Below are positions 1-64,000 of a stretch of 64,000 bases of DNA, one piece after another. The position numbers and the translations under genes are program-made. The notes below the pieces were generated by a model. That model was not told where the DNA came from. It was given only the letters and a program-made list of their open reading frames with translations, and did not search any database. The stretch spans positions 6,370,322 through 6,434,321 of the forward strand of contig NZ_CP036273.1 in the NCBI RefSeq assembly GCF_007747215.1. Direction: 5' to 3'. Origin of the DNA: Urbifossiella limnaea (GTDB lineage Bacteria > Planctomycetota > Planctomycetia > Gemmatales > Gemmataceae). Each line of letters opens with the position of its first letter. The first letter of the stretch is position 1.

Positions 1-1
1 C

Positions 2-199
2 GCCGAGGCTCAGCCGCTCCTCGCGGCCTTCCTCCCGCACTTCACGACCCCGACGTACACGCGGTTCGTCACCCTGGCCGCGGCGGCCATCCTGACGACC
101 GGCCGGCGGACCGTCGCCAACCTCCTCCGCACGGTCGGTGATCTGGCCCCGGGCTACGACGCGAGCTACCGCCGGGTGCTGTCGTCGGCCGAGTGGTAG
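2..199 (+). pseudogene. Transposase N-terminal fragment (IS4/IS701-like), broken
   Basis: Reading from base 2 gives an open frame that enters from the left edge and ends at a TAG at 197-199. The peptide contains PTYTRFVTLAAAAILTTGRR and ends LSSAEW, which resembles the N-terminal region of DDE transposases common in planctomycetes, where the reading would normally continue past the SAEW segment. Here it stops and the next sequence belongs to a different element. I infer a truncated remnant. Family assignment rests on memory of the motif only. Confidence 0.45.
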
Positions 200-215
200 C
201 GGCTCGAACTCGGGT

Positions 216-308
216 GTGGCCGTCACGCCGACGCAGTTGGCGATGCTCCTCTGCGGCCTCGACCCGGCCAAGGCCCGCGCACGCCGCCGGTACAAAACGC
301 CGGCGTGA
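216..308 (+). pseudogene. IS66 TnpB C-terminal remnant
   Basis: A short frame reads VAVTPTQLAMLLCGLDPAKA followed by a basic tail and TGA at 306-308. This matches the usual end of the IS66 accessory protein TnpB (a 'LT-x-x-Q-LAMLL-x-G-x-D' tail, then Arg/Lys-rich residues). Everything upstream of this tail is missing. The stop overlaps the next frame as GTGA, the usual tnpB/tnpC coupling in IS66 elements. Confidence 0.6.
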
Positions 309-700
309 TGCGCTACCGCGACCACTCCGCCGGTGTTGAATCCGGCATGCCGCCGACCGACGAGTGCGACGACCTCCGCCGCAAGTTGGCCCACGCCGAG
401 GCCGTGATCGCCGAACTCCGCGGCGTCGTGGCCGACCTCCGGAAGCAGGTCGAGGCGCAGCAGGCCCACATCCACCGCCTGGTGAAAATGACGTTCGGCC
501 GCGGCGGCGAGCGGGTCGAAGGCCCGACCATGTTCGACGGGATCGACCCGCCGGAAGCCGAGTTGCCCCCGCCGCCGGTCGAGCCGCCGGCCCCCGAACC
601 ACCGGCCTCGACGAAGCGGAAGTTCGGCCGCCTCCAGGAAGACCTCCTTGAGCGATTCGCGCTCCCGCCGTCGGTCAGTGAATCGCGACCCCGACTGTAA
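305..700 (+). pseudogene. IS66 TnpC N-terminal remnant
   Basis: 131 codons starting GTG-ATG. The N-terminal half has a leucine-zipper-like coiled coil (DDLRRKLAHAEAVIAELRGV) and then the conserved IS66 segment KMTFGRGGERVEGP plus a Pro-rich linker. The zinc-binding and DDE catalytic regions that should follow are absent: after STKRKFGR the sequence switches to unrelated residues and stops. A full IS66 transposase is about 500 aa, so this is a truncated, inactive copy. Confidence 0.65.
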
Positions 701-974
701 CCGGCCCCAAGAGCCAAGAGCGTCATTTCACCGTACGGCTACGTAGCACCCGGGCCGTTGCCGTTACTCGCGGGCGAGTTGCAGGCTAGTCATCCGGCGT
801 TCTTGACCAGGGCGTCCACGTCCACCACATCCGCCGTCGTCTTCCAGCACGTCCCCCACAAGACCCAACCCGAGGAACGGCCCCTGTGCAACCGCCGGGG
901 TGGAGGTCGATTCTTGACATGGCCGGTCATTCTGGGAGAATCCCGACTTCACCCAACCCAAGAAGGTCTCGCCC
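701..974. other. Intergenic stretch after IS debris
   Basis: I see no convincing gene here. The only feature I can support is a promoter-like sequence near its right end, listed separately. Confidence 0.5.
914..941 (+). promoter_or_regulatory. Sigma-70-like promoter for the GIY-YIG-like gene
   Basis: TTGACA at 914-919, a 16-nt spacer, then GAGAAT at 936-941. The -35 is a perfect consensus and the -10 matches four of six bases. It lies about 35 nt upstream of the GTG start at 975. Confidence 0.5.
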
Positions 975-1481
975 GTGGCAATCGTCAACTATGGCCTGTT
1001 CTGGCAGCGGGAGGAAGTGAACTGGAAGCCGGGACAGGGAGGGCAGTTTCGCCTGCTTGGCCGGAACGGGGTGAATAAGCCCGGCCTTCGCGTGGCGGAC
1101 TTCCGTGAGCAGACGGGCGTTTACATCCTCTACGGCAACTACGGGGTCTTCCGCGTCGGGATCGTTACGGAATCGCGTCTCGGCATTCGGCTACGTGACC
1201 ACCACACGAACTACAGTGAACACGAGTGGGACCGCTTTTCGTGGTTCGGGTTCCGTGCCGTGGACTGGAGCCCCGACGAAACGGGCGTGTGCGGGTTGAA
1301 CGATACCCGCTATCTCGATGCCGAAGCCTGGATTAGAGACATCGAATCGTTACTGATTCGGGCGATGGGGCCGACGGGCCAGCGTATCGAGAACTTCCGC
1401 TACGAAGAACGCTGGGAACAAGTCCCGGAGAGCGATGCAGTGTACTGGTTGAACAAGGTTCGGCCCGCCGGGGACGACTAA
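975..1481 (+). CDS. GIY-YIG-like nuclease-family protein
   Basis: 168 aa, GTG start with AGAAGG at 961-966. Residues about 47-75 contain TGVYILYGNYGVFRVG followed by RLGIRLRDHH, the spacing of a GIY-YIG core (GVYIL... in place of GIY, VFRVG in place of YIG, then a conserved Arg). A WDRFSWFGF segment follows, as in uncharacterised bacterial GIY-YIG proteins. These are usually single-domain nucleases of unknown target. The C-terminal half (about residues 100-168) is not recognised. It lies tail-to-tail with a frameshifted second GIY-YIG gene and has a good promoter of its own. Nuclease activity is inferred from the motif only; a binding-only role is possible. Confidence 0.55.
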   Translation: MAIVNYGLFWQREEVNWKPGQGGQFRLLGRNGVNKPGLRVADFREQTGVYILYGNYGVFRVGIVTESRLGIRLRDHHTNYSEHEWDRFSWFGFRAVDWSPDETGVCGLNDTRYLDAEAWIRDIESLLIRAMGPTGQRIENFRYEERWEQVPESDAVYWLNKVRPAGDD

Positions 1482-1716
1482 GGCTCATGCGTCCAGGGAC
1501 GGGAACGAGTGACTAGCCGAGCTCGAAGGCCACGCCCAGCCTGGCCGACGTAGCCAAGCTGATCGGCCCCCCCGCGACCCGGACCCGGTATAGTCCCGGC
1601 CCGGCTGGGATAAGACGGCTGTCCGACGCCCGGAAAGGGATGAACGGGCTCCACGACAACCCGCACCAGTTCGACGCGAGGAACGCCGGGTTCAAGTGGC
1701 ACCCGATCGGCGGCAT
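1478..1716 (-). pseudogene. Second GIY-YIG protein, frameshifted at a G7 run
   Basis: On the minus strand the frame from 1716 reads SWSPFIPFRASDSRLIPAG and then PGLYRVRVAGG, the first half of a GIY-YIG domain. At a run of seven C on the plus strand (about 1567-1573; G7 in the gene) it goes out of frame and stops as FELG. The adjacent frame continues immediately with QLGYVGQAGRGLRARL, the YIG half with its conserved Arg. One extra G would restore a single GIY-YIG domain. The restored protein would end at 1478, overlapping the neighbouring gene end, and is short for the family. A sequencing error in the homopolymer, a decaying gene or slippage are all possible. Confidence 0.55.
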
Positions 1717-1754
1717 TCTGGGGATTCAACGACACAGTTCGCGAGTCAGCCGCC

Positions 1755-2105
1755 TTAAAGGGCACGGTGAAGGAACTCCTCCGCCTGTGCGACTTCGTCG
1801 GGTTCACTTGCCCGAGCGGTCAGCTCTGCGGAAACCCGGTCCCCGCCGTACCAGTTGTCGCCCCGCTGTACCAGGTCGCCGGCCAGGTGGTCGCTCCACC
1901 CGGTATGCAACCAGACGGATTGCGGTGGGTTCTTCGAGCCACCGCGAACGATAAAGCTCATGTAGACGGCGTCCCGCCCGGGAACGGCCGCCTTGTAGCG
2001 GTCTGCACCGCTCGGCACTGGGGGAGAGCCCGTCACTTCCTCCACCACCCTGAACAGCCGCTCTGCGACTGCCCGTAGCTCGCCCTCAAGGCTTTCGACC
2101 TTCAT
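1755..2105 (-). CDS. Hypothetical protein (116 aa)
   Basis: ATG start at 2105. The protein begins MKVESLEGELRAVAERLFRV and has an acidic and amphipathic profile, with a tryptophan-containing centre (SVWLHTGWSDHL). I recognise no family. It looks coding because hydrophobic residues are regularly spaced and both termini are plausible. It is on the same strand as the two neighbours that surround it. No membrane segment or metal motif is visible. Confidence 0.45.
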   Translation of the reverse strand: MKVESLEGELRAVAERLFRVVEEVTGSPPVPSGADRYKAAVPGRDAVYMSFIVRGGSKNPPQSVWLHTGWSDHLAGDLVQRGDNWYGGDRVSAELTARASEPDEVAQAEEFLHRAL

Positions 2106-2195
2106 GCTTGCACCTGGATACCTTTCGCCGCAGGGCGAAGTGCAGGATAGGCTCCGCGATGGCCCCGATGATCGGCAACGAGGCCCGCCGACGTC

Positions 2196-2498
2196 TTACT
2201 TGCGATCCACCTCCCGGTAATAGATCAGGTCGATCACCGCTTCACCCTTTCCCAGCGTCGCCTCCTCCGGGTCATGCCCAGCAGCGGCGTACCGCTCGCG
2301 GAGCACCTGGGCGAGTGCCCGGCGTGTCGGGAGGGTGCGGGCGTCCCGGTGGTCGGCCCAGGCTGTAATGTCGTCCGCACCCCAGCCCGGTGCGACCGTC
2401 CACCCCTGATCGGCGAGGTAGCCCCGCCAGACCTCGGCGTCACTCACCGCCCCGATGTTCGAGATCCTCAAACGGACGGCATCGTACTGTGACTTCAA
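2196..2498 (-). CDS. Hypothetical protein (about 100 aa)
   Basis: The C-terminal part (SDAEVWRGYLADQGWTVAPG ... ending YYREVDRK) looks like real protein, with a compact alpha/beta pattern. I place the start at a TTG at 2498 because an AGAGGA ribosome site lies about 8 nt upstream. A longer frame to 2603 also begins with TTG but its extra residues look non-coding. That choice leaves a 158-bp divergent spacer to the next gene. Family unknown. Confidence 0.4.
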   Translation of the reverse strand: MKSQYDAVRLRISNIGAVSDAEVWRGYLADQGWTVAPGWGADDITAWADHRDARTLPTRRALAQVLRERYAAAGHDPEEATLGKGEAVIDLIYYREVDRK

Positions 2499-2656
2499 AC
2501 CTGGTTCCTCTGCTCCGACACTCAGCCCAGCTGGCCGGCAATCGGATTGTAGCGGGCGAGGATCGACACGCTGGACAGCCGGAAATGCTATACTTGTGGA
2601 CAAGGCAAGGTCTGCGGGTTACATGAACGGTACGCCCTCTCATATCCAGGTGACAC

Positions 2657-3028
2657 ATGGCCAAGAAGAAAGAAGATGAAGAGGCCGGAAACGGCTCGAT
2701 GACGAAGGCCGACGCGGTGCGGGCCGCCGTCGCCGAGGGGGTGACGAAGCCCCAGGACGCGTGCGAGTGGATCAAGACGAAGTTCGGCATCGACATCACG
2801 CCCCAGCACTTCAGCAGCTACAAGAGCCAGCAGGCGAAGAAGGAGGGTGGGATGACCAGCAGTGGCAAGCGTGGTCGCAAGCCCGCCCAGGTCGCAACGG
2901 GCGGTGGTGTCAGCGGCGGCAACGAGCGTTCGAGCAGCCCGGCGGAGCTCGCCCGTCAGGTCAAGGCTCTGGTGCAGCAGTACGGGGCGGAAAACGTCTC
3001 CGACATGCTGGCCGTACTCTCCGACTGA
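2657..3028 (+). CDS. Small conserved hypothetical, possible nucleic-acid-binding protein
   Basis: 123 aa, ATG start 9 bases after an AGGTG site. A Lys-rich start (MAKKKEDEEAG) leads into a helical core (about 15-60: DAVRAAVAEG ... ACEWIKTKFGIDITPQHFSS) that looks like a small helix-turn-helix-like fold. A basic low-complexity linker follows, then a C-terminal helix ending MLAVLSD. Proteins of this build recur in Gemmataceae as far as I recall, with no known function. It is followed 28 nt later by the next gene on the same strand. Confidence 0.6.
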   Translation: MAKKKEDEEAGNGSMTKADAVRAAVAEGVTKPQDACEWIKTKFGIDITPQHFSSYKSQQAKKEGGMTSSGKRGRKPAQVATGGGVSGGNERSSSPAELARQVKALVQQYGAENVSDMLAVLSD

Positions 3029-3055
3029 CCCCGCAGCCGGGATGGGAGTATCGCC

Positions 3056-3400
3056 ATGAAGGTCAGCGGGTGGAAGGACACCAGCAGCGACGTCGATGGG
3101 AACACCTACGGTCTTCGGCTCCGGTTCGAGGATCGGGACCGGGTCTTCGGCAGGCGGAGGCCAAAGGCCGTCTTCCTGCTCCTCGGCAACGCGAGCTACC
3201 GGATCCCGCTTCTCCCTGGCTTTTGGAACGAGTGCCCGGAATTCCGTGACAACGCCGAGCAGCCGACCCGCCGGTTGCTCGGGCTCTTGAACCTGCTCTG
3301 CTGGAAGAAGCGTAAACCCCCGAAGTTCGAGCTAGTCCACCTCGGGAAGGACCGATTCCGGCTCCATCCAGAGCCAGTGACGGCTGGCGGGGACGACTGA
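3056..3400 (+). CDS. Hypothetical protein (114 aa)
   Basis: Begins MKVSGWKDTSSDVDGNTYGL, basic overall (GRRRPKAVF, CWKKRKPPKF). No recognised family and no membrane segment. It follows the 123-aa gene by 28 nt, so the two are probably co-transcribed. Its TGA at 3398-3400 directly abuts the stop codon of the convergent zinc-ribbon gene, leaving no spacer. Confidence 0.5.
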   Translation: MKVSGWKDTSSDVDGNTYGLRLRFEDRDRVFGRRRPKAVFLLLGNASYRIPLLPGFWNECPEFRDNAEQPTRRLLGLLNLLCWKKRKPPKFELVHLGKDRFRLHPEPVTAGGDD

Positions 3401-3916
3401 CTACCGCTGCGACGTACCACCATCCGCTTGCAACTGTCGCTGGAGCCGTACCGATTCCTCCAAGACTGCAACCACTTTCAAAACCCCGCTGAACACGATC
3501 AGCCCGACCCCCGTGACCACCCGAACAAGTCGGTCATTGAGCCGTCCCGTGTTATGCACACGTCCCACCTGGCCCGGCACGTCGGTCGTGGTGTCCATGT
3601 CCAGCCCGGAAATCAGGCACACGGTCCCGACGACCAGCAGGATCATGGAGAAGAGATTCCGGTACGAGCCCGGGCGAGCTTTCCGATTCCTGCCGGGCGG
3701 AGACTCACCTCGCTTGGACGGGGGCGGTATCGAGGACTCAAGCGGAACGGTTTTTGGGCGAGCGGGGGGAGGAGGCGGGGGAAAAGGCGAGGATGCCGGG
3801 ACCCGGGCTTCGCTCCCGCACTCTGGACAGGTGGTAACGCCCCCGGTTGTCCCCCGCAGCCACTTCTCGCACTCGGGGCACTGAAACGTGACGGCCTTCG
3901 GGTTGGTGCTGCTCAT
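3401..3916 (-). CDS. Zinc-ribbon membrane protein
   Basis: 171 aa. Residues about 13-35 hold a zinc ribbon with two CxxC pairs (CPECEKWL and CPECGSEA). A long Pro-rich linker, a hydrophobic segment (MILLVVGTVCLISGL) and a second one (VVTGVGLIVFSGVLKVVAVL) follow. This architecture (cytosolic ribbon, disordered linker, membrane anchor) is very common in planctomycetes and mostly uncharacterised. It is convergent with the 114-aa gene with no gap between the stop codons. Confidence 0.6.
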   Translation of the reverse strand: MSSTNPKAVTFQCPECEKWLRGTTGGVTTCPECGSEARVPASSPFPPPPPPARPKTVPLESSIPPPSKRGESPPGRNRKARPGSYRNLFSMILLVVGTVCLISGLDMDTTTDVPGQVGRVHNTGRLNDRLVRVVTGVGLIVFSGVLKVVAVLEESVRLQRQLQADGGTSQR

Positions 3917-4110
3917 TGCTGGGTAAGGTCGGTAGCCAGCACTTGGGCGACTACCGCCGGTCTGCTCCTAAAGGAGGGAAAAGGGAACTGCGGCCGTCGC
4001 AGCCCTCGACGCGGTTAGCCCACCACCGCATGCCAGCGACCACGTCTGCCCCGTCCCGGGCAGCGGCATCCCGGCCCGGACGGCCTCCTCGGACGCTACC
4101 AACTCGATCG

Positions 4111-4124
4111 TGTTGCTGGCAACA
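4111..4124. promoter_or_regulatory. Candidate operator dyad for the XRE regulator
   Basis: TGTTGC-tg-GCAACA, a perfect 6-bp dyad followed by an AT-rich run (ACATTTTTGATTG). It lies about 60 bp upstream of the XRE start codon, the usual place for autoregulation by this family. Binding is inferred. Confidence 0.4.
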
Positions 4125-4184
4125 ACATTTTTGATTGAGCGGTTTCCCCCTCCTGCCGGGCGATGGCAGTGGGAGGGGGCTGCC

Positions 4185-4556
4185 GTGGCGAAGAAGGGGG
4201 TTCCGATCCGGCATGCGGGGGTAGTCGAGCGGTTCGCCGCCCGGCTCCGGGAACTGCGATTGGCCCGTGGGATGACGCAGGCAGACCTAGCCCAGCAAGC
4301 AAGCGTGACCCCGAACTACGTCGGGAAGTTGGAGAACGCTGGAGCCGCCCCAGGAATCGATCTGGTCGAGCGGCTCGGAGTGGCCCTCGGCGTGACGGCT
4401 TCGGACCTGCTGCAATCGAGCACCCCGAGCGACCCGCGACCTGTCCTCCGCGACCAGGCCCGCCGCCTCCTCGACCGCGTAGCCGAGGACGACCACGCCC
4501 TCACCTTTCTGGTTCCCCTCCTTGCCCGTCTGGCTGGCGGTCCTGGCAGCCTCTGA
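4185..4556 (+). CDS. XRE-family transcriptional regulator
   Basis: 123 aa from the GTG at 4185, chosen because a purine-rich ribosome site (GGGAGGGGG) precedes it; the frame is open further upstream. Residues about 14-68 form a canonical Cro/C1 helix-turn-helix: LRELRLARGMTQADLAQQAS then NYVGKLENAG. A helical C-terminus follows (VLRDQARRLLDRV). Such regulators typically repress mobile-element or defence genes. It precedes the low-GC metallopeptidase block on the same strand, and a dyad lies in its own promoter region, suggesting autoregulation. Confidence 0.75.
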   Translation: MAKKGVPIRHAGVVERFAARLRELRLARGMTQADLAQQASVTPNYVGKLENAGAAPGIDLVERLGVALGVTASDLLQSSTPSDPRPVLRDQARRLLDRVAEDDHALTFLVPLLARLAGGPGSL

Positions 4557-5032
4557 TCCCTTACACCGTGTGACTTTTCTGGGAAGAAGGGCTTCCGTCG
4601 CGTGCGGTACAGGAACTTGGGCGTTATTCACCTTCCCCGTCAGACCACTGCACTCATTCGTGTGGGCTTCCTGCCGGGGAGAAGAAGCCGTCTGCGGAGC
4701 AGGCTCGGCGTTCGAAAGAAGGACCAAAAAACACTTGCCACTGTACTCCGAGGACAGGTAAGCTGGGCGGTAATCAAGGGAGAGTTGCGGGCAAACAAGG
4801 TTCCATTCCAGTTCGCCTACGGCAGCCGGGGGTGAAGGGCTGAAAGACATCATCGCGGAGGCGAGGCGGGTGGGAGGGAGCATGCCCTCTGCACGGCCGC
4901 GAATAGATCGAAGAAAAACAACCTTCCCCCGGCTTGATTCAGCGAGGGACTTCAAGCGTCGCGATAATATTCAGGATTGGGCAGCGAAATGTGGATAAGG
5001 GCGGTAATCAACCTAGCCCGAGGCACGCTGGC
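4557..5032. other. Non-coding spacer before the metallopeptidase block
   Basis: I see no convincing gene. The sequence changes from GC-rich to visibly more AT-rich from about 4700 onward, the left edge of the compositionally distinct block. In-frame upstream start codons of the next gene (4934 ATG-like frame, 4991 GTG) fall inside this stretch, so its true start could lie here. Confidence 0.4.
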
Positions 5033-6115
5033 ATGACACGCCTACGTACATTTCAACAAATCTTGCAAGAAGACGAGCTGGTCGTCTTTCCACCACACAT
5101 CGGTTTTAAAGGTAACCCGGGAAATGCCGATGGCAGCGAGTTAAGCCGCCTTCAATGTGACCTCTTGAAATGGATGATCGAGCCTGTCCAGGGAGCCACT
5201 GAGTGCATCGTCCTGCCCAAGCCCGATCGTTATAAGGGCGAACCGAAGATGGTCACCCCAAAGACGATTATCAACTTTAGCGGTATGCCAAATGCATCGG
5301 CGCGCACCTTTGCCGGAGGCGAGTTGGAGATTCATCTCGGATTGCTGACTGCATTTGCTTCTCTCCCAAAGACCTACACGCTCGTAAACCGAGAGCTCTC
5401 TTGCTCTGAGCACCGTCTTGATCAACTTGCCAGTTTCGATCCACCGCGAGCAGTGCTGTTGGAGATTGCGAGTTTGGCACGGGCATGGGAAATGTCAGAG
5501 CAAGCCAACTGGCAACTATTGGTTCCTGTGATCGACGGTCTTGAGTCAAGCGCGAGCCGTGTCGGAGGGCGTGGCATGGTTTACCTCGTGGTTGGGCACG
5601 AGCTCACCCACTGGTTTGAGTCGCTTTACAAAGATGCGGAGTGGGAGCGGATGATGGCGGAGATACGAGGGCACATTGTCACTTGGCTCGATGAGGAGTC
5701 AGCCCTAGTGCGCCCCGCAGTACTCGCGACAGCACGAGAAGCACTCCGCGACCCGACTGTCATGGATTCATGGGTCCGAGAATTCCATGCTGACATGGGT
5801 GGATTTGAGTACCTTCACGCTACCGAGACACACGGCGGATGGGCGAAGAGTCCTGAAAAGCTGGCTTCCGCTTACATGCACGTTTCGTTCTTTTTCGCGT
5901 TGAATGCGATGGTTGAAACCCATCTTGAAAGACGTGAGCATGAGTATGACCACAGATCGCATCCGCCCTGGAACATTAGGAGAGCGGTCTTTTGCCATAT
6001 CCAGGCAAAGCGAATGGGAATGTCGCAACAAGATTACTTGTTCCGTCAGTTTGGAGCAGGCTTTGCGACCTCCATCTTAATGGATCGCATCCTCGATGTC
6101 TACTTGAACGGATGA
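5033..6115 (+). CDS. HExxH zinc metallopeptidase-like protein (first of two)
   Basis: 360 aa from the ATG at 5033 (in-frame alternatives 4991 and about 4934; none has a strong ribosome site). Residues about 186-194 read VVGHELTHWF, a zincin HExxH. About 61 residues later comes EFHADMGG (E near 250), which could give the third ligand as in gluzincins of the M48/U49 kind. The flanking sequence is not recognised; no signal peptide and no clear TM segment are present, so I expect a cytosolic enzyme. GC is lower than in the housekeeping part of the window. It forms a same-strand set with a small hydrophobic protein and another HExxH protein. Confidence 0.6.
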   Translation: MTRLRTFQQILQEDELVVFPPHIGFKGNPGNADGSELSRLQCDLLKWMIEPVQGATECIVLPKPDRYKGEPKMVTPKTIINFSGMPNASARTFAGGELEIHLGLLTAFASLPKTYTLVNRELSCSEHRLDQLASFDPPRAVLLEIASLARAWEMSEQANWQLLVPVIDGLESSASRVGGRGMVYLVVGHELTHWFESLYKDAEWERMMAEIRGHIVTWLDEESALVRPAVLATAREALRDPTVMDSWVREFHADMGGFEYLHATETHGGWAKSPEKLASAYMHVSFFFALNAMVETHLERREHEYDHRSHPPWNIRRAVFCHIQAKRMGMSQQDYLFRQFGAGFATSILMDRILDVYLNG

Positions 6116-6204
6116 GTCCCCAGCGACCTGGAGGCATATACTGCGAGCTTTCGCGATGACGGAGAGATCTTTCGGCTGAACGAGTTCACACCTAGGGAGA
6201 AACG

Positions 6205-6591
6205 ATGGAAAACGCTGACGAAATTGCTCGACTATTGAGTCTGTCGCAGGACGAGATCTACTTGGAGATCGGTCGCCAGCTTACAGGCCGTGAAGCCTTC
6301 CCTACGCCACCGGTACACCTCATCGCTAGGGCGAGAAGATGGGCCACCGAGAGGCTCGCCCAAGCGGTTTGTTCGAGCGACAAGCTGAAGGTGCTCTCGC
6401 GGCAGGATGTGCCAACGCAAGAAGTGATCCTTTCGATCAGTGCCGTGCTCGACGTGGTTAGCCACGTGCTTGGCGGTGTACCTGCCCTCACTGCAGCCGT
6501 CCTCATCGCTCGGGTGGGGCTGCACAACTTCTGTGCGGTGATTTGGGCAGCACAAGAGTCACACATCGCCCCAAAGGATGACTCGCGTTAG
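6205..6591 (+). CDS. Small hydrophobic-tailed hypothetical protein
   Basis: 128 aa, ATG start with GGGAG about 8 nt upstream. The N-terminal half is helical and charged (ENADEIARLLSLSQDEIY). The C-terminal half has two hydrophobic stretches (VILSISAVLDVVSHVLGG and LTAAVLIARVGLHNFCAVIW) that could span a membrane or form a helical hairpin. No family recognised. It sits between the two HExxH genes, 89 nt after the first. Its stop codon touches the inverted repeat that follows. Confidence 0.55.
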   Translation: MENADEIARLLSLSQDEIYLEIGRQLTGREAFPTPPVHLIARARRWATERLAQAVCSSDKLKVLSRQDVPTQEVILSISAVLDVVSHVLGGVPALTAAVLIARVGLHNFCAVIWAAQESHIAPKDDSR

Positions 6592-6657
6592 AAGCTCTGA
6601 CACAACCTCCGAGAACCCCCGGTTTTCAAGGCATTTTGGGGGTTGTGTCAGGGCTTC
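6591..6657. repeat. 17-bp inverted repeat, terminator or MITE-like
   Basis: Arms 6591-6607 and 6641-6657 pair over 17 positions with one G-U type mismatch; the loop contains a further CCCCC/GGGGG pairing option. It directly follows the stop of the small hydrophobic gene. It may be a strong terminator. The arm beginning GAAGCTCTGACACAACC also resembles insertion-sequence ends, so a miniature element is possible. Confidence 0.6.
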
Positions 6658-6741
6658 TTAGGTCTGGCAGCCGATAGTGCAAGTGCAGGCCGCGTTGAGT
6701 TGTGCTCAAGAACGGAGATCAAGGAATTGCAGGAGAGCCCT

Positions 6742-7896
6742 ATGGGACTTTATGAAGATTACGTTGACCTTCTTGCTCTACACAACGTAGACCCTCCTGA
6801 GAAAGTAACGCATGTCGATCTACTAAAGGGACTGGAACAGATGGCAGCCTCGTCAGACCCGACGCAGCGGGCGATCGGGGCGAAGGCAGTAGAGGTGCAT
6901 AATAAATATGGAAGCCAAGTTGATGAGTTCGTGCGGCGACATGGCAAGTATTCGGCGAGTGGCATGCTCGATACCTACGTCACTTTTATAAACGACGTGC
7001 TTCATCGAGAGGGCCGTACACTAAGAGACGACATCTTTATCGACGAGTTTCCAACAGGAGAATTCAATGCTTGCGCCGTACGGACCAATAATGGGCACCT
7101 GTGCTTATTGAACACCGGCCTTCTTAAGTTGCTGTATCATCTATCACTTTCGTCGTGCTATCTGATTAAAGGCAATGTATTGAATCAAACACTCGATTTC
7201 TCCGCGCGTTTAGCCTTGGAGGACGAAGCGTCACTGCCAGCTATCGGAGCAGCAATCAAATCGATCTACGCATACTTAGCGTTCGGACAGCATCCTTATC
7301 CGATAGAGATCCAAGAGGGAATGCACGAGGCCGCACTCTTATACGCCAATGGGATTGCGGGGGGAATGCGGACGTTCGTGGTTGGTCACGAACTTGCCCA
7401 TGTAACCCTGGGCCATCTAGATACGTCTGAAAAGCGCAGCGTCATCGCTGAGAATGGCCGGCTTGAGGTCGCTAGTAGCAGCCAGGAGCAAGAGTATGAA
7501 GCGGATTTAGAATCGCAACGGCTGATGCTCAAGATAACCGGTCCGGGTATGAGCTTTGCCTTTGGTGGCGTCTGCTTTCTCACTTGTGGCCTGATCGTTG
7601 AATCGTTCCAGTCAAAGCTTTTTGGTAGCACAGTGGACAGTCAGCGCCATCGCGCCACGCACCCACCGACGCACCTCCGCCTCATGCAGCTTTGGCAAGC
7701 CCTTGAACAGCAGGTGTCTAAGGATGAGCTTGCAGCAACTGCAACAATTGCCAGGTTGCTATTCGATTTATTATCTATTTTGGATGCGACGTCGATCGAA
7801 CATACTACAAATGGTATCAAGATACATTTCAACAAAGCTGCTATTGGGCAGAGCAGCGAGTTGCGTCGATCCCCTGATGCCCCCCCCGCAACATAA
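6742..7896 (+). CDS. HExxH zinc metallopeptidase-like protein (second of two)
   Basis: 384 aa. The ATG at 6742 is chosen because AGGAG lies 7 nt upstream; the frame is open further left. Residues about 213-222 read VVGHELAHVTLGH with the HExxH at about 216-220. E253 in QEYEADLES follows 37 residues later, the HExxH...ExxxD pattern of M48/M78-like gluzincins. A hydrophobic patch follows (GMSFAFGGVCFLTCGLIV) and then a helical C-terminus. Composition is distinctly AT-rich for this genome: bases 7141-7200 contain 22 G/C of 60. It is not a close paralogue of the first peptidase beyond the motif region. Substrate unknown. Confidence 0.6.
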   Translation: MGLYEDYVDLLALHNVDPPEKVTHVDLLKGLEQMAASSDPTQRAIGAKAVEVHNKYGSQVDEFVRRHGKYSASGMLDTYVTFINDVLHREGRTLRDDIFIDEFPTGEFNACAVRTNNGHLCLLNTGLLKLLYHLSLSSCYLIKGNVLNQTLDFSARLALEDEASLPAIGAAIKSIYAYLAFGQHPYPIEIQEGMHEAALLYANGIAGGMRTFVVGHELAHVTLGHLDTSEKRSVIAENGRLEVASSSQEQEYEADLESQRLMLKITGPGMSFAFGGVCFLTCGLIVESFQSKLFGSTVDSQRHRATHPPTHLRLMQLWQALEQQVSKDELAATATIARLLFDLLSILDATSIEHTTNGIKIHFNKAAIGQSSELRRSPDAPPAT

Positions 7897-7905
7897 GCAC
7901 CCCTT

Positions 7906-8148
7906 TCAAAGGAGAGCGGCTTTCTCTAAGGCGGCAATCGCTTCCTCGACCGGATCCGGCCCCTCTTCCTCTCTTTCGTAAAGGGAAGACACGATCCGCC
8001 GAGACTCGGGATCGGCCTCCTCGAGAGGGATACCTCCGCAGAGCACGTCCCAGAAATCCGACGGGAAGCCGTACTGGGTGGACTCCGGCGGCTGCTGAGC
8101 CTCCAGCCGGCCGACCCGGGCACGGAGCGAACGGGAGTAGTCCTTCAT
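7906..8148 (-). CDS. Small hypothetical protein downstream of the TerS-like gene
   Basis: 80 aa, ATG at 8148 overlapping the end of the upstream gene by ATGA, so translationally coupled. It starts MKDYSRSLRARVGRLEAQ (coiled-coil-like) and has an acidic C-terminus (EEEGPDPVEEAIAALEKAAL). No family recognised. The coupling suggests it works with the HTH protein upstream. It is convergent with the second metallopeptidase gene, 10 nt away. Confidence 0.55.
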   Translation of the reverse strand: MKDYSRSLRARVGRLEAQQPPESTQYGFPSDFWDVLCGGIPLEEADPESRRIVSSLYEREEEGPDPVEEAIAALEKAALL

Positions 8149-8552
8149 CGCTTCCCCTTTGGCCGGGCGGCCTCCAGCTCCTCGATCCTTGTCCGGAGCT
8201 CGACGGTGGACGTGACCTGGAGGAAGAGCTCGTACACGGTTTTCACGGCCTCTAGCTGCACCCCCTCGTTCTTCGCCCGGAAGAGCTTCTGGAGGCGATC
8301 GAGTGCGGCCCCGGCCATCATGTCGGACAGCCGGCCGAGGGCTCGCTCAGTCAGGTCGCGACGGAGAGCAGCCACCCGGGCGTTGAAGGCCGGGCTCCTT
8401 TTCCAGGTGTACACAGTCTGCACGCCGACTCGGCACTCACGACAAACGCGAGCCACGGTAGCCCCAGCGGCGAGGGCCGCGGCAACCTGCTCCTGACGCT
8501 CGGTCAGTTCCGTCCCGTTTTCTCCGTTTTCTTCTTGCCTAGCAGGTGCCAT
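8145..8552 (-). CDS. TerS-like / phage-type helix-turn-helix protein
   Basis: 135 aa. Residues about 15-55 hold a helix-turn-helix (LTERQEQVAAALAAGATVAR ... GVQTVYTWKRSPAFNARV), the layout of phage small-terminase N-terminal and insertion-element HTH domains: 'T-x-x-Q', an HTH, then 'W-x-x-xPxF'. A long helical region and a coiled-coil tail (LRTRIEELEAARPKGKR) follow, which could oligomerise. Phage satellites of the PICI type encode such small terminases to redirect packaging. Here there is no adjacent large terminase or structural gene. A plain DNA-binding regulator is the alternative. Confidence 0.5.
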   Translation of the reverse strand: MAPARQEENGENGTELTERQEQVAAALAAGATVARVCRECRVGVQTVYTWKRSPAFNARVAALRRDLTERALGRLSDMMAGAALDRLQKLFRAKNEGVQLEAVKTVYELFLQVTSTVELRTRIEELEAARPKGKR

Positions 8553-8620
8553 AGTCGTTCTCCTTTCCCTACTCGCTTCCCCAGACTGCCCTCGCCCTGC
8601 GAGACATTCCTGGGAGGGGG

Positions 8621-8721
8621 TAGAGGGTCTAGACAGTTAGACAGTTCCCCGGGAAGTGGGCGGGGCAAGTCGTTCCTATAATAATCTTCCTGCGAACCGT
8701 CTAAACTGTCTACACCCTCTA
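8621..8721. repeat. Long imperfect inverted repeat with TAGACAG motifs
   Basis: Arm 8621-8646 and arm 8695-8721 are near-complementary over about 26 bp. Each arm carries two copies of a TAGACAG-like heptamer. The spacer contains an AT-rich tract (TATAATAATC). It lies between the end of the primase gene and the start of the TerS-like gene. Possible roles are a replication origin for the primase, a regulator-binding site or a terminator. Confidence 0.55.
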
Positions 8722-8775
8722 GTTTACCTACTCGTTCTGCACGTATTGCAACACAAGCACGTCGGCCGTTCGCAA

Positions 8776-10518
8776 TTACGTGAGCCTCAGCCCCTTGCGA
8801 CCTACGCGTCCTGCAAGTGGCCCTGATTTATACATGACGGATTCGAACCCCCGCCGACCCAGATCCGTCCCGAAGGCCGTCTGCGTGATGCCAGAATCGG
8901 GGAACAGATCCATAAAGGCCCGATAGAGGTCAGATGCCGATGTAACGTAGTTCCCTCGCTCGCACCGCAAGTTCAGAAACTGTCCGATCACATCCTGCTC
9001 TCGTGCATACTTCGCCGTGGCGTCAGCGATGCACTTCGGCTCCATGAGCCCGCCCTTCTGCCACTCCATGCACCCCCGAACCATCCATGCGAGAATGCCC
9101 TGGGCCTCGGCTAGAAGCTTCCACGGAAGCTTGCGATCGACCTCGGACCCCTTAAATTGCCGCCGGAACTCGATCAGCTTCAGCCGTCGCCAGATCGCGT
9201 AATCGCAGCCCTTGACCTCGGGTTTGTAATTCGTGCCGAGCAAGATCTTGTGGGTCGGGCTGAACGTGGTGAAGTTCTCGTACATCCCGCGGCCGGTGAC
9301 CCGGTCTCCCCCGGTCAGGTGCTTAATCAGAGCCTCGTTCAGCTTGCAGCCGGCCTCCGTCTCTTGGGCCATCATCAGCCGCCGACCGCGGAGCGTCATC
9401 AGTTCGGTCGGGTGCCGATCCCCGTGGGTCGATACCTTGAACAGCGTCTGAGGGGGGCTGCCAGCGTGATCATCGCCTACGACAGCGAGCAGGGCATTGA
9501 CGAGGGTCGACTTCCCGTTACTCCCTCCCCCCCAGAAGATGGGGAGTACCTGCTCCGAAATATCTCCGGTCAGGCCGTACCCGAAGAATCGCTGGAGGTA
9601 GGCGATCAGTTCGCCATTCCCCTCGAAGACTTCTCGCAGGAATCGCTCCCATGTCGGGCAGGGGGCCGCGGGGTCGAACGGGGTCGGGCAGAGCTTGGTC
9701 AGGAAGTCGTAGCGGTCATGCGGCCGCAACTCGCCCGTCCGCAGGTCGAGTGTGCCATTTGGCACGTTCAGGAGCATCGGGCTGGCGTCCAACCTGGTTG
9801 CAGAAATCGCAAGCAGGCCGCGTGCGAGATCCACCATGTTGGTGATACCGTGAGCAGAGGAGGAGACTTTGGCGTAGGCGATGTACTGGGCCAGCATCGG
9901 CGGCGGGGCATCGGACCGAGCGATTTCCTCCCACAGCCTCGCGGGCACGGCCTTCGCCTTCTCCCTGACGACGATCCCGTTCGCATCCCGCACCCACCGC
10001 TGCCCATCCCAGACGATCCATTCCTTCCACTCGGGCACATACCGTAGGTCCGATCCGGCGAGTTCGACGAGCCGGTGTGCGTTCGCGACATCCGTGCGAC
10101 ACTCCGCCATCGACAGAAACTGGTGGAGGACAGGTACGGCATCATTGCCTGGCGGTGCTGCATCTGCCTCCGGAGTGTGTGGCCCTCCCTCGCTTTCCAC
10201 GAGATGCGAGGGTGCCGTCTGCTCGGAGCAGGGCTCGGAAGCTGAAGGCTCGGGGATCAGGGCTATCACGTCGGCACTATCGGCCCAAAGGACGGTTGGC
10301 CCGCCCCGTCTCCCCGAGTAGTCGGTTGGGTCGCCGCGGTGCTTCAGGACAGCGTGTTCGAGCGTCTCTCCGTACTTCGCCAGTAGGGTGCCAGGAGGTA
10401 GCCAGCCACTGGACCACTTCGTGTCCTTCGCCTCCTTTTCAGAAACGGGGTTCGGGGCCGTGCGGTTTTCCGAATTCGGCTGTGGACTTTTCTGTGCGGA
10501 TTCTGGAATCTTCGGCAT
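8776..10518 (-). CDS. P4/D5-type primase-helicase (SF3 ATPase)
   Basis: 580 aa, ATG at 10518. The first 130 residues are low-complexity. A D5_N-like region follows (about 140-300; PEWKEWIVWDGQRWV, LLNVPNGTLDL) and then an SF3 helicase core with Walker A GGGSNGKST near residue 330, an acidic Walker B region (RRLMMAQETE) and LLGTNYKPEV with IWRRLKLIEF downstream, as in phage/plasmid primases of the P4 C-terminal family. These proteins unwind and start replication of phages, plasmids and satellites. It is the clearest mobile-element gene in the island, 82 nt downstream of an HTH gene on the same strand. I could not identify a separate N-terminal primase catalytic motif, so it may act as the helicase part only. 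Confidence 0.85.
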   Translation of the reverse strand: MPKIPESAQKSPQPNSENRTAPNPVSEKEAKDTKWSSGWLPPGTLLAKYGETLEHAVLKHRGDPTDYSGRRGGPTVLWADSADVIALIPEPSASEPCSEQTAPSHLVESEGGPHTPEADAAPPGNDAVPVLHQFLSMAECRTDVANAHRLVELAGSDLRYVPEWKEWIVWDGQRWVRDANGIVVREKAKAVPARLWEEIARSDAPPPMLAQYIAYAKVSSSAHGITNMVDLARGLLAISATRLDASPMLLNVPNGTLDLRTGELRPHDRYDFLTKLCPTPFDPAAPCPTWERFLREVFEGNGELIAYLQRFFGYGLTGDISEQVLPIFWGGGSNGKSTLVNALLAVVGDDHAGSPPQTLFKVSTHGDRHPTELMTLRGRRLMMAQETEAGCKLNEALIKHLTGGDRVTGRGMYENFTTFSPTHKILLGTNYKPEVKGCDYAIWRRLKLIEFRRQFKGSEVDRKLPWKLLAEAQGILAWMVRGCMEWQKGGLMEPKCIADATAKYAREQDVIGQFLNLRCERGNYVTSASDLYRAFMDLFPDSGITQTAFGTDLGRRGFESVMYKSGPLAGRVGRKGLRLT

Positions 10519-10600
10519 AGGTTTCTCCTTGACCCATCGCAGCCTGCTCCCGGCAAGTAGGAGGCTGCGGTGGGTTACTTTGTTGAGGACAGTCCGAGGA

Positions 10601-11053
10601 TCATCGAGAACACGGAGCGTGCTGGGCGAGGCGTCCCAGCATGCACCTCTGAATGTCGGCGAGGTCGAGCCCGGGCGGCAGCATGCCTGCCTCGCCTGTA
10701 GGTTCGATCAGCTCACCCGGTACCCACTCTCCTCCGAGCCGAGCCGCCGGCACCGTGTACGTCCGACCGTCGGCGATGGCCGATTCCAGCGTGGTCGCGT
10801 CGAGAGAGCCCAGGCACTTCACCACACCGGCCACCCAATCCGCCCCTGCCCCAGCTTCACGCCAGCGGAGCCCGGCCATCACAGCAAGCACCTGCGTCTG
10901 GGAGAACAGGTGCGGGAAACCTCGGCCGCGGCCCCCGACCCGAACGGGTGTAAGCAGCCCCCTCCCGACCCACTGGGCGAGCGTCAGGCTTGGCAGCCCC
11001 GTGATTGCACATAGCTCCGCAGAGGTGAACCGATCTTGCAGTAGCTGTGTCAT
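10601..11053 (-). CDS. MerR/AlpA-like HTH DNA-binding protein
   Basis: 150 aa, ATG at 11053 with a G-rich site upstream. Residues about 8-50 (RFTSAELCAITGLPSLTLAQ then WVGRGLLTPV) fit a winged MerR/excisionase-type helix-turn-helix with 'LLTP' in the wing. The C-terminal part (about 60-150) is not recognised. It heads the leftward primase/TerS-like module and sits beside a large palindrome and repeats in the upstream spacer, which are candidate binding sites. A regulator or recombination-directionality factor role is inferred. Confidence 0.6.
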   Translation of the reverse strand: MTQLLQDRFTSAELCAITGLPSLTLAQWVGRGLLTPVRVGGRGRGFPHLFSQTQVLAVMAGLRWREAGAGADWVAGVVKCLGSLDATTLESAIADGRTYTVPAARLGGEWVPGELIEPTGEAGMLPPGLDLADIQRCMLGRLAQHAPCSR

Positions 11054-11628
11054 AAGCGATTACCCCCACAAGCCGTAGCGGCAGACCCAAATGGAACCCT
11101 ACCCAAACAGATCCAGCTTGGGAACGACAACCAAAAAGATAATAAACTATTCTGACGATCCGCGACGCGATCTCCGACGCCCTCATTCCAGGATCGGACG
11201 ATCTCTACACCGCTGAGCCTATCCGAATAGAGACGTGAGTTTCCAGAGTCACCGAGGATCGATCCTCTTTGAATCCACACATACGAGACTGGCGACGTAT
11301 GCCACACCTGGCAGGGGTGTCGAACGACACCATCCCTGCCTGGCATGGTGTGGTGACGTGAGTGTCAGTATGGACAGGGGTGTCAGAACCCGCCAAAGGA
11401 GCTTCGGACCGAGTTTGTGTGAGCAACTTTATGGGACTGGCGACGCATGCCACGTCTGACGGCAGGGGTTACTATGGCCCGCAACTGTGAGCATGGAAAG
11501 GGGGTCATTGTGGGCAGGAGTACGGCGCTCGCGGCCTACGTCCGCAGGTGGACCGACCGCGGCAAGGCCGAGCGGCAGGGGCCCGCGGGGGGACGGCCCC
11601 GCCACCGAGGCAGAACCCGCTCGAGCCG
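11054..11628. other. Control region with palindromes and direct repeats
   Basis: 575 bp without a convincing gene, between the HTH gene and the end of the AbiC-like gene. It holds an AT-rich patch (about 11128-11152) placed as the promoter of the HTH gene, plus the repeats listed next. This layout suits an operator, origin or attachment region of the mobile module. Confidence 0.5.
11287..11453. repeat. Nested palindrome and 19-bp direct repeat
   Basis: GACTGGCGACGYATGCCAC occurs at 11287-11305 and 11435-11453 with one mismatch. Between the copies, 11302-11353 forms a nested dyad: CCACACC/GGTGTGG outer arms, GGCAGG/CCTGCC middle arms and the perfect inner palindrome GGTGTCGAACGACACC at 11316-11331. 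Further GGTGTC copies follow. Confidence 0.65.
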
Positions 11629-12624
11629 TTAACTTGGAAGCGGCTGGCCTTCCGGGACTGCGTGCCCGGCGGCTCTCAGGTATTCGAGGATGACGTGGTA
11701 CGGGTGCACCCGGCCTTGCCCGGGGTGGAAGTGCGCCTTCATCTTCTCGACGAACTGCGCAAGAACTTGGCCCCGCTCTTGGCCCATTACTTCGAGGTAG
11801 TCTGGGGCGATAGCGATGCCAGCCTCCTTCCGCTCGTGCTCCCGCGCAAGCCATACACGAGAATAGTTGAGGTAGACCTGTAGGGTCTGGCGAAAGCACA
11901 GAAGGCACTTCTGTGCCCGGTCTTCAGACGTTCCTCCACCGTGCCAGTATGCATCACCAAGCGTTGCGCCGTCTTCAGTCGATTTGTTATCTCGCACATT
12001 GCGCACATGCCTGGTCATTGCTTCGAGGTAGATTGCTGACGGCCGCTGCCCTACCCGGTGCAGGAGCCACACGACTTCCCGCAGAATCTGCTTTGTCACC
12101 TCCTTGAGGTAGTAGGGCTTCTCACTCCACCATGTTGCGAAGCCGAGGTGAGGCATCACGATCTCGAACATAACCTCAGTGTAGTAAAGCGTCTCGTCGT
12201 TCTCGGTTGACAGGTATGTGTCGGCGATTGCTGCGAGCTTGTCGTCCTCGGCCTCGAACCGGTGAAGGTGGAACTCCTGCTGCTGCTTCGCGAGTTGCTT
12301 GCGCTGTAGGTGGATCGTGTACCCCACCCCGACCAGAGAAAGCCCCGCGAGTAAAGACCCCACGACCCCGAACATGTCACCGAACTTCCCCCGGTCGTCG
12401 AGTTCGGACTGGGCGATGATGCCGTACCACGGCCGCTCGGGCGCGGCAGGAGCGGTCGACGGCAGCGTCCCCTCGGCGTGCGGTATGGGCGGCGCTCCAG
12501 GTCGGTCGTCGTAAACGAGGGCTGTGTAGCCGAGGACCACAACGAGCAGCCACAGGAGTACCACGCCGAAGCATGAAATGCCGGCGATAGACTCGGCGCT
12601 CGGCCTGCGCGGTTTGACGTCCAT
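11629..12624 (-). CDS. Two-TM protein with AbiC-like (putative abortive infection) topology
   Basis: 331 aa from the ATG at 12624; the frame extends to 12897 but those residues look non-coding and would overlap the divergent gene. TM1 is at about 14-33 (GVVLLWLLVVVLGY). After a Pro-rich loop, FGDMFGVVGSLLAGLSLVGV at about 87-107 forms TM2, followed by TIHLQRKQLAKQQQEF and a long helical cytosolic domain. The 'FGD-x-FG...GL...TI-x-LQ' junction is the pattern I know from proteins annotated as putative phage abortive infection proteins; the rest of the domain does not clearly match. It is divergent to a helical R-x4-H protein. A defence role is inferred, not shown. Confidence 0.5.
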   Translation of the reverse strand: MDVKPRRPSAESIAGISCFGVVLLWLLVVVLGYTALVYDDRPGAPPIPHAEGTLPSTAPAAPERPWYGIIAQSELDDRGKFGDMFGVVGSLLAGLSLVGVGYTIHLQRKQLAKQQQEFHLHRFEAEDDKLAAIADTYLSTENDETLYYTEVMFEIVMPHLGFATWWSEKPYYLKEVTKQILREVVWLLHRVGQRPSAIYLEAMTRHVRNVRDNKSTEDGATLGDAYWHGGGTSEDRAQKCLLCFRQTLQVYLNYSRVWLAREHERKEAGIAIAPDYLEVMGQERGQVLAQFVEKMKAHFHPGQGRVHPYHVILEYLRAAGHAVPEGQPLPS

Positions 12625-12819
12625 GGGCGGATTGTCCGAATGGTCTGGGAGAGCGAGAGTATAAGTGCCTTCGGCCCGTCTGGTCAACCGACCGCACCAC
12701 AATCTCCTGATGCTCCTCGCTTCGCGGCTGCTTCTAGCCTTGATCCGCGAACCCGAGGGCCGGCCAATTGGTCTATATGTGTTCAGGTACACGCAACCCG
12801 ACTCGATGAGGGCGAAATC

Positions 12820-13572
12820 GTGGGCGAGAAACCGACATCGTGGGTGGAGCAGATGTGCCGCCATCTCGCCGAGGTCGAGCGAGAAACGACGGAGCAATTG
12901 GGCGAGCTGGAGCGTGGCTTCTTCGTGAACGTGGCGAACGACTGCACGGACATCGGCTTCGCCGTCAGCCAGGCCTACCCCCGGAAGGTCAACCTCGTGC
13001 TACACACCGGCTGGGGCGTCTTCAAAGAGGCGACGTGGTTCCAGTTCCTTTTCGTATCGGGCAACTACCCCCTGCTCCTGAGCCGGCTGCGGTATGTGTG
13101 GGAGGCAGTATTCCGGGCGTACTTCGTGGAGAACTACCCTTTTCGGAATAGCCCTTCCTCCTGGGTCGCTCCGGGGCGGTCGGCGGCAAAGAAACTGGTG
13201 TGGCTGGAAGAACACGGCCGAGCACTGGATTGGAACCGGTGCATGGAGCCGGTTCTCCGGGCGGTCTTCCCGCTAGCGGACAGTGAGCCCGAAGTTCGGG
13301 AGCATTACCGACGCCGGTGGGGCGAACTTCACAAGTACGTTCACGCGTCTGCGTACCTGGCCGGCCGCATGGTCGGCAAGTCGGCACTCCACTTAAGTGA
13401 CAAATTCGATCGGAAATGGGCGAAGGAGTGCGTCGCCATCGCCCGCGAGGTGTTCGACCTCGTTTGGATGGCGGTCCTGGGTCATCACCCTATGGCGGCC
13501 GATCGGATGCACCGCCTCTCCGGGGAGTACCCGGTGCTCAAGAGGGTGTTTGAGAAGATGAACGAGTCCTGA
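12820..13572 (+). CDS. Helical protein with R-x4-H motif (HEPN-like candidate)
   Basis: 250 aa from the GTG at 12820, chosen because AGGG lies about 8 nt upstream and it leaves a 195-bp divergent spacer; a longer frame to 12640 would leave only 15 bp. The protein is almost all helix (VEQMCRHLAEVERETTEQLG ... FVSGNYPLLLSRLRYVWEAV). Near residue 170 HYRRRWGELHKYVHAS contains R-x4-H, the short motif of HEPN ribonucleases, in a helix followed by a second long helix pair. No named family recognised. Pairing with a membrane AbiC-like protein suggests a two-gene defence unit; equally it could be an unrelated cargo gene. Confidence 0.45.
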   Translation: MGEKPTSWVEQMCRHLAEVERETTEQLGELERGFFVNVANDCTDIGFAVSQAYPRKVNLVLHTGWGVFKEATWFQFLFVSGNYPLLLSRLRYVWEAVFRAYFVENYPFRNSPSSWVAPGRSAAKKLVWLEEHGRALDWNRCMEPVLRAVFPLADSEPEVREHYRRRWGELHKYVHASAYLAGRMVGKSALHLSDKFDRKWAKECVAIAREVFDLVWMAVLGHHPMAADRMHRLSGEYPVLKRVFEKMNES

Positions 13573-13999
13573 CTATCGAGCAGCCACTTCCGGCCCCGGC
13601 TGATTGCCTCGAAGCAAACTGGTTAGCCGAATCGCTTCCCGTGACTTTTCGGAACCGAATCGCGAACCACCCTCCGAAGTGGGCGTCTATTGAGTGCACC
13701 GGCAATACCTGAGGCCAAAACCCTGCGGAATTCTTAGTGCAAGATGAAAGTTGAGCAGCATTTCGCGAAACCGGCTCAACCAGCCGGCGGCTTCGCCAGC
13801 AAGGTACGGAAGACGCAATAGCCCTACCGCAGAACGCGACATGCGTTCCGGCCAGGGTAGACCCCTGGCCGTCTTCGTTTCGGGCAAGCCGCAGGGGGTC
13901 GGGTCACCCGCCAACCCGGCCGAAGGGAATCACCAGGGGGCTGGTGACAGGGGCAGCACGAAAAAGGTTCGACTCCGTCTCCCCGTTTCGTGAACACGC
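13573..13999. other. Spacer between island and tRNA cluster
   Basis: 427 bp with no convincing gene. It contains a terminator-like hairpin (GGCCAGGG at 13850-13857 with CCCTGGCC at 13863-13870, followed by a T-containing tail). From about 13970 to 13985 a stretch (GGTTCGACTCC) resembles a tRNA T-arm without a complete cloverleaf, possibly a degraded tRNA. The island's right boundary probably lies here. Confidence 0.4.
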
Positions 14000-14071
14000 T
14001 CCGGGATCGTCTAACGGTAAGACGCCGCGCTCTGAACGCGGAAAGTGCTGGTTCGACCCCAGCTCCCGGAT
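14000..14071 (+). tRNA. tRNA-Gln (CTG)
   Basis: Full cloverleaf: acceptor TCCGGGA/TCCCGGA, anticodon arm CCGCG-CTCTGAA-CGCGG with anticodon CTG, T-arm GCTGG-TTCGACC-CCAGC. No CCA is encoded. First of four tandem tRNA genes. Confidence 0.9.
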
Positions 14072-14078
14072 CTGACTG

Positions 14079-14151
14079 GCTGGTGTAGCTCAATCGGTAG
14101 AGCCCCCGCCTTTTAAGCGGGTGGTTGTGGGTTCGACTCCCACCGCCGGCA
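14079..14151 (+). tRNA. tRNA-Lys (TTT)
   Basis: Acceptor GCTGGTG pairs with CGCCGGC using two wobble pairs. The anticodon arm is CCCGC-CTTTTAA-GCGGG with anticodon TTT at 14112-14114. The T-arm is GTGGG-TTCGACT-CCCAC. It starts 7 nt after tRNA-Gln. Confidence 0.9.
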
Positions 14152-14168
14152 CAGACGACGTTTGGCAT

Positions 14169-14240
14169 CCCGGTGTGGCTTAGCGGTCTGAGCGTGCCGC
14201 TGAAAACGGCGAGGTGCTGGTTCGACTCCAGCCGCCGGGA
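14169..14240 (+). tRNA. tRNA-Phe (GAA)
   Basis: Acceptor CCCGGTG/CGCCGGG, anticodon loop CTGAAAA with GAA, T-arm GCTGG-TTCGACT-CCAGC. The first base is C where most tRNA-Phe have G. Either a divergent or a minor Phe tRNA. Confidence 0.8.
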
Positions 14241-14245
14241 CTCCT

Positions 14246-14317
14246 CAGGGTGTGGGTCAGAGGTTGACCACGGGTTTCGGGTACCCGCCTATGCAGGTTC
14301 GAGTCCTGCCTCCCTGA
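14246..14317 (+). tRNA. tRNA-Pro (CGG)
   Basis: Acceptor CAGGGTG/CTCCCTG pairs at six of seven positions. The anticodon arm is CGGGT-TTCGGGT-ACCCG with anticodon CGG and G37, as expected for Pro. The T-arm is GCAGG-TTCGAGT-CCTGC. Confidence 0.8.
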
Positions 14318-14339
14318 CTCCGGATCGGTCCAGGCGAGT

Positions 14340-14357
14340 CCGCCCTTTCGGGGGCGG
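14340..14357 (+). terminator. Hairpin after the tRNA cluster
   Basis: CCGCCC-TTTCGG-GGGCGG, a six-pair GC hairpin about 20 nt after tRNA-Pro; no strong T-tract. The remaining sequence up to 14603 shows no gene. Confidence 0.5.
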
Positions 14358-14603
14358 GAGACGGACAACCGTCGGACGCGACGGAGGTCGTGCTCCGGCC
14401 AAACCCGCGGCCGGCTCGCCCGGGCCGGTCGCTAGCCCACCCGGCCGGCTGTGCCGGTTGGGGCGCGCGTTTCCGCCACCTCCCCGCCCTGCGCTGTTTA
14501 CCGAGCCGTAGGCGTGGTCTATACTTCGAGTTGAGCCACGCGCCTCGCCTCACCGTCCGTTCGGGACGGCCGGCCCGCGTTCCGCCGGAAAGGGCTTTCC
14601 GCC

Positions 14604-15350
14604 GTGAAGGCGATAATCAGCGACATCCACAGCAATCTCGAAGCCTTGCAGGCCGTCATGGCCGACATCAAGGCCCAGGGCATCACGGACATCTATTGCC
14701 TCGGCGACGTCGTCGGCTACGGCCCGAACCCGCGCGAGTGCATCGACCTCGTCATGACCGCCAAGGTCGTCATCCTCGGCAACCACGACCAGGGCGCGAT
14801 GTTCGACCCGGACGGGTTCAACGGCCCCGCCGAGAAGGCCATCTTCTGGACGCGGGCGCAACTGGAGAGCGCCCCGGACAGCCGGGCGGCGCGCGAGAAG
14901 CGCTGGGAGTTCCTGGCCGACCGGCCGCGGAGCCACAGGGAGAACGGCTACCTGTTCGTCCACGGCAGCGCCCGCAACCCGCTCAACGAGTACGTCTTCC
15001 CCGAGGACGTGTACAACCAGCGGAAGATGGAGCGCATCTTCTCGCTGGTCGAGAAGTACTGCTTCCAGGGGCACACGCACGTGCCCGGGGTGTTCACCGA
15101 GAACCTGCAGTTCCTCAGCCCCGAGGAGGTCGATTCGGCGTACAAGCTGGACGGCCGCAAGACGCTGTGCAACGTGGGGAGCGTCGGCCAGCCGCGCGAC
15201 GGCAACTGGCGGGCGTGCTACGTGGTGCTGGACGACGACACGATTCGGTTCCGCCGCGTCGAGTACGACGTGGAGACGACGATCAAAAAGATCTACGACA
15301 CGCCGGACCTGGAGAACTTCCTCGGCGACCGGCTCCGCGAAGGGCGATAA
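14604..15350 (+). CDS. Calcineurin-like metallophosphoesterase (YfcE/MJ0936-like)
   Basis: 248 aa, GTG start with GGAAAGG upstream. All phosphoesterase metal motifs are present: SDIHSN (residues 6-11), GDVVGYG, GNHD (about 58-61), FVHGS and GHTHVPG (about 156). This is the single-domain size of bacterial YfcE/MJ0936-type phosphodiesterases, which bind two metals and hydrolyse phosphodiesters; the cellular substrate is unknown. No signal peptide, so cytosolic. It ends convergent to hppA with two large hairpins between them. Confidence 0.85.
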
Positions 15351-15354
15351 CTTC

Positions 15355-15368
15355 CGCCGCTTGCGGCG
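15355..15368. repeat. REP-like palindrome CGCCGCTTGCGGCG, copy 1
   Basis: 14-nt dyad CGCCGC-TT-GCGGCG starting 5 nt after the phosphoesterase stop. Exact copies are also at 20976, 25809 and 41671, with a one-base variant at 60425. Confidence 0.75.
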
Positions 15369-15372
15369 TTGC

Positions 15373-15430
15373 GTCGCCCAAAGCAAATCGCCCACGGGGT
15401 CATTCCCGTGGGCGATTTGCTTTGGGCGAC
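15373..15430. terminator. Perfect 26-bp hairpin (bidirectional terminator)
   Basis: Arms 15373-15398 and 15405-15430 are perfectly complementary with a 6-nt loop. It lies between convergent genes, so a two-way terminator is likely. Its right arm overlaps the left arm of the next hairpin. Confidence 0.75.
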
Positions 15431-15507
15431 CGGCCGGCGTCAGCCGGCTGGTCGGGGTGGCAGGTGCCTGGACCAACGACCAGCCGGCTGACGCCGGCCG
15501 GTCGCCC
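15424..15507. repeat. Perfect 31-bp inverted repeat
   Basis: Arms 15424-15454 and 15477-15507 are perfectly complementary, loop 22 nt. It shares seven bases with the preceding hairpin, so the two structures compete in RNA. It ends 3 nt before the hppA stop codon. Confidence 0.75.
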
Positions 15508-15510
15508 GGA

Positions 15511-18063
15511 TTACGCCTTCGCGTGCCCGTGGTCGCCCCCGTCCTGGATGCGCATCCCGTAGAAGCTCCGCCACACGAACACCATCGACACCGCCAGGAA
15601 CGCCGCCGCCAGGCCGTGCGCCAGGCCCGACCCGCGCGTCGCCGTCAGCTCCACCGCCAGCTCCACCGCCAGCAGCCCGAACAGCGTCGTGAACTTGATG
15701 ATCGGGTTCAGCGCGACGCTGCTCGTGTCCTTGAACGGGTCGCCCACCGTGTCGCCGACCACCGTCGCGTCGTGCAGGGGGGTGCCCTTCATCTTCAACT
15801 CCGTCTCCACGATCTTCTTGGCGTTGTCCCACGCCCCGCCGGCGTTGGCCATGAAGATCGCCTGGTACAGCCCGAACAGCGCGATGCTGATCAGGTAGCC
15901 GATGAAGAAGAACGAGTCGAGGAACGCGAACCCGAGGGTGCTGAAGAACACCACCAGGAAGATGTTGAACATCCCCGCCTGGGCGTACTTGGTGCAGATC
16001 TCCACCACCTTCTTCGAGTCCTCGGTGCTCGCCTTCGTCACCGTGTCGTCCAGCCGGATGTTCGCCTTGATGAACTCCACCGCCCGGTAGGCGCCGGTCG
16101 TCACCGCCTGCATGCTCGCGCCGGTGAACCAGTAGATCACCGCACCGCCGGCGATCAGCCCGAGCAGGAACAGCGGGTTCAGGATCGACAGGTTCACCAC
16201 CAGCTCCGGCTTCAGCCCCTGCGTCAGCCCCACGATGATGGCGAAGATCATCGTCGTGGCCCCGACCACCGCCGTGCCGATGAGCACCGGCTTGGCCGTG
16301 GCCTTGAACGTGTTCCCGGCGCCGTCGTTCTTCTCCAGGTTCTCCTTGGCCGTCTCGAAGTCGGCGGCGAACCCGAAGTCGCGTTGAATCTCCTCGCGGA
16401 TGCCCGGCACGCCCTCGATGGTGGAGAGCTCGTACACGCTCTGGGCGTTGTCCGTCACCGGGCCATAACTGTCCACGGCGATGGTCACCGGCCCCATGCC
16501 GAGGAACCCGAACGCGACGAGCCCGAACGCGAACACGGCCGGGGCGAGCATGATCGGCGGAATGCTCAGGCTGATCCACCACGCCACGCCCATCAGGCCG
16601 AGGATCGCCATGCCGATCCAGTACGCGGAGAAGTTGCCGGCGACGAGGCCGCTGAGGATGTTCAGCGACGCCCCGCCCTGCCGGCTGCTCGTCACCACCT
16701 CCTTCACGTGGCCGCTCTCGGTGCTCGTGAACACCTTCACCAACTCGGGGATGATCGCCCCGGCGAGCGTGCCGCAGGTGATGATCGTGCTGAGCTGCCA
16801 CCACAGGTCGGTGTTCCCGGCGATGTTCGGGATCAGCAGGTACGACACGGCGTAGGTGAGGACGACCGACACGATCGAGGTGAGCCACACGAGCACGGTC
16901 AGCGGCGCCTCGTAGTTGAAGTCCTTCATCTCGCTGTACTTCGCCTTGGCCCGCGCCTCGTTGATGAAGTACGACGCGGCCGACGCCACCACCATCATCA
17001 CGCGCATCATGAAGATCCAGACGAGCAGCTGAATCTGCACCATCGGGTCGGCCACGGCCAGCAGGATGAACGTGATGAGCGCCACGCCGGTCACGCCGTA
17101 CGTCTCGAACCCGTCGGCGGACGGGCCGACCGAGTCGCCGGCGTTGTCGCCGGTGCAGTCGGCGATGACGCCGGGGTTGCGGGCGTCGTCCTCCTTGATC
17201 TTGAACACGATCTTCATCAGGTCGGCGCCGATGTCGGCGATCTTCGTGAAGATGCCGCCGGCGACCCGCAGGGCCGCCGCGCCGAGGCTCTCGCCGATGG
17301 CGAACCCGATGAAGCACGCCCCGGCCAGCTCGCCCGGGATGAACATCAGGATGATGAGCATCAGCAGCAGTTCGACGGAGATGAGCAGCATGCCGATCGA
17401 GATGCCGGCCTTCAACGGGATGGCGTAGCACGGGTAGGCCTTACCCGTGAGGGCGGCGAACGCGGTGCGGCTGTTGGCGAACGTGTTCACCCGGATGCCG
17501 AACCACGCCACGCCGTAGCTGCCGAGGATGCCGACCACGCTGAAGAACAGGATGATCGCCACCCGCTCGGGCGGGAACCCGTGCTGCGACACGCCGGTGG
17601 CCGGGTCGGTGTAGGTGGTGAGGTAGCCGAAGTAGACGAAGATGATCGCCCCGATGAACACCCAGAGCACGGCGAGGAACTTCCCCTGGGTGAACAGGTA
17701 CGTCTTGCACGTCTCGTAGATCAGCTCGCTGACCTCGAGCATGGTGCGGTGGACGGGCATGTTCTTGAGCTGGTTGTAGACGACGAGGCCGAACGCCAGC
17801 CCGGCGACGGACACGACGAGGCCGAGGTACAGGAGGTTCTTGCCGCCGATGCCGCCGACGAACTCGGCCTTGTTGAGGTCGGGCAGGACGAGGTTGGCCT
17901 CGCCGCCGCCTTTCTTGGGTTGCCCCGCGGGCGCGTTCTGGGCCAGCGCGGGGCCGCCTAGCAGGAGCAGCGCCAGGACGGCGGCAACGGCGCGGGGGGC
18001 GCGCCGCGGCGCCCGCTGGTCGGGAGAGTCGGTCAGCATGTCGCGGAGTCCTACGCGGAACAT
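15511..18063 (-). CDS. hppA: Membrane-bound ion-pumping pyrophosphatase
   Basis: 850 aa from 18063; M9 at 18039 is an equally good start and gives a shorter lead. The N-terminus looks like a signal or first TM (AVAAVLALLLLGGPALAQ). About 15 further hydrophobic segments follow. The family signature is complete: DARNPGVIADCTGDNAGD near residue 300 and VVGDTVGDPFKDTSS near the C-terminus. These enzymes couple pyrophosphate hydrolysis to H+ or Na+ export across the membrane. The GNTFKATAK segment has Lys where K+-dependent enzymes have Ala, so I infer a K+-independent, probably proton-pumping type. It stands alone, ending at the hairpin pair. Confidence 0.92.
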   Translation of the reverse strand: MFRVGLRDMLTDSPDQRAPRRAPRAVAAVLALLLLGGPALAQNAPAGQPKKGGGEANLVLPDLNKAEFVGGIGGKNLLYLGLVVSVAGLAFGLVVYNQLKNMPVHRTMLEVSELIYETCKTYLFTQGKFLAVLWVFIGAIIFVYFGYLTTYTDPATGVSQHGFPPERVAIILFFSVVGILGSYGVAWFGIRVNTFANSRTAFAALTGKAYPCYAIPLKAGISIGMLLISVELLLMLIILMFIPGELAGACFIGFAIGESLGAAALRVAGGIFTKIADIGADLMKIVFKIKEDDARNPGVIADCTGDNAGDSVGPSADGFETYGVTGVALITFILLAVADPMVQIQLLVWIFMMRVMMVVASAASYFINEARAKAKYSEMKDFNYEAPLTVLVWLTSIVSVVLTYAVSYLLIPNIAGNTDLWWQLSTIITCGTLAGAIIPELVKVFTSTESGHVKEVVTSSRQGGASLNILSGLVAGNFSAYWIGMAILGLMGVAWWISLSIPPIMLAPAVFAFGLVAFGFLGMGPVTIAVDSYGPVTDNAQSVYELSTIEGVPGIREEIQRDFGFAADFETAKENLEKNDGAGNTFKATAKPVLIGTAVVGATTMIFAIIVGLTQGLKPELVVNLSILNPLFLLGLIAGGAVIYWFTGASMQAVTTGAYRAVEFIKANIRLDDTVTKASTEDSKKVVEICTKYAQAGMFNIFLVVFFSTLGFAFLDSFFFIGYLISIALFGLYQAIFMANAGGAWDNAKKIVETELKMKGTPLHDATVVGDTVGDPFKDTSSVALNPIIKFTTLFGLLAVELAVELTATRGSGLAHGLAAAFLAVSMVFVWRSFYGMRIQDGGDHGHAKA

Positions 18064-18109
18064 GGGGGTGCGAGTCGGCCGGGGGGTTAGACTAAGAGCG
18101 GGGTGGGAC

Positions 18110-18187
18110 CGTGTGAAGGGGTGAAGGCGCGATGGGGTAATGGCGCGATGGGGTGACGACAGTTCATCCCTTCACCCTTACACCCCG
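18110..18187. repeat. GGGGTGAA-rich palindromic repeat upstream of hppA
   Basis: GTGTGAAGGGGTGAAGG on the left and TTCACCCTTACACCCC on the right form an imperfect inverted repeat. Similar GGGGTGAA runs recur at 26570-26630 and about 44810-44830. Confidence 0.5.
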
Positions 18188-19042
18188 TCAGGAGCGGTAT
18201 TCCCGGACGAATTCCCAGATGACTGCGGTCGCGTTCAGTACCGCCGACGGCGGCCCGGCGACGCGCGGGTTCAGCTGCCCCTTCCCGCCAGGCCAGTGGT
18301 GCCCGAGCCCCTCGACCGTCACGGCGCGGAACGGCACCGGCCCGGGGTACGCGTCGGTCCGCACGCCGCCCGCGTCCGACTCCTCCACCGGCCCCGGCGA
18401 GCAGCCGAGGATTCGCGCCCACCGCCCCAGCGACTCGGCGACGGGGCGGCGCGTCACGAGGCGGTGTTTCCACGGGCTGCGCACGGCGCCGCCGCGGACC
18501 GGCACGAGCGGGTCGGCGGCGCCGATGAGGTAGAGCGTCGGCACCGGCCGGGCGGTGCGGAAGCCCTCGGGCACGCGGCAGTACCCGGCGACGGGCGCCA
18601 CCGCGGCGACGCGGTCGCTCAGCTCGGCCGCGACCCGGAAGGCCATCGCGGCGCCGTTCGAGAAGCCGGTCACGGACACCCGCCGCGGGTCGGCCCCGGC
18701 GCGGCGGGTGGCGTCGGTGAGGACGTCACTCAGGAACGCGAGGTCGTCGGGGCGGGCGTCCGGCGGGTCGAGTAGGTCTTCGTCGCCGCCGCTCCCCACG
18801 TCCCAACGGGCGGCGTTGGTGAGGAACTTCGGCGGCTTCGCCGGGTCCGGCGGCAGCGCGTCGGGCAGTGCGAGTGCGAAGCCCTCGCGGGCGGCGGTGG
18901 CGGACCAGCCGGTCTCGCCGTCGGCCCATTCGGCGGTGCCGCCGGCGCCGTGCAGCACGACGACGAGCGGCGGCGGGGTCGGCCCCGGCGGGGGGGTGAA
19001 CAGCAGGTACGACCGGCCGCCGAGGGCCACGCGGGTGAGCAC
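18188..19042 (-). CDS. Alpha/beta-hydrolase esterase, PHB depolymerase/LpqC-like
   Basis: 284 aa, GTG start at 19042, 9 nt after the upstream gene. The hydrolase layout is clear: VVVLHGAGG (oxyanion loop, about 27-35), GFSNGAAMAF carrying the nucleophile Ser in GxSxG (about 137), an Asp candidate in GAADPLVPV and the His in EGLGHHWPGG (about 249). This matches the LpqC/poly(3-hydroxybutyrate) depolymerase-type esterase family, which acts on esters such as polyhydroxyalkanoate or feruloyl esters. No signal peptide is visible with this start, so it may be cytosolic. Probably co-transcribed with the zinc-ribbon gene upstream. Confidence 0.75.
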   Translation of the reverse strand: MLTRVALGGRSYLLFTPPPGPTPPPLVVVLHGAGGTAEWADGETGWSATAAREGFALALPDALPPDPAKPPKFLTNAARWDVGSGGDEDLLDPPDARPDDLAFLSDVLTDATRRAGADPRRVSVTGFSNGAAMAFRVAAELSDRVAAVAPVAGYCRVPEGFRTARPVPTLYLIGAADPLVPVRGGAVRSPWKHRLVTRRPVAESLGRWARILGCSPGPVEESDAGGVRTDAYPGPVPFRAVTVEGLGHHWPGGKGQLNPRVAGPPSAVLNATAVIWEFVREYRS

Positions 19043-19051
19043 CGTCGCCCC

Positions 19052-20182
19052 CTACTTCGACAGCGCCTCGACGTTGTTGAAGAACGTCCGCACGGCCTCC
19101 GGCTTGTCCTTGTGCTGCACGATCGCCACGTACCCGGTGTTGCCCACCACCACCCACCGGGTGACGACGCTCAGGTCCTGGTTCACGCCGCCCTTCGCGT
19201 CCGTCTCCTTCGCCTGGCCGCCGAGCCAGTCCACCGTCTTCGGCCCGCCGGCGTCCTTGGCGGCGAAGTTCATCATCCCCGCGGCGAGCTTCAAGTCCTT
19301 CTCGCGGTCCGCGGCCTTGGACGTGGGGCGGAACTTGACGACCGCTACGGTGCAGGTCAGGCTCCAGTCCGCCTCCTGGCTCCGCCACGCCTTCGCCCCT
19401 GTCACCGACTGCGTCGTGAACGACAGGCCGGCGTCGTCCGGGAACGGGGCCGGGAAGGCCGCGCGGACCGACTTGTCCGGCGCCTCGAACTTCGTCCACC
19501 CCGGCGGCAGTTGCGCGGCGGCGGCCTTCTTCATGTCGTCGTCGAGCTTCTTCGTCACCTGGGCGGCGGCGTCCTTGACCTTCCCCATCGCGATGTAGGC
19601 GACCACGCCGCCACCGCCGCAGCACGTCAGCAGCAGCAAGCCGCCGCCGAGCAGGATCCACAGCAGCGGCGATTTGCCCCCGCCGGCCGCCGGGCGGCGG
19701 CCGCGCGGGCGGTCGTCGTCCGCCGGGGCGTCGTCGTCCGGCCGCGGGCGGCGCGGGCGGTCCGCCGGCGGGGCGTCGTCCTCGTCGCGGCGGCGGCGGC
19801 GCGGCCGGTCCTCACGCTCGCCGCGCGCCCGGCCGCCGCCCCCGGACTCGACGGCGGCGCCGAAGTCGAACGCGCTGCCGCCGCCCGCTGGCGGCGAGGG
19901 CGGCGAGTCCGGCGAATCCGGCGAATCCGGCGCCGGTCGCGGCGGGCGCGACTCGCCACTGGGGCGACGCGGGGGCGGTGGGGGAGAATCGCCGCCGAAG
20001 TCGAACGGGGTGCCGCCACTCGGCGCGGCCGGCGGCGGGGGAAGCGGCGGCGGTGCGGGTGCGGCCGTGCCAGGCACCGGCATCACCGTCTGACACTTCG
20101 GACACTTCACCTTGCGCCCGGCCGCCGCATCGGGGGCGTTCAGCCGCGTCTGACAGTTGGCACAAACAACCGGGATCGGCAT
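19052..20182 (-). CDS. Zinc-ribbon, Pro-rich, single-TM protein
   Basis: 376 aa. Residues 7-30 form a zinc ribbon (VCANCQTRL and CPKCQTVMPV). A very long Pro/Arg/Asp-rich disordered linker runs to about 180. One TM helix follows (LLWILLGGGLLLLTCC), then an exported domain of about 170 residues (LPPGWTKFEAPDKSVRAAFP) of unknown fold. The architecture is typical of planctomycete proteins and the function is unknown. The extracytoplasmic part has an alpha/beta look with paired Trp/Lys motifs. Head-to-head with the calpain-like gene. Confidence 0.65.
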   Translation of the reverse strand: MPIPVVCANCQTRLNAPDAAAGRKVKCPKCQTVMPVPGTAAPAPPPLPPPPAAPSGGTPFDFGGDSPPPPPRRPSGESRPPRPAPDSPDSPDSPPSPPAGGGSAFDFGAAVESGGGGRARGEREDRPRRRRRDEDDAPPADRPRRPRPDDDAPADDDRPRGRRPAAGGGKSPLLWILLGGGLLLLTCCGGGGVVAYIAMGKVKDAAAQVTKKLDDDMKKAAAAQLPPGWTKFEAPDKSVRAAFPAPFPDDAGLSFTTQSVTGAKAWRSQEADWSLTCTVAVVKFRPTSKAADREKDLKLAAGMMNFAAKDAGGPKTVDWLGGQAKETDAKGGVNQDLSVVTRWVVVGNTGYVAIVQHKDKPEAVRTFFNNVEALSK

Positions 20183-20299
20183 GTCGGGGCTCCGGGGGAA
20201 GCGCTGCCGTCGATTCTAGGAGGCGGTCGGCGAAACGCCCGGCCCCTACCCCCGTCCCCGACGGCCGGGTAAGGTGTCTTCCCGGTCCGGAGGCACCGC

Positions 20300-20974
20300 G
20301 TGCTCGATCTCCCCGATTACCGCACGCTGCGGCAGGCGAACTGGGACGACTGCTGGTTCCTGTCCGCGCTCGTCGGCATGGCCCACCAGCGGCCGCAGCA
20401 ACTCCGCGACTACGTGGAACTGCTCGGCGACGGCGTGTACCGCGTGACCTTCCCGGACTGTGAGCCGCAGGACGTGCGGCCGGACGAGGTCGCCAGCGGC
20501 ACCGACTCCGGCCCGTGGCCGTGGGCGCGGGTGTGCGAGGCGGCCGCCGGCCGGTTCGGCAACCTGTCCGCCCCGCGCGTCTTCACCTACGGCTTCGGCA
20601 TCGGCCTCCTCACCGGCCGCTCCCGCACGGGCTACCTGAACGTCACCGGGATGGGGTTCGCGCCGGTGTACCGGGCGTGGTCGCGGCGCGCGTGGTTTCA
20701 GGACCTGCTCGAAGAACAGGCGGGCCGCCGGTTGATGGTGCTCGGCGGCACCGACGGCCGCTTCCGCAAGCCGGTCCACGGCTGGATCTCGCCGCAGCAC
20801 TGCTACGCGGTGCTGGGCTACGACCGCGGCGCCGACCGCGTCCACGTCCGCGACCCGCGCGGCGGCGACCCCCCGGCCGAGCGCCGCGACGCGCACTACG
20901 GTCCCGGCGAGTTCTGGCTGAGCGCCGCCGAGACCGAGGACAGCTTCTGCGGTCTGTCGGTGGAAGCCGATTGA
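20300..20974 (+). CDS. Calpain-like cysteine peptidase
   Basis: 224 aa, GTG start with CCGGAGG upstream. Residues about 12-24 read QANWDDCWFLSAL, the calpain active-site block (Gln, then Cys followed by WFLSAL). HCYAVLGYD near 165 supplies the His. The third catalytic position reads VRDPRGG, where calpains have N-P-W-G, so Asp replaces Asn. The length fits a bare C2 catalytic core without calcium-binding domains. Bacterial calpain-like proteases are poorly understood. Activity is uncertain because of the Asn-to-Asp change. Confidence 0.65.
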   Translation: MLDLPDYRTLRQANWDDCWFLSALVGMAHQRPQQLRDYVELLGDGVYRVTFPDCEPQDVRPDEVASGTDSGPWPWARVCEAAAGRFGNLSAPRVFTYGFGIGLLTGRSRTGYLNVTGMGFAPVYRAWSRRAWFQDLLEEQAGRRLMVLGGTDGRFRKPVHGWISPQHCYAVLGYDRGADRVHVRDPRGGDPPAERRDAHYGPGEFWLSAAETEDSFCGLSVEAD

Positions 20975-20975
20975 C

Positions 20976-20989
20976 CGCCGCTTGCGGCG
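20976..20989. repeat. REP-like palindrome, copy 2
   Basis: CGCCGCTTGCGGCG, starting 2 nt after the calpain-like gene's TGA. Confidence 0.75.
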
Positions 20990-21041
20990 TGGCACGGCAC
21001 CGGGTACGCTCAGAGTCTCCCTTCTCCCCGGAGGCCCGCCC

Positions 21042-21791
21042 GTGGACGCCACCCGCCGCGAGTTCGGTTCCCAGTTCCTCGGCGCCCTCGTCGCCTACGG
21101 GTTCGTCGAGACGTGCTGGCGCCGCGACCTGTTCGCGCAGGAAGTCCGCCCGACCATCGACGCCTGGTTCAAGGAACTGGGCGAGATGACGGCCGACCTC
21201 CGCGGCCGCCGCCTCACCGACGTGCAGTTCCAGGAGCGCATGGAAGCTCTGTACCGCCGCGTCGACCTGCCGGCGCTATGCCGGTTCGTGAAGCTCGACG
21301 AGGTCGAGCGCCGCAAGCTGCCCGACAACGGCGCCCTCAGCGCCGGGTTCGACCTTGGCGGCGTCGGCGGCCTGCCGGCGGCGCCGGGCTTCGGCAAGCA
21401 GATCTTCGGCTGCGGCCGCGGCCGGTCGATCGTGCCGCACGGCCACGCCAACATGTGCACCGGGTTCATCGTGCTGAAGGGCCGCTGGGCGGGGAAGCAC
21501 TACGACCGCGTGGAGACGGCCGCCGACCACTACCTGATCCGGCCGACGATCGACAAGGAGTTCGGCCCCGGTGAAGTGAGCACCATCTCGGACCACAAGG
21601 ACAACGTCCACTGGTTCCGCGCCGCCACCGACGGCGCGTACATCTTCAACGTCCACGTGGACGGCTACGACCCGCGGCTGGGCGCCGGCAGCGGCCGGCT
21701 GTACCTCGACCCGGCGGGCGAGCGCGTGGCCGGCGGGCTGATCAAGGCGGCGAAGATGTCGTCGGCCGACTGCCACCGCAAGTACGGCTGA
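21042..21791 (+). CDS. Cupin-like protein, possible thiol dioxygenase relative
   Basis: 249 aa from the GTG at 21042, which has CCGGAGG about 8 nt upstream; the frame is open 60 nt further left. The N-terminus (TRREFGSQFLGALVAYGF) resembles a Tat-type or membrane-associated lead. Residues about 130-230 form a double-stranded beta-barrel-like region with metal-ligand candidates: HGHANMCTGFIVLKG, then KHYDRV, later SDHKDNVHWF and NVHVDGYDP. This resembles cupins of the PCO/ADO thiol dioxygenase group, but I cannot confirm the three-His set. Located 67 nt after the calpain-like gene. Confidence 0.5.
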   Translation: MDATRREFGSQFLGALVAYGFVETCWRRDLFAQEVRPTIDAWFKELGEMTADLRGRRLTDVQFQERMEALYRRVDLPALCRFVKLDEVERRKLPDNGALSAGFDLGGVGGLPAAPGFGKQIFGCGRGRSIVPHGHANMCTGFIVLKGRWAGKHYDRVETAADHYLIRPTIDKEFGPGEVSTISDHKDNVHWFRAATDGAYIFNVHVDGYDPRLGAGSGRLYLDPAGERVAGGLIKAAKMSSADCHRKYG

Positions 21792-21813
21792 CACGGCAAC
21801 CCGAGGACCGGGA

Positions 21814-22254
21814 TCATTGTTTCCGGCGGAGGGGGGTCGATCCCCGGAAACATGTCACCGACTCATAAAAAAGTTGGTTCGATCCAGCCGCGACTCCGGT
21901 AATGGGAGCAGGTCGTGGCCCGGCAACGGGTTGCGACTGCAGCGCTGGGCGGCGGGTCAGAGGCGAGCCCGCCACGACCGTTGGTGCCGGCTTGGTGTGG
22001 ACGACGGCGAACACGTCGATCGTGGTCCCAACAATTCGATAAACGACCACGTAGGGGAATCGATGGATCGGCGCCTGGCGGGCGCCGCGGTAACCGGCGG
22101 CGTACAACTCGGGCTGGGCCGTGATCCGAACGAACACGGCATCCGCGGCTCGGAGGAAATCGTCCCCGACGCCGGCTTGCTGACTCTCGTACCAGTCGTG
22201 TGCGGCGGTGAGCTCGTCCTCCGCGTCCGGGCGGATGACCAGTTGGAGGCTCAT
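21814..22254 (-). CDS. ParE/RelE-family toxin 1, C-terminus frameshifted
   Basis: 146 aa from the ATG at 22254, coupled to the antitoxin by an ATGA overlap. The core is standard ParE/RelE (VIRPDAEDELTAAHDWYESQ ... IHRFPYVVVYRIVG ... AVVHT). The end is not: after HTK the frame runs about 50 unrelated residues through the downstream hairpin region. One base fewer in the AAGCCGG (minus strand) would give HTKRHQRSWRARL and stop at 21957, matching toxin 2 (HTRRHPRTWRSRL). So a one-base insertion has replaced the basic C-terminal tail. Activity may be reduced or lost. Confidence 0.8.
   Translation of the reverse strand: MSLQLVIRPDAEDELTAAHDWYESQQAGVGDDFLRAADAVFVRITAQPELYAAGYRGARQAPIHRFPYVVVYRIVGTTIDVFAVVHTKPAPTVVAGSPLTRRPALQSQPVAGPRPAPITGVAAGSNQLFYESVTCFRGSTPLRRKQ
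21818..21852. terminator. Hairpin between convergent genes
   Basis: TGTTTCCGG at 21818-21826 pairs with CCGGAAACA at 21844-21852. It lies at the shared 3' end of the cupin-like gene and the toxin gene. Confidence 0.6.
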
Positions 22255-22472
22255 CGCCGGCCCTGGATCCGGGCCTTCACCTCGTCCCACGTAGACCCGA
22301 CCCCGGGGTTCGCGTCGGCCGCGTCCAGCCGCGCGTCGATCAGGTCGCGGAGTTCGTCCGTCTCGGCCACCGCCGCCGGCGGCTCCAGGGTGTCCCAGAT
22401 CTCGCCGATCAGGCGGAGCCGGTCCGGCACGCTCAGCTTGTCGATCCCCAGGTCGTAGATGCTCGGCGACAT
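22251..22472 (-). CDS. Unstab_antitox-family antitoxin 1
   Basis: 73 aa. It starts MSPSIYDLGIDKLSVPDRLR and continues LIGEIWDTLEPP, the signature of the addiction-module antidote family (PF09720) that pairs with ParE/RelE toxins. The C-terminal half (LRDLIDARLDAADANPGVGS) binds the toxin in this family. The stop overlaps the toxin start. Its first 30 codons and upstream region are almost identical to antitoxin 2, so both pairs probably share the same promoter sequence and regulation. Confidence 0.85.
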   Translation of the reverse strand: MSPSIYDLGIDKLSVPDRLRLIGEIWDTLEPPAAVAETDELRDLIDARLDAADANPGVGSTWDEVKARIQGRR

Positions 22473-22542
22473 GCGATCACCCCACGGAGGTTGAATCCAG
22501 TATCCGGCCCGACACGCGGCCGTGTCAACCTCGCGAGGGCGG

Positions 22543-22839
22543 TCAGAGCCGCGACCGCCACGTCCGGGGGTGCCGCCGGGTGTGCATCACCGCGACGACC
22601 ACGACGACGGTGGCGTCAACACGATAGATCACGACATACGGGAAGCGATGGACGAGGGCGTGTCGCACCCCGTGTCGGCCCTTGGCGTAGCCATCGGGGT
22701 TGTCGCGGACGCGGATCAGGGCCGCCTGGGCCTCGTCGAGGAACTCCCGGCCGACGCCCGGTTGCTGCAACTCATACCACTCGCGGGCGTCGTCGATGTC
22801 GCGGCGGGCGGCCCCGCGGACGACGAACGTCCGGCTCAT
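22543..22839 (-). CDS. ParE/RelE-family toxin 2
   Basis: 98 aa, ATG at 22839 overlapping the antitoxin stop by ATGA. It shows the ParE pattern (VVRGAARRDIDDAREWYELQ, LVHRFPYVVIYRV) and an intact basic tail ending HTRRHPRTWRSRL. The length is usual for the family, whose members poison gyrase or cleave mRNA depending on subgroup; I cannot tell which. This copy looks complete and potentially active. Confidence 0.88.
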   Translation of the reverse strand: MSRTFVVRGAARRDIDDAREWYELQQPGVGREFLDEAQAALIRVRDNPDGYAKGRHGVRHALVHRFPYVVIYRVDATVVVVVAVMHTRRHPRTWRSRL

Positions 22840-23063
22840 GGCTTGGCCCGCAGCAGGGCCATCGTCTCTTCGAGGGACATGGCGTCACCGGGGTTGGCGT
22901 CGATGTCGGCCAGACGGTCCTCGATCTCGTGCCAGTGTGCCTCGGACAGCTGAACCTGCGCGTGGTCGGCCGGCTCCAGGGTGTCCCAGATCTCGCCGAT
23001 CAGGCGGAGCCGGTCCGGCACGCTCAGCTTGTCGATCCCCAGGTCGTAGATGCTCGGCGACAT
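22836..23063 (-). CDS. Unstab_antitox-family antitoxin 2
   Basis: 75 aa from the ATG at 23063. The N-terminal half is identical in sequence to antitoxin 1 (MSPSIYDLGIDKLSVPDRLR); the C-terminal half differs (VQLSEAHWHEIEDRLADIDA). The frame extends far upstream to 23468 but that part is non-coding. The split between identical and divergent halves coincides with the end of the 160-bp repeat, consistent with partner-specific C-termini. Confidence 0.85.
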   Translation of the reverse strand: MSPSIYDLGIDKLSVPDRLRLIGEIWDTLEPADHAQVQLSEAHWHEIEDRLADIDANPGDAMSLEETMALLRAKP

Positions 23064-23175
23064 GCGATCACCCCACGGAGGTTGAATCCAGTATCCGGCC
23101 CGACCCGCGGCCGTGTCAACCTCGCGAGGGGCTGCCAGACGGCGCATGATTGAGCCCCGGAGGGGCGGACGTGTG

Positions 23176-23272
23176 TAGCCCGGCGTGGAAACCCTGGGCG
23201 GCATCCGCGTGATTGGTGGGGCGTTGATCCCCCGGACGTGCCCAGCCCGCCCAGGGCTTCCGCCCCGGGCTA
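23176..23272. repeat. Imperfect inverted repeat in intergenic spacer
   Basis: TAGCCCGGCGTGGAAACCCT (arm 23176-23199) and its near-complement at 23249-23272 frame a 49-bp spacer. Such 'TAGCCCGGGG...' palindromes are frequent in planctomycete intergenic DNA as far as I recall. No gene lies between 23131 and 23316. Confidence 0.5.
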
Positions 23273-23316
23273 TGAACGGTCGCCCTCCGGGCTCAAGCCC
23301 CGAGCCGGCGGCCGCG

Positions 23317-24267
23317 TCACCACCCGATGACGTTGTCGAGCAGCACCAGCCCCAGCGCGCCCGGGAGGTACAGCAGCGACGCCCGCAGCACGCGGCGGGC
23401 CTGGCGGTCGGTGCGGCGGCGGGCGAAGGCCACCGCCTCGCGCAGGAACAGCAGCCCCAGCACCGCACACCCCACCACCGACAGCCACCCCGCGGCCCCC
23501 AGCGCCATCGACACCCAGCCCACCGGGATCAGCGCCACGCACGTCAGCACCATCACGAACGCCGTCTTCGTGCCCGTCGGGTCGATGTGCGGCAGCATCC
23601 GCAGGCCGCCGCGGGCGTAGTCGTCGCGGTACATCCACGCGATCGCCAGGAAGTGCGGCAGCTGCCACACGAAGATCACCCAGAACAGCGCGAACGCGCC
23701 GCCCGGCTTCTCCCACCCGCACGCCGCCGCCCACCCGATCACCGGCGGCAGCGCCCCCGGCACCGCCCCCACCACCGTGTTCCACACCGTCATCGTTTTC
23801 AGCGGCGTGTACACCCACACGTAACTCACGAACGTCGCCGCCGCCGCCACCCCCGCCGCGACCGGCAGCGTCGCGAACAGGTAGGCGAGGCCGATCGCCC
23901 CGAGGACGACGCCGAACGTCAGCGCTTCGAGCGGCGACATGCGGCCCGCCGGCAGCGGCCGCTTCAGGGTGCGGAACATTTTGGCGTCGATGTGCCGTTC
24001 GAGCCACTGGTTCAGGGCGCTGCCGCCGGCCGCGACGAGGCCGGAGCCGAGCAGGACGTGGAACAAATCCGTCAGCGAAGCCGCCTTGCCGGCGCCGACG
24101 AGGTAGCCGATGCCGACGGTGAACAGGGCCATCACCGCGATGCGCGGCTTGGTGAGTTCGAGGTAGTCGGCGGCGCGCGACGGCACGGCGGAAAGAACCT
24201 CCTCGGCCGGCCCGGCGAACGGGTCCAGCGGGGCGACCTCGGCCTCGACCACAGCGGCCTTCCTCAT
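23317..24267 (-). CDS. ctaB: Protoheme IX farnesyltransferase (haem O synthase)
   Basis: 316 aa from the ATG at 24267, overlapping the upstream ctaA stop (ATGA). UbiA-type prenyltransferase with about eight TM segments. The first Asp-rich-type motif region reads ALNQWLERHIDAKMFRTLKR (about 85-104) and the second lies near WQLPHFLAIAWMYRDDYARG (about 215-234). It attaches a farnesyl chain to haem B to give haem O, the first step to haem A for the caa3 oxidase encoded upstream in the same operon. It is the last gene of that operon. Confidence 0.93.
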   Translation of the reverse strand: MRKAAVVEAEVAPLDPFAGPAEEVLSAVPSRAADYLELTKPRIAVMALFTVGIGYLVGAGKAASLTDLFHVLLGSGLVAAGGSALNQWLERHIDAKMFRTLKRPLPAGRMSPLEALTFGVVLGAIGLAYLFATLPVAAGVAAAATFVSYVWVYTPLKTMTVWNTVVGAVPGALPPVIGWAAACGWEKPGGAFALFWVIFVWQLPHFLAIAWMYRDDYARGGLRMLPHIDPTGTKTAFVMVLTCVALIPVGWVSMALGAAGWLSVVGCAVLGLLFLREAVAFARRRTDRQARRVLRASLLYLPGALGLVLLDNVIGW

Positions 24268-25364
24268 CGCTCGCCTCCCGCACGCACCCGCAGGGCCAGC
24301 CCCACCGCCGCCGCCAGCACACCCGTCCCGACGAGCGCGTGGGCCGTGCGGATGCCGGCCTGCTTGGCGGACACCGTCTCGAACTCGGGCAGCGTCGCCC
24401 CCCCGAACTTCCCCATCCACGCCTCGACGCCGAGCGTCACCTGAAGGGCGACGAGGACGCCGAGGGCCGTGCCCCACACCCGGACGCGCGGCCGGGCCGG
24501 GCCGGTGAAGCCGAGCCGCAGCAGCCACACGGCCGTCGCCACCGCGACGAACGCGGTGAGGAAGTGGAGCCGCTGGCCGAGCGCGTCCGGGGCGTGCCGC
24601 ACCCACGCGCCCCAGACCAGTTGTACGAACAGCACCGCCACCAGTCCCAGCCCCAGCCGGCCGAGCCGGCGGCGGTCGGCGTCGGGCACGTCACCCGCCG
24701 GCGGCCGCGCGGTGAGGACGGCGACCGTCAGCAGCACCGCGAACGTGACCTGCCCGAACACCCCGTGGACGGCCGCCAGGTCGGTGCCGACCAGTTCGTT
24801 CAGCTTGACGCGGAAGCCGCCGAGCAGCCCCTGGATCATCACGAACACGAGGCCGAGGAGCCCGGCGAAGCGCGCCACGCTCCCCCGGCCGCCGCCGACC
24901 AGCCCGCCGCCGGCCAGCAGGGCCGCGACCGCCAGCGCGCCGAGCATCGTGAACACGATTCGCTCGGGGACGACGACCGCCTCGGTGGACTCGCGCTGGG
25001 CGATGAGGGCCCGGTGGAACTCGCCGAACGCACCCACCAGCACGGCGAGCGCGACGAGGCCGAGGTAGCGGGCCGCGCGGTTGGGGTGGGTGCCCCACAC
25101 GCCGAGCGCCAGCACGGTGACGAGGCCGCCGACGAGGAAGCCCAGGATGCGGTGGGCGTGCTCGATGAGGTAGCCGGGGCTCGGCTCGTAGTTGTTGACG
25201 AGGTGCCACGGCGAGGTCGGCCAGATGGGGTCGGCCATGCCGACGCGGAAGCTGGTGACGAGCTGCCCGACGGCGAGCAGCGCCAGGCAGGCGCAGACGG
25301 TGGCGACGGCCCACCGGTGGAGCCAGCGGGGAACGGGGCGCGGCGGCAGGTCGGTGTCGGTCAT
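24264..25364 (-). CDS. ctaA: Haem A synthase (COX15/CtaA)
   Basis: 366 aa from the ATG at 25364 (MTDTDLPPRPVPRWLHRWAV); the frame is open further left. Eight TM segments. Paired haem-binding His candidates appear in EHAHRILGFLVGG, EFHRALIAQ, AAVHGVFGQ and RTAHALVGTG, the four-helix repeat pattern of the family. It oxidises haem O to haem A. It follows the dihaem cytochrome gene and is coupled to ctaB by ATGA, so haem maturation is co-expressed with the oxidase. Confidence 0.93.
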   Translation of the reverse strand: MTDTDLPPRPVPRWLHRWAVATVCACLALLAVGQLVTSFRVGMADPIWPTSPWHLVNNYEPSPGYLIEHAHRILGFLVGGLVTVLALGVWGTHPNRAARYLGLVALAVLVGAFGEFHRALIAQRESTEAVVVPERIVFTMLGALAVAALLAGGGLVGGGRGSVARFAGLLGLVFVMIQGLLGGFRVKLNELVGTDLAAVHGVFGQVTFAVLLTVAVLTARPPAGDVPDADRRRLGRLGLGLVAVLFVQLVWGAWVRHAPDALGQRLHFLTAFVAVATAVWLLRLGFTGPARPRVRVWGTALGVLVALQVTLGVEAWMGKFGGATLPEFETVSAKQAGIRTAHALVGTGVLAAAVGLALRVRAGGER

Positions 25365-25430
25365 GGTGTCGTCGTCGTGGCGTGTCGCCAACTCGGTCTC
25401 ATCGTGGGTGGTTCGCCCCCTCACCCAGCC

Positions 25431-26612
25431 CTACGGGTACACCTGCGCCCGCACGTCCGGCGGCAGCTCGCGCGGGTACGGCAGCGCCCGCACGAACCGC
25501 ACCACGTCCAGCAGCTGCCCCCCGGACAGCGCCGGCTGCGCCGGCATCCCCACCGGGGCGATGCCGTGCCGCACCCGCGCGGCCAGGTCTTCGGCGCGGT
25601 CGCCGCCCTTCGGGCGGGTCTGCGTCAGGTCCGGCGGCCGCACCACCGTGCCCCACACGTCGTACCGCAGCGCCGCGGTCCGGCCGTAGTTCTCGTGGCA
25701 CTTCGCGCAGCCGGCGCCGGCGTCCGCCACGAACAGCTCGTGCCCGCGGGCCACCGACGCCAGGTAGTCCGGCGCCTGCCGGGCGTCGTCGTCGGGGAGC
25801 GCCGGGACCGCCGCTTGCGGCGAAGCCTCCGCCTTCTGCCACTCGGCGACGACCGCGGCCAGCCGCCCCCGCGCGAAGCCGACCGCGTCGCCGTCGGTGC
25901 CCGCCTCCCCGCCCTCGTCGGCGAGCGCGGCCAGGGTGCGGAACTCGACCTCGCCGCGAACGCTCAGGTACACCACGAACGCGGCCATCGCCTCGCGGTC
26001 GGCGTCCGGCAGCCGCGCGAACGACGGCATCGCGGTGCCGCGCAAGCCTTCGCGGACCGTCCGCAGCAGGTCGGCGCGGCGCGGCTTCATCCCGTCGCCG
26101 GACGACACGAACTTGAACGCCCCGCGGCGGAAGTCGCGCGGGTGCGGGTCGATCCACGGCCCCGTCGGCCCGCGGCCGTCGCCGGCCACGCCGTGGCACT
26201 GGGCGCAGTGCTTGCGGAACAGCCGGCTCCCCTCCGCCAGTTGCTCGGCACCGATCCCGAGGCCCGGCGACTGCGGCGCGGCGGGGGTGCCGAACGTCTC
26301 CCGCAGGAAGGTGCCGAGCTCGGCCCGCGCCGCGGCCGGCAGCGCGGCGGGGTCGGCGGTGCGGCCGCCGGCGGCGTCGAGGGCGGCGATCTCGGCGTCG
26401 AGCCGGCCGACCTCCGCGGGCCGCGGCGGGGCCGCCGTCGGCAGCGCCAGCACGAGCCGGTCCTCGCGCGGCGGGAACGTCAGTTCCGGCGGGTAGCCGG
26501 GGTTGCGGGTGCAGCCGGCCGGGAGAGTCGCCAGAAGGACCGCGACGCACGGCAGGACGAAGGGGTAAAGGGGTGAAGGGGTGAAGGGGTGATGTTCGGC
26601 CATCGTCGTCAC
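25431..26612 (-). CDS. Dihaem cytochrome c lipoprotein
   Basis: About 393 aa from 26612. Lipobox-like LLATLPAGC near residue 34 suggests a membrane-anchored exported protein. Two class I cytochrome c domains carry CAQCH (about 141) and CAKCH (about 304), with Met-ligand candidates downstream. Its first 20 codons are made of the GGGGTGAA repeat, so the true start may lie inside the gene. Probably an electron carrier between alternative complex III and the caa3 oxidase, or a partner of the SCO/oxidase assembly. An REP-like palindrome lies inside the coding sequence at 25809-25822. Confidence 0.8.
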   Translation of the reverse strand: MTTMAEHHPFTPSPLYPFVLPCVAVLLATLPAGCTRNPGYPPELTFPPREDRLVLALPTAAPPRPAEVGRLDAEIAALDAAGGRTADPAALPAAARAELGTFLRETFGTPAAPQSPGLGIGAEQLAEGSRLFRKHCAQCHGVAGDGRGPTGPWIDPHPRDFRRGAFKFVSSGDGMKPRRADLLRTVREGLRGTAMPSFARLPDADREAMAAFVVYLSVRGEVEFRTLAALADEGGEAGTDGDAVGFARGRLAAVVAEWQKAEASPQAAVPALPDDDARQAPDYLASVARGHELFVADAGAGCAKCHENYGRTAALRYDVWGTVVRPPDLTQTRPKGGDRAEDLAARVRHGIAPVGMPAQPALSGGQLLDVVRFVRALPYPRELPPDVRAQVYP

Positions 26613-26630
26613 CCCTTCACCCCTTCACCC
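26570..26630. repeat. GGGGTGAA inverted repeat overlapping a gene start
   Basis: Three GGGGTGAA units at 26570-26592 are mirrored as TTCACCCC units at 26609-26630. It covers the annotated start of the cytochrome lipoprotein. Confidence 0.7.
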
Positions 26631-26692
26631 TCTCACCCCTTCATTCACCGCGGTACGCGTCTCGATGTAACCGGGGGGACGTCGAGGAAGCG

Positions 26693-27019
26693 TCAGATGC
26701 CGCCGCGCCACCGGGTCAGGATGTCGGACAGCACGAGGACGAAGAAGATGCCCATGAAGAACAGCGTGGTGAACGCCGACAGCGTCACGGCCGTCTCGCC
26801 GCGGCGCATGTGCATCCAGTACCACGCCACCAGGCACGCCTGCACGGTGGCGATGCCCATCTGCACGGGGAGGGCGAGGCTCCCCAGGCCGGTCCCGGCC
26901 AGGAGGATGTTCGCCACCGCCAGCACCAGCACGACGACGTACACGGCGAAGACGCTGCCCACCGTGTCCACGTCGTGCGGGGTCGAGTCGGTCGGGGGGT
27001 GGTGCGGGTCGTGCGCCAT
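26693..27019 (-). CDS. Cytochrome c oxidase subunit IV-type protein
   Basis: 108 aa. A His-rich start (MAHDPHHPPTDSTPHD) is followed by three TM helices (VYVVVLVLAVANILLAG; VQMGIATVQACLVAWYWMHM; FTTLFFMGIFFVLVL). This is the size and topology of the prokaryotic subunit IV (COX4_pro) in caa3-type oxidases, with the WMHMRR boundary after TM2. It lies directly after subunit III in the operon. Confidence 0.85.
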   Translation of the reverse strand: MAHDPHHPPTDSTPHDVDTVGSVFAVYVVVLVLAVANILLAGTGLGSLALPVQMGIATVQACLVAWYWMHMRRGETAVTLSAFTTLFFMGIFFVLVLSDILTRWRGGI

Positions 27020-27045
27020 CGCGGCCTCGTGTTCGTGGGCTCACC

Positions 27046-27069
27046 GCCCGCCGGCCGCAGCCGGCGGGC
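27046..27069. terminator. Intercistronic hairpin between subunits III and IV
   Basis: GCCCGCCGGC-cgca-GCCGGCGGGC, a perfect 10-bp stem with a 4-nt loop in the 62-nt gap. It may stabilise or process the mRNA or partly terminate it. Confidence 0.55.
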
Positions 27070-27081
27070 TTCGTCGGCTTG

Positions 27082-27879
27082 TCAGTGCCCGCCGCGGCTG
27101 CCAATCAGGTACAGCAGCGGCATCAGGAACAGCCAGATCATGTCGACCAAGTGCCAGTAGAGGCTCACCACCTCGACCTTGGAGTACCCCGCGGCCGGGA
27201 CCGCCCCGCGGTACGCCTCGCACACCAGCCACAGGATGCACCCCAGCCCCACGACGATGTGCACGCCGTGGATGGCGGTCATGATGTAGTAGAAGCACAG
27301 GAACAGCTGCACCCGCTCGGGGCTCACCGTCCCCTCGCTGCCGGGCGTCTTGCCGTGGTTGATCTTCGCCAGGTCCTGCGACCAGTGCTCCTGCCCGCCG
27401 GTGAACTTGTAGTCCTTCACGGCCGCGGCGCTCACCGGGGCCAGCTCCTTCACCGCGCTGTCGTACTCGGTGCGGAACATCTCGCCGGGCACGAACTTCT
27501 CGTGGTAGTCGGTGCTGTACTCGAACGCCTTGAAGCCCATGAACCCGGCCCCGAGCGCGAACGTGATCAGCAGCCGGCGGATGAGCCCGGCGGTGTCGCC
27601 GAGCTGCGCCGAGCGGATGGCCAGCGTCATCGTCAGGCTGCTGGTGATGAGCAGCCCGGTGTTGAGGCCGGCGATCCACAGGATCAGGTGCTGGCTGGCG
27701 AACGCGAACTCGCCGGGGTACCAGTTGCGGTACACGGTGTAGGCGACGAACATGCCGGAGAAGAACAGCACCTCGGTCACCAGGAAGAACCACATGCCCA
27801 GCCGCTCGGCCGAGCGCTGTTGTTCCAGGTTGTCGAAGTGGTGCTTCAGCACCGTGTCGTGGTGGGTGCTAGCCGACAA
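27082..27879 (-). CDS. ctaE: Cytochrome c oxidase subunit III
   Basis: 265 aa, start at 27879 overlapping the end of ctaD. Seven TM segments as in the COX3 family: [20 protein letters not shown] and [16 protein letters not shown] near the start, [18 protein letters not shown] in the middle, and [18 protein letters not shown] followed by [19 protein letters not shown] at the end, the conserved subunit III ending. It is the structural membrane subunit flanking the catalytic subunit. Confidence 0.95.
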
Positions 27880-29629
27880 CTTCGGTCTCCTTGGCTTGGG
27901 CCCCGGCCGGGCCGCTCAGGCCGAGCCGGGAGGCCGGGTTGTCGTCGCTCATGCCCGGGGGTTCCGGGAGCCCGCGGCCCATCTGGTCCACGCCGATGGC
28001 GTACTCGTACGGGCCGCACACGGTGATCGGCAGGTACTCGAAGTTGAACACCGTCGGCGGGCTCGGCACCTGCCACTCCAGGCCGGTGGCGCTCCACGGG
28101 TTGGCGCTGGCCTTCGGCCCGTAGAACAGCGACAGGGTCAGGTACACCGCCGGCATCAGGTAGCCGACGCCGAGGATGCTCGCCCCCGCGGTCGAGAGCA
28201 CGTTGTACACCTGGAACTCTTCCGGGTAGTTCGGGTACCGCCGCGGCATGCCGTGGTAGCCGAGCACGAACTGCGGCACGAACGTGAAGAAGAACCCGAC
28301 GAAGATCACCGTCGCGCTCGTCTTGCTCCAGAAGTCGGAGTACATCCGGCCGGTCATCTTCGGCCACCAGAAGTGGATGCCGGCGAGGTACGCCAGCACC
28401 ATCCCGCCCACCATCACGAAGTGGAAGTGGGCCACCACGAAGTACGTGTCGTGGAGGTGGATGTCGGTCCCCATCGTCGCCAGGAACAGGCCGGTGACGC
28501 CGCCGACGGTGAACAGCACCAGGAACGCCAGGGTGAACATCATCGGCGCCTGGAACGTGATCGACCCGCGGTACAGCGTCGCCACCCAGTTGAACACCTT
28601 GATGGCGCTCGGCACGGCCACGAGCATCGTCAGGAAGCTGAACAACAGCGCCGAGTAGTAGCTGATGCCGGCGACGAACATGTGGTGCGCCCACACCAGG
28701 AACCCGACCACCGCGATGCCGACGCTCGACCACGCCACGGCCTTGTAGCCGAAGATGTTCTTGCGGCTGAAGCACGTGAGGACTTCGCTGATCACGCCCA
28801 TCCCGGGCACGATCATGATGTACACGGCCGGGTGGCTGTAGAACCAGAACAGGTGCTGGTACAGCACCGGGTCGCCGCCGATGCTCGGGTCGAAGATGCC
28901 GACGCCGGCCAGCCGCTCGACCAGCAGCAGCACCAGCGTGATCGCCACGACCGGGGTGCCGAGCAGCTGGATGAAGCTGGTGGCGTACATGGCCCAGATG
29001 AACAGGGGCAGCCGGCCCCACGTCATGCCGGGGGCGCGCATCTTGTGGATCGTCACCATGATGTTCAGCCCCGTCATGATGGAGCTGAACCCGGTGATGA
29101 ACACGCCGAACACGCCGGGCGCCACGCTGGAGTGCGAGTACCGCGAGCTGTACGGCGGGTACAGCGTCCACCCGGTGTCGATGCCGCCCGCGAGCAGCCC
29201 CCACACCATGAAGGCGGCGCCGATCATGAACACGTACCAGCTGGCGAGGTTCAGCTTCGGGAACGCCAGGTCCTTCGCCCCGATCATGAGCGGGACGAGG
29301 AAGTTGCCGAACACCGCCGGGATGGACGGGATGAGGAACAGGAACAGCATCACCACGCCGTGCGCGGTGAACGCCTTGTTGTACTGGTCCTCGGTGAGGA
29401 TCGCCCCGTTCGGCGTCAGCAGGTTGGCGCGCACCAGGCCGGCGGCGATGCCGCCGACCAGGAAGAACGCGGTGATGCTCACGAGGTACAGGATGCCGAT
29501 CCGCTTGTGGTCGACCGTGAGCGCCCACGACCAGAAGCCGGACGTCTCGTTGATGTAGTTGCGGCCGGGGACCGCGGGCTCGGGCGGGGGCGGGGCCGTC
29601 CGCGGGGTGTCGCCGATGACGATGCTCAT
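27869..29629 (-). CDS. ctaD: Cytochrome c oxidase subunit I, type A2
   Basis: 586 aa, ATG one base after the ctaC stop. Twelve TM segments; contains the haem-copper core ([15 protein letters not shown] near 35; [22 protein letters not shown] with the His ligands). The helix-VI motif is [14 protein letters not shown]: Tyr-Ser in place of the Glu in HPEVY. That Y-S motif defines type A2 haem-copper oxidases such as the Rhodothermus caa3. It reduces O2 at the haem a3-CuB centre and pumps protons. Operon position is between ctaC and ctaE. Confidence 0.95.
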
Positions 29630-29630
29630 G

Positions 29631-30758
29631 TTACTGCTTCCCCCCCGTGGACCCGGCCGGCGGCGGCGTCGTTCGCGGCGCCCCGTAGGGCGCCGGCGCC
29701 TTGTCGTTCGGCCCCAGCTGCGTGCCCGGCCGCAGCCACTTGATGTACGCGACCAGTTCGTTCAGGTTGTCTTCGCTCACCTGGCTGGCGTAGTTCCCGG
29801 GCATCACCCGCTCCCAGCCCTCGACCACGTGCTTGCCGGGGTTCACGATCGAGTCCCGGATGTACTGGTCGTCGGCCGTCACGGTGGTGCCGCCCTTGAC
29901 CGGCACGTCGCGGCCGTACAGGCCTTCGAGGCTCGGCGCCCGCGGGTGCTTGCCGGTGCCGATGCCGGCGTTCGGCATGTGGCAGCTCTGGCACTGGAGC
30001 CGCTGGAAGTGCTGCCAGCCCTTGTGCGCCAGCGACCCGTCCACCGGGTTGGCCGACCCCTGGGCGCCGCCCTTCCCCTCCAGGAACGCCTCGAACTCGG
30101 CGGCGGGCACGACCTTGATCCGGCCGACCATCAGCGAGTGCCACGCCCCGCAGTACTGGTCGCAGAACACGTGGAACTCGCCGAGCTTCGTCGGCTGGTA
30201 CCACGTGCTGACGTACCGGCCGGGGATCACGTCGATCTTCTGCCGGAAGGCCGGCACGCCGAAGTCGTGGATCACGTCCTCGGAGATGAACGTCACCTTC
30301 ACCGGCCGGTCGAGCGGCAGCACGAGGGCGCCGATGTTCTGGCGGTCCTCCTCGGTCATGTTCTGCGGGTTGCCGCCGATGATGACGCGCTGGCCGTTCG
30401 GGTACTGGGCCTTCCACATCCACTGCTTGCCGATGACGAACACCTCGGGGGCGTCGGCCGGCGGGTGGACGGCGTAGTCGTACACCCACACGCCCCAGGC
30501 GTAGAAGGTGAGGAAGATCAGCAGCGGCGTGAGCGTCCAGAACAGCTCCAGCCGGTGCGACCCGAGGATGCGCGGGGTGCTGATGGGGCCCGGCTTGCGG
30601 CGGTACGCGACGCAGCAGAACGCCAGGAGGGCGCACACCAGGAGGAACCCGGCGGCCGTCCAGAACGTGATGTACCAGAAGAGCGGCTCGAACCGGTCGG
30701 CCATGACCGACGCGCGCTCGGCGATCGCCGGCAGCGGACCCCTGTTCCCGTCTAGCAC
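29631..30758 (-). CDS. ctaC: Cytochrome c oxidase subunit II with fused cytochrome c
   Basis: 375 aa from the GTG at 30758, preceded by GAGGAGGG and overlapping the SCO stop; an ATG at 30704 is the alternative. Two TM helices lie near the N-terminus ([34 protein letters not shown]). The CuA site is complete: HDFGVPAF and [14 protein letters not shown]-terminal class I cytochrome c follows with CQSCH (about 256) and a Met-ligand region, the caa3 arrangement. It takes electrons from soluble or ACIII cytochromes to subunit I. Confidence 0.94.
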
Positions 30759-31648
30759 GTCGCGCCCTCCTCGGGCTTCGCGGACCCGCCCGCGCGGGCG
30801 GCGGCCGTCCGCCGCTCCCGGACCTTGAAGAAGACCACCGCCGCGGCGAGCGTCAGGACCGTCAGCACGCCGGCCGCCCGGACCGCGAGCATCACGTTCG
30901 GCGTGTACTTGTGACTCTGGTAGTCGAACCGGTAGCACCGCAGGATCAGCCGGTCCAGCAGCGAGCCCGTCTTCCCCTCGCTCGCCTCGACCAGCGACAG
31001 CCGCAGCGTCGTGGTGCCGCCGGGGACCCGGTAGTTGCCGTCGTACTTGATGCCGTAGAAGTACCGGGCGATCGTGCCGGACGGCGTGACCACCGTGACG
31101 CCGCTCGGGTGGTCGTACTCCTTGAACACCCGGTCGTAGGTGAACCCGAACCCGACGGCCTCGGTCAGCTCGCGGATGGGCTCGCGGCGGCCGGTGAGGA
31201 AGAACCAGCCGTTCTCGGCGCCGGGGCGGCCGTACTCGGCGAGGTAGAACTTCTTCTTGTCCGCCGCGAGGCTCGGCGTCTCCTTCGGGTCGAAGCTGAC
31301 GACGACCACGTTGAACGCGGTGCCGGCGTCGAACCCGGGCGGGAACAGCCGCAGCGCCTCGACCAGCCCGTTGAGCACGTCGGTGCAGTTCATCGGGCAG
31401 CGGTAGTAGGCCAGCACCAGGATCGTCGGCTTGCCGTTGACGCACTGCCCGAGCGTGACCTCCTCGTTCCGCTCGTTGCGGAACACGAGGCCGAGCGGCA
31501 GCTGCGCCCCGACGTGCTCGTCGATCTTGACTTCGGGGTTGGGGACGCTGCGGCCTTCCCCGGGCTGCTGCGTAGGCGCACCCTGGGCCGCCGCGCGGGG
31601 CGCGGCGGGCGCGAGGAGGGCGACGGCGAGCAGCAGGCGGCGGGTCAC
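30752..31648 (-). CDS. SCO1/SenC-family copper chaperone
   Basis: 298 aa from the GTG at 31648, whose product begins VTRRLLLAVALLAPAAPRAA, a signal peptide. Thioredoxin-fold SCO core with the copper motif CPMNC (about 86-90) and a conserved His in YDHPSGVTVV. A C-terminal TM helix (LTVLTLAAAVVFFKV) anchors it, unlike many SCO proteins. SCO delivers copper to the CuA centre of subunit II, encoded immediately downstream with overlapping codons. Confidence 0.9.
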   Translation of the reverse strand: MTRRLLLAVALLAPAAPRAAAQGAPTQQPGEGRSVPNPEVKIDEHVGAQLPLGLVFRNERNEEVTLGQCVNGKPTILVLAYYRCPMNCTDVLNGLVEALRLFPPGFDAGTAFNVVVVSFDPKETPSLAADKKKFYLAEYGRPGAENGWFFLTGRREPIRELTEAVGFGFTYDRVFKEYDHPSGVTVVTPSGTIARYFYGIKYDGNYRVPGGTTTLRLSLVEASEGKTGSLLDRLILRCYRFDYQSHKYTPNVMLAVRAAGVLTVLTLAAAVVFFKVRERRTAAARAGGSAKPEEGATC

Positions 31649-31672
31649 GGGTTCCTGTCGATTCCGGGCGAC

Positions 31673-31696
31673 GCCCACCCGTCGCGGCGGGTGGGC
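31673..31696. terminator. Hairpin GCCCACCC...GGGTGGGC, copy 1
   Basis: 8-bp perfect stem around GTCGCGGC. A nearly identical hairpin is at 44838-44861. It sits between the SCO gene and the 262-aa gene upstream. Confidence 0.6.
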
Positions 31697-31709
31697 GTTC
31701 GGGGTAGTG

Positions 31710-32498
31710 TTACTTCTTCGCCGGCTCCGGTGCCTTGGGCGCGTCCGGCGCCTTCGGCGCGGCGTCGCCCTTCGGTGCGGCCTTCACCTCCGGCGCCTTC
31801 GGCAGCCCGCCGCGGCCGGCGTTGCCGTTCGTCGGCTGCTGCTCCACCGGCTGCGGCCGCGGGCCGCCGGCCGACGGCAGCAGCTTCTTCTCGATCACGA
31901 GCTTCATCGCGTCGTCGATCGGGATGCGTGCCGTCGTCTTTTCCTTGTTCGTGAACTCCGCCCGGTTCAGCGGCGCGTACCGGCCCGGCAGCAGTTCCTC
32001 GGGGTGAACCCACGGCGAGTTGCCGGTCGGCACCGGCGGCTCCGTCGTCACCTGGTAGACCGCCTTGTCGTTCCCCTGGAGGCGCTGGAGCGTCTCCAGC
32101 CGGGGGGCGTCCACCTCGGACGGCACGCTCGTCGAGCCCTTCTGGCTGATCCGCGCCAGCCGCTCGTTCAGCGGGGCCTCGCCGCGGGCCAGGCCGGCCG
32201 GGTGCGAGCGCGGGTCCGGCTCCTTCGCCTTCGCCATCACGTAGGCGAACACCGCGGCGGCGACGCCGAAGCCGATCACGAACGACACCACCACGGCGAA
32301 CGGGATGCTCAGGATCGGCTTGACCTCGAACACGTCCGGCTCGTGCCCGAGCTTCAGCGCGGCGGGGTCCACCCCGCCGCCGCCGCCGCTGTCGTCGGGG
32401 GCGGACAGGTTCGTCGCGTCGTTCGGCCAGTTCGGGCCGGCGCCGGGCGCCGCGCCCGGCGGGATCGGGGCGCCCGGGGGCGGGTTAGTGGTGCTCAC
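31710..32498 (-). CDS. Single-TM protein of the respiratory operon
   Basis: 262 aa, ATG at 32498, overlapping the actF end by 14 bp. A Pro/Gly-rich cytosolic N-terminus, one TM helix (IPFAVVVSFVIGFGVAAAVF) and an exported domain (about 95-215) with a Pro/Ala/Lys-rich tail ending KAPEPAKK. I recognise no family. Its place between actF and SCO suggests an accessory subunit or assembly factor of the ACIII-oxidase supercomplex. Confidence 0.65.
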   Translation of the reverse strand: MSTTNPPPGAPIPPGAAPGAGPNWPNDATNLSAPDDSGGGGGVDPAALKLGHEPDVFEVKPILSIPFAVVVSFVIGFGVAAAVFAYVMAKAKEPDPRSHPAGLARGEAPLNERLARISQKGSTSVPSEVDAPRLETLQRLQGNDKAVYQVTTEPPVPTGNSPWVHPEELLPGRYAPLNRAEFTNKEKTTARIPIDDAMKLVIEKKLLPSAGGPRPQPVEQQPTNGNAGRGGLPKAPEVKAAPKGDAAPKAPDAPKAPEPAKK

Positions 32499-33945
32499 TG
32501 TGGCCCTCCGGCAGGTAGTACAGCTCGTTCACCGGCAGCAGCGGCCGCTTCTTCAGGATGCTCAGGAACACCAGTCCCCACACCCCGCCGATGCCGACCA
32601 CCGCCCCCACGTCCATCAGCACGAACGTCGGCGAGGCGTGGTCGTAGGTCGGCGACACCCACCACACCACGTCCACCGCACACACCACGAGGATGTAACA
32701 CGCCATCGCCCGCAGCCGGTACGGGTGCAGCTTGATGTCGCGGAACAGCAGCAGCAGGAACGGCACCGCGAAGTGGAACACGATGAGCCCGGCGCTCACC
32801 GCCCACCACCCGCGCGACGACCGCTTCAGGTAGAACGGGATCTCCTCGGGGAGGTTCCCGATCCAGATCAGCATCATCTGCGAGAACGACGTGTAGCTCC
32901 AGAACAGGGTGAACGCCAGCATCAGGCTGCCCATGTCCAGCTGGAACTTCGGCCGCAGGCTGCTCTTGAACGGCTCCCGGTGCGAGACCGACAGGAACAC
33001 GACGAGGCAGAACGCGAAGGCGACGAGGAACTGGTTCACGGCGTAGATGACCGGGAACATCGTGCTCGCCCACCCGGCCTCCAGCGACATCGTCCACTGC
33101 GTCGACGCGGCGGTCGTCGTCAGCGCGAAGATGATGAGCCCGGGGCCGGAGAACTTGTTCAGCGCCTCGCGGGCGCCGTCCACCTTCACCCACTGCTCCT
33201 CGGGCGTGCCCTGGCCGATGACGGCGTCGGACACCGCGCCCTGCTTGTTGATGTAGGCGATCATCGCCCACCAGATGGCGAACATGACCACGAACAGGCC
33301 GACCATCGACGGCGCCGACAGGAAGCTGAACGTGCCTTTGCGCCGGGCCTCCGCCTCGTGAGCGTGCGCCTTGTGGACCTGCCCCTCGGCCGCCGCCATC
33401 CGCTCTTCCCACTTCAGCGTGATGCGGTCGGTCGGGGCCGGGCCGGTCGCGGCCTCCTTGGCGGCGGCCTTCGCGGCCGCTTCCTGCTTCGCCTTCACGT
33501 CGTTGTCGTGCGCCTCGCCGCTGTGGTGCGTGTCCGACCACCAGTACGGCGACTGCCCGTCGTGCAGGAACGCCCCGATCACGACGGGGACGAACAGGAC
33601 CGCCAGCAGCGGCAGCGTGCGCGACGCGGCCTCCAGCGGCCGGCGGAGCAGCAGGCCCCACGACGTCTTGACGAGGTAGTGGATCATCAGCAGGGCCAGC
33701 GCGCCCATCGGCAGGCACAGCCAGAACGTCCACCCCGCGAGCCACGACATGAGGAGCTGCCGGACGAGGCCGGGGTACTCCTCGGCGTGGGCCGGGTCGA
33801 GCGAGCCGGCGTACAGCGCGGCGCCGATGCCGTAGAGGGCCAGCCCGGCGACGCCGGCGATGCCGGCGAAGCGGGTGGGCGCCGCCCACATGTCGGCGGT
33901 CGGCTGCGGGGCGGCCGGCGGGGTGTCGGTCGGAGCGGTCGTCAC
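32485..33945 (-). CDS. actF: Alternative complex III subunit ActF (quinol oxidoreductase)
   Basis: 486 aa from the GTG at 33945, overlapping the actE stop (GTGA). About ten TM segments with a long charged Lys/Ala loop (about 150-200). Segments such as FSGPGLIIFALTTTAASTQW, FLSVSHREPF and FWSYTSFSQMMLIWIGNLPE are the features I recognise of the ActF/NrfD-related quinol subunit. ACIII oxidises menaquinol and reduces cytochrome c or the oxidase. Complete-looking length. Confidence 0.85.
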   Translation of the reverse strand: MTTAPTDTPPAAPQPTADMWAAPTRFAGIAGVAGLALYGIGAALYAGSLDPAHAEEYPGLVRQLLMSWLAGWTFWLCLPMGALALLMIHYLVKTSWGLLLRRPLEAASRTLPLLAVLFVPVVIGAFLHDGQSPYWWSDTHHSGEAHDNDVKAKQEAAAKAAAKEAATGPAPTDRITLKWEERMAAAEGQVHKAHAHEAEARRKGTFSFLSAPSMVGLFVVMFAIWWAMIAYINKQGAVSDAVIGQGTPEEQWVKVDGAREALNKFSGPGLIIFALTTTAASTQWTMSLEAGWASTMFPVIYAVNQFLVAFAFCLVVFLSVSHREPFKSSLRPKFQLDMGSLMLAFTLFWSYTSFSQMMLIWIGNLPEEIPFYLKRSSRGWWAVSAGLIVFHFAVPFLLLLFRDIKLHPYRLRAMACYILVVCAVDVVWWVSPTYDHASPTFVLMDVGAVVGIGGVWGLVFLSILKKRPLLPVNELYYLPEGHSEHH

Positions 33946-34745
33946 GGCTGGTTCCCCCCGGCGTTGATCCGCCCCACCACGTCGGCCGGCAGCTGGCCCA
34001 CCTCGGCCCGCTGACTCAGCTGCAGCGCCCGGACGTAGGCGATGATCCGCCACCGGTCCGCGGGCTTGATCTGGGCGGCGTAGCTCCCCATCGCCCCGTA
34101 GCCCTTGGTGATGACCTCGAAGTAGTACCCGACCGGCACGTCCCGCATCGGGATGCGGACGTCCCACTTCCAGAACCCGCGGCTGAAGCCGAGGTTGATC
34201 TGGCCGAAGTCGGCGGGCTCGTTCGCCTCCACCGGCTCGGTGTGGAACGACGTGGGCTTCAGGTACCCGCGCTCCCAGATCTTCCCCTTCCCGTTGCCGA
34301 GCGGCCCGTGGCACATCGCGCAGTAGGCGGTGAACCGCCGGCCGCCGATGTCCAGGTCCTGGGCCGTGATCTCGAACGGGAACTCGGTGACGTACACCTG
34401 CGGGCTGCCCGGCTGCCGCGGGTCGAACCGCGGGGCGCCGTAGCTCGTCTCGCGGTCCTCGGCGGCGACCGCGGCGGCGGGGTCCACCTTCTTGTCGCCG
34501 CGCGCCCAGAACCGGCCCCACTCGGCCGGCGTCAGCCCGGTCACGAGCGGGTCGCTGTCGAGGTATTGGCCGCGGTGGACGACGCCGCGCTCGAGCGGGC
34601 GGTTGGAGCGGCCGTCTTCGAAGAAGTCGGTCGGCTCGTACGGCTTGTAGTACGGCTGGTCGCCCATCTGCTGCTTGCACCCCACCACGCCGGCGGCGAG
34701 GGCCAGCACGAGGGCGCGCAGGAGGTAGTCGGTGCGGCGAGTCAT
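33942..34745 (-). CDS. actE: ActE monohaem cytochrome c lipoprotein
   Basis: 267 aa from the ATG at 34745 (overlapping the actD stop, ATGA). Lipobox ALAAGVVGC at about 15-23. One haem motif CAMCH at about 142 with a likely Met ligand in IPMRDVPVGYY. Length and position (after actD, before actF) match the ACIII monohaem lipoprotein cytochrome. Exported and anchored in the membrane, it passes electrons to the oxidase. Confidence 0.87.
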   Translation of the reverse strand: MTRRTDYLLRALVLALAAGVVGCKQQMGDQPYYKPYEPTDFFEDGRSNRPLERGVVHRGQYLDSDPLVTGLTPAEWGRFWARGDKKVDPAAAVAAEDRETSYGAPRFDPRQPGSPQVYVTEFPFEITAQDLDIGGRRFTAYCAMCHGPLGNGKGKIWERGYLKPTSFHTEPVEANEPADFGQINLGFSRGFWKWDVRIPMRDVPVGYYFEVITKGYGAMGSYAAQIKPADRWRIIAYVRALQLSQRAEVGQLPADVVGRINAGGNQP

Positions 34746-35344
34746 TCCATCACCTCCTCGACCGACACCGGGTTCAGCGTCGCGGCGAACGCCAGCGTGG
34801 CGGCCGAGTCGTACTTCGGGTCCACCGCCTCGATGGACAGGAAGAACTGGTCGCGGGAGAACCGGTCGAACGCCGTGCTGTTGAACAGCGGGTGGTTCAG
34901 CCGCGGCAGCCCGCACAGGGCCATGAGGCCGAAGAACCCGCTGAGCGCGGCCGTCAGCACCATCATCTCGAAGGCGATGGGGACGAACGACGGCCAGCTC
35001 ATGTACGGGCGGCCGCCGATGTTCAGCGAGTACCCGTAGGCGTTGTTCCAGTACTGCATGAAGAACCCGGCGAACGCCCCGGTGAGGCCGCCGATCAGCA
35101 TCACCGCGCCCATCTCGGACTTCGGGTAGCCGATGGCGTCGGCCGTCTCCGCGACCGGGTACGGGGTGTGGGTGTCCAGCCGCGTGTACCCGGCGGCCAC
35201 GGCCTTGCGGGTGGCGACGACCAGGTCGTCGGCGGTGGCGAACCCGGCGAGGACGGCGAACGGCTTGGGCGCGTCCGGGTCCGGGCCGTGGGGCACGACG
35301 GTCGTGTCGACCATCGGCACGATGGTGGGGATGTCCACGTTCAC
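34742..35344 (-). CDS. actD: ActD membrane subunit of alternative complex III
   Basis: 200 aa from the GTG at 35344, overlapping the actC stop. A soluble N-terminal part with FAVLAGFATADDLVVATRKA and TRLDTHTPYPVAETADAIG (the DUF3341 signature) is followed by two TM helices (VMLIGGLTGAFAGFF; FEMMVLTAALSGFFGLMAL). It is a structural ACIII subunit next to ActC. Confidence 0.88.
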   Translation of the reverse strand: MNVDIPTIVPMVDTTVVPHGPDPDAPKPFAVLAGFATADDLVVATRKAVAAGYTRLDTHTPYPVAETADAIGYPKSEMGAVMLIGGLTGAFAGFFMQYWNNAYGYSLNIGGRPYMSWPSFVPIAFEMMVLTAALSGFFGLMALCGLPRLNHPLFNSTAFDRFSRDQFFLSIEAVDPKYDSAATLAFAATLNPVSVEEVME

Positions 35345-36768
35345 GGCGCGTTCTCCATGATCGAGTGCCCGCCGCCGCCGCCCTGCTTCTTCGGGAGGAG
35401 TTCCCGCATCTCGGTGATCGAGATCATCGGCAGGTAGCGGATGAACAGGAAGAACAGGAAGAAGAACAGACCCAGCGACCCGACCATGGTCGCGTAGTCC
35501 CAGATCGTCGGGTTGTACCGGCCCCAGCTGCTCGGCACCTGGTCGCGGCTGAGCGTGATGACGATCACGTACCGCTCGAACCACATGCCGATGAGGATGG
35601 AGATGCAGCACACCTCCAGCCAGAACTCGCTGCGGCGGACCTTCTTGCTCCACAGCAGCGTCAGCGGGATGCCGCAGTTGAAGAAGATGAGGCACCAGTA
35701 CGACCACCCGTAGGGGCCGAAGATGCGCTCGATGGTGGTGCCCCACTCGTACAGGCTGTGCCCGTACCACGCCATCCACACTTCCGAGAAGTACCCGTAG
35801 GTGACCAGGAAGCCGGTGGCGAGCATCACCTTCGCCATCACGTCCATGTGGTGGTCGGTGAAGAAGTCTTCGAGCTTGTACCAGTGGCGGATCGGGATCG
35901 CCAGCGCCACCACCATCGCGAAGCCCGAGAAGATGGCCCCGGCGACGAAGAACGGCGGGAAGATCGTGGCGTGCCACAGGGGCACGATCGACACGGCGAA
36001 GTCGAAGGACACGACCGTGTGCACCGACAGCACGAGCGGGGTGCTCAGGCCGCCCAGCAGCAGGTACACCTTCTCGTAGCGCCGCCAGTGGATGGCCGAG
36101 CCGCGCCAGCCGAGGGCCAGCAGGCCGTACAGGATCCGCTGCCACTTCTTCTGGGCCTGGTCGCGGAGGGCGGCCAGGTCGGGCACGAGGCCGATGTACC
36201 AGAACACCAGCGACACGGTGAAGTACGTGGTGACCGCGAACACGTCCCACGTCAGCGGGGAGCGGAACTGCGGGTACACGCCGGCGATGTTGGGGAACGG
36301 GTACAGCCAGTAGAAGAACCACGGCCGGCCCATGTGGATCAGCGGGAACACGCCCGCGCACATGACCGCGAAGATCGTCATCGCCTCGGAGAAGCGATTG
36401 ATGCTCGTGCGCCACTTCTGGTGGAGCAGCAGGAGGATGGCGGAGATCAGCGTGCCGGCGTGGCCGATGCCGATCCACCACACGAAGTTGATGATCGCGA
36501 AGCCCCAGGCGACCGGGACGTTGATGCCCCAGATGCCGACGCCCATGTAGAAGAGCCACGCGACCGAGATCGCGAGCACCTGGAGCATGGCGAAGCCGGC
36601 GAGGAAGCCGATCCACCAGCCGCGCGGGTGCTTCCCCTCGAGGACGACGTTGCCGATGGCGTCGCCGACGCTGACCAGGTCGTGCTTGTTGAGCACGAGC
36701 GGGTGCATTTCGGGCTCGAGGGGGAGGTCGTTCCCCGGCCGGGCGTGTTGCGTCGCTGTCGCTGCCAC
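35341..36768 (-). CDS. actC: ActC, NrfD-like quinol-binding membrane subunit
   Basis: 475 aa from the GTG at 36768 (AAGGGG upstream; the frame is open further left into the hairpin). About ten TM segments of the NrfD/polysulphide reductase family: FVWWIGIGHAGTLISAILLL, FPLIHMGRPWFFYWLYPFPN and WFERYVIVITLSRDQVPSSW are typical. It binds quinol in ACIII. A 24-bp inverted repeat lies between this gene and actB. Confidence 0.92.
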   Translation of the reverse strand: MAATATQHARPGNDLPLEPEMHPLVLNKHDLVSVGDAIGNVVLEGKHPRGWWIGFLAGFAMLQVLAISVAWLFYMGVGIWGINVPVAWGFAIINFVWWIGIGHAGTLISAILLLLHQKWRTSINRFSEAMTIFAVMCAGVFPLIHMGRPWFFYWLYPFPNIAGVYPQFRSPLTWDVFAVTTYFTVSLVFWYIGLVPDLAALRDQAQKKWQRILYGLLALGWRGSAIHWRRYEKVYLLLGGLSTPLVLSVHTVVSFDFAVSIVPLWHATIFPPFFVAGAIFSGFAMVVALAIPIRHWYKLEDFFTDHHMDVMAKVMLATGFLVTYGYFSEVWMAWYGHSLYEWGTTIERIFGPYGWSYWCLIFFNCGIPLTLLWSKKVRRSEFWLEVCCISILIGMWFERYVIVITLSRDQVPSSWGRYNPTIWDYATMVGSLGLFFFLFFLFIRYLPMISITEMRELLPKKQGGGGGHSIMENAP

Positions 36769-36817
36769 AGGTTGCCCCTTCGTGGGATGCCCCGTCTGTC
36801 CGCTTCTCGCTCGCCCC

Positions 36818-36897
36818 GGCGAGCGGCCCGCGTGAGCGGGCTGTTCCTCTGCGCCTTGATGCGTCAACCAACGGCCCGCTCACGCGGGCCGCTCGCC
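36818..36897. promoter_or_regulatory. 24-bp perfect inverted repeat between actB and actC
   Basis: Arms 36818-36841 and 36874-36897 are perfectly complementary with a 32-nt loop; the right arm includes the first stop base of actB. It may attenuate or protect the operon mRNA. Confidence 0.65.
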
Positions 36898-39800
36898 TAC
36901 TTCAGCACCGCCACCAGCGCGGGGTTCGGGTTCCGGAGGCTCGCCAGGTACGTCGTCCGCGGCATCGTGTTGAGCTCGGCGAGCAGGCCGTAGTTCGACG
37001 GCTCGGCCTTCCACTTGCCGACCTGGCTGGCCTGGTCGCCCAAGTCGCCGAACACGATCGCGCCCGACGGGCAGGCCGTCTGGCAGGCCGTCCGCACCTC
37101 GCCGTCGCGGATCGGGCGGAACTCGCGCTCGGCCACGATCTCGGCGTAGCGGATCCGCTGCACGCAGTAGGTGCACTTCTCCATCACGCCGCGGCTGCGG
37201 ACCGACACGTCGGGGTTGCGGCCGAGCTTGATGCTCTCGGTGTACCAGTCCTGGAACGTCAGGAAGTTGAACCGCCGCACCTTGTACGGGCAGTTGTTCG
37301 AGCAGTACCGGGTGCCGACGCAGCGGTTGTACGCCATGTCGTTGAGGCCGTCGGCCGAGTGCGCCGTCGCGGCCACCGGGCACACGATCTCGCACGGCGC
37401 CTTCTCGCACTGCTGGCACGGCACCGGCATCATGTAGGTCCGGTTGGCGTCCGGCGCGTTCGGCGTGCCCTCGTAGTACCGGTCGATGCGGATCCAGTAC
37501 ATGTCGTGGCCGCGGGTGATCTCGTGCTTGCCCACGGTCGGGATGTTGTTCTCGCTCTGGCACGCGATCATGCAGCTGTTGCAGCCGGTGCAGGCGCTCA
37601 GGTCGATGGCCATCGCCCACCGCCGGGCCGGCCCGCGGCTCCCCTCGGGGTAGAGCCGGTCGTTCGGGTGGTACATCGTCAGGGCGTGGATGCGGCGGTC
37701 GCCGTGCTGGTGGTCGTCGCCGTCCTTGTGGTCGTGCTTCTCGTCGTGGCTCGGGCCGTAGGTGTTGCCCTGCCGCCGGACGACGCCGCTGTCCGGGTTC
37801 GCCGAAGTCGTCTGCTGGCCGGGCACGTTCTGCACGATCAGCGCCGTCTCGCCGGCGGCCGTCGGCGTGATCTTGGCGAACCACGGGTTCGTCTTGTAGT
37901 CCTGGTTCGTGCCGCGGCGGACCGGGGCGCGGTCGAGCACTTCGCCCGTGAGGAAGAACTCCTGCTTCATCGACCAGTACGCCTGGATGCAGGCCAGGTA
38001 GTAGTCGTCGTTGGTCTTCTCCACCTTCAGCCCGGTGGCGAAGGCCGGCGCGGCGCTGGTCCGCAGCGGGTACACGTTCGACCCGCGGACGAGCTTTCCC
38101 TCGGCGTTCTTCTCGCCCTCGGCGTTGCCGACCCGGCCGCACCGCTCGCGGCCGTGGCCCAGGTGCACGGTGATCGACTTGTCCGGGTGGCCCGGCAGCA
38201 CCCACACCGGCAGCTTCACCGACTTGCCGCCGAGCGTCAGCGTCACGACGGTCACTTCGCTGCGGCCGCGCTCGCCGGCGGTGTAGCGGAACTCCTTCTC
38301 GATCTTGAGGTCCTCGCCCGTCTTCTGGCTGACGTAGGCGGCGTTGTCCCAGCTGATCCGCGTCACCGGCTTGGGCAACTCTTGCAGCCAGCCGTTGTTG
38401 GCGAACCGGCCGTCGAACAGCGTCGGGTCGAGGCGGAAGTTGATCTCGTACTCGTTGCTGGCGAGCGGCGCCGGGGCGGGGCTGGCCCCCTCGGCCCAGT
38501 TCGGGGCGAGGCCCACCTTCGCCTGCCGGGCGGCGGCCGTGTTCGGCACCACGCCGAGCCGCACCGCCTCCTGCCACGCCGGCTCGAACGGGGCCGGCAG
38601 CTTCGGCTGCCAGTAGGCGCGGAGGATCTCGTACCCGTCGGTCTGCGGCGCGGCGGCGATCTGGCTCAGCAACTCGGCGGCGCTGCGGCCGCTGTACAGC
38701 GGGGCGATCAGCGGCTGTTGCAGGCCCACGGTGCCGTCGTGCCCGCGGCCGTCGCCCCAGGTTTCGAGGTAGTGCGCCTCGTTGACGTGCCACTCGCACA
38801 CGCCGGCCGTCTCGTCCTGGTGCGTGCCCAGGTGCAGGGCGAACTTCACCTTCTTGACCGCGGCGACGAAGTCCACGTCGGCGGGGGCCGAGTACGCGGG
38901 GTTGGCGCCGCCGAGGACGAACAGCACGTCCACCTGGTCGCCGTTCATGTCGGCGACGAGTTTGGCCAGGGTGTCGGTGCGGCCGTCCGGCCGGGCCTCG
39001 ATCGGGGCCGTGACGTGGACCGTGGTGCCGACGCTGCCCAGCTTGCTGTTGATGGCGTGGGCCAGGGCGTGGACCGCGGCCGGCTGCGACTCGCCGGCGA
39101 TGACGATCGCCTTGCCGCCGGCGCGCTGCAGGTCCTTCACCAGCGGGTCGAGCCACTTCTGGGCCAGTTCCGGCAGCGCGGCCGGCACCGGGGCGGCGGG
39201 GTTGGCGACCCGCTCGTACACGGCCCGGGCGAAGCCCTCGATCTGACTCGCCAGCAGCGGCAGGCGGTGGTCGGCGGTCGAGCCGGTGATCGACGGCATG
39301 CACTCGGCGACGTACAGCCGGCTCATGCCGTCCGGCGTCACGTACTCGTTCTCGCCGCCGGCCGGGATCGTGTTGCGGACGCGGCGGCGGGCGGCGAAGT
39401 CCTTGCTGTAGCGGGCGTGCCCGGGGCCCTCGCCGAGGAAGTCGGCGTCGAGCGACAGCACCACGTCGGCGGCGTGGAAGTCGTAGTTCACCGCGTAGTT
39501 GCCGCCGAACGCCCGGCGGAGGCCTTCGCGCACGTTGTCCTGCCCGCACACCTCGTACTGCGCCCACCGGGCGGCGGGGAACTGCGCCAGCAGCGCCTCG
39601 ATGCGGGCGGCCAGCGACGGCGACGTGACGGCGCCGGTGAGGAGGCGGAGGCGGGTGGCCGCCTTCGGCGTGCCGTCCGGGTTGTACAGCGCGGTGCGGG
39701 CGGCGCGGACCACCTCGTCGAGCGCGACGGGGGTGCCGTTGCGGGTCGGGTGCTGGGAGCGGTCGGGGTCGTACAGGTCCAGGACGCTGGCCTGCGTGAT

Positions 39801-40214
39801 GGCCCCGGTGCCGCCGCCGCTGCTCGGGTGGTCGGGGTTCCCCTCGACCTTGACCGGCCGCCCCTCGTGGCTGCGGACGAGGACGCCGGTGACGTACCCG
39901 GCCAGCGGCGCGGCCGAGGCGAAGAACAGCGGCACGCCGGGGATCATCTGCTCCGGCTGCCGGGTGTACGGCACGATCTTCCGCATCGACGCCGGCCGCG
40001 GCGTGCACCCGGTGGCGCCGGCGAGCGCCAGGCCGGCGCCCATGATGGTGATGAAGTTGCGGCGGGACACCGGGTCGGTCCACTCGGCCGCGTCTTCGGG
40101 GAACTCGTTCTCGAGCGACGCCCGGAACGCCGGGCTGCCCATGTACTCTTCCAGCCCGCGCCAGAGTTCCGGCGGGTTGGCGGCGGCGGTGGCGTCGTTC
40201 GCTTCGGGGGGCAT
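36897..40214 (-). CDS. actB: ActB, molybdopterin-like/iron-sulphur subunit of ACIII
   Basis: 1105 aa from the ATG at 40214 (AAGAGGT upstream). A Tat-like lead is seen at SRRNFITIMGAGLALAG. The large domain is of the molybdopterin oxidoreductase type but, as in all ACIII, there is no sign of cofactor ligands. The C-terminal ferredoxin-like part (about 870-1080) carries the cluster cysteines: CTGCNSCMIACQSEN, CQQCEKAPCEIVCP, CVGTRYCSNNCPY, CTYCVQRI, CQTACPSG. It relays electrons from quinol to the cytochromes. It is the second gene of the ACIII operon. Confidence 0.92.
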   Translation of the reverse strand: MPPEANDATAAANPPELWRGLEEYMGSPAFRASLENEFPEDAAEWTDPVSRRNFITIMGAGLALAGATGCTPRPASMRKIVPYTRQPEQMIPGVPLFFASAAPLAGYVTGVLVRSHEGRPVKVEGNPDHPSSGGGTGAITQASVLDLYDPDRSQHPTRNGTPVALDEVVRAARTALYNPDGTPKAATRLRLLTGAVTSPSLAARIEALLAQFPAARWAQYEVCGQDNVREGLRRAFGGNYAVNYDFHAADVVLSLDADFLGEGPGHARYSKDFAARRRVRNTIPAGGENEYVTPDGMSRLYVAECMPSITGSTADHRLPLLASQIEGFARAVYERVANPAAPVPAALPELAQKWLDPLVKDLQRAGGKAIVIAGESQPAAVHALAHAINSKLGSVGTTVHVTAPIEARPDGRTDTLAKLVADMNGDQVDVLFVLGGANPAYSAPADVDFVAAVKKVKFALHLGTHQDETAGVCEWHVNEAHYLETWGDGRGHDGTVGLQQPLIAPLYSGRSAAELLSQIAAAPQTDGYEILRAYWQPKLPAPFEPAWQEAVRLGVVPNTAAARQAKVGLAPNWAEGASPAPAPLASNEYEINFRLDPTLFDGRFANNGWLQELPKPVTRISWDNAAYVSQKTGEDLKIEKEFRYTAGERGRSEVTVVTLTLGGKSVKLPVWVLPGHPDKSITVHLGHGRERCGRVGNAEGEKNAEGKLVRGSNVYPLRTSAAPAFATGLKVEKTNDDYYLACIQAYWSMKQEFFLTGEVLDRAPVRRGTNQDYKTNPWFAKITPTAAGETALIVQNVPGQQTTSANPDSGVVRRQGNTYGPSHDEKHDHKDGDDHQHGDRRIHALTMYHPNDRLYPEGSRGPARRWAMAIDLSACTGCNSCMIACQSENNIPTVGKHEITRGHDMYWIRIDRYYEGTPNAPDANRTYMMPVPCQQCEKAPCEIVCPVAATAHSADGLNDMAYNRCVGTRYCSNNCPYKVRRFNFLTFQDWYTESIKLGRNPDVSVRSRGVMEKCTYCVQRIRYAEIVAEREFRPIRDGEVRTACQTACPSGAIVFGDLGDQASQVGKWKAEPSNYGLLAELNTMPRTTYLASLRNPNPALVAVLK

Positions 40215-40312
40215 CGCTACCTCTTGCGATCGATGATCGAAGACCGATGACTGATGAATTCCGAGCCGGGGTCCGTCATTCATCAATCACCAATCACCAC
40301 TCATCAATTCCG

Positions 40313-41107
40313 TTAGCGGTGGCACATCGAGCAGCCGATGAGCGTCACGTTGTCGCGGATGCCGTACAGCTTCACCAGCTCGGCCCCGAGGGCGGCCTGC
40401 GTCGTCGGCCGCGGCAGACCCTTCCGGTCTGTCCCGAGGTAGCGGTCGAGGAGGTCCGTGTCGTCGCTGCCGTTGGGGTTCTTGCCCCAGTTCGGCAGGT
40501 CGTCGCGGACCCACACCTGCGCCTTGCCGTCCACCGGGCGGCCGGGCGCCCACGTCATGCTGTACACCTCCGACCGCGGCCGCATCTGCTCGTGCGGGTT
40601 GCGGTGGCAGTTGATGCACCACTCCATCAACAGCGTCTGCGACTGGTGGGTCAGGTTCATCTGGTCGATCTGGCCGTGGCACGTCTGACAACCCACGCCC
40701 TTGGCCACGTGGATCGAGTGGTTGAAGTACGCGTAGTGCGGCACGTTGTGGACGCGGTTCCACACGATCGGCTTGTCCGCCTGGTAGCTGTTCCGCACCG
40801 GGGCGAGCATGTCCGACCCGTGCCACATCTGCTGGTGGCAGTTCACGCACGTCGCCGTCGGCGGGATGTTGGCGAAGTGCGAGTCTTCCACCGACGAGTG
40901 GCAGTACAGGCAGTGGATGCCGAGCTGGCCGACGTGGTGGGCGTGGCTGAACGCCACCGGCTGCGGCACCACTTCTTCCTTGCCCGTGGCGTAGCTCGAC
41001 CGGTAGAACGCGGCGAGGCCGACGCCCGTGCTGCCGAACCCGATCGGGAGGAGGAGCACGAGGAACCGCGTCAGCGGGTTCACGGCCTTCGGGAAAATCT
41101 GGGGCAT
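40313..41107 (-). CDS. actA: ActA pentahaem cytochrome c
   Basis: 264 aa. One N-terminal TM anchor (FLVLLLPIGFGSTGVGLAAF) and five CxxCH haem motifs: CLYCH, CVNCH, CQTCH, CINCH and CSMCH at the very C-terminus. This is the exact haem count of ACIII ActA. The 98-nt gap to actB is A/T-richer than its surroundings and carries CATCAAT-type short repeats. Confidence 0.93.
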   Translation of the reverse strand: MPQIFPKAVNPLTRFLVLLLPIGFGSTGVGLAAFYRSSYATGKEEVVPQPVAFSHAHHVGQLGIHCLYCHSSVEDSHFANIPPTATCVNCHQQMWHGSDMLAPVRNSYQADKPIVWNRVHNVPHYAYFNHSIHVAKGVGCQTCHGQIDQMNLTHQSQTLLMEWCINCHRNPHEQMRPRSEVYSMTWAPGRPVDGKAQVWVRDDLPNWGKNPNGSDDTDLLDRYLGTDRKGLPRPTTQAALGAELVKLYGIRDNVTLIGCSMCHR

Positions 41108-41142
41108 CCGCTACCTCCGCGGTGGGCTTGGGTCGGGCGGGG

Positions 41143-41451
41143 TTACCAGAACCGGTAGCCCCAGGTCACGAACCCGATGCCCCAGTACAGGGCGGTGGTG
41201 ATCGACAGGCTGACCGCACAGATGCCGACGCCGGCCAGGGCGACGTTCTCGCCGTGGAGGCCGCCCTTGTTGCGGATGGCCAGCGAGATCAGGCCGAGGA
41301 CCAGCCCGACGGCGCCGAGGGCCATGCCGAACGGCTTCCAGAAGAACACGATCAGGCTGAAGTACCCCAGTGCGACGGACGCGGCCGCGATCCCGCGGAC
41401 GGCCGGGGAGTACCCGGGACCGGCGGGCGGCGGGGGGGGCGGGTGATCCAT
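41143..41451 (-). CDS. Small DUF4190-like membrane protein
   Basis: 102 aa from the ATG at 41451. A Pro-rich N-terminus (DHPPPPPPAGPGYSP) is followed by three TM helices (IAAASVALGYFSLIVFFW; FGMALGAVGLVLGLISLAI; VALAGVGICAVSLSITTALY). It resembles DUF4190-type membrane proteins. It lies 35 nt before actA, so it may be the first gene of the respiratory operon. A much longer frame here (to 45513) is non-coding. Confidence 0.65.
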   Translation of the reverse strand: MDHPPPPPPAGPGYSPAVRGIAAASVALGYFSLIVFFWKPFGMALGAVGLVLGLISLAIRNKGGLHGENVALAGVGICAVSLSITTALYWGIGFVTWGYRFW

Positions 41452-41670
41452 CGGTTCCCTTTCCGACCGGAGCGAGCGGGGCGGCGAGCCGCGCGAGCAA
41501 AGACGGGTTTTACAGCCGCGGCACTTCCCGGCAACGCCCAATTCCGGGAAACCCCGCGGCGCCCCGTGGATTCCCAACCGGCCGGCTGATCGCAGCATAA
41601 CCGCGCGGCGGCGGCCGTTCCCGCGGGTGAGAATCGGGGGTGGAAACCGTTCCCACGGATGAGAATCCGT

Positions 41671-41684
41671 CGCCGCTTGCGGCG
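41671..41684. repeat. REP-like palindrome, copy 4
   Basis: CGCCGCTTGCGGCG, 6 nt after the histidine-kinase stop codon. Copy 3 is at 25809-25822. Confidence 0.75.
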
Positions 41685-41690
41685 ACTCAG

Positions 41691-44600
41691 TTACGACCGC
41701 TCCGGCAGCGTCACCACGAACGTCGCGCCCTCGCCGGGGCGGCCGTGGGCCGCGATCGCGCCGCCGTGGCGGTCCACGATCTTCTTGCACACCGCCAGCC
41801 CGACGCCGGTCCCCTCGTACTCCTCGCGGCCGTGCAGCCGCTGGAACACCTGGAAGATGCGCCCCGCGAACCGGTCCTCGAAGCCGATGCCGTTGTCGGC
41901 CACCGTGACCGCCCACCCCGCGGCCGTGCGCTCGGCGCTCACCCGCACCACCGGCGGCACTCCCGGCCGGTGGAACTTCAGCGCGTTGCCGACGAGGTTC
42001 TGGAACACCTGCCGCAGCTGGCCCGCGTCGCCGCTCACCGTCGGGAGCGGCCCCGCCTCCACCCCGCCGCCGGTCAGTTCGAGCCGGGCCGCCAGGTCGT
42101 CGAGCGCGTCGGCCAGCGCCGCGTTCAGGTCGACCGCGGCGAACGCCTTGGCCCGCGTGGTGACCCGGCTGTACGCCAGCAGGTCGTCGATGAGCCGGCC
42201 CATCCGCCCGGCCGACGCCATCATCCGGTCCAGCCGTTCGCGGTTGTCGTCGGCGAGCTGGTCGCGCGCCTTCTCCTTCAGCCGGGCGCCGTAGGTCTGA
42301 ATCTTCCGCAGCGGCTCCTGCAGGTCGTGGCTGGCGGCGAAGGCGAACTCCTCCAGCTCCTTGTTGCTCCGCACCAGCTCCGCGGTCCGCTCCGCGACGA
42401 GGCGCTCGAGCGTCTCGGCGTGGCGCTTCTTGTCGTCGATGTCGGTGCAGGTGCCGAACCAGCGCACGACGGCGCCGCCGGCGGCGCGGTGCGGGAAGCC
42501 GGCGGCGAGGACCCAGCGGTAGCCGCCGCCGCGGGATTGCAGCCGGTACTCGATGCGGTAGCCGACGGCGGGGTCGACCACGGCGGCGTTCCAGGCGGCG
42601 GCGGCGCGGGGGCGGTCGTCCGGGTGGACCTGGTCGAGCCAGCCGGCGCCGAGGCTGCCGTCCAGGCCGACGCCGGTGATTTCCTCCCAGCGGGCGTTCA
42701 TGTACTCGCACCACCCGTCGGGCCGGCACACCCACACGGCCACCGGCACGGCCTCGGCGAGCGTGCGGAACCGGGCCTCGTTCTCGCGCAGCCGGGCCTC
42801 GCCCTCCTTCCGCTCGGTCACATCCGACCGGCACCCGACCGCCCGCCGCGGCTTGCCGTCGTCGCCGTACATGACCCGCGCCCGGTCCTCGACCCACACC
42901 CACCGGCCGTCGGCGTGCCGGACGCGGTACTCGGCCTGGAGCGTCGGGGCGCCGCGGGCGTAGCCCCGCTCGCGGTCGGCGAGCACGCCTGGCAGGTCGT
43001 CCGGGTGGATGCGGGCCGGCCACCACCCCACGACGGGGTCGGCGGCCTCGGGCCGGACGCCGACGAGGTCCAGCAGCCCCGCCGAGCGCTCGACCCGGCC
43101 GGCGGTCATGTCGGCGTCGTACACCAGCCCGCGGACGGCCTCCGTCGCCAGCCGGTAGCGCTCCTCGCCGGCGCGGAGCAGCTCCTCGGCGTGGGTGCGG
43201 TCGGTCACGTCGCGCTGCGTGCCCCAGGCGCGGATCACGCTCCCGCCCTCGACGATGCCGACGAGCGTGTTGAGAAACACGCGCGGGTTGCCGTACCGGT
43301 CGCGCTCCCGGGATTCGGCGTCGGTCAGCCGGTGGCCCCCGCTGACGAACGCCGTCAGGAACGCGGTGGTGCGCGGGTCGGCGGCGTCGAAGAAGTCGGC
43401 GAGGCGGGCGCCGGTCAGCTCGACGGCCCAGGTGTAGCCGTACATGCGGGCGAACGCGTCGTTGCACTCGGCGAGGTAGCCGCGCGCGTGGTACGCGGCC
43501 AGTTGCTCGGCCACGGGCAGTGTCGTCGGCACCGGTTCGTCCAGCTCGAACCGCCAGATGCCCTCGGAACTCTGGGCGACGAACGCCTTGTACCGCTCCT
43601 CGCTGCGGCGCAGGTCGTCCTCGACGCGCTTGCGGGGCGTCACATCGGCGACGACGCCGTACATGCCGCGCGGCGAGCCGGCGGCGTCGTAGGCGGCGCG
43701 GCCGCGGGCCGACAGCCACGCCTCGCCGTCCGGCCGCACCACCCGGCACTCGATGTCGAACGCCGTCCGCTCCAGCACCGCGGCGCGGACCGCCGCGTCG
43801 GCCCGGTCGCGGTCGGCAGGATGAATCCGCTTGCGGACGGCGGCCCACGTCACGGGCGCGGTCGGGTCGAACCCGAACACCGCGGCGGCGCGCGGCGACA
43901 GCGCGAGGGTGTCGTCGGCCGCGTTCCAGTTCCAGTCGCCGAGCCGGGCCGCGTCGAGCGACAGGGCGAGCCGGTCGGCCGTCTCGCGGGCCGCGTCCAG
44001 CGCCGCCTCGGCGCGCTCGCGCGCCCGCCGCTGGGCCTCGCCGAGCACGCCGGTTCCCAGCCCGCTGAACAGGAACAGACCGAACGCCAGCCGGTCGGCG
44101 AGGGTGGCGCCGAGCACCGACCCGTCGGGCGCGATGATCCACGCTTCCGTACCGACCCCGGTGAGAACGGTACACAGCACGGCCGGCCCGAACCCGGCCT
44201 CCCACGCGGTGTAAATGACGGCCAGGAACGAGATGAGGTACGGGTACTTGGTGCCGAGCAGCGGGCCGAGGGCCTCGCGGGCGCCGAGCGAGAGGGCGGC
44301 GGCGGCCGCGGCCACGGCGTACCCCTGCCAGCGCGGCCGGGCCGGCGGCGCCGTCGGCACCGCTTCGTGTCGCGCGGCCGCGGCGGCGGTCAGGTCGAGC
44401 AGCCGCGGCACCGCCGGCACCAGCGCCAACACCGTCAGCCACGACACCGCGGCCGTCACCGCCTTCACCACGCCCGACAGGTGGTACACCGGGTGGTAGA
44501 AGATGACCGCCTCGACGAGGTGGTTGGTGCCGCAGGCGAGGATGAAGACGGCGAACAGGACGAACAGCCCGGTGAACGGCAGCCCGCGCCGCTGCCGGGC

Positions 44601-44744
44601 GAAGTAGACCAGCACCAGCGGGATGGACAGGTACGCGAGCCAGATGAGGACGTCGGAGACGACGTGGAGAGCGACCTCCCAGTCCTCCCAGGCGCCGCAG
44701 TTCTTCCGAGGTACGAACCCGTCGGTGCCGGTGAGCCAGTCCAT
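41691..44744 (-). CDS. Sensor histidine kinase with ethylene-receptor-like membrane domain and four PAS
   Basis: 1017 aa. Residues about 20-130 hold three TM helices with SDVLIWLAYLSIPLVLVYF and FILACGTNHLVEA, matching the copper/ethylene site of plant ETR1 (Asp in helix 1, Cys-x3-His in helix 2). A DUF4118-like four-TM block (about 150-260; GTKYPYLISFLAVIYTAW) follows. Four PAS domains lie at about 270-760. The HisKA phospho-acceptor is in FAASHDLQEPLRKI, and a HATPase domain follows with NALKFHR, VADNGIGFE and GTGVGLAVCKKIVDRHGG. No receiver is attached and no response regulator is adjacent, so its partner is elsewhere. Sensing of ethylene or another small ligand is inferred. Confidence 0.88.
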   Translation of the reverse strand: MDWLTGTDGFVPRKNCGAWEDWEVALHVVSDVLIWLAYLSIPLVLVYFARQRRGLPFTGLFVLFAVFILACGTNHLVEAVIFYHPVYHLSGVVKAVTAAVSWLTVLALVPAVPRLLDLTAAAAARHEAVPTAPPARPRWQGYAVAAAAAALSLGAREALGPLLGTKYPYLISFLAVIYTAWEAGFGPAVLCTVLTGVGTEAWIIAPDGSVLGATLADRLAFGLFLFSGLGTGVLGEAQRRARERAEAALDAARETADRLALSLDAARLGDWNWNAADDTLALSPRAAAVFGFDPTAPVTWAAVRKRIHPADRDRADAAVRAAVLERTAFDIECRVVRPDGEAWLSARGRAAYDAAGSPRGMYGVVADVTPRKRVEDDLRRSEERYKAFVAQSSEGIWRFELDEPVPTTLPVAEQLAAYHARGYLAECNDAFARMYGYTWAVELTGARLADFFDAADPRTTAFLTAFVSGGHRLTDAESRERDRYGNPRVFLNTLVGIVEGGSVIRAWGTQRDVTDRTHAEELLRAGEERYRLATEAVRGLVYDADMTAGRVERSAGLLDLVGVRPEAADPVVGWWPARIHPDDLPGVLADRERGYARGAPTLQAEYRVRHADGRWVWVEDRARVMYGDDGKPRRAVGCRSDVTERKEGEARLRENEARFRTLAEAVPVAVWVCRPDGWCEYMNARWEEITGVGLDGSLGAGWLDQVHPDDRPRAAAAWNAAVVDPAVGYRIEYRLQSRGGGYRWVLAAGFPHRAAGGAVVRWFGTCTDIDDKKRHAETLERLVAERTAELVRSNKELEEFAFAASHDLQEPLRKIQTYGARLKEKARDQLADDNRERLDRMMASAGRMGRLIDDLLAYSRVTTRAKAFAAVDLNAALADALDDLAARLELTGGGVEAGPLPTVSGDAGQLRQVFQNLVGNALKFHRPGVPPVVRVSAERTAAGWAVTVADNGIGFEDRFAGRIFQVFQRLHGREEYEGTGVGLAVCKKIVDRHGGAIAAHGRPGEGATFVVTLPERS

Positions 44745-44837
44745 GCGCGTGCGCCGCCCCAGGGGTGGCCGTGGGCGCGCGGCCGGGTGGCACTTTTACG
44801 ATGAACGGGTGACGGGGTGGAGGGGTGAGAGAAGAAT

Positions 44838-44861
44838 GCCCACCCGCCGCGACGGGTGGGC
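44838..44861. terminator. Hairpin GCCCACCC...GGGTGGGC, copy 2
   Basis: 8-bp perfect stem around GCCGCGAC, between the kinase gene and the 237-aa gene; GGGGTGA repeats lie just to its left (about 44810-44830). It is the near-twin of the hairpin at 31673-31696. Confidence 0.6.
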
Positions 44862-44873
44862 GTTGACCGCGAT

Positions 44874-45587
44874 TTACCGCGCCACGATGATCTCGGCCCG
44901 GTGCGCCGTCGCGGTCGGGAACAGGCGGAACTGCGGCCCGCTCCCGGCGACCGACCCGCCGACCGCGGCCGCGATCGACACCAGCAGCGCCGCCAGCGCG
45001 CCCCACGACGCCGCCGTCGCCACCTGCCCCGCCTTCTCGCGGGTCGCCGTGTCGTTCGCGGCGGCGCGTGCCCGCGCCGGGTCCATGTTGGCCCGGGCCG
45101 CGTCGATGCTCGCCTGACTCACCCCGGCGTCCCGCGCCAGGTCGTCCCACGAGCGCGGCTGGACGTTCGGGTTCGTCTGCGCCACCATCGTGCCGCCGAA
45201 CAGCGCGAAGTACCCGGCCCGCACCCCCATGCCGACCATCATCATCGACGCCGCGGTTACCAGCGCCCACGTCAGCACGCCGTAGATGACCGCCTCCTGC
45301 CGCGTCTCGCCGGCCGTCAGCTGGCTCGTCACCCAGCCGCCGAGGAACAGCGACGCGGCGAGCGTGGCCACGGCCGCGACGATGCCGGCGATGCCGACCG
45401 TCTCGGCGCGCAGGTCCGTCTCGCGGAGGCTGACGCCGATGGCGGCGAACAGGAACGTGAACACGAGGGCGGCGGACAGGGCGACGACCGCCCCGCCGAG
45501 CAGCGCCCCCCAACTGACCCGGCTGCGGACGCCGGCGACGTCCGAAAGGTGGACCGCTTCGCTGCGGTGTTCAGGGGTGTGCGACAT
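44874..45587 (-). CDS. Four-TM hypothetical membrane protein
   Basis: 237 aa. Four clear TM helices (WGALLGGAVVALSAALVFTF; IAGIVAAVATLAASLFLGGW; VIYGVLTWALVTAASMMMVG; WGALAALLVSIAAAVGGSVA). Between helices 3 and 4 is an Ala/Asp-rich loop. The repeated WGALL...A units suggest internal duplication. I do not recognise a named family; similar proteins are common as uncharacterised membrane proteins in bacteria. Function unknown. Confidence 0.6.
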   Translation of the reverse strand: MSHTPEHRSEAVHLSDVAGVRSRVSWGALLGGAVVALSAALVFTFLFAAIGVSLRETDLRAETVGIAGIVAAVATLAASLFLGGWVTSQLTAGETRQEAVIYGVLTWALVTAASMMMVGMGVRAGYFALFGGTMVAQTNPNVQPRSWDDLARDAGVSQASIDAARANMDPARARAAANDTATREKAGQVATAASWGALAALLVSIAAAVGGSVAGSGPQFRLFPTATAHRAEIIVAR

Positions 45588-45686
45588 GCGGAAACTCCTG
45601 GGAGAAACGGCCCCTACCGAAGCGGCGGGCGGCCGGACGGGTCAGGACGATTGCATCGGTCGTGCCACACGGGAGGGCACGGAGCA

Positions 45687-45757
45687 CGAAGCACGAAAAT
45701 CGCAATCCGAACCCGGGCCACCAGCACCCGGGTTCGGATTGCGATTTTCGTGCTTCG
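45687..45757. repeat. Perfect 31-bp inverted repeat
   Basis: Arms 45687-45717 and 45727-45757 are perfectly complementary with a 9-nt loop. It lies between two same-strand small-protein genes, where it would form a very stable hairpin in mRNA. Confidence 0.7.
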
Positions 45758-45767
45758 GATTTCGCCG

Positions 45768-45953
45768 CTACACGGGGTCGATCATCCGATCCCGTCTGCG
45801 GAAGGCGTCGGCGACGAACGACACTACGGCCAGCACCAGGAACACGAAGGACAGCACCTTCGCGGCGTCCAACGACACGTCGGCGATGAGGCCGAACCCG
45901 AGGACGGCCGACACGATCGCCACGATCAAGAAGGTCAGGGCCATACGGAGCAT
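45768..45953 (-). CDS. DUF1328-type small membrane protein
   Basis: 61 aa with two TM helices ([20 protein letters not shown] and [19 protein letters not shown]) and a short basic tail RRRDRM. Length and pattern fit the widespread DUF1328 family of tiny inner-membrane proteins of unknown function. ATG with GGAGGAA upstream. Confidence 0.75.
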
Positions 45954-45995
45954 CGGAGTTCCTCCGGTTGTAGGTACAGCCGGTCGCGGCGGGGC

Positions 45996-46397
45996 TTACG
46001 GGTTCACCACCTCGACCTTCACCTCCAGGTTCGTCGGCGTCCCGGTCTGCGGGGTGCCGGTCACCTTGATGATGTGCTCGCCCTTCGGGGCGTCGGCGGC
46101 GGCCTTCACGGTCAGGGTGAAGCTCTTGTCGGCCGTCTCCATCTTCGTCTTGTCCACGCGCACGTCGATCTTCGGGCTCTGGCTGTCGGCCTTCAGCGCC
46201 ACCGGCTGCGTGAAGTTGTTGTCGCGGCTGACGTTCACCACCACCGTCTTTTCTTCGCCCGGCTTCAGGTTGGTGTCGCCGGCCGCGGTGGTGAGGCGGA
46301 ACGTCTGGCCCGGCGTGCCCCCCTCGGGGCTCCGGTTGCAGGCCGTGGTGGCGATCGCGAAAAGGCCGACGGTCAGGGCGGCCAGGGTACGGGTCAT
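45996..46397 (-). CDS. Small lipoprotein with Ig-like domain
   Basis: 133 aa from the ATG at 46397. Lipobox FAIATTACN at about 13-21. The mature part (about 25-133) is all beta, with FRLTTAAGDTNLKPGEEKTV and a C-terminal KVTGTPQ...VEVVNP, like a bacterial Ig/FN3-type domain. It is probably anchored to a membrane on the outside. Function unknown. Confidence 0.65.
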   Translation of the reverse strand: MTRTLAALTVGLFAIATTACNRSPEGGTPGQTFRLTTAAGDTNLKPGEEKTVVVNVSRDNNFTQPVALKADSQSPKIDVRVDKTKMETADKSFTLTVKAAADAPKGEHIIKVTGTPQTGTPTNLEVKVEVVNP

Positions 46398-46600
46398 GGG
46401 TGAGGCTCCGGTTATGTGGACTCGACCGGGCTCCCGCGGCAGGCGGAAACGGCCCGGACGGATTGGGACTGAAGCAACGGGTGTGCCGGCGACGACGCCA
46501 GTACGTGGCAATCCGCTGCGCCCGCCCGCGCGGCCGGGTTCGCCTGCCGGCCGCGGAACGCCGGATGCACAACCGGCGGCCGGTCCACCGGAGGGGCGCG

Positions 46601-49600
46601 ATGAGCAAGTTGTGGCAGGTCGGGCGGGTGGCGCTGATCGTCGTCGGGGCGGTCGCCGTGGTCGGCGTCGCCCTGCGGGTCGGCGCCGGGTGGTACCTGC
46701 AATCGGCCGGCGGCCGGGCCGTCGTCGCGGAGCGCCTCGGCGAGGCGATCGGGCTGCCGGTCGAGGTCCGCGAGCTGAGCGTCGGCCCGGTGTCGTCGTC
46801 GATCGCCTTCCGCGTGCTGGACCCGGCCCTGCCGAACTCGCCCGACGCCGAGGTGCTCGTCGTCGAGTCGGCGTCCGCCGACGTGTCCTTCTCGGAACTG
46901 CTGACCGGCCGCGTCCACCCGAAGGAGGTCCACCTCCGCGGCGTGACCGTGACGGTGCGGCTGGACGCCGACGGCAAGCTGCTGACGACGCTCCCCACGC
47001 TCCCGGAGGCGCGGGCGGCGGCCGACGGGCCGCTGCCGCACGTCGTTGTCGAGCGCGCGAAGGTGACCGTCCGGCAGGAGGGGCGGCCGGCGTTCAGCGT
47101 GTCCGGGGTGTCGCTCCAGGCCGGCGCCGACGGCGGCAAGGTGGTGCTGTCCGGCGGCGCGGACGACCCCGCGTGGGGCAAGTGGAAGCTGTCCGGCGAG
47201 GTGGACCGCGCGGGCGAGACCGGCTGGGCCGACCTGGCCGCCGACGACGCGCCGCTGGCGCTGGACCTGCTGCGGTCGATCCCGTTCGTGCCGCGCGAGG
47301 TGTGGGACAACGCCCAGCCCGCCGGCCGCGGCAAGGCGACCGTTCACCTCAGCGTCGGGGCGGCGCCGGGGCGCGCGGTCGGCTACGACGTGCGGGTTCA
47401 GCCGACGAGCACGACACTCGCGTTGCCGGCCGCGGACGTGACGCTCCAGGACGTTCAGGGCGTGCTGAGCGTCCGCGACGGCAGGCTGACCGTCGGCGGT
47501 CCCGCGGGCCGGCCGAAGGCGACGGGGAAGCTGGCCGGCGGCGTGGTGCTGGCGGAGGCGACGTACGCTTTCGCCAAGGAGCCGGCGAAGGGCGACCCGA
47601 TCCGCGTGGACGTGAAGAACCTCGCGGTGAAAGACCTGCCGGCGAAGTGGGGGTTGAAGACCCTCGGCGGCGGCCTGCCGGGGAAGCTGAGCTTCGAGAG
47701 CGGCTTCCTGACCGGCAGCGCGAGCGTGACGCTGTCGGTCCCCGCCGCGGGCGACGCGGTGGTGACCGCCACGGGGCGGGGGCGCATCCGCCTGCCGGGC
47801 TTCCTCGGCGGGACGCAGAGCGACATCAACGTGTCGCTCGGCAGCGACGGCAAGCGGCTCACGTTCAACCTGGGAGAGACGACGGTCGCGCCGCCCGAGA
47901 AGGCGGGGGCACCGGACGGGGCACAGTCGAACGCGACTCCGCAGTTCACCACACCGCCCGCGACCAAGGCCGACCTCGAACGCCTCCTCCTCGCCGCGAC
48001 GCTCCTCCAGCCGCCGGACAAGACGCGCGCCGACCAGACGCCCGTCGAGGCCACGCTGTCGCTGCGGGACATCGACATCGCCCAGCTCGTCGAGCAGCTC
48101 GAACTCAAGATTCCCTACAAGCTCGGCGGCAAGGTCACGCTCCGGGCCAAGCTCGCCGTGCCGCTCGGCGAAGTCACCACGTCGGCGTCGTACAAGCTGT
48201 CCGGCACGCTCACGTCGCCGGAACTCCGCTTCGAGGGGCTGACGGTGCAGGACGCCGCGGCCGACCTGCACTACCAGAACGGCGTCCTCACGCTCTCCGA
48301 GCTCCGCGGCAAGGTGCCGCACCCCGGCGGCGCGGCCGGCGAGTTCCGCGGCACCGCGAAGGCCGCCATCGACCCGGCCGGCGACGCCACCGCCAAGCTC
48401 ACCCTCACGAAGCTGCCGGTCGGCCCCGTCCTCGCCGCCCTGCCCGACCTCGGCGTCGCCGGCGCCGGCGTGGTGACCGGCGAGGCCGAGTTCAAGGCGC
48501 CCTTCGAGAAGCTGCAAGACCCCGCCGCCTGGGCCGCGTCGGCGAAGCTCACGAGCGACGAACTGACCCTGGCCGGCCGCACCGCCCGCGCCGTGTCCTT
48601 CGCCGCGAAGATCGACAAGGGAACGCTCACGCTCACCGACGGCGCCGCGACGATCGAGGGCATCCCCGTCACCGCCGCGGGCACGCTCGGGCTCACGGGG
48701 GCGCTCAAGCTCGACGCCACCGTGAAGGCCGCCGGCGCCAGCGTGACCGACCTGCGGAAGCTTGTCCCCGAACTGAAGCTGCCCGTTCCCGTCGAGGGCA
48801 CGCTGGCCGCCGACGCCCGCCTGACCGGCACGCTGTCACCCGTCGCGGTCCGCGCCGCCGGCCGCGTCACCGCGTCCGACCTGACACTCAACAAGACCCC
48901 CGCCAACCACCTCGACGTGCGCTGGGAGTTCGACCCCGACCGCCTCCGCGTCACGCAGCTGACGGCCCAGGTGTTCGGAGGCAGCGTGGACGGCAAGCTC
49001 GACTACCCGCTGAAGCCCGACCGCGGCGGCTCGTTCGACCTCGGGTTCAAGGACTTCGACGCCGCCCAGGCCGGCGCCTTCGTGCCGGACTTCCCCGTCC
49101 GCGTGAGCGGCGCCGTCACCGGGAAGGTCGCCGGCACCATCCCGCCGGCGAAGGACGGCCCGCGCGTCGGCAACCTCGACGTGGACCTGACCGCCCCGAA
49201 GCTGAGGGTGCAGGGCTTCCCCGCCGAGAAGCTCGTCGGCAAGGCGTCGGTCCGCGGCGGGGCGATCGAGTACTCGCTGGAGGGGCACAGCCTCGGCGGC
49301 ACGTTCGAGGTGAAGGGCCGCTACCCCGGCGGGAAGGAGGAGCCGAAGGGCCCGCGCGGGTCGGCCCGGCTGCGGAACCTCGACCTGTCGCGCCTCGCCG
49401 GGGCGCTCGGGGCCGACGCGCTGCGGCCGCTCCAGGGCCGCGTGGACGTGACGTTCGACTACGCCAACGACCTGTCGGCCGGCTCCGGCCGCGTCGGCGT
49501 GCGCGGCCTCCGCTGGGGGAGCGAGGCCACCGCCGACGACATCGACGCGGTGCTGCTGCTGACCGACGGCACCCTGGAGCTGCGCGACCTGCGCGGGTAC

Positions 49601-50641
49601 ATGGCCGGCGGGGTGCTGCGCGGCCGGGCGCGGGTGAACGTGGACGACCCCGGCCGCAACTTCGTGTCGCTCACGCTCGACCGGGCGGACGCGGCGCGGC
49701 TGCTGGCCCCGTTCGGCGACGCCGGCGCGGCGCTCGACGGGAGCGTGTCGCTGGTCGTCCGCGGCAGCTTCGGCCGGGCGTCGCGGCTGACCGGCAGCGT
49801 GACGCTCGACCGCGGTACCGTCGGCGGCGCCGGCGTGGTCGGGCTGCGGGTGCCGTTCGAGGTGACGGCCGGGGCCGCCGGCGGCCGCCTGACCGTCCGC
49901 GAGGCGACCGCCCTGGCCGGCAGCGGCCGCACCACCGGCGCCGTCACCGTGGACTGGGGCGTCGGCCCCGGCGTGCGGGTGAGCGGCCGGGTGCAGCTGT
50001 TTGACGTGCCCGTCCGCGCCCTGGCCCCGGGCCTCGGCGACAACGCCTACGTCGGCGCCGGCCGGCTCACGGGGCGGTTCGACGTGTCGGGCGAAACCGT
50101 GCGCTCGGCCGCCGACCTGCGGGGCACCCTGGTCGGCGTGCTGAACGGCACGTCCGCGCAGGAGATCCCGCTGTTGCGGCAGGCGGTGCCGTACCTGAAC
50201 CCGATCGGCGCCAACCGCGCCTTCCAGACCGGCGACGTGCGCGCGACGCTGGCCGGCGGCGTGCTCCGGGTGCAGCGGCTGGCGCTGGCCAACCCCACGA
50301 CGCAGCTGTTCGCCGACGGCAGCGTCACGCTGTCGAACAGCCGGCTCGACCTGGACGTGGTGGCGCACACGGGCCAGTTCGGTCCGGACGTGCGCGGCCT
50401 CCGGCTGCTCGGCCTGCGGCTGCCGACGATCGGCCCGGTGCCGATCGGCGTGATCCGCGACGTGACGGACTTCCTGTCGAACAAGACGGTGCGGCTGACG
50501 ATCACCGGGACGACGGCAAACCCGGTAGTGCGAGTGAACACCGGGGCGCTGTTGCGCGACGAGGCGGTGCGGTTCTTCCTGACGCGCTACGTGCTGCCGG
50601 CGGAGTTGGGCGGCGGGGCGATGCTGCGCACCGACCGGTAA
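46601..50641 (+). CDS. AsmA/TamB-like giant membrane-anchored protein
   Basis: 1346 aa from the ATG at 46601 with GGAGGGG upstream; the frame is open 200 nt earlier. One N-terminal TM (VALIVVGAVAVVGVALRVGA), then repetitive beta-strand sequence. AsmA/DUF3971-type features are seen: VEVRELSVGPVSSSIAFRVL near the start and, near the C-terminus, GTSAQEIPLLRQAVPYLN with IGANRAFQTGDVRATLAGG and GPVPIGVIRDVTDFLSNKTV. Such proteins line a lipid-transport groove between inner and outer membranes in Gram-negative bacteria. Function here is inferred from the family. Confidence 0.75.
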   Translation: MSKLWQVGRVALIVVGAVAVVGVALRVGAGWYLQSAGGRAVVAERLGEAIGLPVEVRELSVGPVSSSIAFRVLDPALPNSPDAEVLVVESASADVSFSELLTGRVHPKEVHLRGVTVTVRLDADGKLLTTLPTLPEARAAADGPLPHVVVERAKVTVRQEGRPAFSVSGVSLQAGADGGKVVLSGGADDPAWGKWKLSGEVDRAGETGWADLAADDAPLALDLLRSIPFVPREVWDNAQPAGRGKATVHLSVGAAPGRAVGYDVRVQPTSTTLALPAADVTLQDVQGVLSVRDGRLTVGGPAGRPKATGKLAGGVVLAEATYAFAKEPAKGDPIRVDVKNLAVKDLPAKWGLKTLGGGLPGKLSFESGFLTGSASVTLSVPAAGDAVVTATGRGRIRLPGFLGGTQSDINVSLGSDGKRLTFNLGETTVAPPEKAGAPDGAQSNATPQFTTPPATKADLERLLLAATLLQPPDKTRADQTPVEATLSLRDIDIAQLVEQLELKIPYKLGGKVTLRAKLAVPLGEVTTSASYKLSGTLTSPELRFEGLTVQDAAADLHYQNGVLTLSELRGKVPHPGGAAGEFRGTAKAAIDPAGDATAKLTLTKLPVGPVLAALPDLGVAGAGVVTGEAEFKAPFEKLQDPAAWAASAKLTSDELTLAGRTARAVSFAAKIDKGTLTLTDGAATIEGIPVTAAGTLGLTGALKLDATVKAAGASVTDLRKLVPELKLPVPVEGTLAADARLTGTLSPVAVRAAGRVTASDLTLNKTPANHLDVRWEFDPDRLRVTQLTAQVFGGSVDGKLDYPLKPDRGGSFDLGFKDFDAAQAGAFVPDFPVRVSGAVTGKVAGTIPPAKDGPRVGNLDVDLTAPKLRVQGFPAEKLVGKASVRGGAIEYSLEGHSLGGTFEVKGRYPGGKEEPKGPRGSARLRNLDLSRLAGALGADALRPLQGRVDVTFDYANDLSAGSGRVGVRGLRWGSEATADDIDAVLLLTDGTLELRDLRGYMAGGVLRGRARVNVDDPGRNFVSLTLDRADAARLLAPFGDAGAALDGSVSLVVRGSFGRASRLTGSVTLDRGTVGGAGVVGLRVPFEVTAGAAGGRLTVREATALAGSGRTTGAVTVDWGVGPGVRVSGRVQLFDVPVRALAPGLGDNAYVGAGRLTGRFDVSGETVRSAADLRGTLVGVLNGTSAQEIPLLRQAVPYLNPIGANRAFQTGDVRATLAGGVLRVQRLALANPTTQLFADGSVTLSNSRLDLDVVAHTGQFGPDVRGLRLLGLRLPTIGPVPIGVIRDVTDFLSNKTVRLTITGTTANPVVRVNTGALLRDEAVRFFLTRYVLPAELGGGAMLRTDR

Positions 50642-50653
50642 CGAACGGGCGGG

Positions 50654-50908
50654 CTACCACCCGAGCGTGCCGCGAAGTTGCTCCAGCCCCCCGGCGACGG
50701 CGGCGTCGGCGGTCGGGTAGTTCCCCTTCCCGTCGTCGACGCGGCGGCCGTTGACCGACTGAAGCACGTAGCAGGTGTACGCGGCCCCGGCGGGGCGCAC
50801 TTCGAGCTTGTACTGCGGGGCGCCGCCGAGCGTCACGAACGTGACGAAGGTCTGCGCCCCCGGCTGGAGCACCCCGCCGCGCTTCGCCAGCCAGTCGGGA
50901 AGTTGCAT
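50654..50908 (-). CDS. Hypothetical protein (84 aa)
   Basis: Starts MQLPDWLAKRGGVLQPGAQT and has a compact alpha/beta pattern (KLEVRPAGAAYTCYVLQSVN). No family, no signal peptide. It is convergent with the AsmA-like gene, 12 nt from its stop. Good start region with AGGAGCGAC upstream. Confidence 0.5.
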   Translation of the reverse strand: MQLPDWLAKRGGVLQPGAQTFVTFVTLGGAPQYKLEVRPAGAAYTCYVLQSVNGRRVDDGKGNYPTADAAVAGGLEQLRGTLGW

Positions 50909-50980
50909 CGTCGCTCCTGTGCGCCCGTCGGTCGGTGTCGTCCGGTTCGTGACAGGATACGGGTCCGGCCGCGGCCGGGC

Positions 50981-52276
50981 TCACCCCGCTGGGTACGGCA
51001 CGTCGTAGGTGCAGTCGGCGTCCGGGTCGCGGAGCGTCAGCGACGAGCCGTCGGGCCACGTCACCGTCACCCGCTCCACCGCCGCCCCCGCGGCGCGCCC
51101 GAAGTGGGCCACCGGCTCGTGCGCGCCGCCGTCGATCACTCGCAGCACGTCGCGGCCGCCCACCCGCGCCCGCACACTCGCCCCCCGCGCCGGCGCCCCG
51201 AACCGCGTCCGCGGCACCAGCCGCAGCCACCCGCCAGCCGGCCGCGCGCGGAACACGCCCACGCCCGCCGGCCCCGCCAGCAGCAGTTCCGGCACGCCGT
51301 CGCGGTTCACGTCCGCCACCACCGCCGTCGTCGCGTCGAAGTCGGCCGCGGCGCCGGCGTCGAGCTTCACCAGTGACAGCCCGCTGTCATCGGACACGAG
51401 GCGGAACAGCCGGTTCGACTCGCCGTCCTGGAGCGCGAACAGCTCCTCGAAGCCGTCGTTGTCCAGGTCGGCGACCACCACGCCGCGGCCGGCCGACGGC
51501 AGCGCGAACGCCGGGCTCGTGCGGTCGCGCCAGCGGCCGTCCGGCCCCGGCGCGGCCAGGCGGTGCGGGCCGTCCCAGTTCGCCCAGCACAGCCCCGCCG
51601 CGCCGCCCACGTCCACCGGCGCGCAGCCGCGGCCGTGCTCGGCGGCGTCGGCCAGGCCGTCGGCGGCGGCGTCGAACGTGCCGTCGCCGCGACCGCGGAA
51701 GAACAGGTTCGCCCCGCCCTCGGTCGTCACGAACACGTCGGCCGCGGGGCCGAGCAGCGGGCCGGCGACGACGCCGCGCGCGGCCACGACGTGCCCCAGG
51801 GCCAGCGGCCGGGCCAGGTCGGCGAGGCGGCCGTCGCGGCCGAGTTCGAGCAGCCGCAGCGGCCACCCGTCGGCACCGACCACGAAGCCGTACCGGCCGT
51901 CGCCGCGGCGGTCGAGCGCCGCCGCGACCCGGCCGGCGGGGCCGCGCACGGGGCGGTTCAAAGGGTCGGCGAGGAGGTCGTGCCAGCCGTCGGGGCGGAG
52001 CTTCAGCAGCGCGTCGGCGCGGCCGCCGGGGAGCGGCGCGTACAGTTCCTCGGCGCCGTCGCCGTCGAGGTCGCCGGCCGCGAGCGACCCCACGGCGCCG
52101 ACGAGCGGCCCGACGGGGGCCGCGGGGCGGAGGGCGGAGCCGGTCCAGCGGTAGGTTTGCAGCGGGCCGACAGGAGAAATGACGACCAGTTCGACCTGCC
52201 CGTCGCCGTCCACGTCGGCGACGGCGAGCCCGGCGGCGGGGCCGGGCGGGGCGAGGTCGAGGTGGGCCGCGAGCAT
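50981..52276 (-). CDS. FG-GAP/VCBS repeat protein with ASPIC/UnbV C-terminus
   Basis: 431 aa from the ATG at 52276; the frame runs to 52474 but those residues look non-coding. Multiple calcium-binding-type repeats are visible (VADVDGDGQVELVVI, AGDLDGDGAEELYAP, VADLDNDGFEELFAL, VADVNRDGVPELLLAG), building a beta-propeller. The C-terminus ends in an ASPIC/UnbV module (VTVTWPDGSSLTLRDPDADC). Usually extracellular, but no signal peptide is seen with this start, so the true start may be longer. Probably co-transcribed with the lipoprotein gene upstream, 5 nt away. Confidence 0.75.
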   Translation of the reverse strand: MLAAHLDLAPPGPAAGLAVADVDGDGQVELVVISPVGPLQTYRWTGSALRPAAPVGPLVGAVGSLAAGDLDGDGAEELYAPLPGGRADALLKLRPDGWHDLLADPLNRPVRGPAGRVAAALDRRGDGRYGFVVGADGWPLRLLELGRDGRLADLARPLALGHVVAARGVVAGPLLGPAADVFVTTEGGANLFFRGRGDGTFDAAADGLADAAEHGRGCAPVDVGGAAGLCWANWDGPHRLAAPGPDGRWRDRTSPAFALPSAGRGVVVADLDNDGFEELFALQDGESNRLFRLVSDDSGLSLVKLDAGAAADFDATTAVVADVNRDGVPELLLAGPAGVGVFRARPAGGWLRLVPRTRFGAPARGASVRARVGGRDVLRVIDGGAHEPVAHFGRAAGAAVERVTVTWPDGSSLTLRDPDADCTYDVPYPAG

Positions 52277-52281
52277 CGGGG

Positions 52282-52674
52282 CTACGGGCCGTTGCTGGTG
52301 TGCGTCGAGCGGGCCGCCACGATGTCGGACAGCTTCACCGTCGCCGACGACTGTCCCGACGGCCGGCGGTACGACACGAACGTGTAATCCGGGTCGGTGT
52401 CGCTCGGCAGCACGTGGGTGGAGCCGGCCTGCACCTCGGGCGTGATCGGGTTGTTCGACGAGCGGACCAGCCACCGGCTCGACGGCGGCAGCGAGTACAG
52501 CTTCAGTGTGCGGGTGTCGGGGTTGTAGTCAATCTTCTCGGCGACCGGCGGCGGCAGCTCGCGCATGGTGGGCCGGGCCGCGTCGTCCTCGGGCGGCGGG
52601 CCGCCGCAGCCGACCATCGCGACTGCGGCGAGCAAAAGAGGCGGGACCGAACGGGTCGTCCGTAACGCCGTCAT
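52282..52674 (-). CDS. Small lipoprotein upstream of the FG-GAP protein
   Basis: 130 aa. Signal peptide and lipobox (LLLAAVAMVGCGG, Cys about 23). The mature part contains DYNPDTRTLKLYSLPPSSRW and ends with a Ser/Thr-rich region. No family recognised. Very close spacing (5 nt) to the FG-GAP gene suggests a joint extracytoplasmic function, probably co-expressed. Confidence 0.6.
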   Translation of the reverse strand: MTALRTTRSVPPLLLAAVAMVGCGGPPPEDDAARPTMRELPPPVAEKIDYNPDTRTLKLYSLPPSSRWLVRSSNNPITPEVQAGSTHVLPSDTDPDYTFVSYRRPSGQSSATVKLSDIVAARSTHTSNGP

Positions 52675-52795
52675 GCCGGTCTCCTGGCCGGGGGTGGAGA
52701 GGGAGTGCGAGTCCCGGGGCGAGCGAACCCGGGGCTGACGTGCCTTGAGTTTAGCACCAACGGCCCCGCCGCGACACCCGAATTCCGCCGCCCCG

Positions 52796-55700
52796 TCACC
52801 GCGGCAGCGCCCGCAAGAGCGCCTCGTCGTCGCGCGGCAGACCCCACACGGTGACGGCGAACGCCAGCGGCCCGGCGTCGGCGGGCAGCCGCAGGATGGC
52901 GTTCCAGCCGCCGCCGGTGCGCGGCACCAGCCGCCACTCGGCCCCGGCGGGGGCGTCGGTGATTCCCAGCACCACGGCCCGGTCGCCGTCGGCGGGGAGC
53001 ACGAGCCGCGCGACGGCCGGCACCTTCACCTCCACGGCCTTCCAGTCCAGGCTCAGTGCCGCGCCGTCGGCGCCGATCGCCCGCGGCTCGCGGGTGGCGA
53101 CGCCGGCCAGGAACCACGGCTGATACCCGCCCGGCCGCTCGATCACGAAGCGCCGCTCCAGCCCGGCGCCGACGCCGCTCGTCCGCGGGACGGGCGTCTC
53201 GGCGACCTTCAGCTCGACGCCCTTCGGCCCCTCGGCGAGGGCGTAGCGGAACGTGGGCCGGCCGCCCTTGTCGAGCGAGAACCCCTCGTAGCGCACGGCG
53301 ACGGGGCCGTCGTAGATACGGGCGGGTTCGAGCGGGTACGGGGCGCCGAAGGCGGGGTGGTTGGCGCGGGCGGCGAAGTCGGGCGGCACGGCCGGGTTGG
53401 CGGTGAGGCCCCACGGGTGGCCGGGCGGGGCGAGCCAGAAGCGCGGCCCCAAGATCTTCGCCGGGTTGCCGCCGCGGTTGTTCCACACCGGCGAGGCGTC
53501 CAGGAAGTTGCCGGCCCAGGCGTACGCGAGCCGCGCCTGGTCGGCGCCGAACGCCACCGACACGCCGCCGGGGTAGCCGACGGTGATGCTTTTGGTGCCG
53601 GCGTCCGGCAGGAACGTGCGAACGATCTCGGGCCGGTCCTTCACGACGACGATGAGCCCCTTCGGCGGCTCCATGCCGTCCGGCAGCGGCAGCCCCTGCC
53701 CGAGCGACAGGTACGCCCAGACGGACTCGGCTTGCAGCTTCGCGTTGCCGCCGTGGACGGTGGCGAGGAGCGACTTCCCGTCCACGAACGCCTGCGGCAT
53801 CTTGGTGCCAGGGCTCATGCGGAGCGGCTGATGGAGCCAGCGCTCGTACCAGTCGAAGCGGACGCGCTGGTTGATGGTGGCCAGGTCGGGGCCGCGGGTG
53901 CCGGTGTTCGGGATGCCGGCGATGTCGTGGCACGAGATGCAGCCCATGCCGGCCTTGCCCACGATCGCCCGGCCGGCGGTGATTTTCTCGGCGCTCAGCG
54001 GCACGCTATCGACGGCGTCGGAGGGAACGGTCCCCTCGGTGAGCGCGAGCGTGTCGGGGAGCTTGCCGACGTTGGCGTCGCCGTACTGCGGCATCCGCAG
54101 CTGCATCCACGGCCGGACGCGCTGCCCCTGGAGCAGCACGCCGCGCAGCCACGACGTGCGGGCCTTGTGGCCGACTCCGGTGAGCACCGGCGGCCGCACG
54201 TCGTCGGCGTTCTCGGCCTTCTCCATCGAGCGGATGAGCTCGGAGAGTTCGACCGGGATGCCGCCCTCGCCGTCGCGGCTGTGGCAGTTGAGGCAGTTGA
54301 ACCGCCGCAGGCTGACGCGCGTGGCGTGGCTCGGGGCCGGCGACCCGGCGCCGACGAGGCCGTCCTTCACGAAGGCGCCGAGGTCGCGGGCCTCGGTCGG
54401 TTCGAGCTTGTAGACGGGGGTGCCGGGGGCGGCCGCGGTCGAGAGGCAGCCCTTGCCGAGCCCCGCGGCCTTCACCTTCTCCAGACTCGGGAACGCGGCC
54501 GCGGGCTCGACCACCTTCCCGCCGCTCTGCACGCTGTGGCAGTTGACGCACCCGCGGGTGACGATGACCTCCTTGCCGAGTTCGAGCCACTCGTCGTCGG
54601 TCTTCATCACCCCGGCCGGCGGCGCGGGCATTTCGGTAGTCACGGCGTCGTCCACGACGCGGCACAGGTAGCGGGCGATATTCTGGGCCTCCTCGCCGCT
54701 GAGGGCCATGTGCGGCATCCGGCCCGACGGGTTGACGGCGACCGGGTTCTGGAGGTAGGCGGCGAGCGTCTCGGGGGTGAACTTGCTGCCGAGCGCCCCG
54801 AGCGCGTACTTCCCCGACGGGCCGGTCGTGCCGAGGCCGTACACGTAGTCCGCGGGCTGCAGCGGCTCCTTCTCCTCCTCGTCGTTGCGGCCTTCCTTCT
54901 TCTGCAGCGCGGGCGGGTGGCAGGTGGCGCAGCCGGTGACGTGGAACAGGACGCGGCCCTTCTCCATGCTCGCCTTGTACCCCCCGTCGAGCGGGTTGGC
55001 CTTGGTCGGGGCGAGTGCCTTGCCGGACAGCGAGACGAGGTAGCGCAGCACCGCGTGCCGCTCGACGGCGCCTTCCGGCGTGTCGGGGAACATCTTGGGC
55101 ATGGCGGTGTTCGGCCGGTGCTTCGCGGGGTCGGCGAGCCAGCTGTCGAGCCAGCCGGCGTGGGCGCGCTTGCCGACGGCGGTCAGGTCCGGCGCCGCGC
55201 GGTCGGCGAGCCCCTTCGCCATCACGTCGCCCGCGGCCGGCTTGTGGCAGCGGACGCAGGCCAGCTCCTCGAAGCGGAAGCGGCCGTGTTCGAGCGCCAG
55301 GTCGGCGGCGAGCGCGGCGGGCCGGTCCTTCGGCAGGTGGCCGAGGAACTGGTGCGCCACCGGCTCGCGGACGAAGCCCGGGCCTTCCCAGAACAGGTCG
55401 AGTCGCGCGACCCCGGCCTGCGGGGCGACGAAGACGACGGAGATCGGCTGCACCCCGCCCGGCAGGTCGAGCGGCGCCCCGTCGACGGTCTTGGCGGCAC
55501 CGTCTTCGAACGCGGCGAACGCCATCTGTCCGCCGACGGTGACGGTCGCCTTGCCGCCGACGGTCGCCGAGAAGCTGTACTTCCCAGCACGCGTGACGTT
55601 GACGAAGCCGGTCCAGGTGACGGTATCCAGCCCCTTCTGCCGCGGGTGGACCGCCTCGCCAGCCGCGAGCGACACGGCCGGCGCCGGGTCGAGGCGGACC

Positions 55701-55825
55701 AGCTTCTTGTCGGCGGCGTCGGTGTAGGTGGCGACGAGGCCGGGCTTCAGCTCGGACGGCTCGACGGCGCGGGCGGCGGGGGCGAGGGCCAGCAGCGCGA
55801 CGGCAGCCAGGACGCGACGGGTCAT
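52796..55825 (-). CDS. PA14 domain plus pentahaem cytochrome c protein
   Basis: 1009 aa. Signal peptide (VLAAVALLALAPAARA). Residues about 20-150 form a PA14 carbohydrate-type domain (GLVATYTDAADKKLVRLDPA, WTGFVNVTRAGKYSFSATVG). Haem motifs CxxCH follow: CVRCH (about 190), CATCH, CVNCH, CLNCH and CISCH (about 630). A beta-rich C-terminal domain of about 300 residues ends the protein. Such large multihaem proteins with PA14 and planctomycete cytochrome domains occur in this phylum with unknown electron partners. It lies alone; the upstream gene is divergent. Confidence 0.8.
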   Translation of the reverse strand: MTRRVLAAVALLALAPAARAVEPSELKPGLVATYTDAADKKLVRLDPAPAVSLAAGEAVHPRQKGLDTVTWTGFVNVTRAGKYSFSATVGGKATVTVGGQMAFAAFEDGAAKTVDGAPLDLPGGVQPISVVFVAPQAGVARLDLFWEGPGFVREPVAHQFLGHLPKDRPAALAADLALEHGRFRFEELACVRCHKPAAGDVMAKGLADRAAPDLTAVGKRAHAGWLDSWLADPAKHRPNTAMPKMFPDTPEGAVERHAVLRYLVSLSGKALAPTKANPLDGGYKASMEKGRVLFHVTGCATCHPPALQKKEGRNDEEEKEPLQPADYVYGLGTTGPSGKYALGALGSKFTPETLAAYLQNPVAVNPSGRMPHMALSGEEAQNIARYLCRVVDDAVTTEMPAPPAGVMKTDDEWLELGKEVIVTRGCVNCHSVQSGGKVVEPAAAFPSLEKVKAAGLGKGCLSTAAAPGTPVYKLEPTEARDLGAFVKDGLVGAGSPAPSHATRVSLRRFNCLNCHSRDGEGGIPVELSELIRSMEKAENADDVRPPVLTGVGHKARTSWLRGVLLQGQRVRPWMQLRMPQYGDANVGKLPDTLALTEGTVPSDAVDSVPLSAEKITAGRAIVGKAGMGCISCHDIAGIPNTGTRGPDLATINQRVRFDWYERWLHQPLRMSPGTKMPQAFVDGKSLLATVHGGNAKLQAESVWAYLSLGQGLPLPDGMEPPKGLIVVVKDRPEIVRTFLPDAGTKSITVGYPGGVSVAFGADQARLAYAWAGNFLDASPVWNNRGGNPAKILGPRFWLAPPGHPWGLTANPAVPPDFAARANHPAFGAPYPLEPARIYDGPVAVRYEGFSLDKGGRPTFRYALAEGPKGVELKVAETPVPRTSGVGAGLERRFVIERPGGYQPWFLAGVATREPRAIGADGAALSLDWKAVEVKVPAVARLVLPADGDRAVVLGITDAPAGAEWRLVPRTGGGWNAILRLPADAGPLAFAVTVWGLPRDDEALLRALPR

Positions 55826-55971
55826 CGGGAAGCAGCCCGGGACGGGGGGCGGGGTGGGAGGAGTTGATTATCCTAACCCCGCCCGCCGCCGCAAGAGGCG
55901 CCGCCGGTTCGCCCTTGCTTCCGCCCGCGCGGCGTGGTCTGCTTTTCCTGCCCTCCCCGGAGCCTTCCCCC

Positions 55972-56916
55972 ATGCGATTCCTCCCCGCCGCCCTGCTCCT
56001 CACACTCCTGCCGACGCCGGCGTTCGCACAGCCGAAGGTCGATCCGTACGACCAGTCCGGCGTGCCGATCGAGGTCGAGCCGCCGGCCGACTTCAAGGGG
56101 AAGCGCGTCCTGCTCGTCGCCGGCCGCCCGAGCCACGGTCCCGGCGACCACGAGTTCTTCGCCGGCTGCGCCGTCCTGATGAACCTGCTCAAGCAGACCC
56201 CCGGCGTGTTCCCGATCCTGGCGAAGGACGGCTGGCCGAAGAACGAGAAGCTGCTGGACACGGCCGATTGCCTGGTCTTCTACATGGACGGCCGCGGCGG
56301 CCACCCGGTGGTTCAGGGGAACCACATGGACCTGATCCAGAAGCAGATCGACCGCGGCTGCGGGTGGGTGAACCTGCACTACGCGGTGGACTACCTGCCG
56401 CAGCACGGCAAGCGCGTGATCGGATGGATGGGCGGGTACTACGAGCCGGACTACTCGATCAACCCGCACTGGGACGCCGAGGTCCGCAGCCTGCCGACAC
56501 ACCCGATCACCCGCGGGGTTCGCCCGTTCACGCTCCGCGACGAGTGGTACTACGGGATGCGCTTCCCCGAGGACACGAAGGGGCTCACGCCGATCCTCCA
56601 AGCCGTGCCGCCGGACAACACGCGGAACACGGCGTACACGAAGGGCCGCAAGGGGCAGATCGAGACGATGGCGTGGGCCTACGACCGGGCCGACGGCGGC
56701 CGCGGGTTCGGCTTCACCGGCGGCCACTTCCACCGCAACTGGGCCGACGCCGACTTCCGCCGGCTGGTGGTGAACGCGGTGCTGTGGAGCGCGAAGGCGG
56801 ACGTGCCGGTCGGTGGCGCCCCGGTGGCGTTCGACGCGGCCGACCTGAACCGCAACCTGGACCGCAAGGGGAAGGGCGAGTTCCGCCCGATCCTGCCGCC
56901 GGCGCGGAAGGACTGA
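55972..56916 (+). CDS. ThuA-like exported protein
   Basis: 314 aa from the ATG at 55972, with signal peptide MRFLPAALLLTLLPTPAFAQ; the frame is open 100 nt earlier. The domain is the ThuA (trehalose utilisation) glutamine-amidotransferase-like fold: VLLVAGRPSHGPGDHEFFAG, then FYMDGRGGHPVV, NLHYAVDYLP and GFTGGHFHRNW. Planctomycetes carry many exported ThuA proteins, thought to act on sugars. A signal peptide places it outside the cytoplasm. The gene is followed by a hairpin terminator. Confidence 0.8.
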   Translation: MRFLPAALLLTLLPTPAFAQPKVDPYDQSGVPIEVEPPADFKGKRVLLVAGRPSHGPGDHEFFAGCAVLMNLLKQTPGVFPILAKDGWPKNEKLLDTADCLVFYMDGRGGHPVVQGNHMDLIQKQIDRGCGWVNLHYAVDYLPQHGKRVIGWMGGYYEPDYSINPHWDAEVRSLPTHPITRGVRPFTLRDEWYYGMRFPEDTKGLTPILQAVPPDNTRNTAYTKGRKGQIETMAWAYDRADGGRGFGFTGGHFHRNWADADFRRLVVNAVLWSAKADVPVGGAPVAFDAADLNRNLDRKGKGEFRPILPPARKD

Positions 56917-56923
56917 GCGCGTC

Positions 56924-56953
56924 GCGGGCGGCCCACCCACGCGGGCCGCCCGC
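56924..56953 (+). terminator. GC-rich hairpin after the ThuA gene
   Basis: GCGGGCGGCCC at 56924-56934 pairs with GGGCCGCCCGC at 56943-56953; 8-nt loop. Confidence 0.65.
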
Positions 56954-57007
56954 CATATACCAACCCCACCTCTCCCGCGTTCCCGACTCGCGCCCACGGA
57001 CCACCCG

Positions 57008-58348
57008 ATGCCCCCGCCCACCCCGCTCGCCTGGCGCGTCGCGCTCGGCGCCGGCGTCGCCGCCCTCGCCGCGGTCGCCTACACGTCGGCCGACGCCCTC
57101 CCGCCGCAGGCCCGGTCGGCGCTCGGCGTTGCCGCCTTCCTCGGGACGGTGTTCCTGCTGTCGGCCAACATCCGGGCGGTGAACCCGCGCGTCGTCCTCG
57201 CCGGGTTCGCCCTGCAACTCACCCTCGCCGCCCTCATCATCCACGCCGAGCCGGTCCGCGCCGCGTTCGACGGGGCCGGCCGGGTCGTCACCCTGTTCGT
57301 CGGGTTCAGCAAGGCCGGGGCCGGCCTGCTGTTCGGCCCGCTGGCCAGCGGCGAGGCGATGGGCAAGTCCTTCGGCCCGTCCGCCGGCGTGCCGTTCGCC
57401 ATCATCCTGACCACCACCGTCATCTTCGTGTCCACCGTGTTCACGGTGCTGTACCACCTGCGGGTGCTGCAACTGGTGGTGTGGGTGTTCGCCCGCCTGA
57501 TGGTGCTGGTGATGGGGCCGAAGGGCGTCAGCGGGGCCGAGAGCCTGTCGGCAGCAGCTAACGTGTTCATGGGGCAGACCGAGGCCCCGCTGATCGTCAA
57601 GCCGTACCTCGGGCGGATGACCAACTCGGAACTGCTGGCCATCATGATCGGCGGCATGGCCACGGTCGCCGGCGGGGTGATGGCGATCTACATCGAGATG
57701 GGCGCCGACGCCCGGGCCATCCTGGCGACGAGCGTGATGGCCGCCCCGTGCGGGCTGTACGTGGCGAAGATTCTCCTGCCGGAAACGGGCGAGCCCGTCA
57801 CCCGCGGCACGGTGCGGGTGGCCGACGAGAAGGCCCACGCCAACGTGATGGACGCGGCCACGGCCGGCGCGTCCGAGGGGATGAAGCTGGCGCTGAACAT
57901 CATCGCCATGATCATCGCGTTCCTGGCGGTGATCGCGGCGGTGAACTACGGGCTGAAGCAGATTCACCCGGCGTGGTCGCTGGAGGCGGCGTTCGCGCAG
58001 CTGTTCGCCCCGGTGGCGGCGCTGATGGGCGTGACCCCGGCCGACGTGCCGAAGGTGGCCGAGCTGCTCGGCGTGAAGCTGGTCGCCAACGAGTTCCTGG
58101 CGTTCGACCTGATGACCCGGAACTTCGGGGAGGGGTCGGCGAACCCGATGGACAAGCGGTCGTTCGTCCTGGCGACGTACGCGCTCACCGGGTTCGCCAA
58201 CATCGGCTCGATCGGCATTCAGCTCGGCGGGATCGGGGCGCTGGCCGAGGAGCGGCGCGGCGATCTGGCCCGCCTCGGACTGCGGGCGCTCGCCGGCGGG
58301 TTCCTGGCGACGCTCATCAACGCGTCCGTCGCCGGGCTGCTGATGTAG
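57008..58348 (+). CDS. CNT-family nucleoside transporter (NupC-like)
   Basis: 446 aa. About ten TM helices. Signature segments of the concentrative nucleoside transporters are present: AAANVFMGQTEAPLIVKPYL (about 180-199) and TGFANIGSIGIQLGGIGALA (about 396-415). It imports nucleosides with H+ or Na+. Cytoplasmic-membrane protein. The next rightward genes include a nucleoside hydrolase relative, which may use the imported substrates. Confidence 0.92.
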   Translation: MPPPTPLAWRVALGAGVAALAAVAYTSADALPPQARSALGVAAFLGTVFLLSANIRAVNPRVVLAGFALQLTLAALIIHAEPVRAAFDGAGRVVTLFVGFSKAGAGLLFGPLASGEAMGKSFGPSAGVPFAIILTTTVIFVSTVFTVLYHLRVLQLVVWVFARLMVLVMGPKGVSGAESLSAAANVFMGQTEAPLIVKPYLGRMTNSELLAIMIGGMATVAGGVMAIYIEMGADARAILATSVMAAPCGLYVAKILLPETGEPVTRGTVRVADEKAHANVMDAATAGASEGMKLALNIIAMIIAFLAVIAAVNYGLKQIHPAWSLEAAFAQLFAPVAALMGVTPADVPKVAELLGVKLVANEFLAFDLMTRNFGEGSANPMDKRSFVLATYALTGFANIGSIGIQLGGIGALAEERRGDLARLGLRALAGGFLATLINASVAGLLM

Positions 58349-58361
58349 CCGCCGGCGGCGG

Positions 58362-59282
58362 CTACGGGAGGCCGACCAGTTCGACCTCGAACACCAGGGT
58401 GCTGTTCGGCGGGATGCCGGGCTTGTTCTGCGACCCGTAGGCCAGATCCGGCGGGATGACCAGCTTCCGCACGCCGCCGACCTTCATTCCCGGGATGCCG
58501 CGCTGCCACCCGGCCACGACCTCGTTGAGGGAGAAGTCGATCGGGGCGCCGCGGGCCACGCTCGAGTCGAACACCTTGCCGCTGGTCAGCCAGCCGGTGT
58601 AGTGGGCGAGCACGGTGGCGCCCGGCCGGCACTCGGCGCCGCTGCCGACCTTCAGGTCGCGGACCTTCAGCCCGCCCCCAATGTCCTTCAGGGCGGTGTC
58701 CTCGGCCCCGGGGGCGGTGCCGTCCGACAGCTTTTCCGGACCCGCACGGCCGCCGCCGTCCTCGCCGCCCTTGCCGGCGTCGTCCGGCGGGGCGAACGCG
58801 AGCAGCTCGACCTCGAAGATCAGCACGGCATTCTTGGTCACCTTGCTCCCGGGCGGCGGGTTGGCGCCGTACGCCATCTCCGGGGCGATCACCAGCTTCC
58901 GGACGCCGCCCTTGCGCATCCCGGGGATCCCCTTCTGCCACCCGGCCACGACGCGGTTCAGGTCGAACTCGGCCGGCTTGCCGCGGTCCTTGCTGGAGTC
59001 GAACACGGTGCCGTCGACGAGCCAGCCGGTGTAGTGGGCCTTCACCTTCGCCCCGGGCGGGCACAGGTCGCCGGTGCCGGTCTTCAGATCCCGCACCTGC
59101 ACGCCGGTGGCGATTTCCTTGAGGTTCGGGTCCGGCGCGGTCACGTCGGAGCCGTCGGACATGGTCGTGCTGCTGCCGAACGCGACCACCCCGACGACGA
59201 CGGCCGCGACCAGCCCGACGCCGATGAGCGGCACGACGTAGGGCGGCCACGGCTTGCCGGGGGCGGGGGCGGGGGCGGACAT
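58362..59282 (-). CDS. Tandem FKBP-type peptidyl-prolyl isomerase
   Basis: 306 aa from the ATG at 59282; the frame extends left to 60404 but that is non-coding. N-terminal TM anchor (VVPLIGVGLVAAVVVGVVAF). Two FKBP domains, about 65-165 and 205-306: VKAHYTGWLVDGTVFDSS, GWQKGIPGMRKGGVRKLVI in the first; VLAHYTGWLTSGKVFDSS, GWQRGIPGMKVGGVRKLVI in the second. FKBPs isomerise prolyl bonds and help folding; with this anchor it acts outside the cytoplasm. The two domains are close paralogues, pointing to an internal duplication. Confidence 0.88.
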   Translation of the reverse strand: MSAPAPAPGKPWPPYVVPLIGVGLVAAVVVGVVAFGSSTTMSDGSDVTAPDPNLKEIATGVQVRDLKTGTGDLCPPGAKVKAHYTGWLVDGTVFDSSKDRGKPAEFDLNRVVAGWQKGIPGMRKGGVRKLVIAPEMAYGANPPPGSKVTKNAVLIFEVELLAFAPPDDAGKGGEDGGGRAGPEKLSDGTAPGAEDTALKDIGGGLKVRDLKVGSGAECRPGATVLAHYTGWLTSGKVFDSSVARGAPIDFSLNEVVAGWQRGIPGMKVGGVRKLVIPPDLAYGSQNKPGIPPNSTLVFEVELVGLP

Positions 59283-59396
59283 CGGCGGCTCTCCTTCGGC
59301 GGGTGCGGGGTGTTGTACGGAGGGGGTGCCGACGGGCGAGACGGTGCCGCCGCCGCCCCGGCGGGCTAAAGCAACAGCAGCCCCCGGAGCCCGCCC

Positions 59397-60422
59397 GTGG
59401 ACCTGCCGCCGCCGCCCTGGTTCGCCGAGCTGTTCCCGCAGCTGCTGGCCGGCCGCGCCCTCCCCGGCGGCCGCGTCACCGAGGCCGTCCGCGACCTCGT
59501 CGCCGGCCGCGTCGACGACGCCCGCGCCGCCGCCTTCCTGACGGCCCTGCGGATGAAGGGCGAGGCGGCTACCGAAATCGCGGCCGCGGCACTCGTTCTG
59601 CGGGAGCAGATGGTGCGGCTGGTGCCGGTCAGCGGCCACGTCCTCGACACCTGCGGCACCGGCGGCGACGACAGCGGCTCGTTCAACATCAGCACCGCGG
59701 CGGCGCTGGTGGCGTGTGCCGCGGGCGTGCCGGTGGTGAAGCACGGCAACCGCGCCGTGTCCAGCCGCTCCGGCAGCGCCGACGTTCTCCGCGAACTCGG
59801 CGTGCCGGTCGAGGCCGGGGCCGACTGGGCGCAGAAGTGCCTGGACCGCATCGGCTTCGCGTTCTGCTACGCCCCGCACTTCCACCGCGGCATGGCGCAC
59901 GTGTCGGCCCTGCGGCGGAAGCTCGGCGTGCGGACGCTGTTCAACCTGCTCGGCCCGCTCGCCAACCCGGCCGACGCCCCGTACCAGCTGCTCGGCGTCG
60001 GCAAGCCGGAGCTGCTTGACCCGCTCGCCGGCGCCATCGCCGAGCTCGGCACCCGGCAGGCCGTGCTGGTGTGCAGCCGCGACGGGCTGGACGAAGTCAG
60101 CCTCGCGGCGCCGACGATGGTGCGGGTGGTGCGCGGCAAGGAGTACGAGGCGCGCGAGTGGGAGCCGGCCGAGTTCGGCCTCGGCGCGGTGCCCTTGAGC
60201 GCGATCGTGGCCGACGGCCCGGCCGAGAGTGCGGCGGCGATTCGCCGGGTGCTCGCCGACGAGGACATTCCCGCGCGGCGGATCGTGCTGGCGAACGCGG
60301 CCGCGGCGCTGTGGGCGGCGGAGGCCGTGCCGACGCTCCGGGCCGGCGTCGAGAAGGCCGAGGCGGCGCTGGCCGCCGGCACCCCGCGGGCGCTGCTGGA
60401 GCAACTGACGCGGCCCAACTGA
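59397..60422 (+). CDS. trpD: Anthranilate phosphoribosyltransferase
   Basis: 341 aa, GTG start. Contains the PRPP and anthranilate site motifs DTCGTGGDDSGSFNIST (about 81-97) and HGNRAVSSRSGSADVL (about 117-132), then FNLLGPLANPA (about 182-192). It transfers phosphoribose to anthranilate in tryptophan synthesis. Length is usual. It stands without other trp genes in this window. It ends right before an imperfect copy of the REP palindrome at 60425-60438. Confidence 0.95.
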   Translation: MDLPPPPWFAELFPQLLAGRALPGGRVTEAVRDLVAGRVDDARAAAFLTALRMKGEAATEIAAAALVLREQMVRLVPVSGHVLDTCGTGGDDSGSFNISTAAALVACAAGVPVVKHGNRAVSSRSGSADVLRELGVPVEAGADWAQKCLDRIGFAFCYAPHFHRGMAHVSALRRKLGVRTLFNLLGPLANPADAPYQLLGVGKPELLDPLAGAIAELGTRQAVLVCSRDGLDEVSLAAPTMVRVVRGKEYEAREWEPAEFGLGAVPLSAIVADGPAESAAAIRRVLADEDIPARRIVLANAAAALWAAEAVPTLRAGVEKAEAALAAGTPRALLEQLTRPN

Positions 60423-60466
60423 CCCGCCGCTCGCGGCGGTGCGACCTCGCCCGGGAGGAGCCTCCT

Positions 60467-61393
60467 GTGCCCCGCAAGATCGTCATCGTCGCCGACCCCG
60501 GCATCGACACCGCGTTCGCGGTCGCACTCGCCCTCGCCGACCCGACGCTCGAAGTCGTCGGCCTCCTCCCCACCGCCGGCAACGTCTCGGCCGAGCAGGC
60601 CACGGCCAACGTCCACACGCTGGTCGACGTGCTCGACCCGCCGAAGTGGCCGAAGCTGGCCGCGGCGCTGCCGGCGAAGTACGACCTGGACGGCCTCGCC
60701 CTCCACGGCCCCGGCGGGCTCGGCGGCGTCAGCTTCCCCACCGCGACGCGACACGCCCTGCACCCGGCCGACAAGGTGCTCGTGGAGCTGGCCCACGAGC
60801 ACCCGCGCGAGGTCACGCTGATCTGCCTCGGGCCGCTCACCACCCTCGCCGCCGCCCTCGACCGCGACCCCACGCTGCCGGCGGTGCTGGCGGAAACGGT
60901 CATCGTCGGCGGGGCGTGGAAGGTGCCGGGGAACGCCGGGCCGGGGTCCGAGTTCCACTTCGCGCTCGACCCGGACGCCGCCCGCCGGGTGCTGCACGCC
61001 GAGCTGAACCCGCTGCTGCTGCCGCTCGACGCCACGCGGAAGCTGGTGTTCTCGCCGTCGGACCTGCTCGACCTGCCGAACCCGGACTCGCGGACGTGCC
61101 AGTTCCTGCGGCAGATCGTCCCGTACGGCATCCGGGCGAGCTCGGCCCTGTACGGCATCGAGGGCTACCACCTGAAGGACGTGCTGGGCGTGGCGGTGGT
61201 GGCCCTGCCCGGGGTGGTGACGGCCGACGCCCGGCACGCCGACGTGGAGGCCCGCGGCGACCTGACCCGCGGCATGCTGGTGGTGGACGTGCGGCCGAAG
61301 CCCGCCGGACCGCCGACCGCCCGGGTCGCCACCGACGTGTCGGTCGGCGAGGTGCGGCAGTACATCGAGCGGACGCTGAAGGCGGCGCCGTGA
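60467..61393 (+). CDS. Divergent nucleoside hydrolase-like protein
   Basis: 308 aa from the GTG at 60467 with GGGAGGAG just upstream. IUNH-family fold: IVIVADPGIDTAFAVALAL at the N-terminus, ETVIVGGAWKVPGNAGPGSE in the middle and EFHFALDPDAARRVL. The calcium-binding block DxDPGxDD is reduced: the first Asp is Ala and the last Asp is Thr (ADPGIDTA). The substrate segment has His in EFHF where N is usual. It may have lost or changed the hydrolase activity. Co-directional with trpD, 44 nt away. Confidence 0.7.
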   Translation: MPRKIVIVADPGIDTAFAVALALADPTLEVVGLLPTAGNVSAEQATANVHTLVDVLDPPKWPKLAAALPAKYDLDGLALHGPGGLGGVSFPTATRHALHPADKVLVELAHEHPREVTLICLGPLTTLAAALDRDPTLPAVLAETVIVGGAWKVPGNAGPGSEFHFALDPDAARRVLHAELNPLLLPLDATRKLVFSPSDLLDLPNPDSRTCQFLRQIVPYGIRASSALYGIEGYHLKDVLGVAVVALPGVVTADARHADVEARGDLTRGMLVVDVRPKPAGPPTARVATDVSVGEVRQYIERTLKAAP

Positions 61394-61472
61394 TTCTGCC
61401 GGAATGCGGTACAATCTTTCTCGGACCGCGGCGAACCACCCCGGACGCCTCTCTCCGCGCGGAGTCGGCCCG

Positions 61473-64000
61473 ATGTACGTCCTGATGCAGTGCGTCGCCG
61501 AGGCGGTGGTGGCGAAGGGAGTGCGCGGGCTGGCCGAACTCGTCCCCGGCGGCGGCTTCGTCTACGACATCGCCAACGAGGCCCACCGCCGCCTCCGCGA
61601 CCGCAAGCGGTCCGACCAAATACGAGAGGAAGTGGTCGCCATCGCCGCCGCGGGCGTGGAGGAGGTGCGCAAGGTCGCCGAGCAGGTCGTGCAGGAAGTG
61701 GCCAAGAACGCGACCCCGGCCGACAAGGCGGCGCTGGAGCTGTACCTGACCCAGGTCCCCGGCGCCGTCCGCGCCTCGTTCCGCCGGGCCGAAGACCCCT
61801 CCGGCCGGTCCGTGCCCGACCAGTTCGCCCTGAACGACGGCGCCGACCTGGCCCGCCGGCTGCCGTCGAAACTGCCGAAGTTCCGCCCCGGCGACCCGCT
61901 CCCCGGCCGGCCCGGGTGGGTCGTCGGCGAGCTCCTCGGCAGCGGCGGCTTCGGCGAGGTGTGGCTGGCGCGCAACCCCTCGCTGGCGGCGCTCAAGGGG
62001 GCCGTCAAGTTCGGCACCGACCCGCAGGCCCGCGAGCGGCTGCTCCGCCACGAGGGCGGGCTCGTCAGCCGGGTCATGGAGGAGGGCCGCCACCCCAACA
62101 TCGTGCCGCTCCTCGACGCCTACCTCGAAGGCGACGCCCCGTGGCTGATGTACGAGTACGTCAGCGGCGGCGAGCTCGGCTCGCTCATCGGCGCCTGGCA
62201 GACCTCGACACCAGCCGATCGCGCGTCGAAAACCGTGGCCGCGCTGCGGACGCTCGCCGCGGCCGTCGGCCACTTCCACCAGCTGCGGCCGCCGCTCGTC
62301 CACCGCGACCTGAAGCCGGCGAACATCCTCGTCCGCGGCACCGCGGCGAGCCCGCAGCTGCTCGTCGCCGACTTCGGCATCGGCGGCGTCGCCGCGGACG
62401 CGGCCCTCGCCGCGGAGGCGACGCGCCGGTCGAGCGGGTACCTCGGGTCGCAGCTGTGGGGCTCGCACACGCCGCTGTACGCCAGCCCGCAGCAGCAGCG
62501 CGGCGAGAAGCCCGACCCGCGCGACGACGTTCACGCGCTGGGCGTCATCGGCTACCAGATGCTGACCGGCAAGCTCGACACCGCCCCCGGCGCCGACTTC
62601 GCCCGCACGCTGAAGCGGCTGAACGTGCCCGAGCCGCTGATCGAGCTTCTCGGCGACTGCGCCGCCCACGACCCCGAGCACCGGCCGAAGGACGCGGCCG
62701 AGCTCGCCGTCCGGCTGGCGAAGCTGGACGCGCCCGGCGCCGCGGCGCCGCCCGTCGAGGGGCCGCAGATCGTGGCGTGCCCGACGTGCGGCGTGTCGCT
62801 GCGGTTCCGGGCCGGGGCCACGGCGCTGCGCTGCACCCGCTGCGGCACCGTGTTCAACCCGTCGGCCACGGCCGCGCCGCCGAAGGTGGCCGTCGTCGAG
62901 GCGGTAGTCGCGTCGCCGGCCCCGCCGCCGCCCCCGGCGACGAAGCGGCCGGTAGTCACCGTCCGCCGCGACCCCGACGCCGACCGCCCGCGCCGCCGCG
63001 ACGACGACCGCGACCGTGACCGCGACCGCCGCCCCGAGCGGGAGGAGCGCGACGGCCCGAGCGTGAAGGCGTGGCTGATCGCCGGCGGCGGCGTGGTGGC
63101 GTCGCTCCTCATCATCCTGGTGGTCGTGCTCGCCACCGGCCGCGACCGCACCACGGCTCAGAACACCCCGCCCGACCAGACCCCGACGCCGACGCCGACG
63201 CCGACCCCCACGCCGACGCCGAACTCGACGCCGACCCCGCGGCCGGCGCCGTTCGTGCCCAACTTGACCCCGCCGGTCGTGCCGATCATCTCGGACCCGA
63301 CGCCGCGGCCGACGAAGAACCGGAAGGGGATGGAAGACCAGTTCCTGGCCCCCCCCGTGGTGCAGACGGTGGCCCAAATCCGCACGTTCCAGAGCCCCAC
63401 GCTGGCGAAGCAGTTCGCCGAGATCGGCTACGCCGCCGACGGCCAGTTGCTCATGGGCGTGACTGCCGAGGGCGACGTGACCCTCGTGTCGGCCGTGAAC
63501 GGCGCCGAGCGGATGAGCTTCTCCACGGGCGTGAAGGGCTTCCGCCCGCTGGTCTTCCCCGACGGCGGCACGATGGTAACGGCGATGGACGGCAAGAAGG
63601 ACCTGTTCGTGGTCACCATCGGCGCGGCAGTCCCGAAGAGCGGGTGGCCGAAGATGCCCGGGTTCACGGACGTGCCGACGGCGGTGGCGCTGAGCAAGAA
63701 CGGCGAGTGGGTCGCGGCCGGCGGCGACGAGGGGGCCGTGTCGGCGTGGCGCAAGGGGAGCAACGGCCTGCCGGTCCGCTTTATCGGCCCGGGGAAGGGG
63801 CAGCGGACGTTCGCCGGCCGGGTCGACGCGGTCACCTTCTCCGACCACATCTTCCCGGAGCTACTGGCCGCGAGCGGGAACACCGTCCGCGAGTGGCAGA
63901 GCTTCGGCGACTGGAAGACCAACCGGACGCTGATGGCCGAGGGGCCGATCCTGGCGTTCCCCTCGCAGCTAAAGCACCGGCGCGTGGCGGCGGTCGTCGC
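61473..64000 (+). CDS. Ser/Thr protein kinase with zinc ribbon, TM and propeller-like C-terminus (partial)
   Basis: 842 codons, running off the right edge. An N-terminal helical region (about 1-140) precedes a Hanks-type kinase domain: GSGGFGEVWLA (about 156), HRDLKPANIL (277-286), ADFGIGGV, and an activation segment SPQQQRGEKPDPRDDVHALG. A zinc ribbon follows (CPTCG, CTRCG), a charged linker, one TM helix (about 533-555; LIAGGGVVASLLIILVVVLA) and a Thr-Pro repeat at about 570-585 coded by 63180-63240. The outer part has WD-like strands (MLEGDVTL-type blocks). Such kinases with extracytoplasmic sensors are abundant in planctomycetes. The C-terminal end is not in the window. Confidence 0.85.
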   Translation, partial: MYVLMQCVAEAVVAKGVRGLAELVPGGGFVYDIANEAHRRLRDRKRSDQIREEVVAIAAAGVEEVRKVAEQVVQEVAKNATPADKAALELYLTQVPGAVRASFRRAEDPSGRSVPDQFALNDGADLARRLPSKLPKFRPGDPLPGRPGWVVGELLGSGGFGEVWLARNPSLAALKGAVKFGTDPQARERLLRHEGGLVSRVMEEGRHPNIVPLLDAYLEGDAPWLMYEYVSGGELGSLIGAWQTSTPADRASKTVAALRTLAAAVGHFHQLRPPLVHRDLKPANILVRGTAASPQLLVADFGIGGVAADAALAAEATRRSSGYLGSQLWGSHTPLYASPQQQRGEKPDPRDDVHALGVIGYQMLTGKLDTAPGADFARTLKRLNVPEPLIELLGDCAAHDPEHRPKDAAELAVRLAKLDAPGAAAPPVEGPQIVACPTCGVSLRFRAGATALRCTRCGTVFNPSATAAPPKVAVVEAVVASPAPPPPPATKRPVVTVRRDPDADRPRRRDDDRDRDRDRRPEREERDGPSVKAWLIAGGGVVASLLIILVVVLATGRDRTTAQNTPPDQTPTPTPTPTPTPTPNSTPTPRPAPFVPNLTPPVVPIISDPTPRPTKNRKGMEDQFLAPPVVQTVAQIRTFQSPTLAKQFAEIGYAADGQLLMGVTAEGDVTLVSAVNGAERMSFSTGVKGFRPLVFPDGGTMVTAMDGKKDLFVVTIGAAVPKSGWPKMPGFTDVPTAVALSKNGEWVAAGGDEGAVSAWRKGSNGLPVRFIGPGKGQRTFAGRVDAVTFSDHIFPELLAASGNTVREWQSFGDWKTNRTLMAEGPILAFPSQLKHRRVAAVV

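Follow-up and report, generated by a model that had tools for sequence, protein, structure and literature searches.

A small protein encoded directly before different HExxH proteins suggests an undescribed two-gene conflict module

Three genes lie consecutively on the + strand at positions 5033-7896 of the window, as we call the whole 64,000-nucleotide stretch of DNA analysed here. P1 (5033..6115) encodes a 360-a.a. protein with HELTH at residue 189, EFHAD 61 residues further and HPPWNIR; S (6205..6591) encodes a 128-a.a. protein; and P3 (6742..7896) encodes a 384-a.a. protein with HELAHxxxGH (HELAH at residue 216), EYEAD 35 residues further and HPPTHLR. For the start of P3, the ATG at 6742, which stands behind AGGAG, was preferred over the TTG at 6643 given by the mechanical ORF list. 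Sequence resembling a ribosome-binding site precedes both S and P3, and all three frames are open, with the catalytic motifs intact. These coordinates and motifs agree with a first-pass annotation of the same DNA, which had described two gluzincin-like proteins and a 128-a.a. protein on one strand. The AT-rich character that it had seen in these genes, with 22 G/C of 60 at positions 7141-7200, is borne out: the G+C content of 5033-7896 is 53.1%, the window as a whole has 69.5%, and 612 segments of the same length included not one with so low a value. The GC3 values of the three block genes are 0.58, 0.65 and 0.53, against 0.73-0.86 in nine further genes of the region 975-13572 and 0.96-0.98 in two genes beyond the four tRNA genes at 14.0-14.3 kb.

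Genes for a phage-like terminase small subunit and a D5 primase lie beside the block, and an XRE-type regulator gene (4185..4556, + strand; HTH_31 match, 1.3e-13) lies on its other side. The DNA upstream of the window encodes a DNA methylase and a large serine recombinase; this upstream locus (L120, 11838-18228) also carries a ParB-like gene, named from sequence reading and without a Pfam match. We read it, together with window positions 1-14000, as a putative integrated element near the four tRNA genes. The first-pass annotation had placed an XRE regulator with a dyad operator in front of the block. The gene is real, but it has a G+C content of 68.8% and is 476 nt from P1, and thus stands outside the AT-rich block; we assign it to the surrounding element, as a neighbour that is probably not part of the unit. 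The dyad (TGTTGC-2-GCAACA, 4111-4124) is unremarkable, as 1.1 kb of sequence holds 30 inverted repeats, this one included. It sits in front of the XRE gene; as an operator for P1 it was dropped.

Motif inspection showed that P1 and P3 share HExxH, ExxAD and HPPxxxR in this order, which we take to be a gluzincin/M48-like motif set; the loci L017-L023 and L059 described below have this order too, with an H or a Y preceding the P. In the M48, M78 and U49 profile searches that had been proposed for these proteins, P3 was weakly similar to the M48, M78 and Lit models but missed every curated cut-off, with 18.6 bits for Peptidase_M48 (PF01435; cut-off 20.3), 12.4 bits for M78 (PF06114; cut-off 22) and 14.7 bits for the Lit model NF007238 (cut-off 274). 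P1 had no match to the Pfam model PF01435 and chance-level matches only in the Pfam and NCBIfam searches, and none of the block proteins had a Pfam match to PF10463 (Lit, U49). Among the PADLOC models, P3 weakly matched Lit (7e-5) and capP (0.0018). The AlphaFold model of P3 (pLDDT 36.1) was too poor to use.

With a two-row profile, 397 genomes of the class gave P3 relatives in 10, the window included. From the P3-type alignments we left out L013, L014 and L015, which had the look of ordinary M48 proteins or of longer ones, and from alignment A10 the short L020. The ten-sequence P3-type alignment has HExxH, one further His, ExxAD and a Pro as invariant features; six of the ten sequences reach E ≤0.01 with M48, and the relative L021, with 25.9 bits, exceeds the PF01435 cut-off of 20.3. 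P1, which is not in the P3-type profile, ranked next after the M48 proteins among the six-frame frames of the fetched loci (E 0.009-0.019, whole and partial copies), and BLASTP aligned P1 with P3 over 30 residues around HExxH (E 0.01). Because P1 comes next in this profile and shares the three motifs and their order with P3, we assign P1 and P3, from their sequences, to remote soluble M48-like gluzincins that are strongly diverged from each other. The HtpX/Ste24 types of M48 have membrane helices, of which P1 and P3 show no sign.

Searched against 294 genomes of the phylum, P1 matched itself alone. Nothing was found by tblastn of P1 and P3 against plasmids or of S and P3 against phages, and scans of viral contigs with exact patterns or profiles of P1, P3, S and the partner peptidases yielded no relative. 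Seven P3-type loci (L017-L023) encode stand-alone M48-like peptidases (HExxHxxxGH, ExxAD) that are scattered in the phylum and fall below or near the Pfam cut-offs; within the 9-14 kb analysed around each of them, no frame resembled S at E ≤1.

Seven S proteins could be aligned across most of their length, with Cys56, Gly105 and Cys110 invariant besides Met1. The structure model of S is all-helical, at low confidence (AlphaFold pLDDT 53.6). S had been described as a small membrane protein, and its hydrophobic stretches are real, but this description has weakened: S reaches a Kyte-Doolittle 19-residue maximum of 1.97, six relatives have 1.56-1.95, and the stretches contain charged residues and His, so that S is not clearly a membrane protein. 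We dropped the canonical membrane protein as an assignment for S; a buried bundle of helices is no less likely. No family came near its cut-off when S and its relatives were compared with Pfam, NCBIfam and PADLOC, where some relatives were compared with a subset of these libraries.

The search for S yielded nine distinct loci: the window, L058, L066, L059, L083 (genome G189), L112 (G484), L067, L084 (G153) and L124 (G675). By tblastn against plasmids, S gave seven weak matches (best E 0.1), and in three Streptomyces records the match directly precedes a gene encoding an HExxH protein. The other four, in Sphingobium/Rhizorhabdus plasmids, were rejected as chance (E ~0.6); one of them was read as a Phd-like antitoxin gene followed by a PIN-like gene. 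L058, L059 and L066 are Streptomyces plasmid loci with S, and a fourth Streptomyces plasmid was found starting from the first three Streptomyces records; a second plasmid with the same pair as L059, CP146838, was not counted again. Profile A5, built from the window S and three Streptomyces proteins, retrieved G189 at E 1.5e-9 from the 294 genomes of the phylum, and the next gene in G189, which overlaps S by 4 nt, encodes HEVGH...EVHAD. Profile A8 retrieved G484 at E 2.9e-4 from the 397 genomes of the class, where S and the gene for an HERCH protein overlap by 8 nt. The G484 assignment leans on gene context, since its E-value summed over the 397 genomes is only ~0.1, and its partner is without ExxAD. 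This partner (L112, 3594-5363), a 589-a.a. protein without any Pfam match, is possibly another type of zincin.

Three loci carry S without a zincin. L067 (Streptomyces A1136), the only locus from the genome-contig scan, has a decayed S copy, and the search for a peptidase remnant beside it gave chance-level matches only. L124, found in G675 with profile A9 at E 1.3e-4 among 59 genomes around G189, has an S-like gene and, behind it, a Phd/ParE-type pair, as named from sequence reading. At L084, an S domain is fused to TPRs, and the next gene encodes a Lon-like ATPase that has DolB-type hits in PADLOC; this ATPase lacks a protease domain, and the two genes (5024-7311) are possibly a related two-gene conflict system. 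Among the candidates that we did not accept, G667 (E 3e-5) is part of an HTH-like protein, L105 (E 7e-4, profile A9) is without the C-terminal motif, and further weak hits were rejected as chance.

In six of the nine loci (the window, L058, L059, L066, G189 and G484), an HExxH protein is encoded immediately downstream of S. As a control, we examined the 68 S-search hit loci other than the window, of which three had an HExxH frame just downstream. Two of these are G189 and G484; the remaining weak hits thus gave 1 of 66, indicating that the association is not general to weak hits. The third control locus, L090, has stop codons in its S-like stretch and its HExxH 672 nt away. The base rate of HExxH in long frames (21/112) was set aside, because family members and spurious frames are counted in it.

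Type II toxin-antitoxin genes would be expected to have a small first gene that overlaps the second, and neutralisation of toxicity; of these, the gene order and the overlap are seen in five of the six pairs, where the zincin start overlaps the end of S by 4, 4, 4, 8 and 14 nt. The window pair is the one without an overlap, as S and P3 are 150 nt apart. An inverted repeat with 21-nt arms (6590-6610 and 6638-6658), missing from the first-pass annotation, lies between the two genes and begins at the S stop codon. It belongs to a MITE-like palindromic element (6588-6660) that has three genomic copies with 100, 97 and 79% identity. The simplest reading is that its insertion separated a formerly closer S-P3 pair.

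Pairwise comparison separated the two components: the S proteins mostly match one another, and the partners mostly do not. P3 matched the L059 partner at E 3e-6 and the L058 partner at E 0.31, and the partner zincins of L083 and L112 had no significant match to the other partners. S therefore looks like the constant component, with swappable protease effectors, and it is the more diagnostic of the two because P3-type peptidases also stand alone. The first-pass annotation had joined both peptidases and the small protein in one candidate system. No other of the nine S loci has two peptidases around S, and P1, which is without relatives, lies outside the unit seen elsewhere; P1 plus P3 was therefore dropped, and the conserved unit, as judged from these comparisons, is S with its downstream zincin P3. 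In the comparison set beforehand as the refutation test, namely co-occurrence in other genomes, S with a zincin recurred and the peptidase pair did not. The proposal of an undescribed system has become plausible, since no curated family claims P1, S or P3 and S followed by an HExxH protein recurs in other genomes. A literature search over titles and openings of abstracts, with supplements and most subscription journals outside its scope, returned no description of a pair of S and a zincin.

The surroundings of the other S loci include mobile-element and conflict-system genes, each a single observation without a background rate. Three S loci are on plasmids, and L066 lies amid transposases; a TrwC relaxase and a tyrosine integrase are encoded near L083, and a NACHT-like protein (below cut-off) 1.2 kb upstream of L058. 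On CP146838, the S-zincin pair comes after CHAT, CATASP and CATRA genes that are 2.5-7.7 kb from it. The pointers to anti-phage defence are of this contextual kind, namely the CATRA neighbour and the mobile elements. The same Streptomyces plasmid also has, near the CATRA genes, two overlapping uncharacterised genes (L126, 2216-6401), the second with a ZacB-type PADLOC hit.

The block's proteins belong to no curated family tested, and their kind, as far as sequence tells, is that of a small constant partner with an effector. The CATRA/CATASP and EACC1-type systems, with a small constant component and a variable effector, resemble the S pairs in having a small gene before a larger partner and in their occurrence in Streptomyces, where one S pair lies near a CATRA system; however, S matches none of their Pfam models, and a CATASP (PF20271) protein scored at chance level with the S profile (E 3.4). 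We presume that EAD/EACC1 models were present in the Pfam copy searched, and that NCBIfam has models for FxSxx-COOH and mod_HExxH. The Dodola DolB and Lon ATPases are comparable in that the S-TPR fusion of G153 precedes a Lon-like, DolB-like ATPase, but no such ATPase is paired with S at the S-zincin loci. Lit (U49) is a cytosolic HExxH protease linked to phage exclusion, and P3 (7e-5, PADLOC) and the L059 peptidase (3.7e-4) weakly match Lit models, although P3 remains at 14.7 bits against 274 for NF007238; to our knowledge, Lit has no small S partner. Proteases of this kind can be growth-stopping effectors, as in the action of Lit on EF-Tu.

S stands before proteases of different types in bacteria that are not related to one another, on their plasmids and mobile elements, which suggests an undescribed two-gene conflict module, either defensive or toxin-like. 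Our preferred reading, to which we give a probability of roughly 0.4, is that S and P3 form such a module within the integrated element, with S as the constant small protein and a cytosolic zinc metallopeptidase as the effector that is swapped between loci; its flavour is best read as toxin-partner or abortive-infection-like. Gene overlap and order speak for S and the zincin being made together, and a small protein that stays constant while its effectors change speaks for a role in conflict. S may bind the peptidase and hold it inactive, in an antitoxin- or adaptor-like manner and perhaps via the two invariant cysteines, until a trigger such as a phage or a competing element releases the peptidase, which would then cleave a cellular target and stop growth or the invader. 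P1, divergent and in the same fold group as P3, may be an additional effector-like peptidase that is carried alongside. On account of co-production, effector swapping and the Lit precedent, we prefer to see in S a partner by which the zincin is kept in check, or recruited, pending a trigger. On the supporting side, S stands directly before HExxH proteins in two phyla, mostly in overlapping genes and on plasmids or near mobile-element genes; the counterweight is that S occurs without a zincin at three of nine loci (L067, L084 and L124) and that seven P3-type relatives stand alone.

The best alternative is that S is a substrate, which the zincin would cleave to yield a peptide signal or a modified peptide; pairs of a zincin and a small FxSxx-COOH protein encoded in one operon and linked to actinobacterial conflict systems are described in PMC7159879. 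The S genes are likewise small and placed before the zincin. S, however, has no FxSxx tail and no family match, and with its alignable length in seven proteins and its two conserved cysteines it does not look like a variable precursor with one conserved tail; the FxSxx and mod_HExxH NCBIfam models were also absent among the hits, which leaves this alternative unlikely. It is unlikely, too, that the small gene is unrelated to the other two and a chance neighbour, in an accessory island, of two M48-like peptidases that serve housekeeping or quality control. This would account for the P3 relatives in the phylum that mostly stand alone and for P1 having no relative, but it sits poorly with S and an HExxH protein at five further loci, four of them with overlaps of 4-8 nt and one of 14 nt.

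An improbable possibility is a CapH-CapP or ImmR-ImmA-like switch, in which the protease would cut the XRE repressor and derepress the element. A regulator gene does lie near a metallopeptidase here, and in PADLOC the XRE protein matches capH (1.5e-12) and P3 weakly matches capP. The XRE hits are nevertheless generic for an HTH, the composition of the gene sets it apart from the block, and P3 misses the M78 cut-off; moreover, by annotation or frame reading, no XRE gene was seen adjoining the other five S-zincin pairs, so that regulation of the unit by the XRE gene is not supported. Equally improbable is a decaying block, whose genes are being lost after insertion of the palindrome separated S from P3: the 150-nt gap with the repeated palindrome is peculiar to the window's pair, but all three frames are open, the catalytic motifs are intact, and S and P3 have ribosome-binding-site-like sequence in front of them.

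Returning to S as a partner of the zincin, a wider version can be put forward tentatively, and we regard it as possible but rather unlikely: S may be an adaptor or inhibitor domain for interchangeable proteolytic effectors, including several unrelated zincin types and, via the TPR fusion, a Lon-like ATPase, and may thus mark a new class of protease-executed immunity or toxin-partner systems spread across phyla by plasmids and integrative elements. We know of few protease effectors in bacterial immunity, namely Lit, caspase-like and trypsin-like proteases. The pairs raise the testable question of whether S is an off-switch, a sensor or a substrate of the protease, and if S is the constant partner of varied zincins, it would provide a handle to find many protease-executed systems that are invisible to current defence libraries.

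Follow-up and report, generated by a model that had tools for sequence, protein, structure and literature searches.

Most described phage satellites come from Proteobacteria and Bacillota; more recently, types from Cyanobacteria and Actinobacteria have been added (PMC11389934). PICI are recognized by an integrase, a regulator and a replication module, by the absence of structural genes, and by a size of ~12-15 kb; their attachment sites are fixed and are not used by prophages, and some PICI carry their own small terminase subunit, TerS (PMC6092414). The PICMI of Vibrionaceae have an AlpA regulator, integrate at fis, and carry an ATGA-coupled small gene that overlaps int (PMC10803314). Our search of the open literature, outside which most subscription journals lie, found no description of a satellite in planctomycetes.

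The window analyzed here is a stretch of 64,000 nucleotides taken from a complete Gemmataceae chromosome of 7.8 Mb (bases 6370322-6434321). An earlier note on this DNA had drawn a phage-satellite-like module of four leftward genes at 7906-11053, and had supposed that a missing integrase might lie outside the window. All four ORFs are found at these positions, open, intact and with coding-like codon bias; in order of transcription they encode a MerR_1 regulator, a D5_N/DUF5906 helicase, a TerS-like HTH protein and an 80-aa protein. An integrase, a 674-aa large serine recombinase, is indeed located beside tRNA-Asn, 4.5-6.5 kb left of window base 1. The anatomy of the locus is satellite-like, as the note had proposed, in a unit larger than it had drawn (20.4 kb). 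We favor, with some reserve, the reading that this unit is a PICI-like phage satellite of ~20 kb with defence-like cargo; its mobilization and packaging by a helper phage are predictions of this reading.

Like PICI and SaPI, the element combines an integrase, a regulator and a replication module in one unit without structural genes, and it carries a TerS, as some of them do. It differs from them in its large serine recombinase, in having a MerR_1 protein in place of Stl or AlpA, in its primase-less helicase, in a TerS partner with a TerL-like N-terminus, and in its planctomycete host. At 20,412 bp it exceeds the PICI range of ~12-15 kb, and a sister element in genome G023 spans 11.7 kb. With PICMI it shares an integrase, a small HTH protein, a DUF5906/DUF3987 replication protein, an ATGA-coupled gene and the absence of capsid genes. 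Membership is excluded: its regulator is MerR_1 and not AlpA, its site is tRNA-Gln and not fis, and its ATGA overlap is with TerS and not int. It is not P4-like, having no primase domain and no psu, delta or sid PHROG match in the scanned ORFs, and it is not a capsid-forming PICI, as no capsid, portal or TerL of its own was found in those ORFs. The closest layout outside planctomycetes is that of the Thermaerobacter sp. FW80 'plasmid' NZ_CP037897, an 8.4-kb circular record with an integrase, MerR, HTH protein, P4-type primase (43.7% to the window's), TerS and no annotated TerL. Unlike the element, this record is circular, comes from Bacillota, and has a tyrosine integrase and a TerS of another family (phrog_6299, 1.2e-14).

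An element inserted in a tRNA-Gln gene

The element has inserted site-specifically into a tRNA-Gln(UUG) gene. The 5' part of the interrupted gene adjoins tRNA-Asn (~L006 13505-13561), and its displaced 3' end, with a GGTTC core, forms attR at the right end (13966..13986, + strand). When the flanks are joined at the common T-arm GGTTC, ARAGORN recognizes a tRNA-Gln(ttg) whose acceptor and T stems are perfect. Since the gene is split at both ends and perfect on joining, we take the element to be the 20,412 bp from 6363875 to 6384287 of the genome. Positions 1..13970 of the window belong to it, and its leftmost 6.4 kb, serine recombinase included, precedes window base 1. Its GC content, 60.4%, is below that of the two flanks (72.1% and 70.4%). 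The tRNA-Asn region and the right side share no exact direct repeat of at least 13 bases, so the insertion site was worked out from the split tRNA. The left and right flanks of the host are non-adjacent in the relatives compared, and we therefore took as reference the intact tRNA pair of a sister genome (G088), in which tRNA-Asn is followed by an uninterrupted tRNA-Gln(UUG). This intact tRNA also means that the module genes are not fixed at the site, and so counters the concern of the earlier note that they might occupy the same position in all relatives. A second tRNA-Gln(TTG) at 7463276 makes loss of the split copy tolerable.

The recombinase has the Resolvase, Recombinase and zinc-ribbon domains of large serine recombinases and matches integrases of phrog_95 (3.5e-79). 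The split gene places the insertion in the T-loop of tRNA-Gln(UUG), where this enzyme would have inserted the element and from which it may also excise it.

Between recombinase and module lie genes for a ParB-like protein that matches PD-Lambda-5_A (3.5e-20), a 318-aa protein of no assigned function, a DNA methyltransferase, a CI-like/CapH-like HTH protein (4110..4556, + strand; phrog_4, 3.3e-12; PADLOC capH, 2.6e-12) and two HExxH proteins. One of the latter, of 393 aa (4934..6115, + strand), has the motif HELTH and belongs to no family; the other, of 417 aa (6643..7896, + strand), has a HELAH metallopeptidase motif and a weak Lit/CapP match. The HTH protein is possibly the repressor of the element or a defence regulator, judging by its matches. 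The module had been described as surrounded by defence-like cargo and IS debris. The first description holds for part of the cargo, through the PD-Lambda-5_A and CapH matches, and the second refers to an IS66-like transposase fragment (305..700, + strand) assigned to its family by eye, from sequence inspection only. IS debris in the element suggests some decay. No structural gene had been visible in the window, and in the 20.4-kb element PHROGs and Pfam searches found no phage structural or lytic gene, capsid, portal and TerL included, among the scanned ORFs, which comprised part of the small ones.

A probable terminase small subunit and its partner

The 135-aa TerS-like protein (8145..8552, - strand) finds its best PHROG match in phrog_2538, terminase small subunit (9.6e-10), and scores just below the cut-offs of PF13022 and HTH_23. 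A five-row profile of the family, searched against 95 Gemmataceae genomes, detects it in 43, with 13 copies in the window's genome and 45 in G092; several of the ~45 places in G092 lie within long open frames. TerL was sought as one family only, phrog_2, which has matches in 55 of the 95 genomes. Of 102 placed members of the TerS family, 11 are followed directly by such a TerL, in the same orientation and no more than 161 bp away (~0.007 expected by chance). A relative of the D5 helicase lies upstream, on the same strand and within 5 kb, of another eight, the window locus included (~0.1 D5-TerS pairs expected by chance). No member has both neighbors, and the phrog_2 search found no TerL at any of the eight D5-linked loci. 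These 11 relatives hold the place immediately before TerL that TerS genes have in phages; the window copy itself is without a TerL. Because family members directly precede large terminases, the match is not to an unrelated HTH family, an outcome the earlier note had named as fatal to its proposal. The five-row profile had no match among viral contigs; a wider profile retrieved the sole relative there, on a contig (L142) where TerS is followed by TerL and then by a portal-type head-tail adaptor.

Against PDB sequences, the TerS profile gave chance matches only, to coiled-coil and designed-repeat proteins. Small terminase subunits are marked by an HTH at the N-terminus and a hairpin for oligomerization. 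An AlphaFold2 model (12 sequences; pLDDT 81, pTM 0.56) predicts an N-terminal three-helix HTH followed by a long helical hairpin, an arrangement shared with phBC6A51 (2ao9) and with TerS of G20C, NV1, PaP3 and Sf6. The top Foldseek match of the model in the PDB is 2ao9 (E 0.07), to which sequence identity is low (13-17%). VIA-align Z values, 8.0 for 2ao9 and 4.8-5.3 for TerS of G20C, NV1, 44RR, PaP3, Sf6 and E217, are modest for helical proteins, and gene context weighs more than fold. Together, context and predicted fold make it very probable that this is a genuine small terminase subunit.

The family cannot serve as a general mark of satellites: it occurs in 13-45 copies per genome and in several contexts, often beside ParB-methylase and primase genes, and no integrase was detected near many of the copies. 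Nor do the D5-linked copies form one clade. They are intermixed with TerL-linked copies in the tree, which requires at least three changes.

The earlier note had described TerS as coupled to an 80-aa partner, and the two ORFs share an ATGA tetranucleotide (partner, 7906..8148, - strand). The partner has no match in Pfam, PHROGs or phage records. Where TerL is missing, TerS is usually followed by a gene that has the ATGA overlap and opens with a short segment of the type R-x-R-V/L-x-x-L-E; TerL proteins of TerS-TerL loci have a comparable N-terminal segment ahead of Walker A. We scored ORFs picked by a fixed rule with a 12-column matrix built from ten TerL N-termini only. TerS partners exceeded the 95th percentile of controls in 31 of 47 cases (Mann-Whitney p = 2e-17, which overstates independence, given the relatedness of the loci), and the window's 80-aa protein outscored all 378 controls. 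Short amphipathic helices readily resemble one another; with this caveat, we infer that the partner segment and the TerL N-terminus may be of common descent. The N-terminus of TerL contacts TerS in some phages. For this reason, the coupled 80-aa protein may be an adaptor or a decoy that docks on TerS.

Replication protein, regulator and related elements

The replication protein (580 aa; 8776..10518, - strand) is a D5/SF3-type helicase with D5_N (1.9e-36) and DUF5906 domains and the Walker A motif GGGSNGKST. Of the P4-type primase-helicase claimed for it earlier, the helicase stands and the primase does not: Pfam and PHROGs reveal no recognizable primase domain, and the match to phage primases is limited to their C-terminal part (phrog_6088, from position 318 of 772). 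The regulator (150 aa; 10601..11053, - strand) had likewise been called MerR/AlpA-like. It scores 23.7 bits against PF13411 (MerR_1; cut-off 21.6) and has no match to AlpA (PF05930), leaving MerR as the part that holds. It aligns with homologues beside serine recombinases in G023 (36% identity) and G009 (34%).

In G023, a serine recombinase 45% identical to that of the element is divergent from the MerR gene. Beyond MerR come a Toprim/DUF3987 primase-helicase, an ORF of 163 aa, and TerS with an ATGA-coupled partner. This 11.7-kb element is bounded by a 46-bp perfect repeat, with one copy in tRNA-Val(CAC) and the other where the recombinase gene ends, and in the tree its TerS and that of the window are sisters (support 100/98). 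Recombinase, MerR and TerS thus travel together, and the replication protein is swapped. In G009, a recombinase and MerR stand beside a D5 protein 59% identical to the window's, and no TerS match was found at the locus; helicase relatives such as this one have a DUF3854 N-terminus. At two D5-TerS loci of G010 the integrase is of the tyrosine type, and one of these loci also has an HTH_17 (AlpA-like) gene. The co-occurrence of these genes with integrases at variable loci, which the earlier note had predicted, is borne out by the element's own tRNA-Gln, the tRNA-Val of G023 and the two loci in G010. A search of genome contigs with the D5 protein gave no confirmed relative among related loci.

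Two further Gemmataceae D5 loci (L062, 11979-12701; L066, 7283-7939) have a TerS of a different family, phrog_51, near the helicase. This suggests that such elements acquire TerS repeatedly. A 4.3-kb scaffold assigned to a cyanobacterium (Amazonocrinis nigriterrae CENA67 scaffold88) carries a D5 relative and a TerS 82% identical to a planctomycete member, and represents contamination or recent transfer.

Satellite, remnant or plasmid

How might such a satellite operate? Its leftward operon would be controlled by MerR, perhaps together with the CI-like repressor. Upon infection or induction of a helper, the D5 helicase would replicate the circular excised form, relying on a primase that the element does not supply. 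The element's TerS could then mark its own DNA for the TerL and capsid of the helper, both absent from the element. The remaining genes would be cargo, partly anti-phage-like. Against the satellite reading stand a length of 20.4 kb, above the usual size, the missing primase domain, the IS debris with the decay it suggests, the multi-copy nature of TerS and a TerL search confined to one family.

The best surviving alternative, which we regard as unlikely, is a defective prophage remnant: an ordinary temperate phage, stripped of its morphogenesis genes, that still has integrase, helicase and TerS and later gained cargo and IS. Large serine integrases and TerS are phage genes, IS debris is present, and TerL-linked and D5-linked TerS interleave in the tree. 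However, the TerL-less gene set is found again in G023, where its ends are exact, and as D5-TerS pairs in several genomes; none of the four genes is broken, their codon bias is coding-like, and coupling of TerS to its partner is maintained at many loci. Slightly less probable still is an integrative plasmid-like element that uses D5 replication but is transferred by other means, with the TerS-family protein binding an origin or promoter as a regulator and taking no part in packaging. Relatives of the D5 helicase are common on plasmids, planctomycete and other, and the many TerS-family copies, often next to ParB-methylase and primase genes, would suit such a role. This account fits poorly with family members that hold the TerS position before TerL and with the TerL-like start of the partner, and neither a relaxase nor a ParA-type partition gene was found among the scanned ORFs of the element. 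That the locus is a defence or genomic island, presently immobile, with the four genes as hitch-hikers, is very improbable: PD-Lambda-5_A-like ParB, methyltransferase and CapH-like cargo agree with it, but the recombinase is intact and the tRNA junctions are exact.

One could go beyond the satellite reading and envision a previously undescribed class of Gemmataceae satellite that seizes packaging with its own TerS and a small coupled protein, in effect the N-terminal segment of TerL as a gene of its own; we offer this as a tentative idea that is more doubtful than not. If true, the TerL-segment protein could link TerS with proteins of the helper or keep helper TerS and TerL from making contact, and its TerL-like start makes this a testable idea for how satellites take over packaging. 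A satellite type in Planctomycetota would extend satellites to a further phylum. Little is known of the phages there, and elements that carry a TerS might be used as bait to find them.

A 12.5-kb plasmid of Planctomyces sp. SH-PL62 (pPL62-4, NZ_CP011277) encodes a D5 helicase 42% identical to the window's, a replication initiator and a phage major capsid protein, with no terminase named; it is perhaps a phage-plasmid or a satellite in circular form. In the window's genome, a prophage-like locus at 7.350-7.369 Mb has portal, capsid, TerS and TerL genes and, by its gene content, could possibly be a helper-type locus. Here, the HK97-type capsid gene of another prophage is interrupted by a 14.3-kb element (7351601-7365902) that encodes its own serine recombinase, an HTH protein, capsid, portal, TerS and TerL; the two gene pieces correspond to PF05065 1-77 and 79-277. 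This element resembles helper-embedded PICI (PMC10111431) and differs from them in its serine recombinase, TerL and portal. Elsewhere in the genome, 17 tRNA genes, many duplicating tRNAs found at other sites, are packed into 1.7 kb (1566637-1568373), a dense array that is possibly phage- or element-borne.
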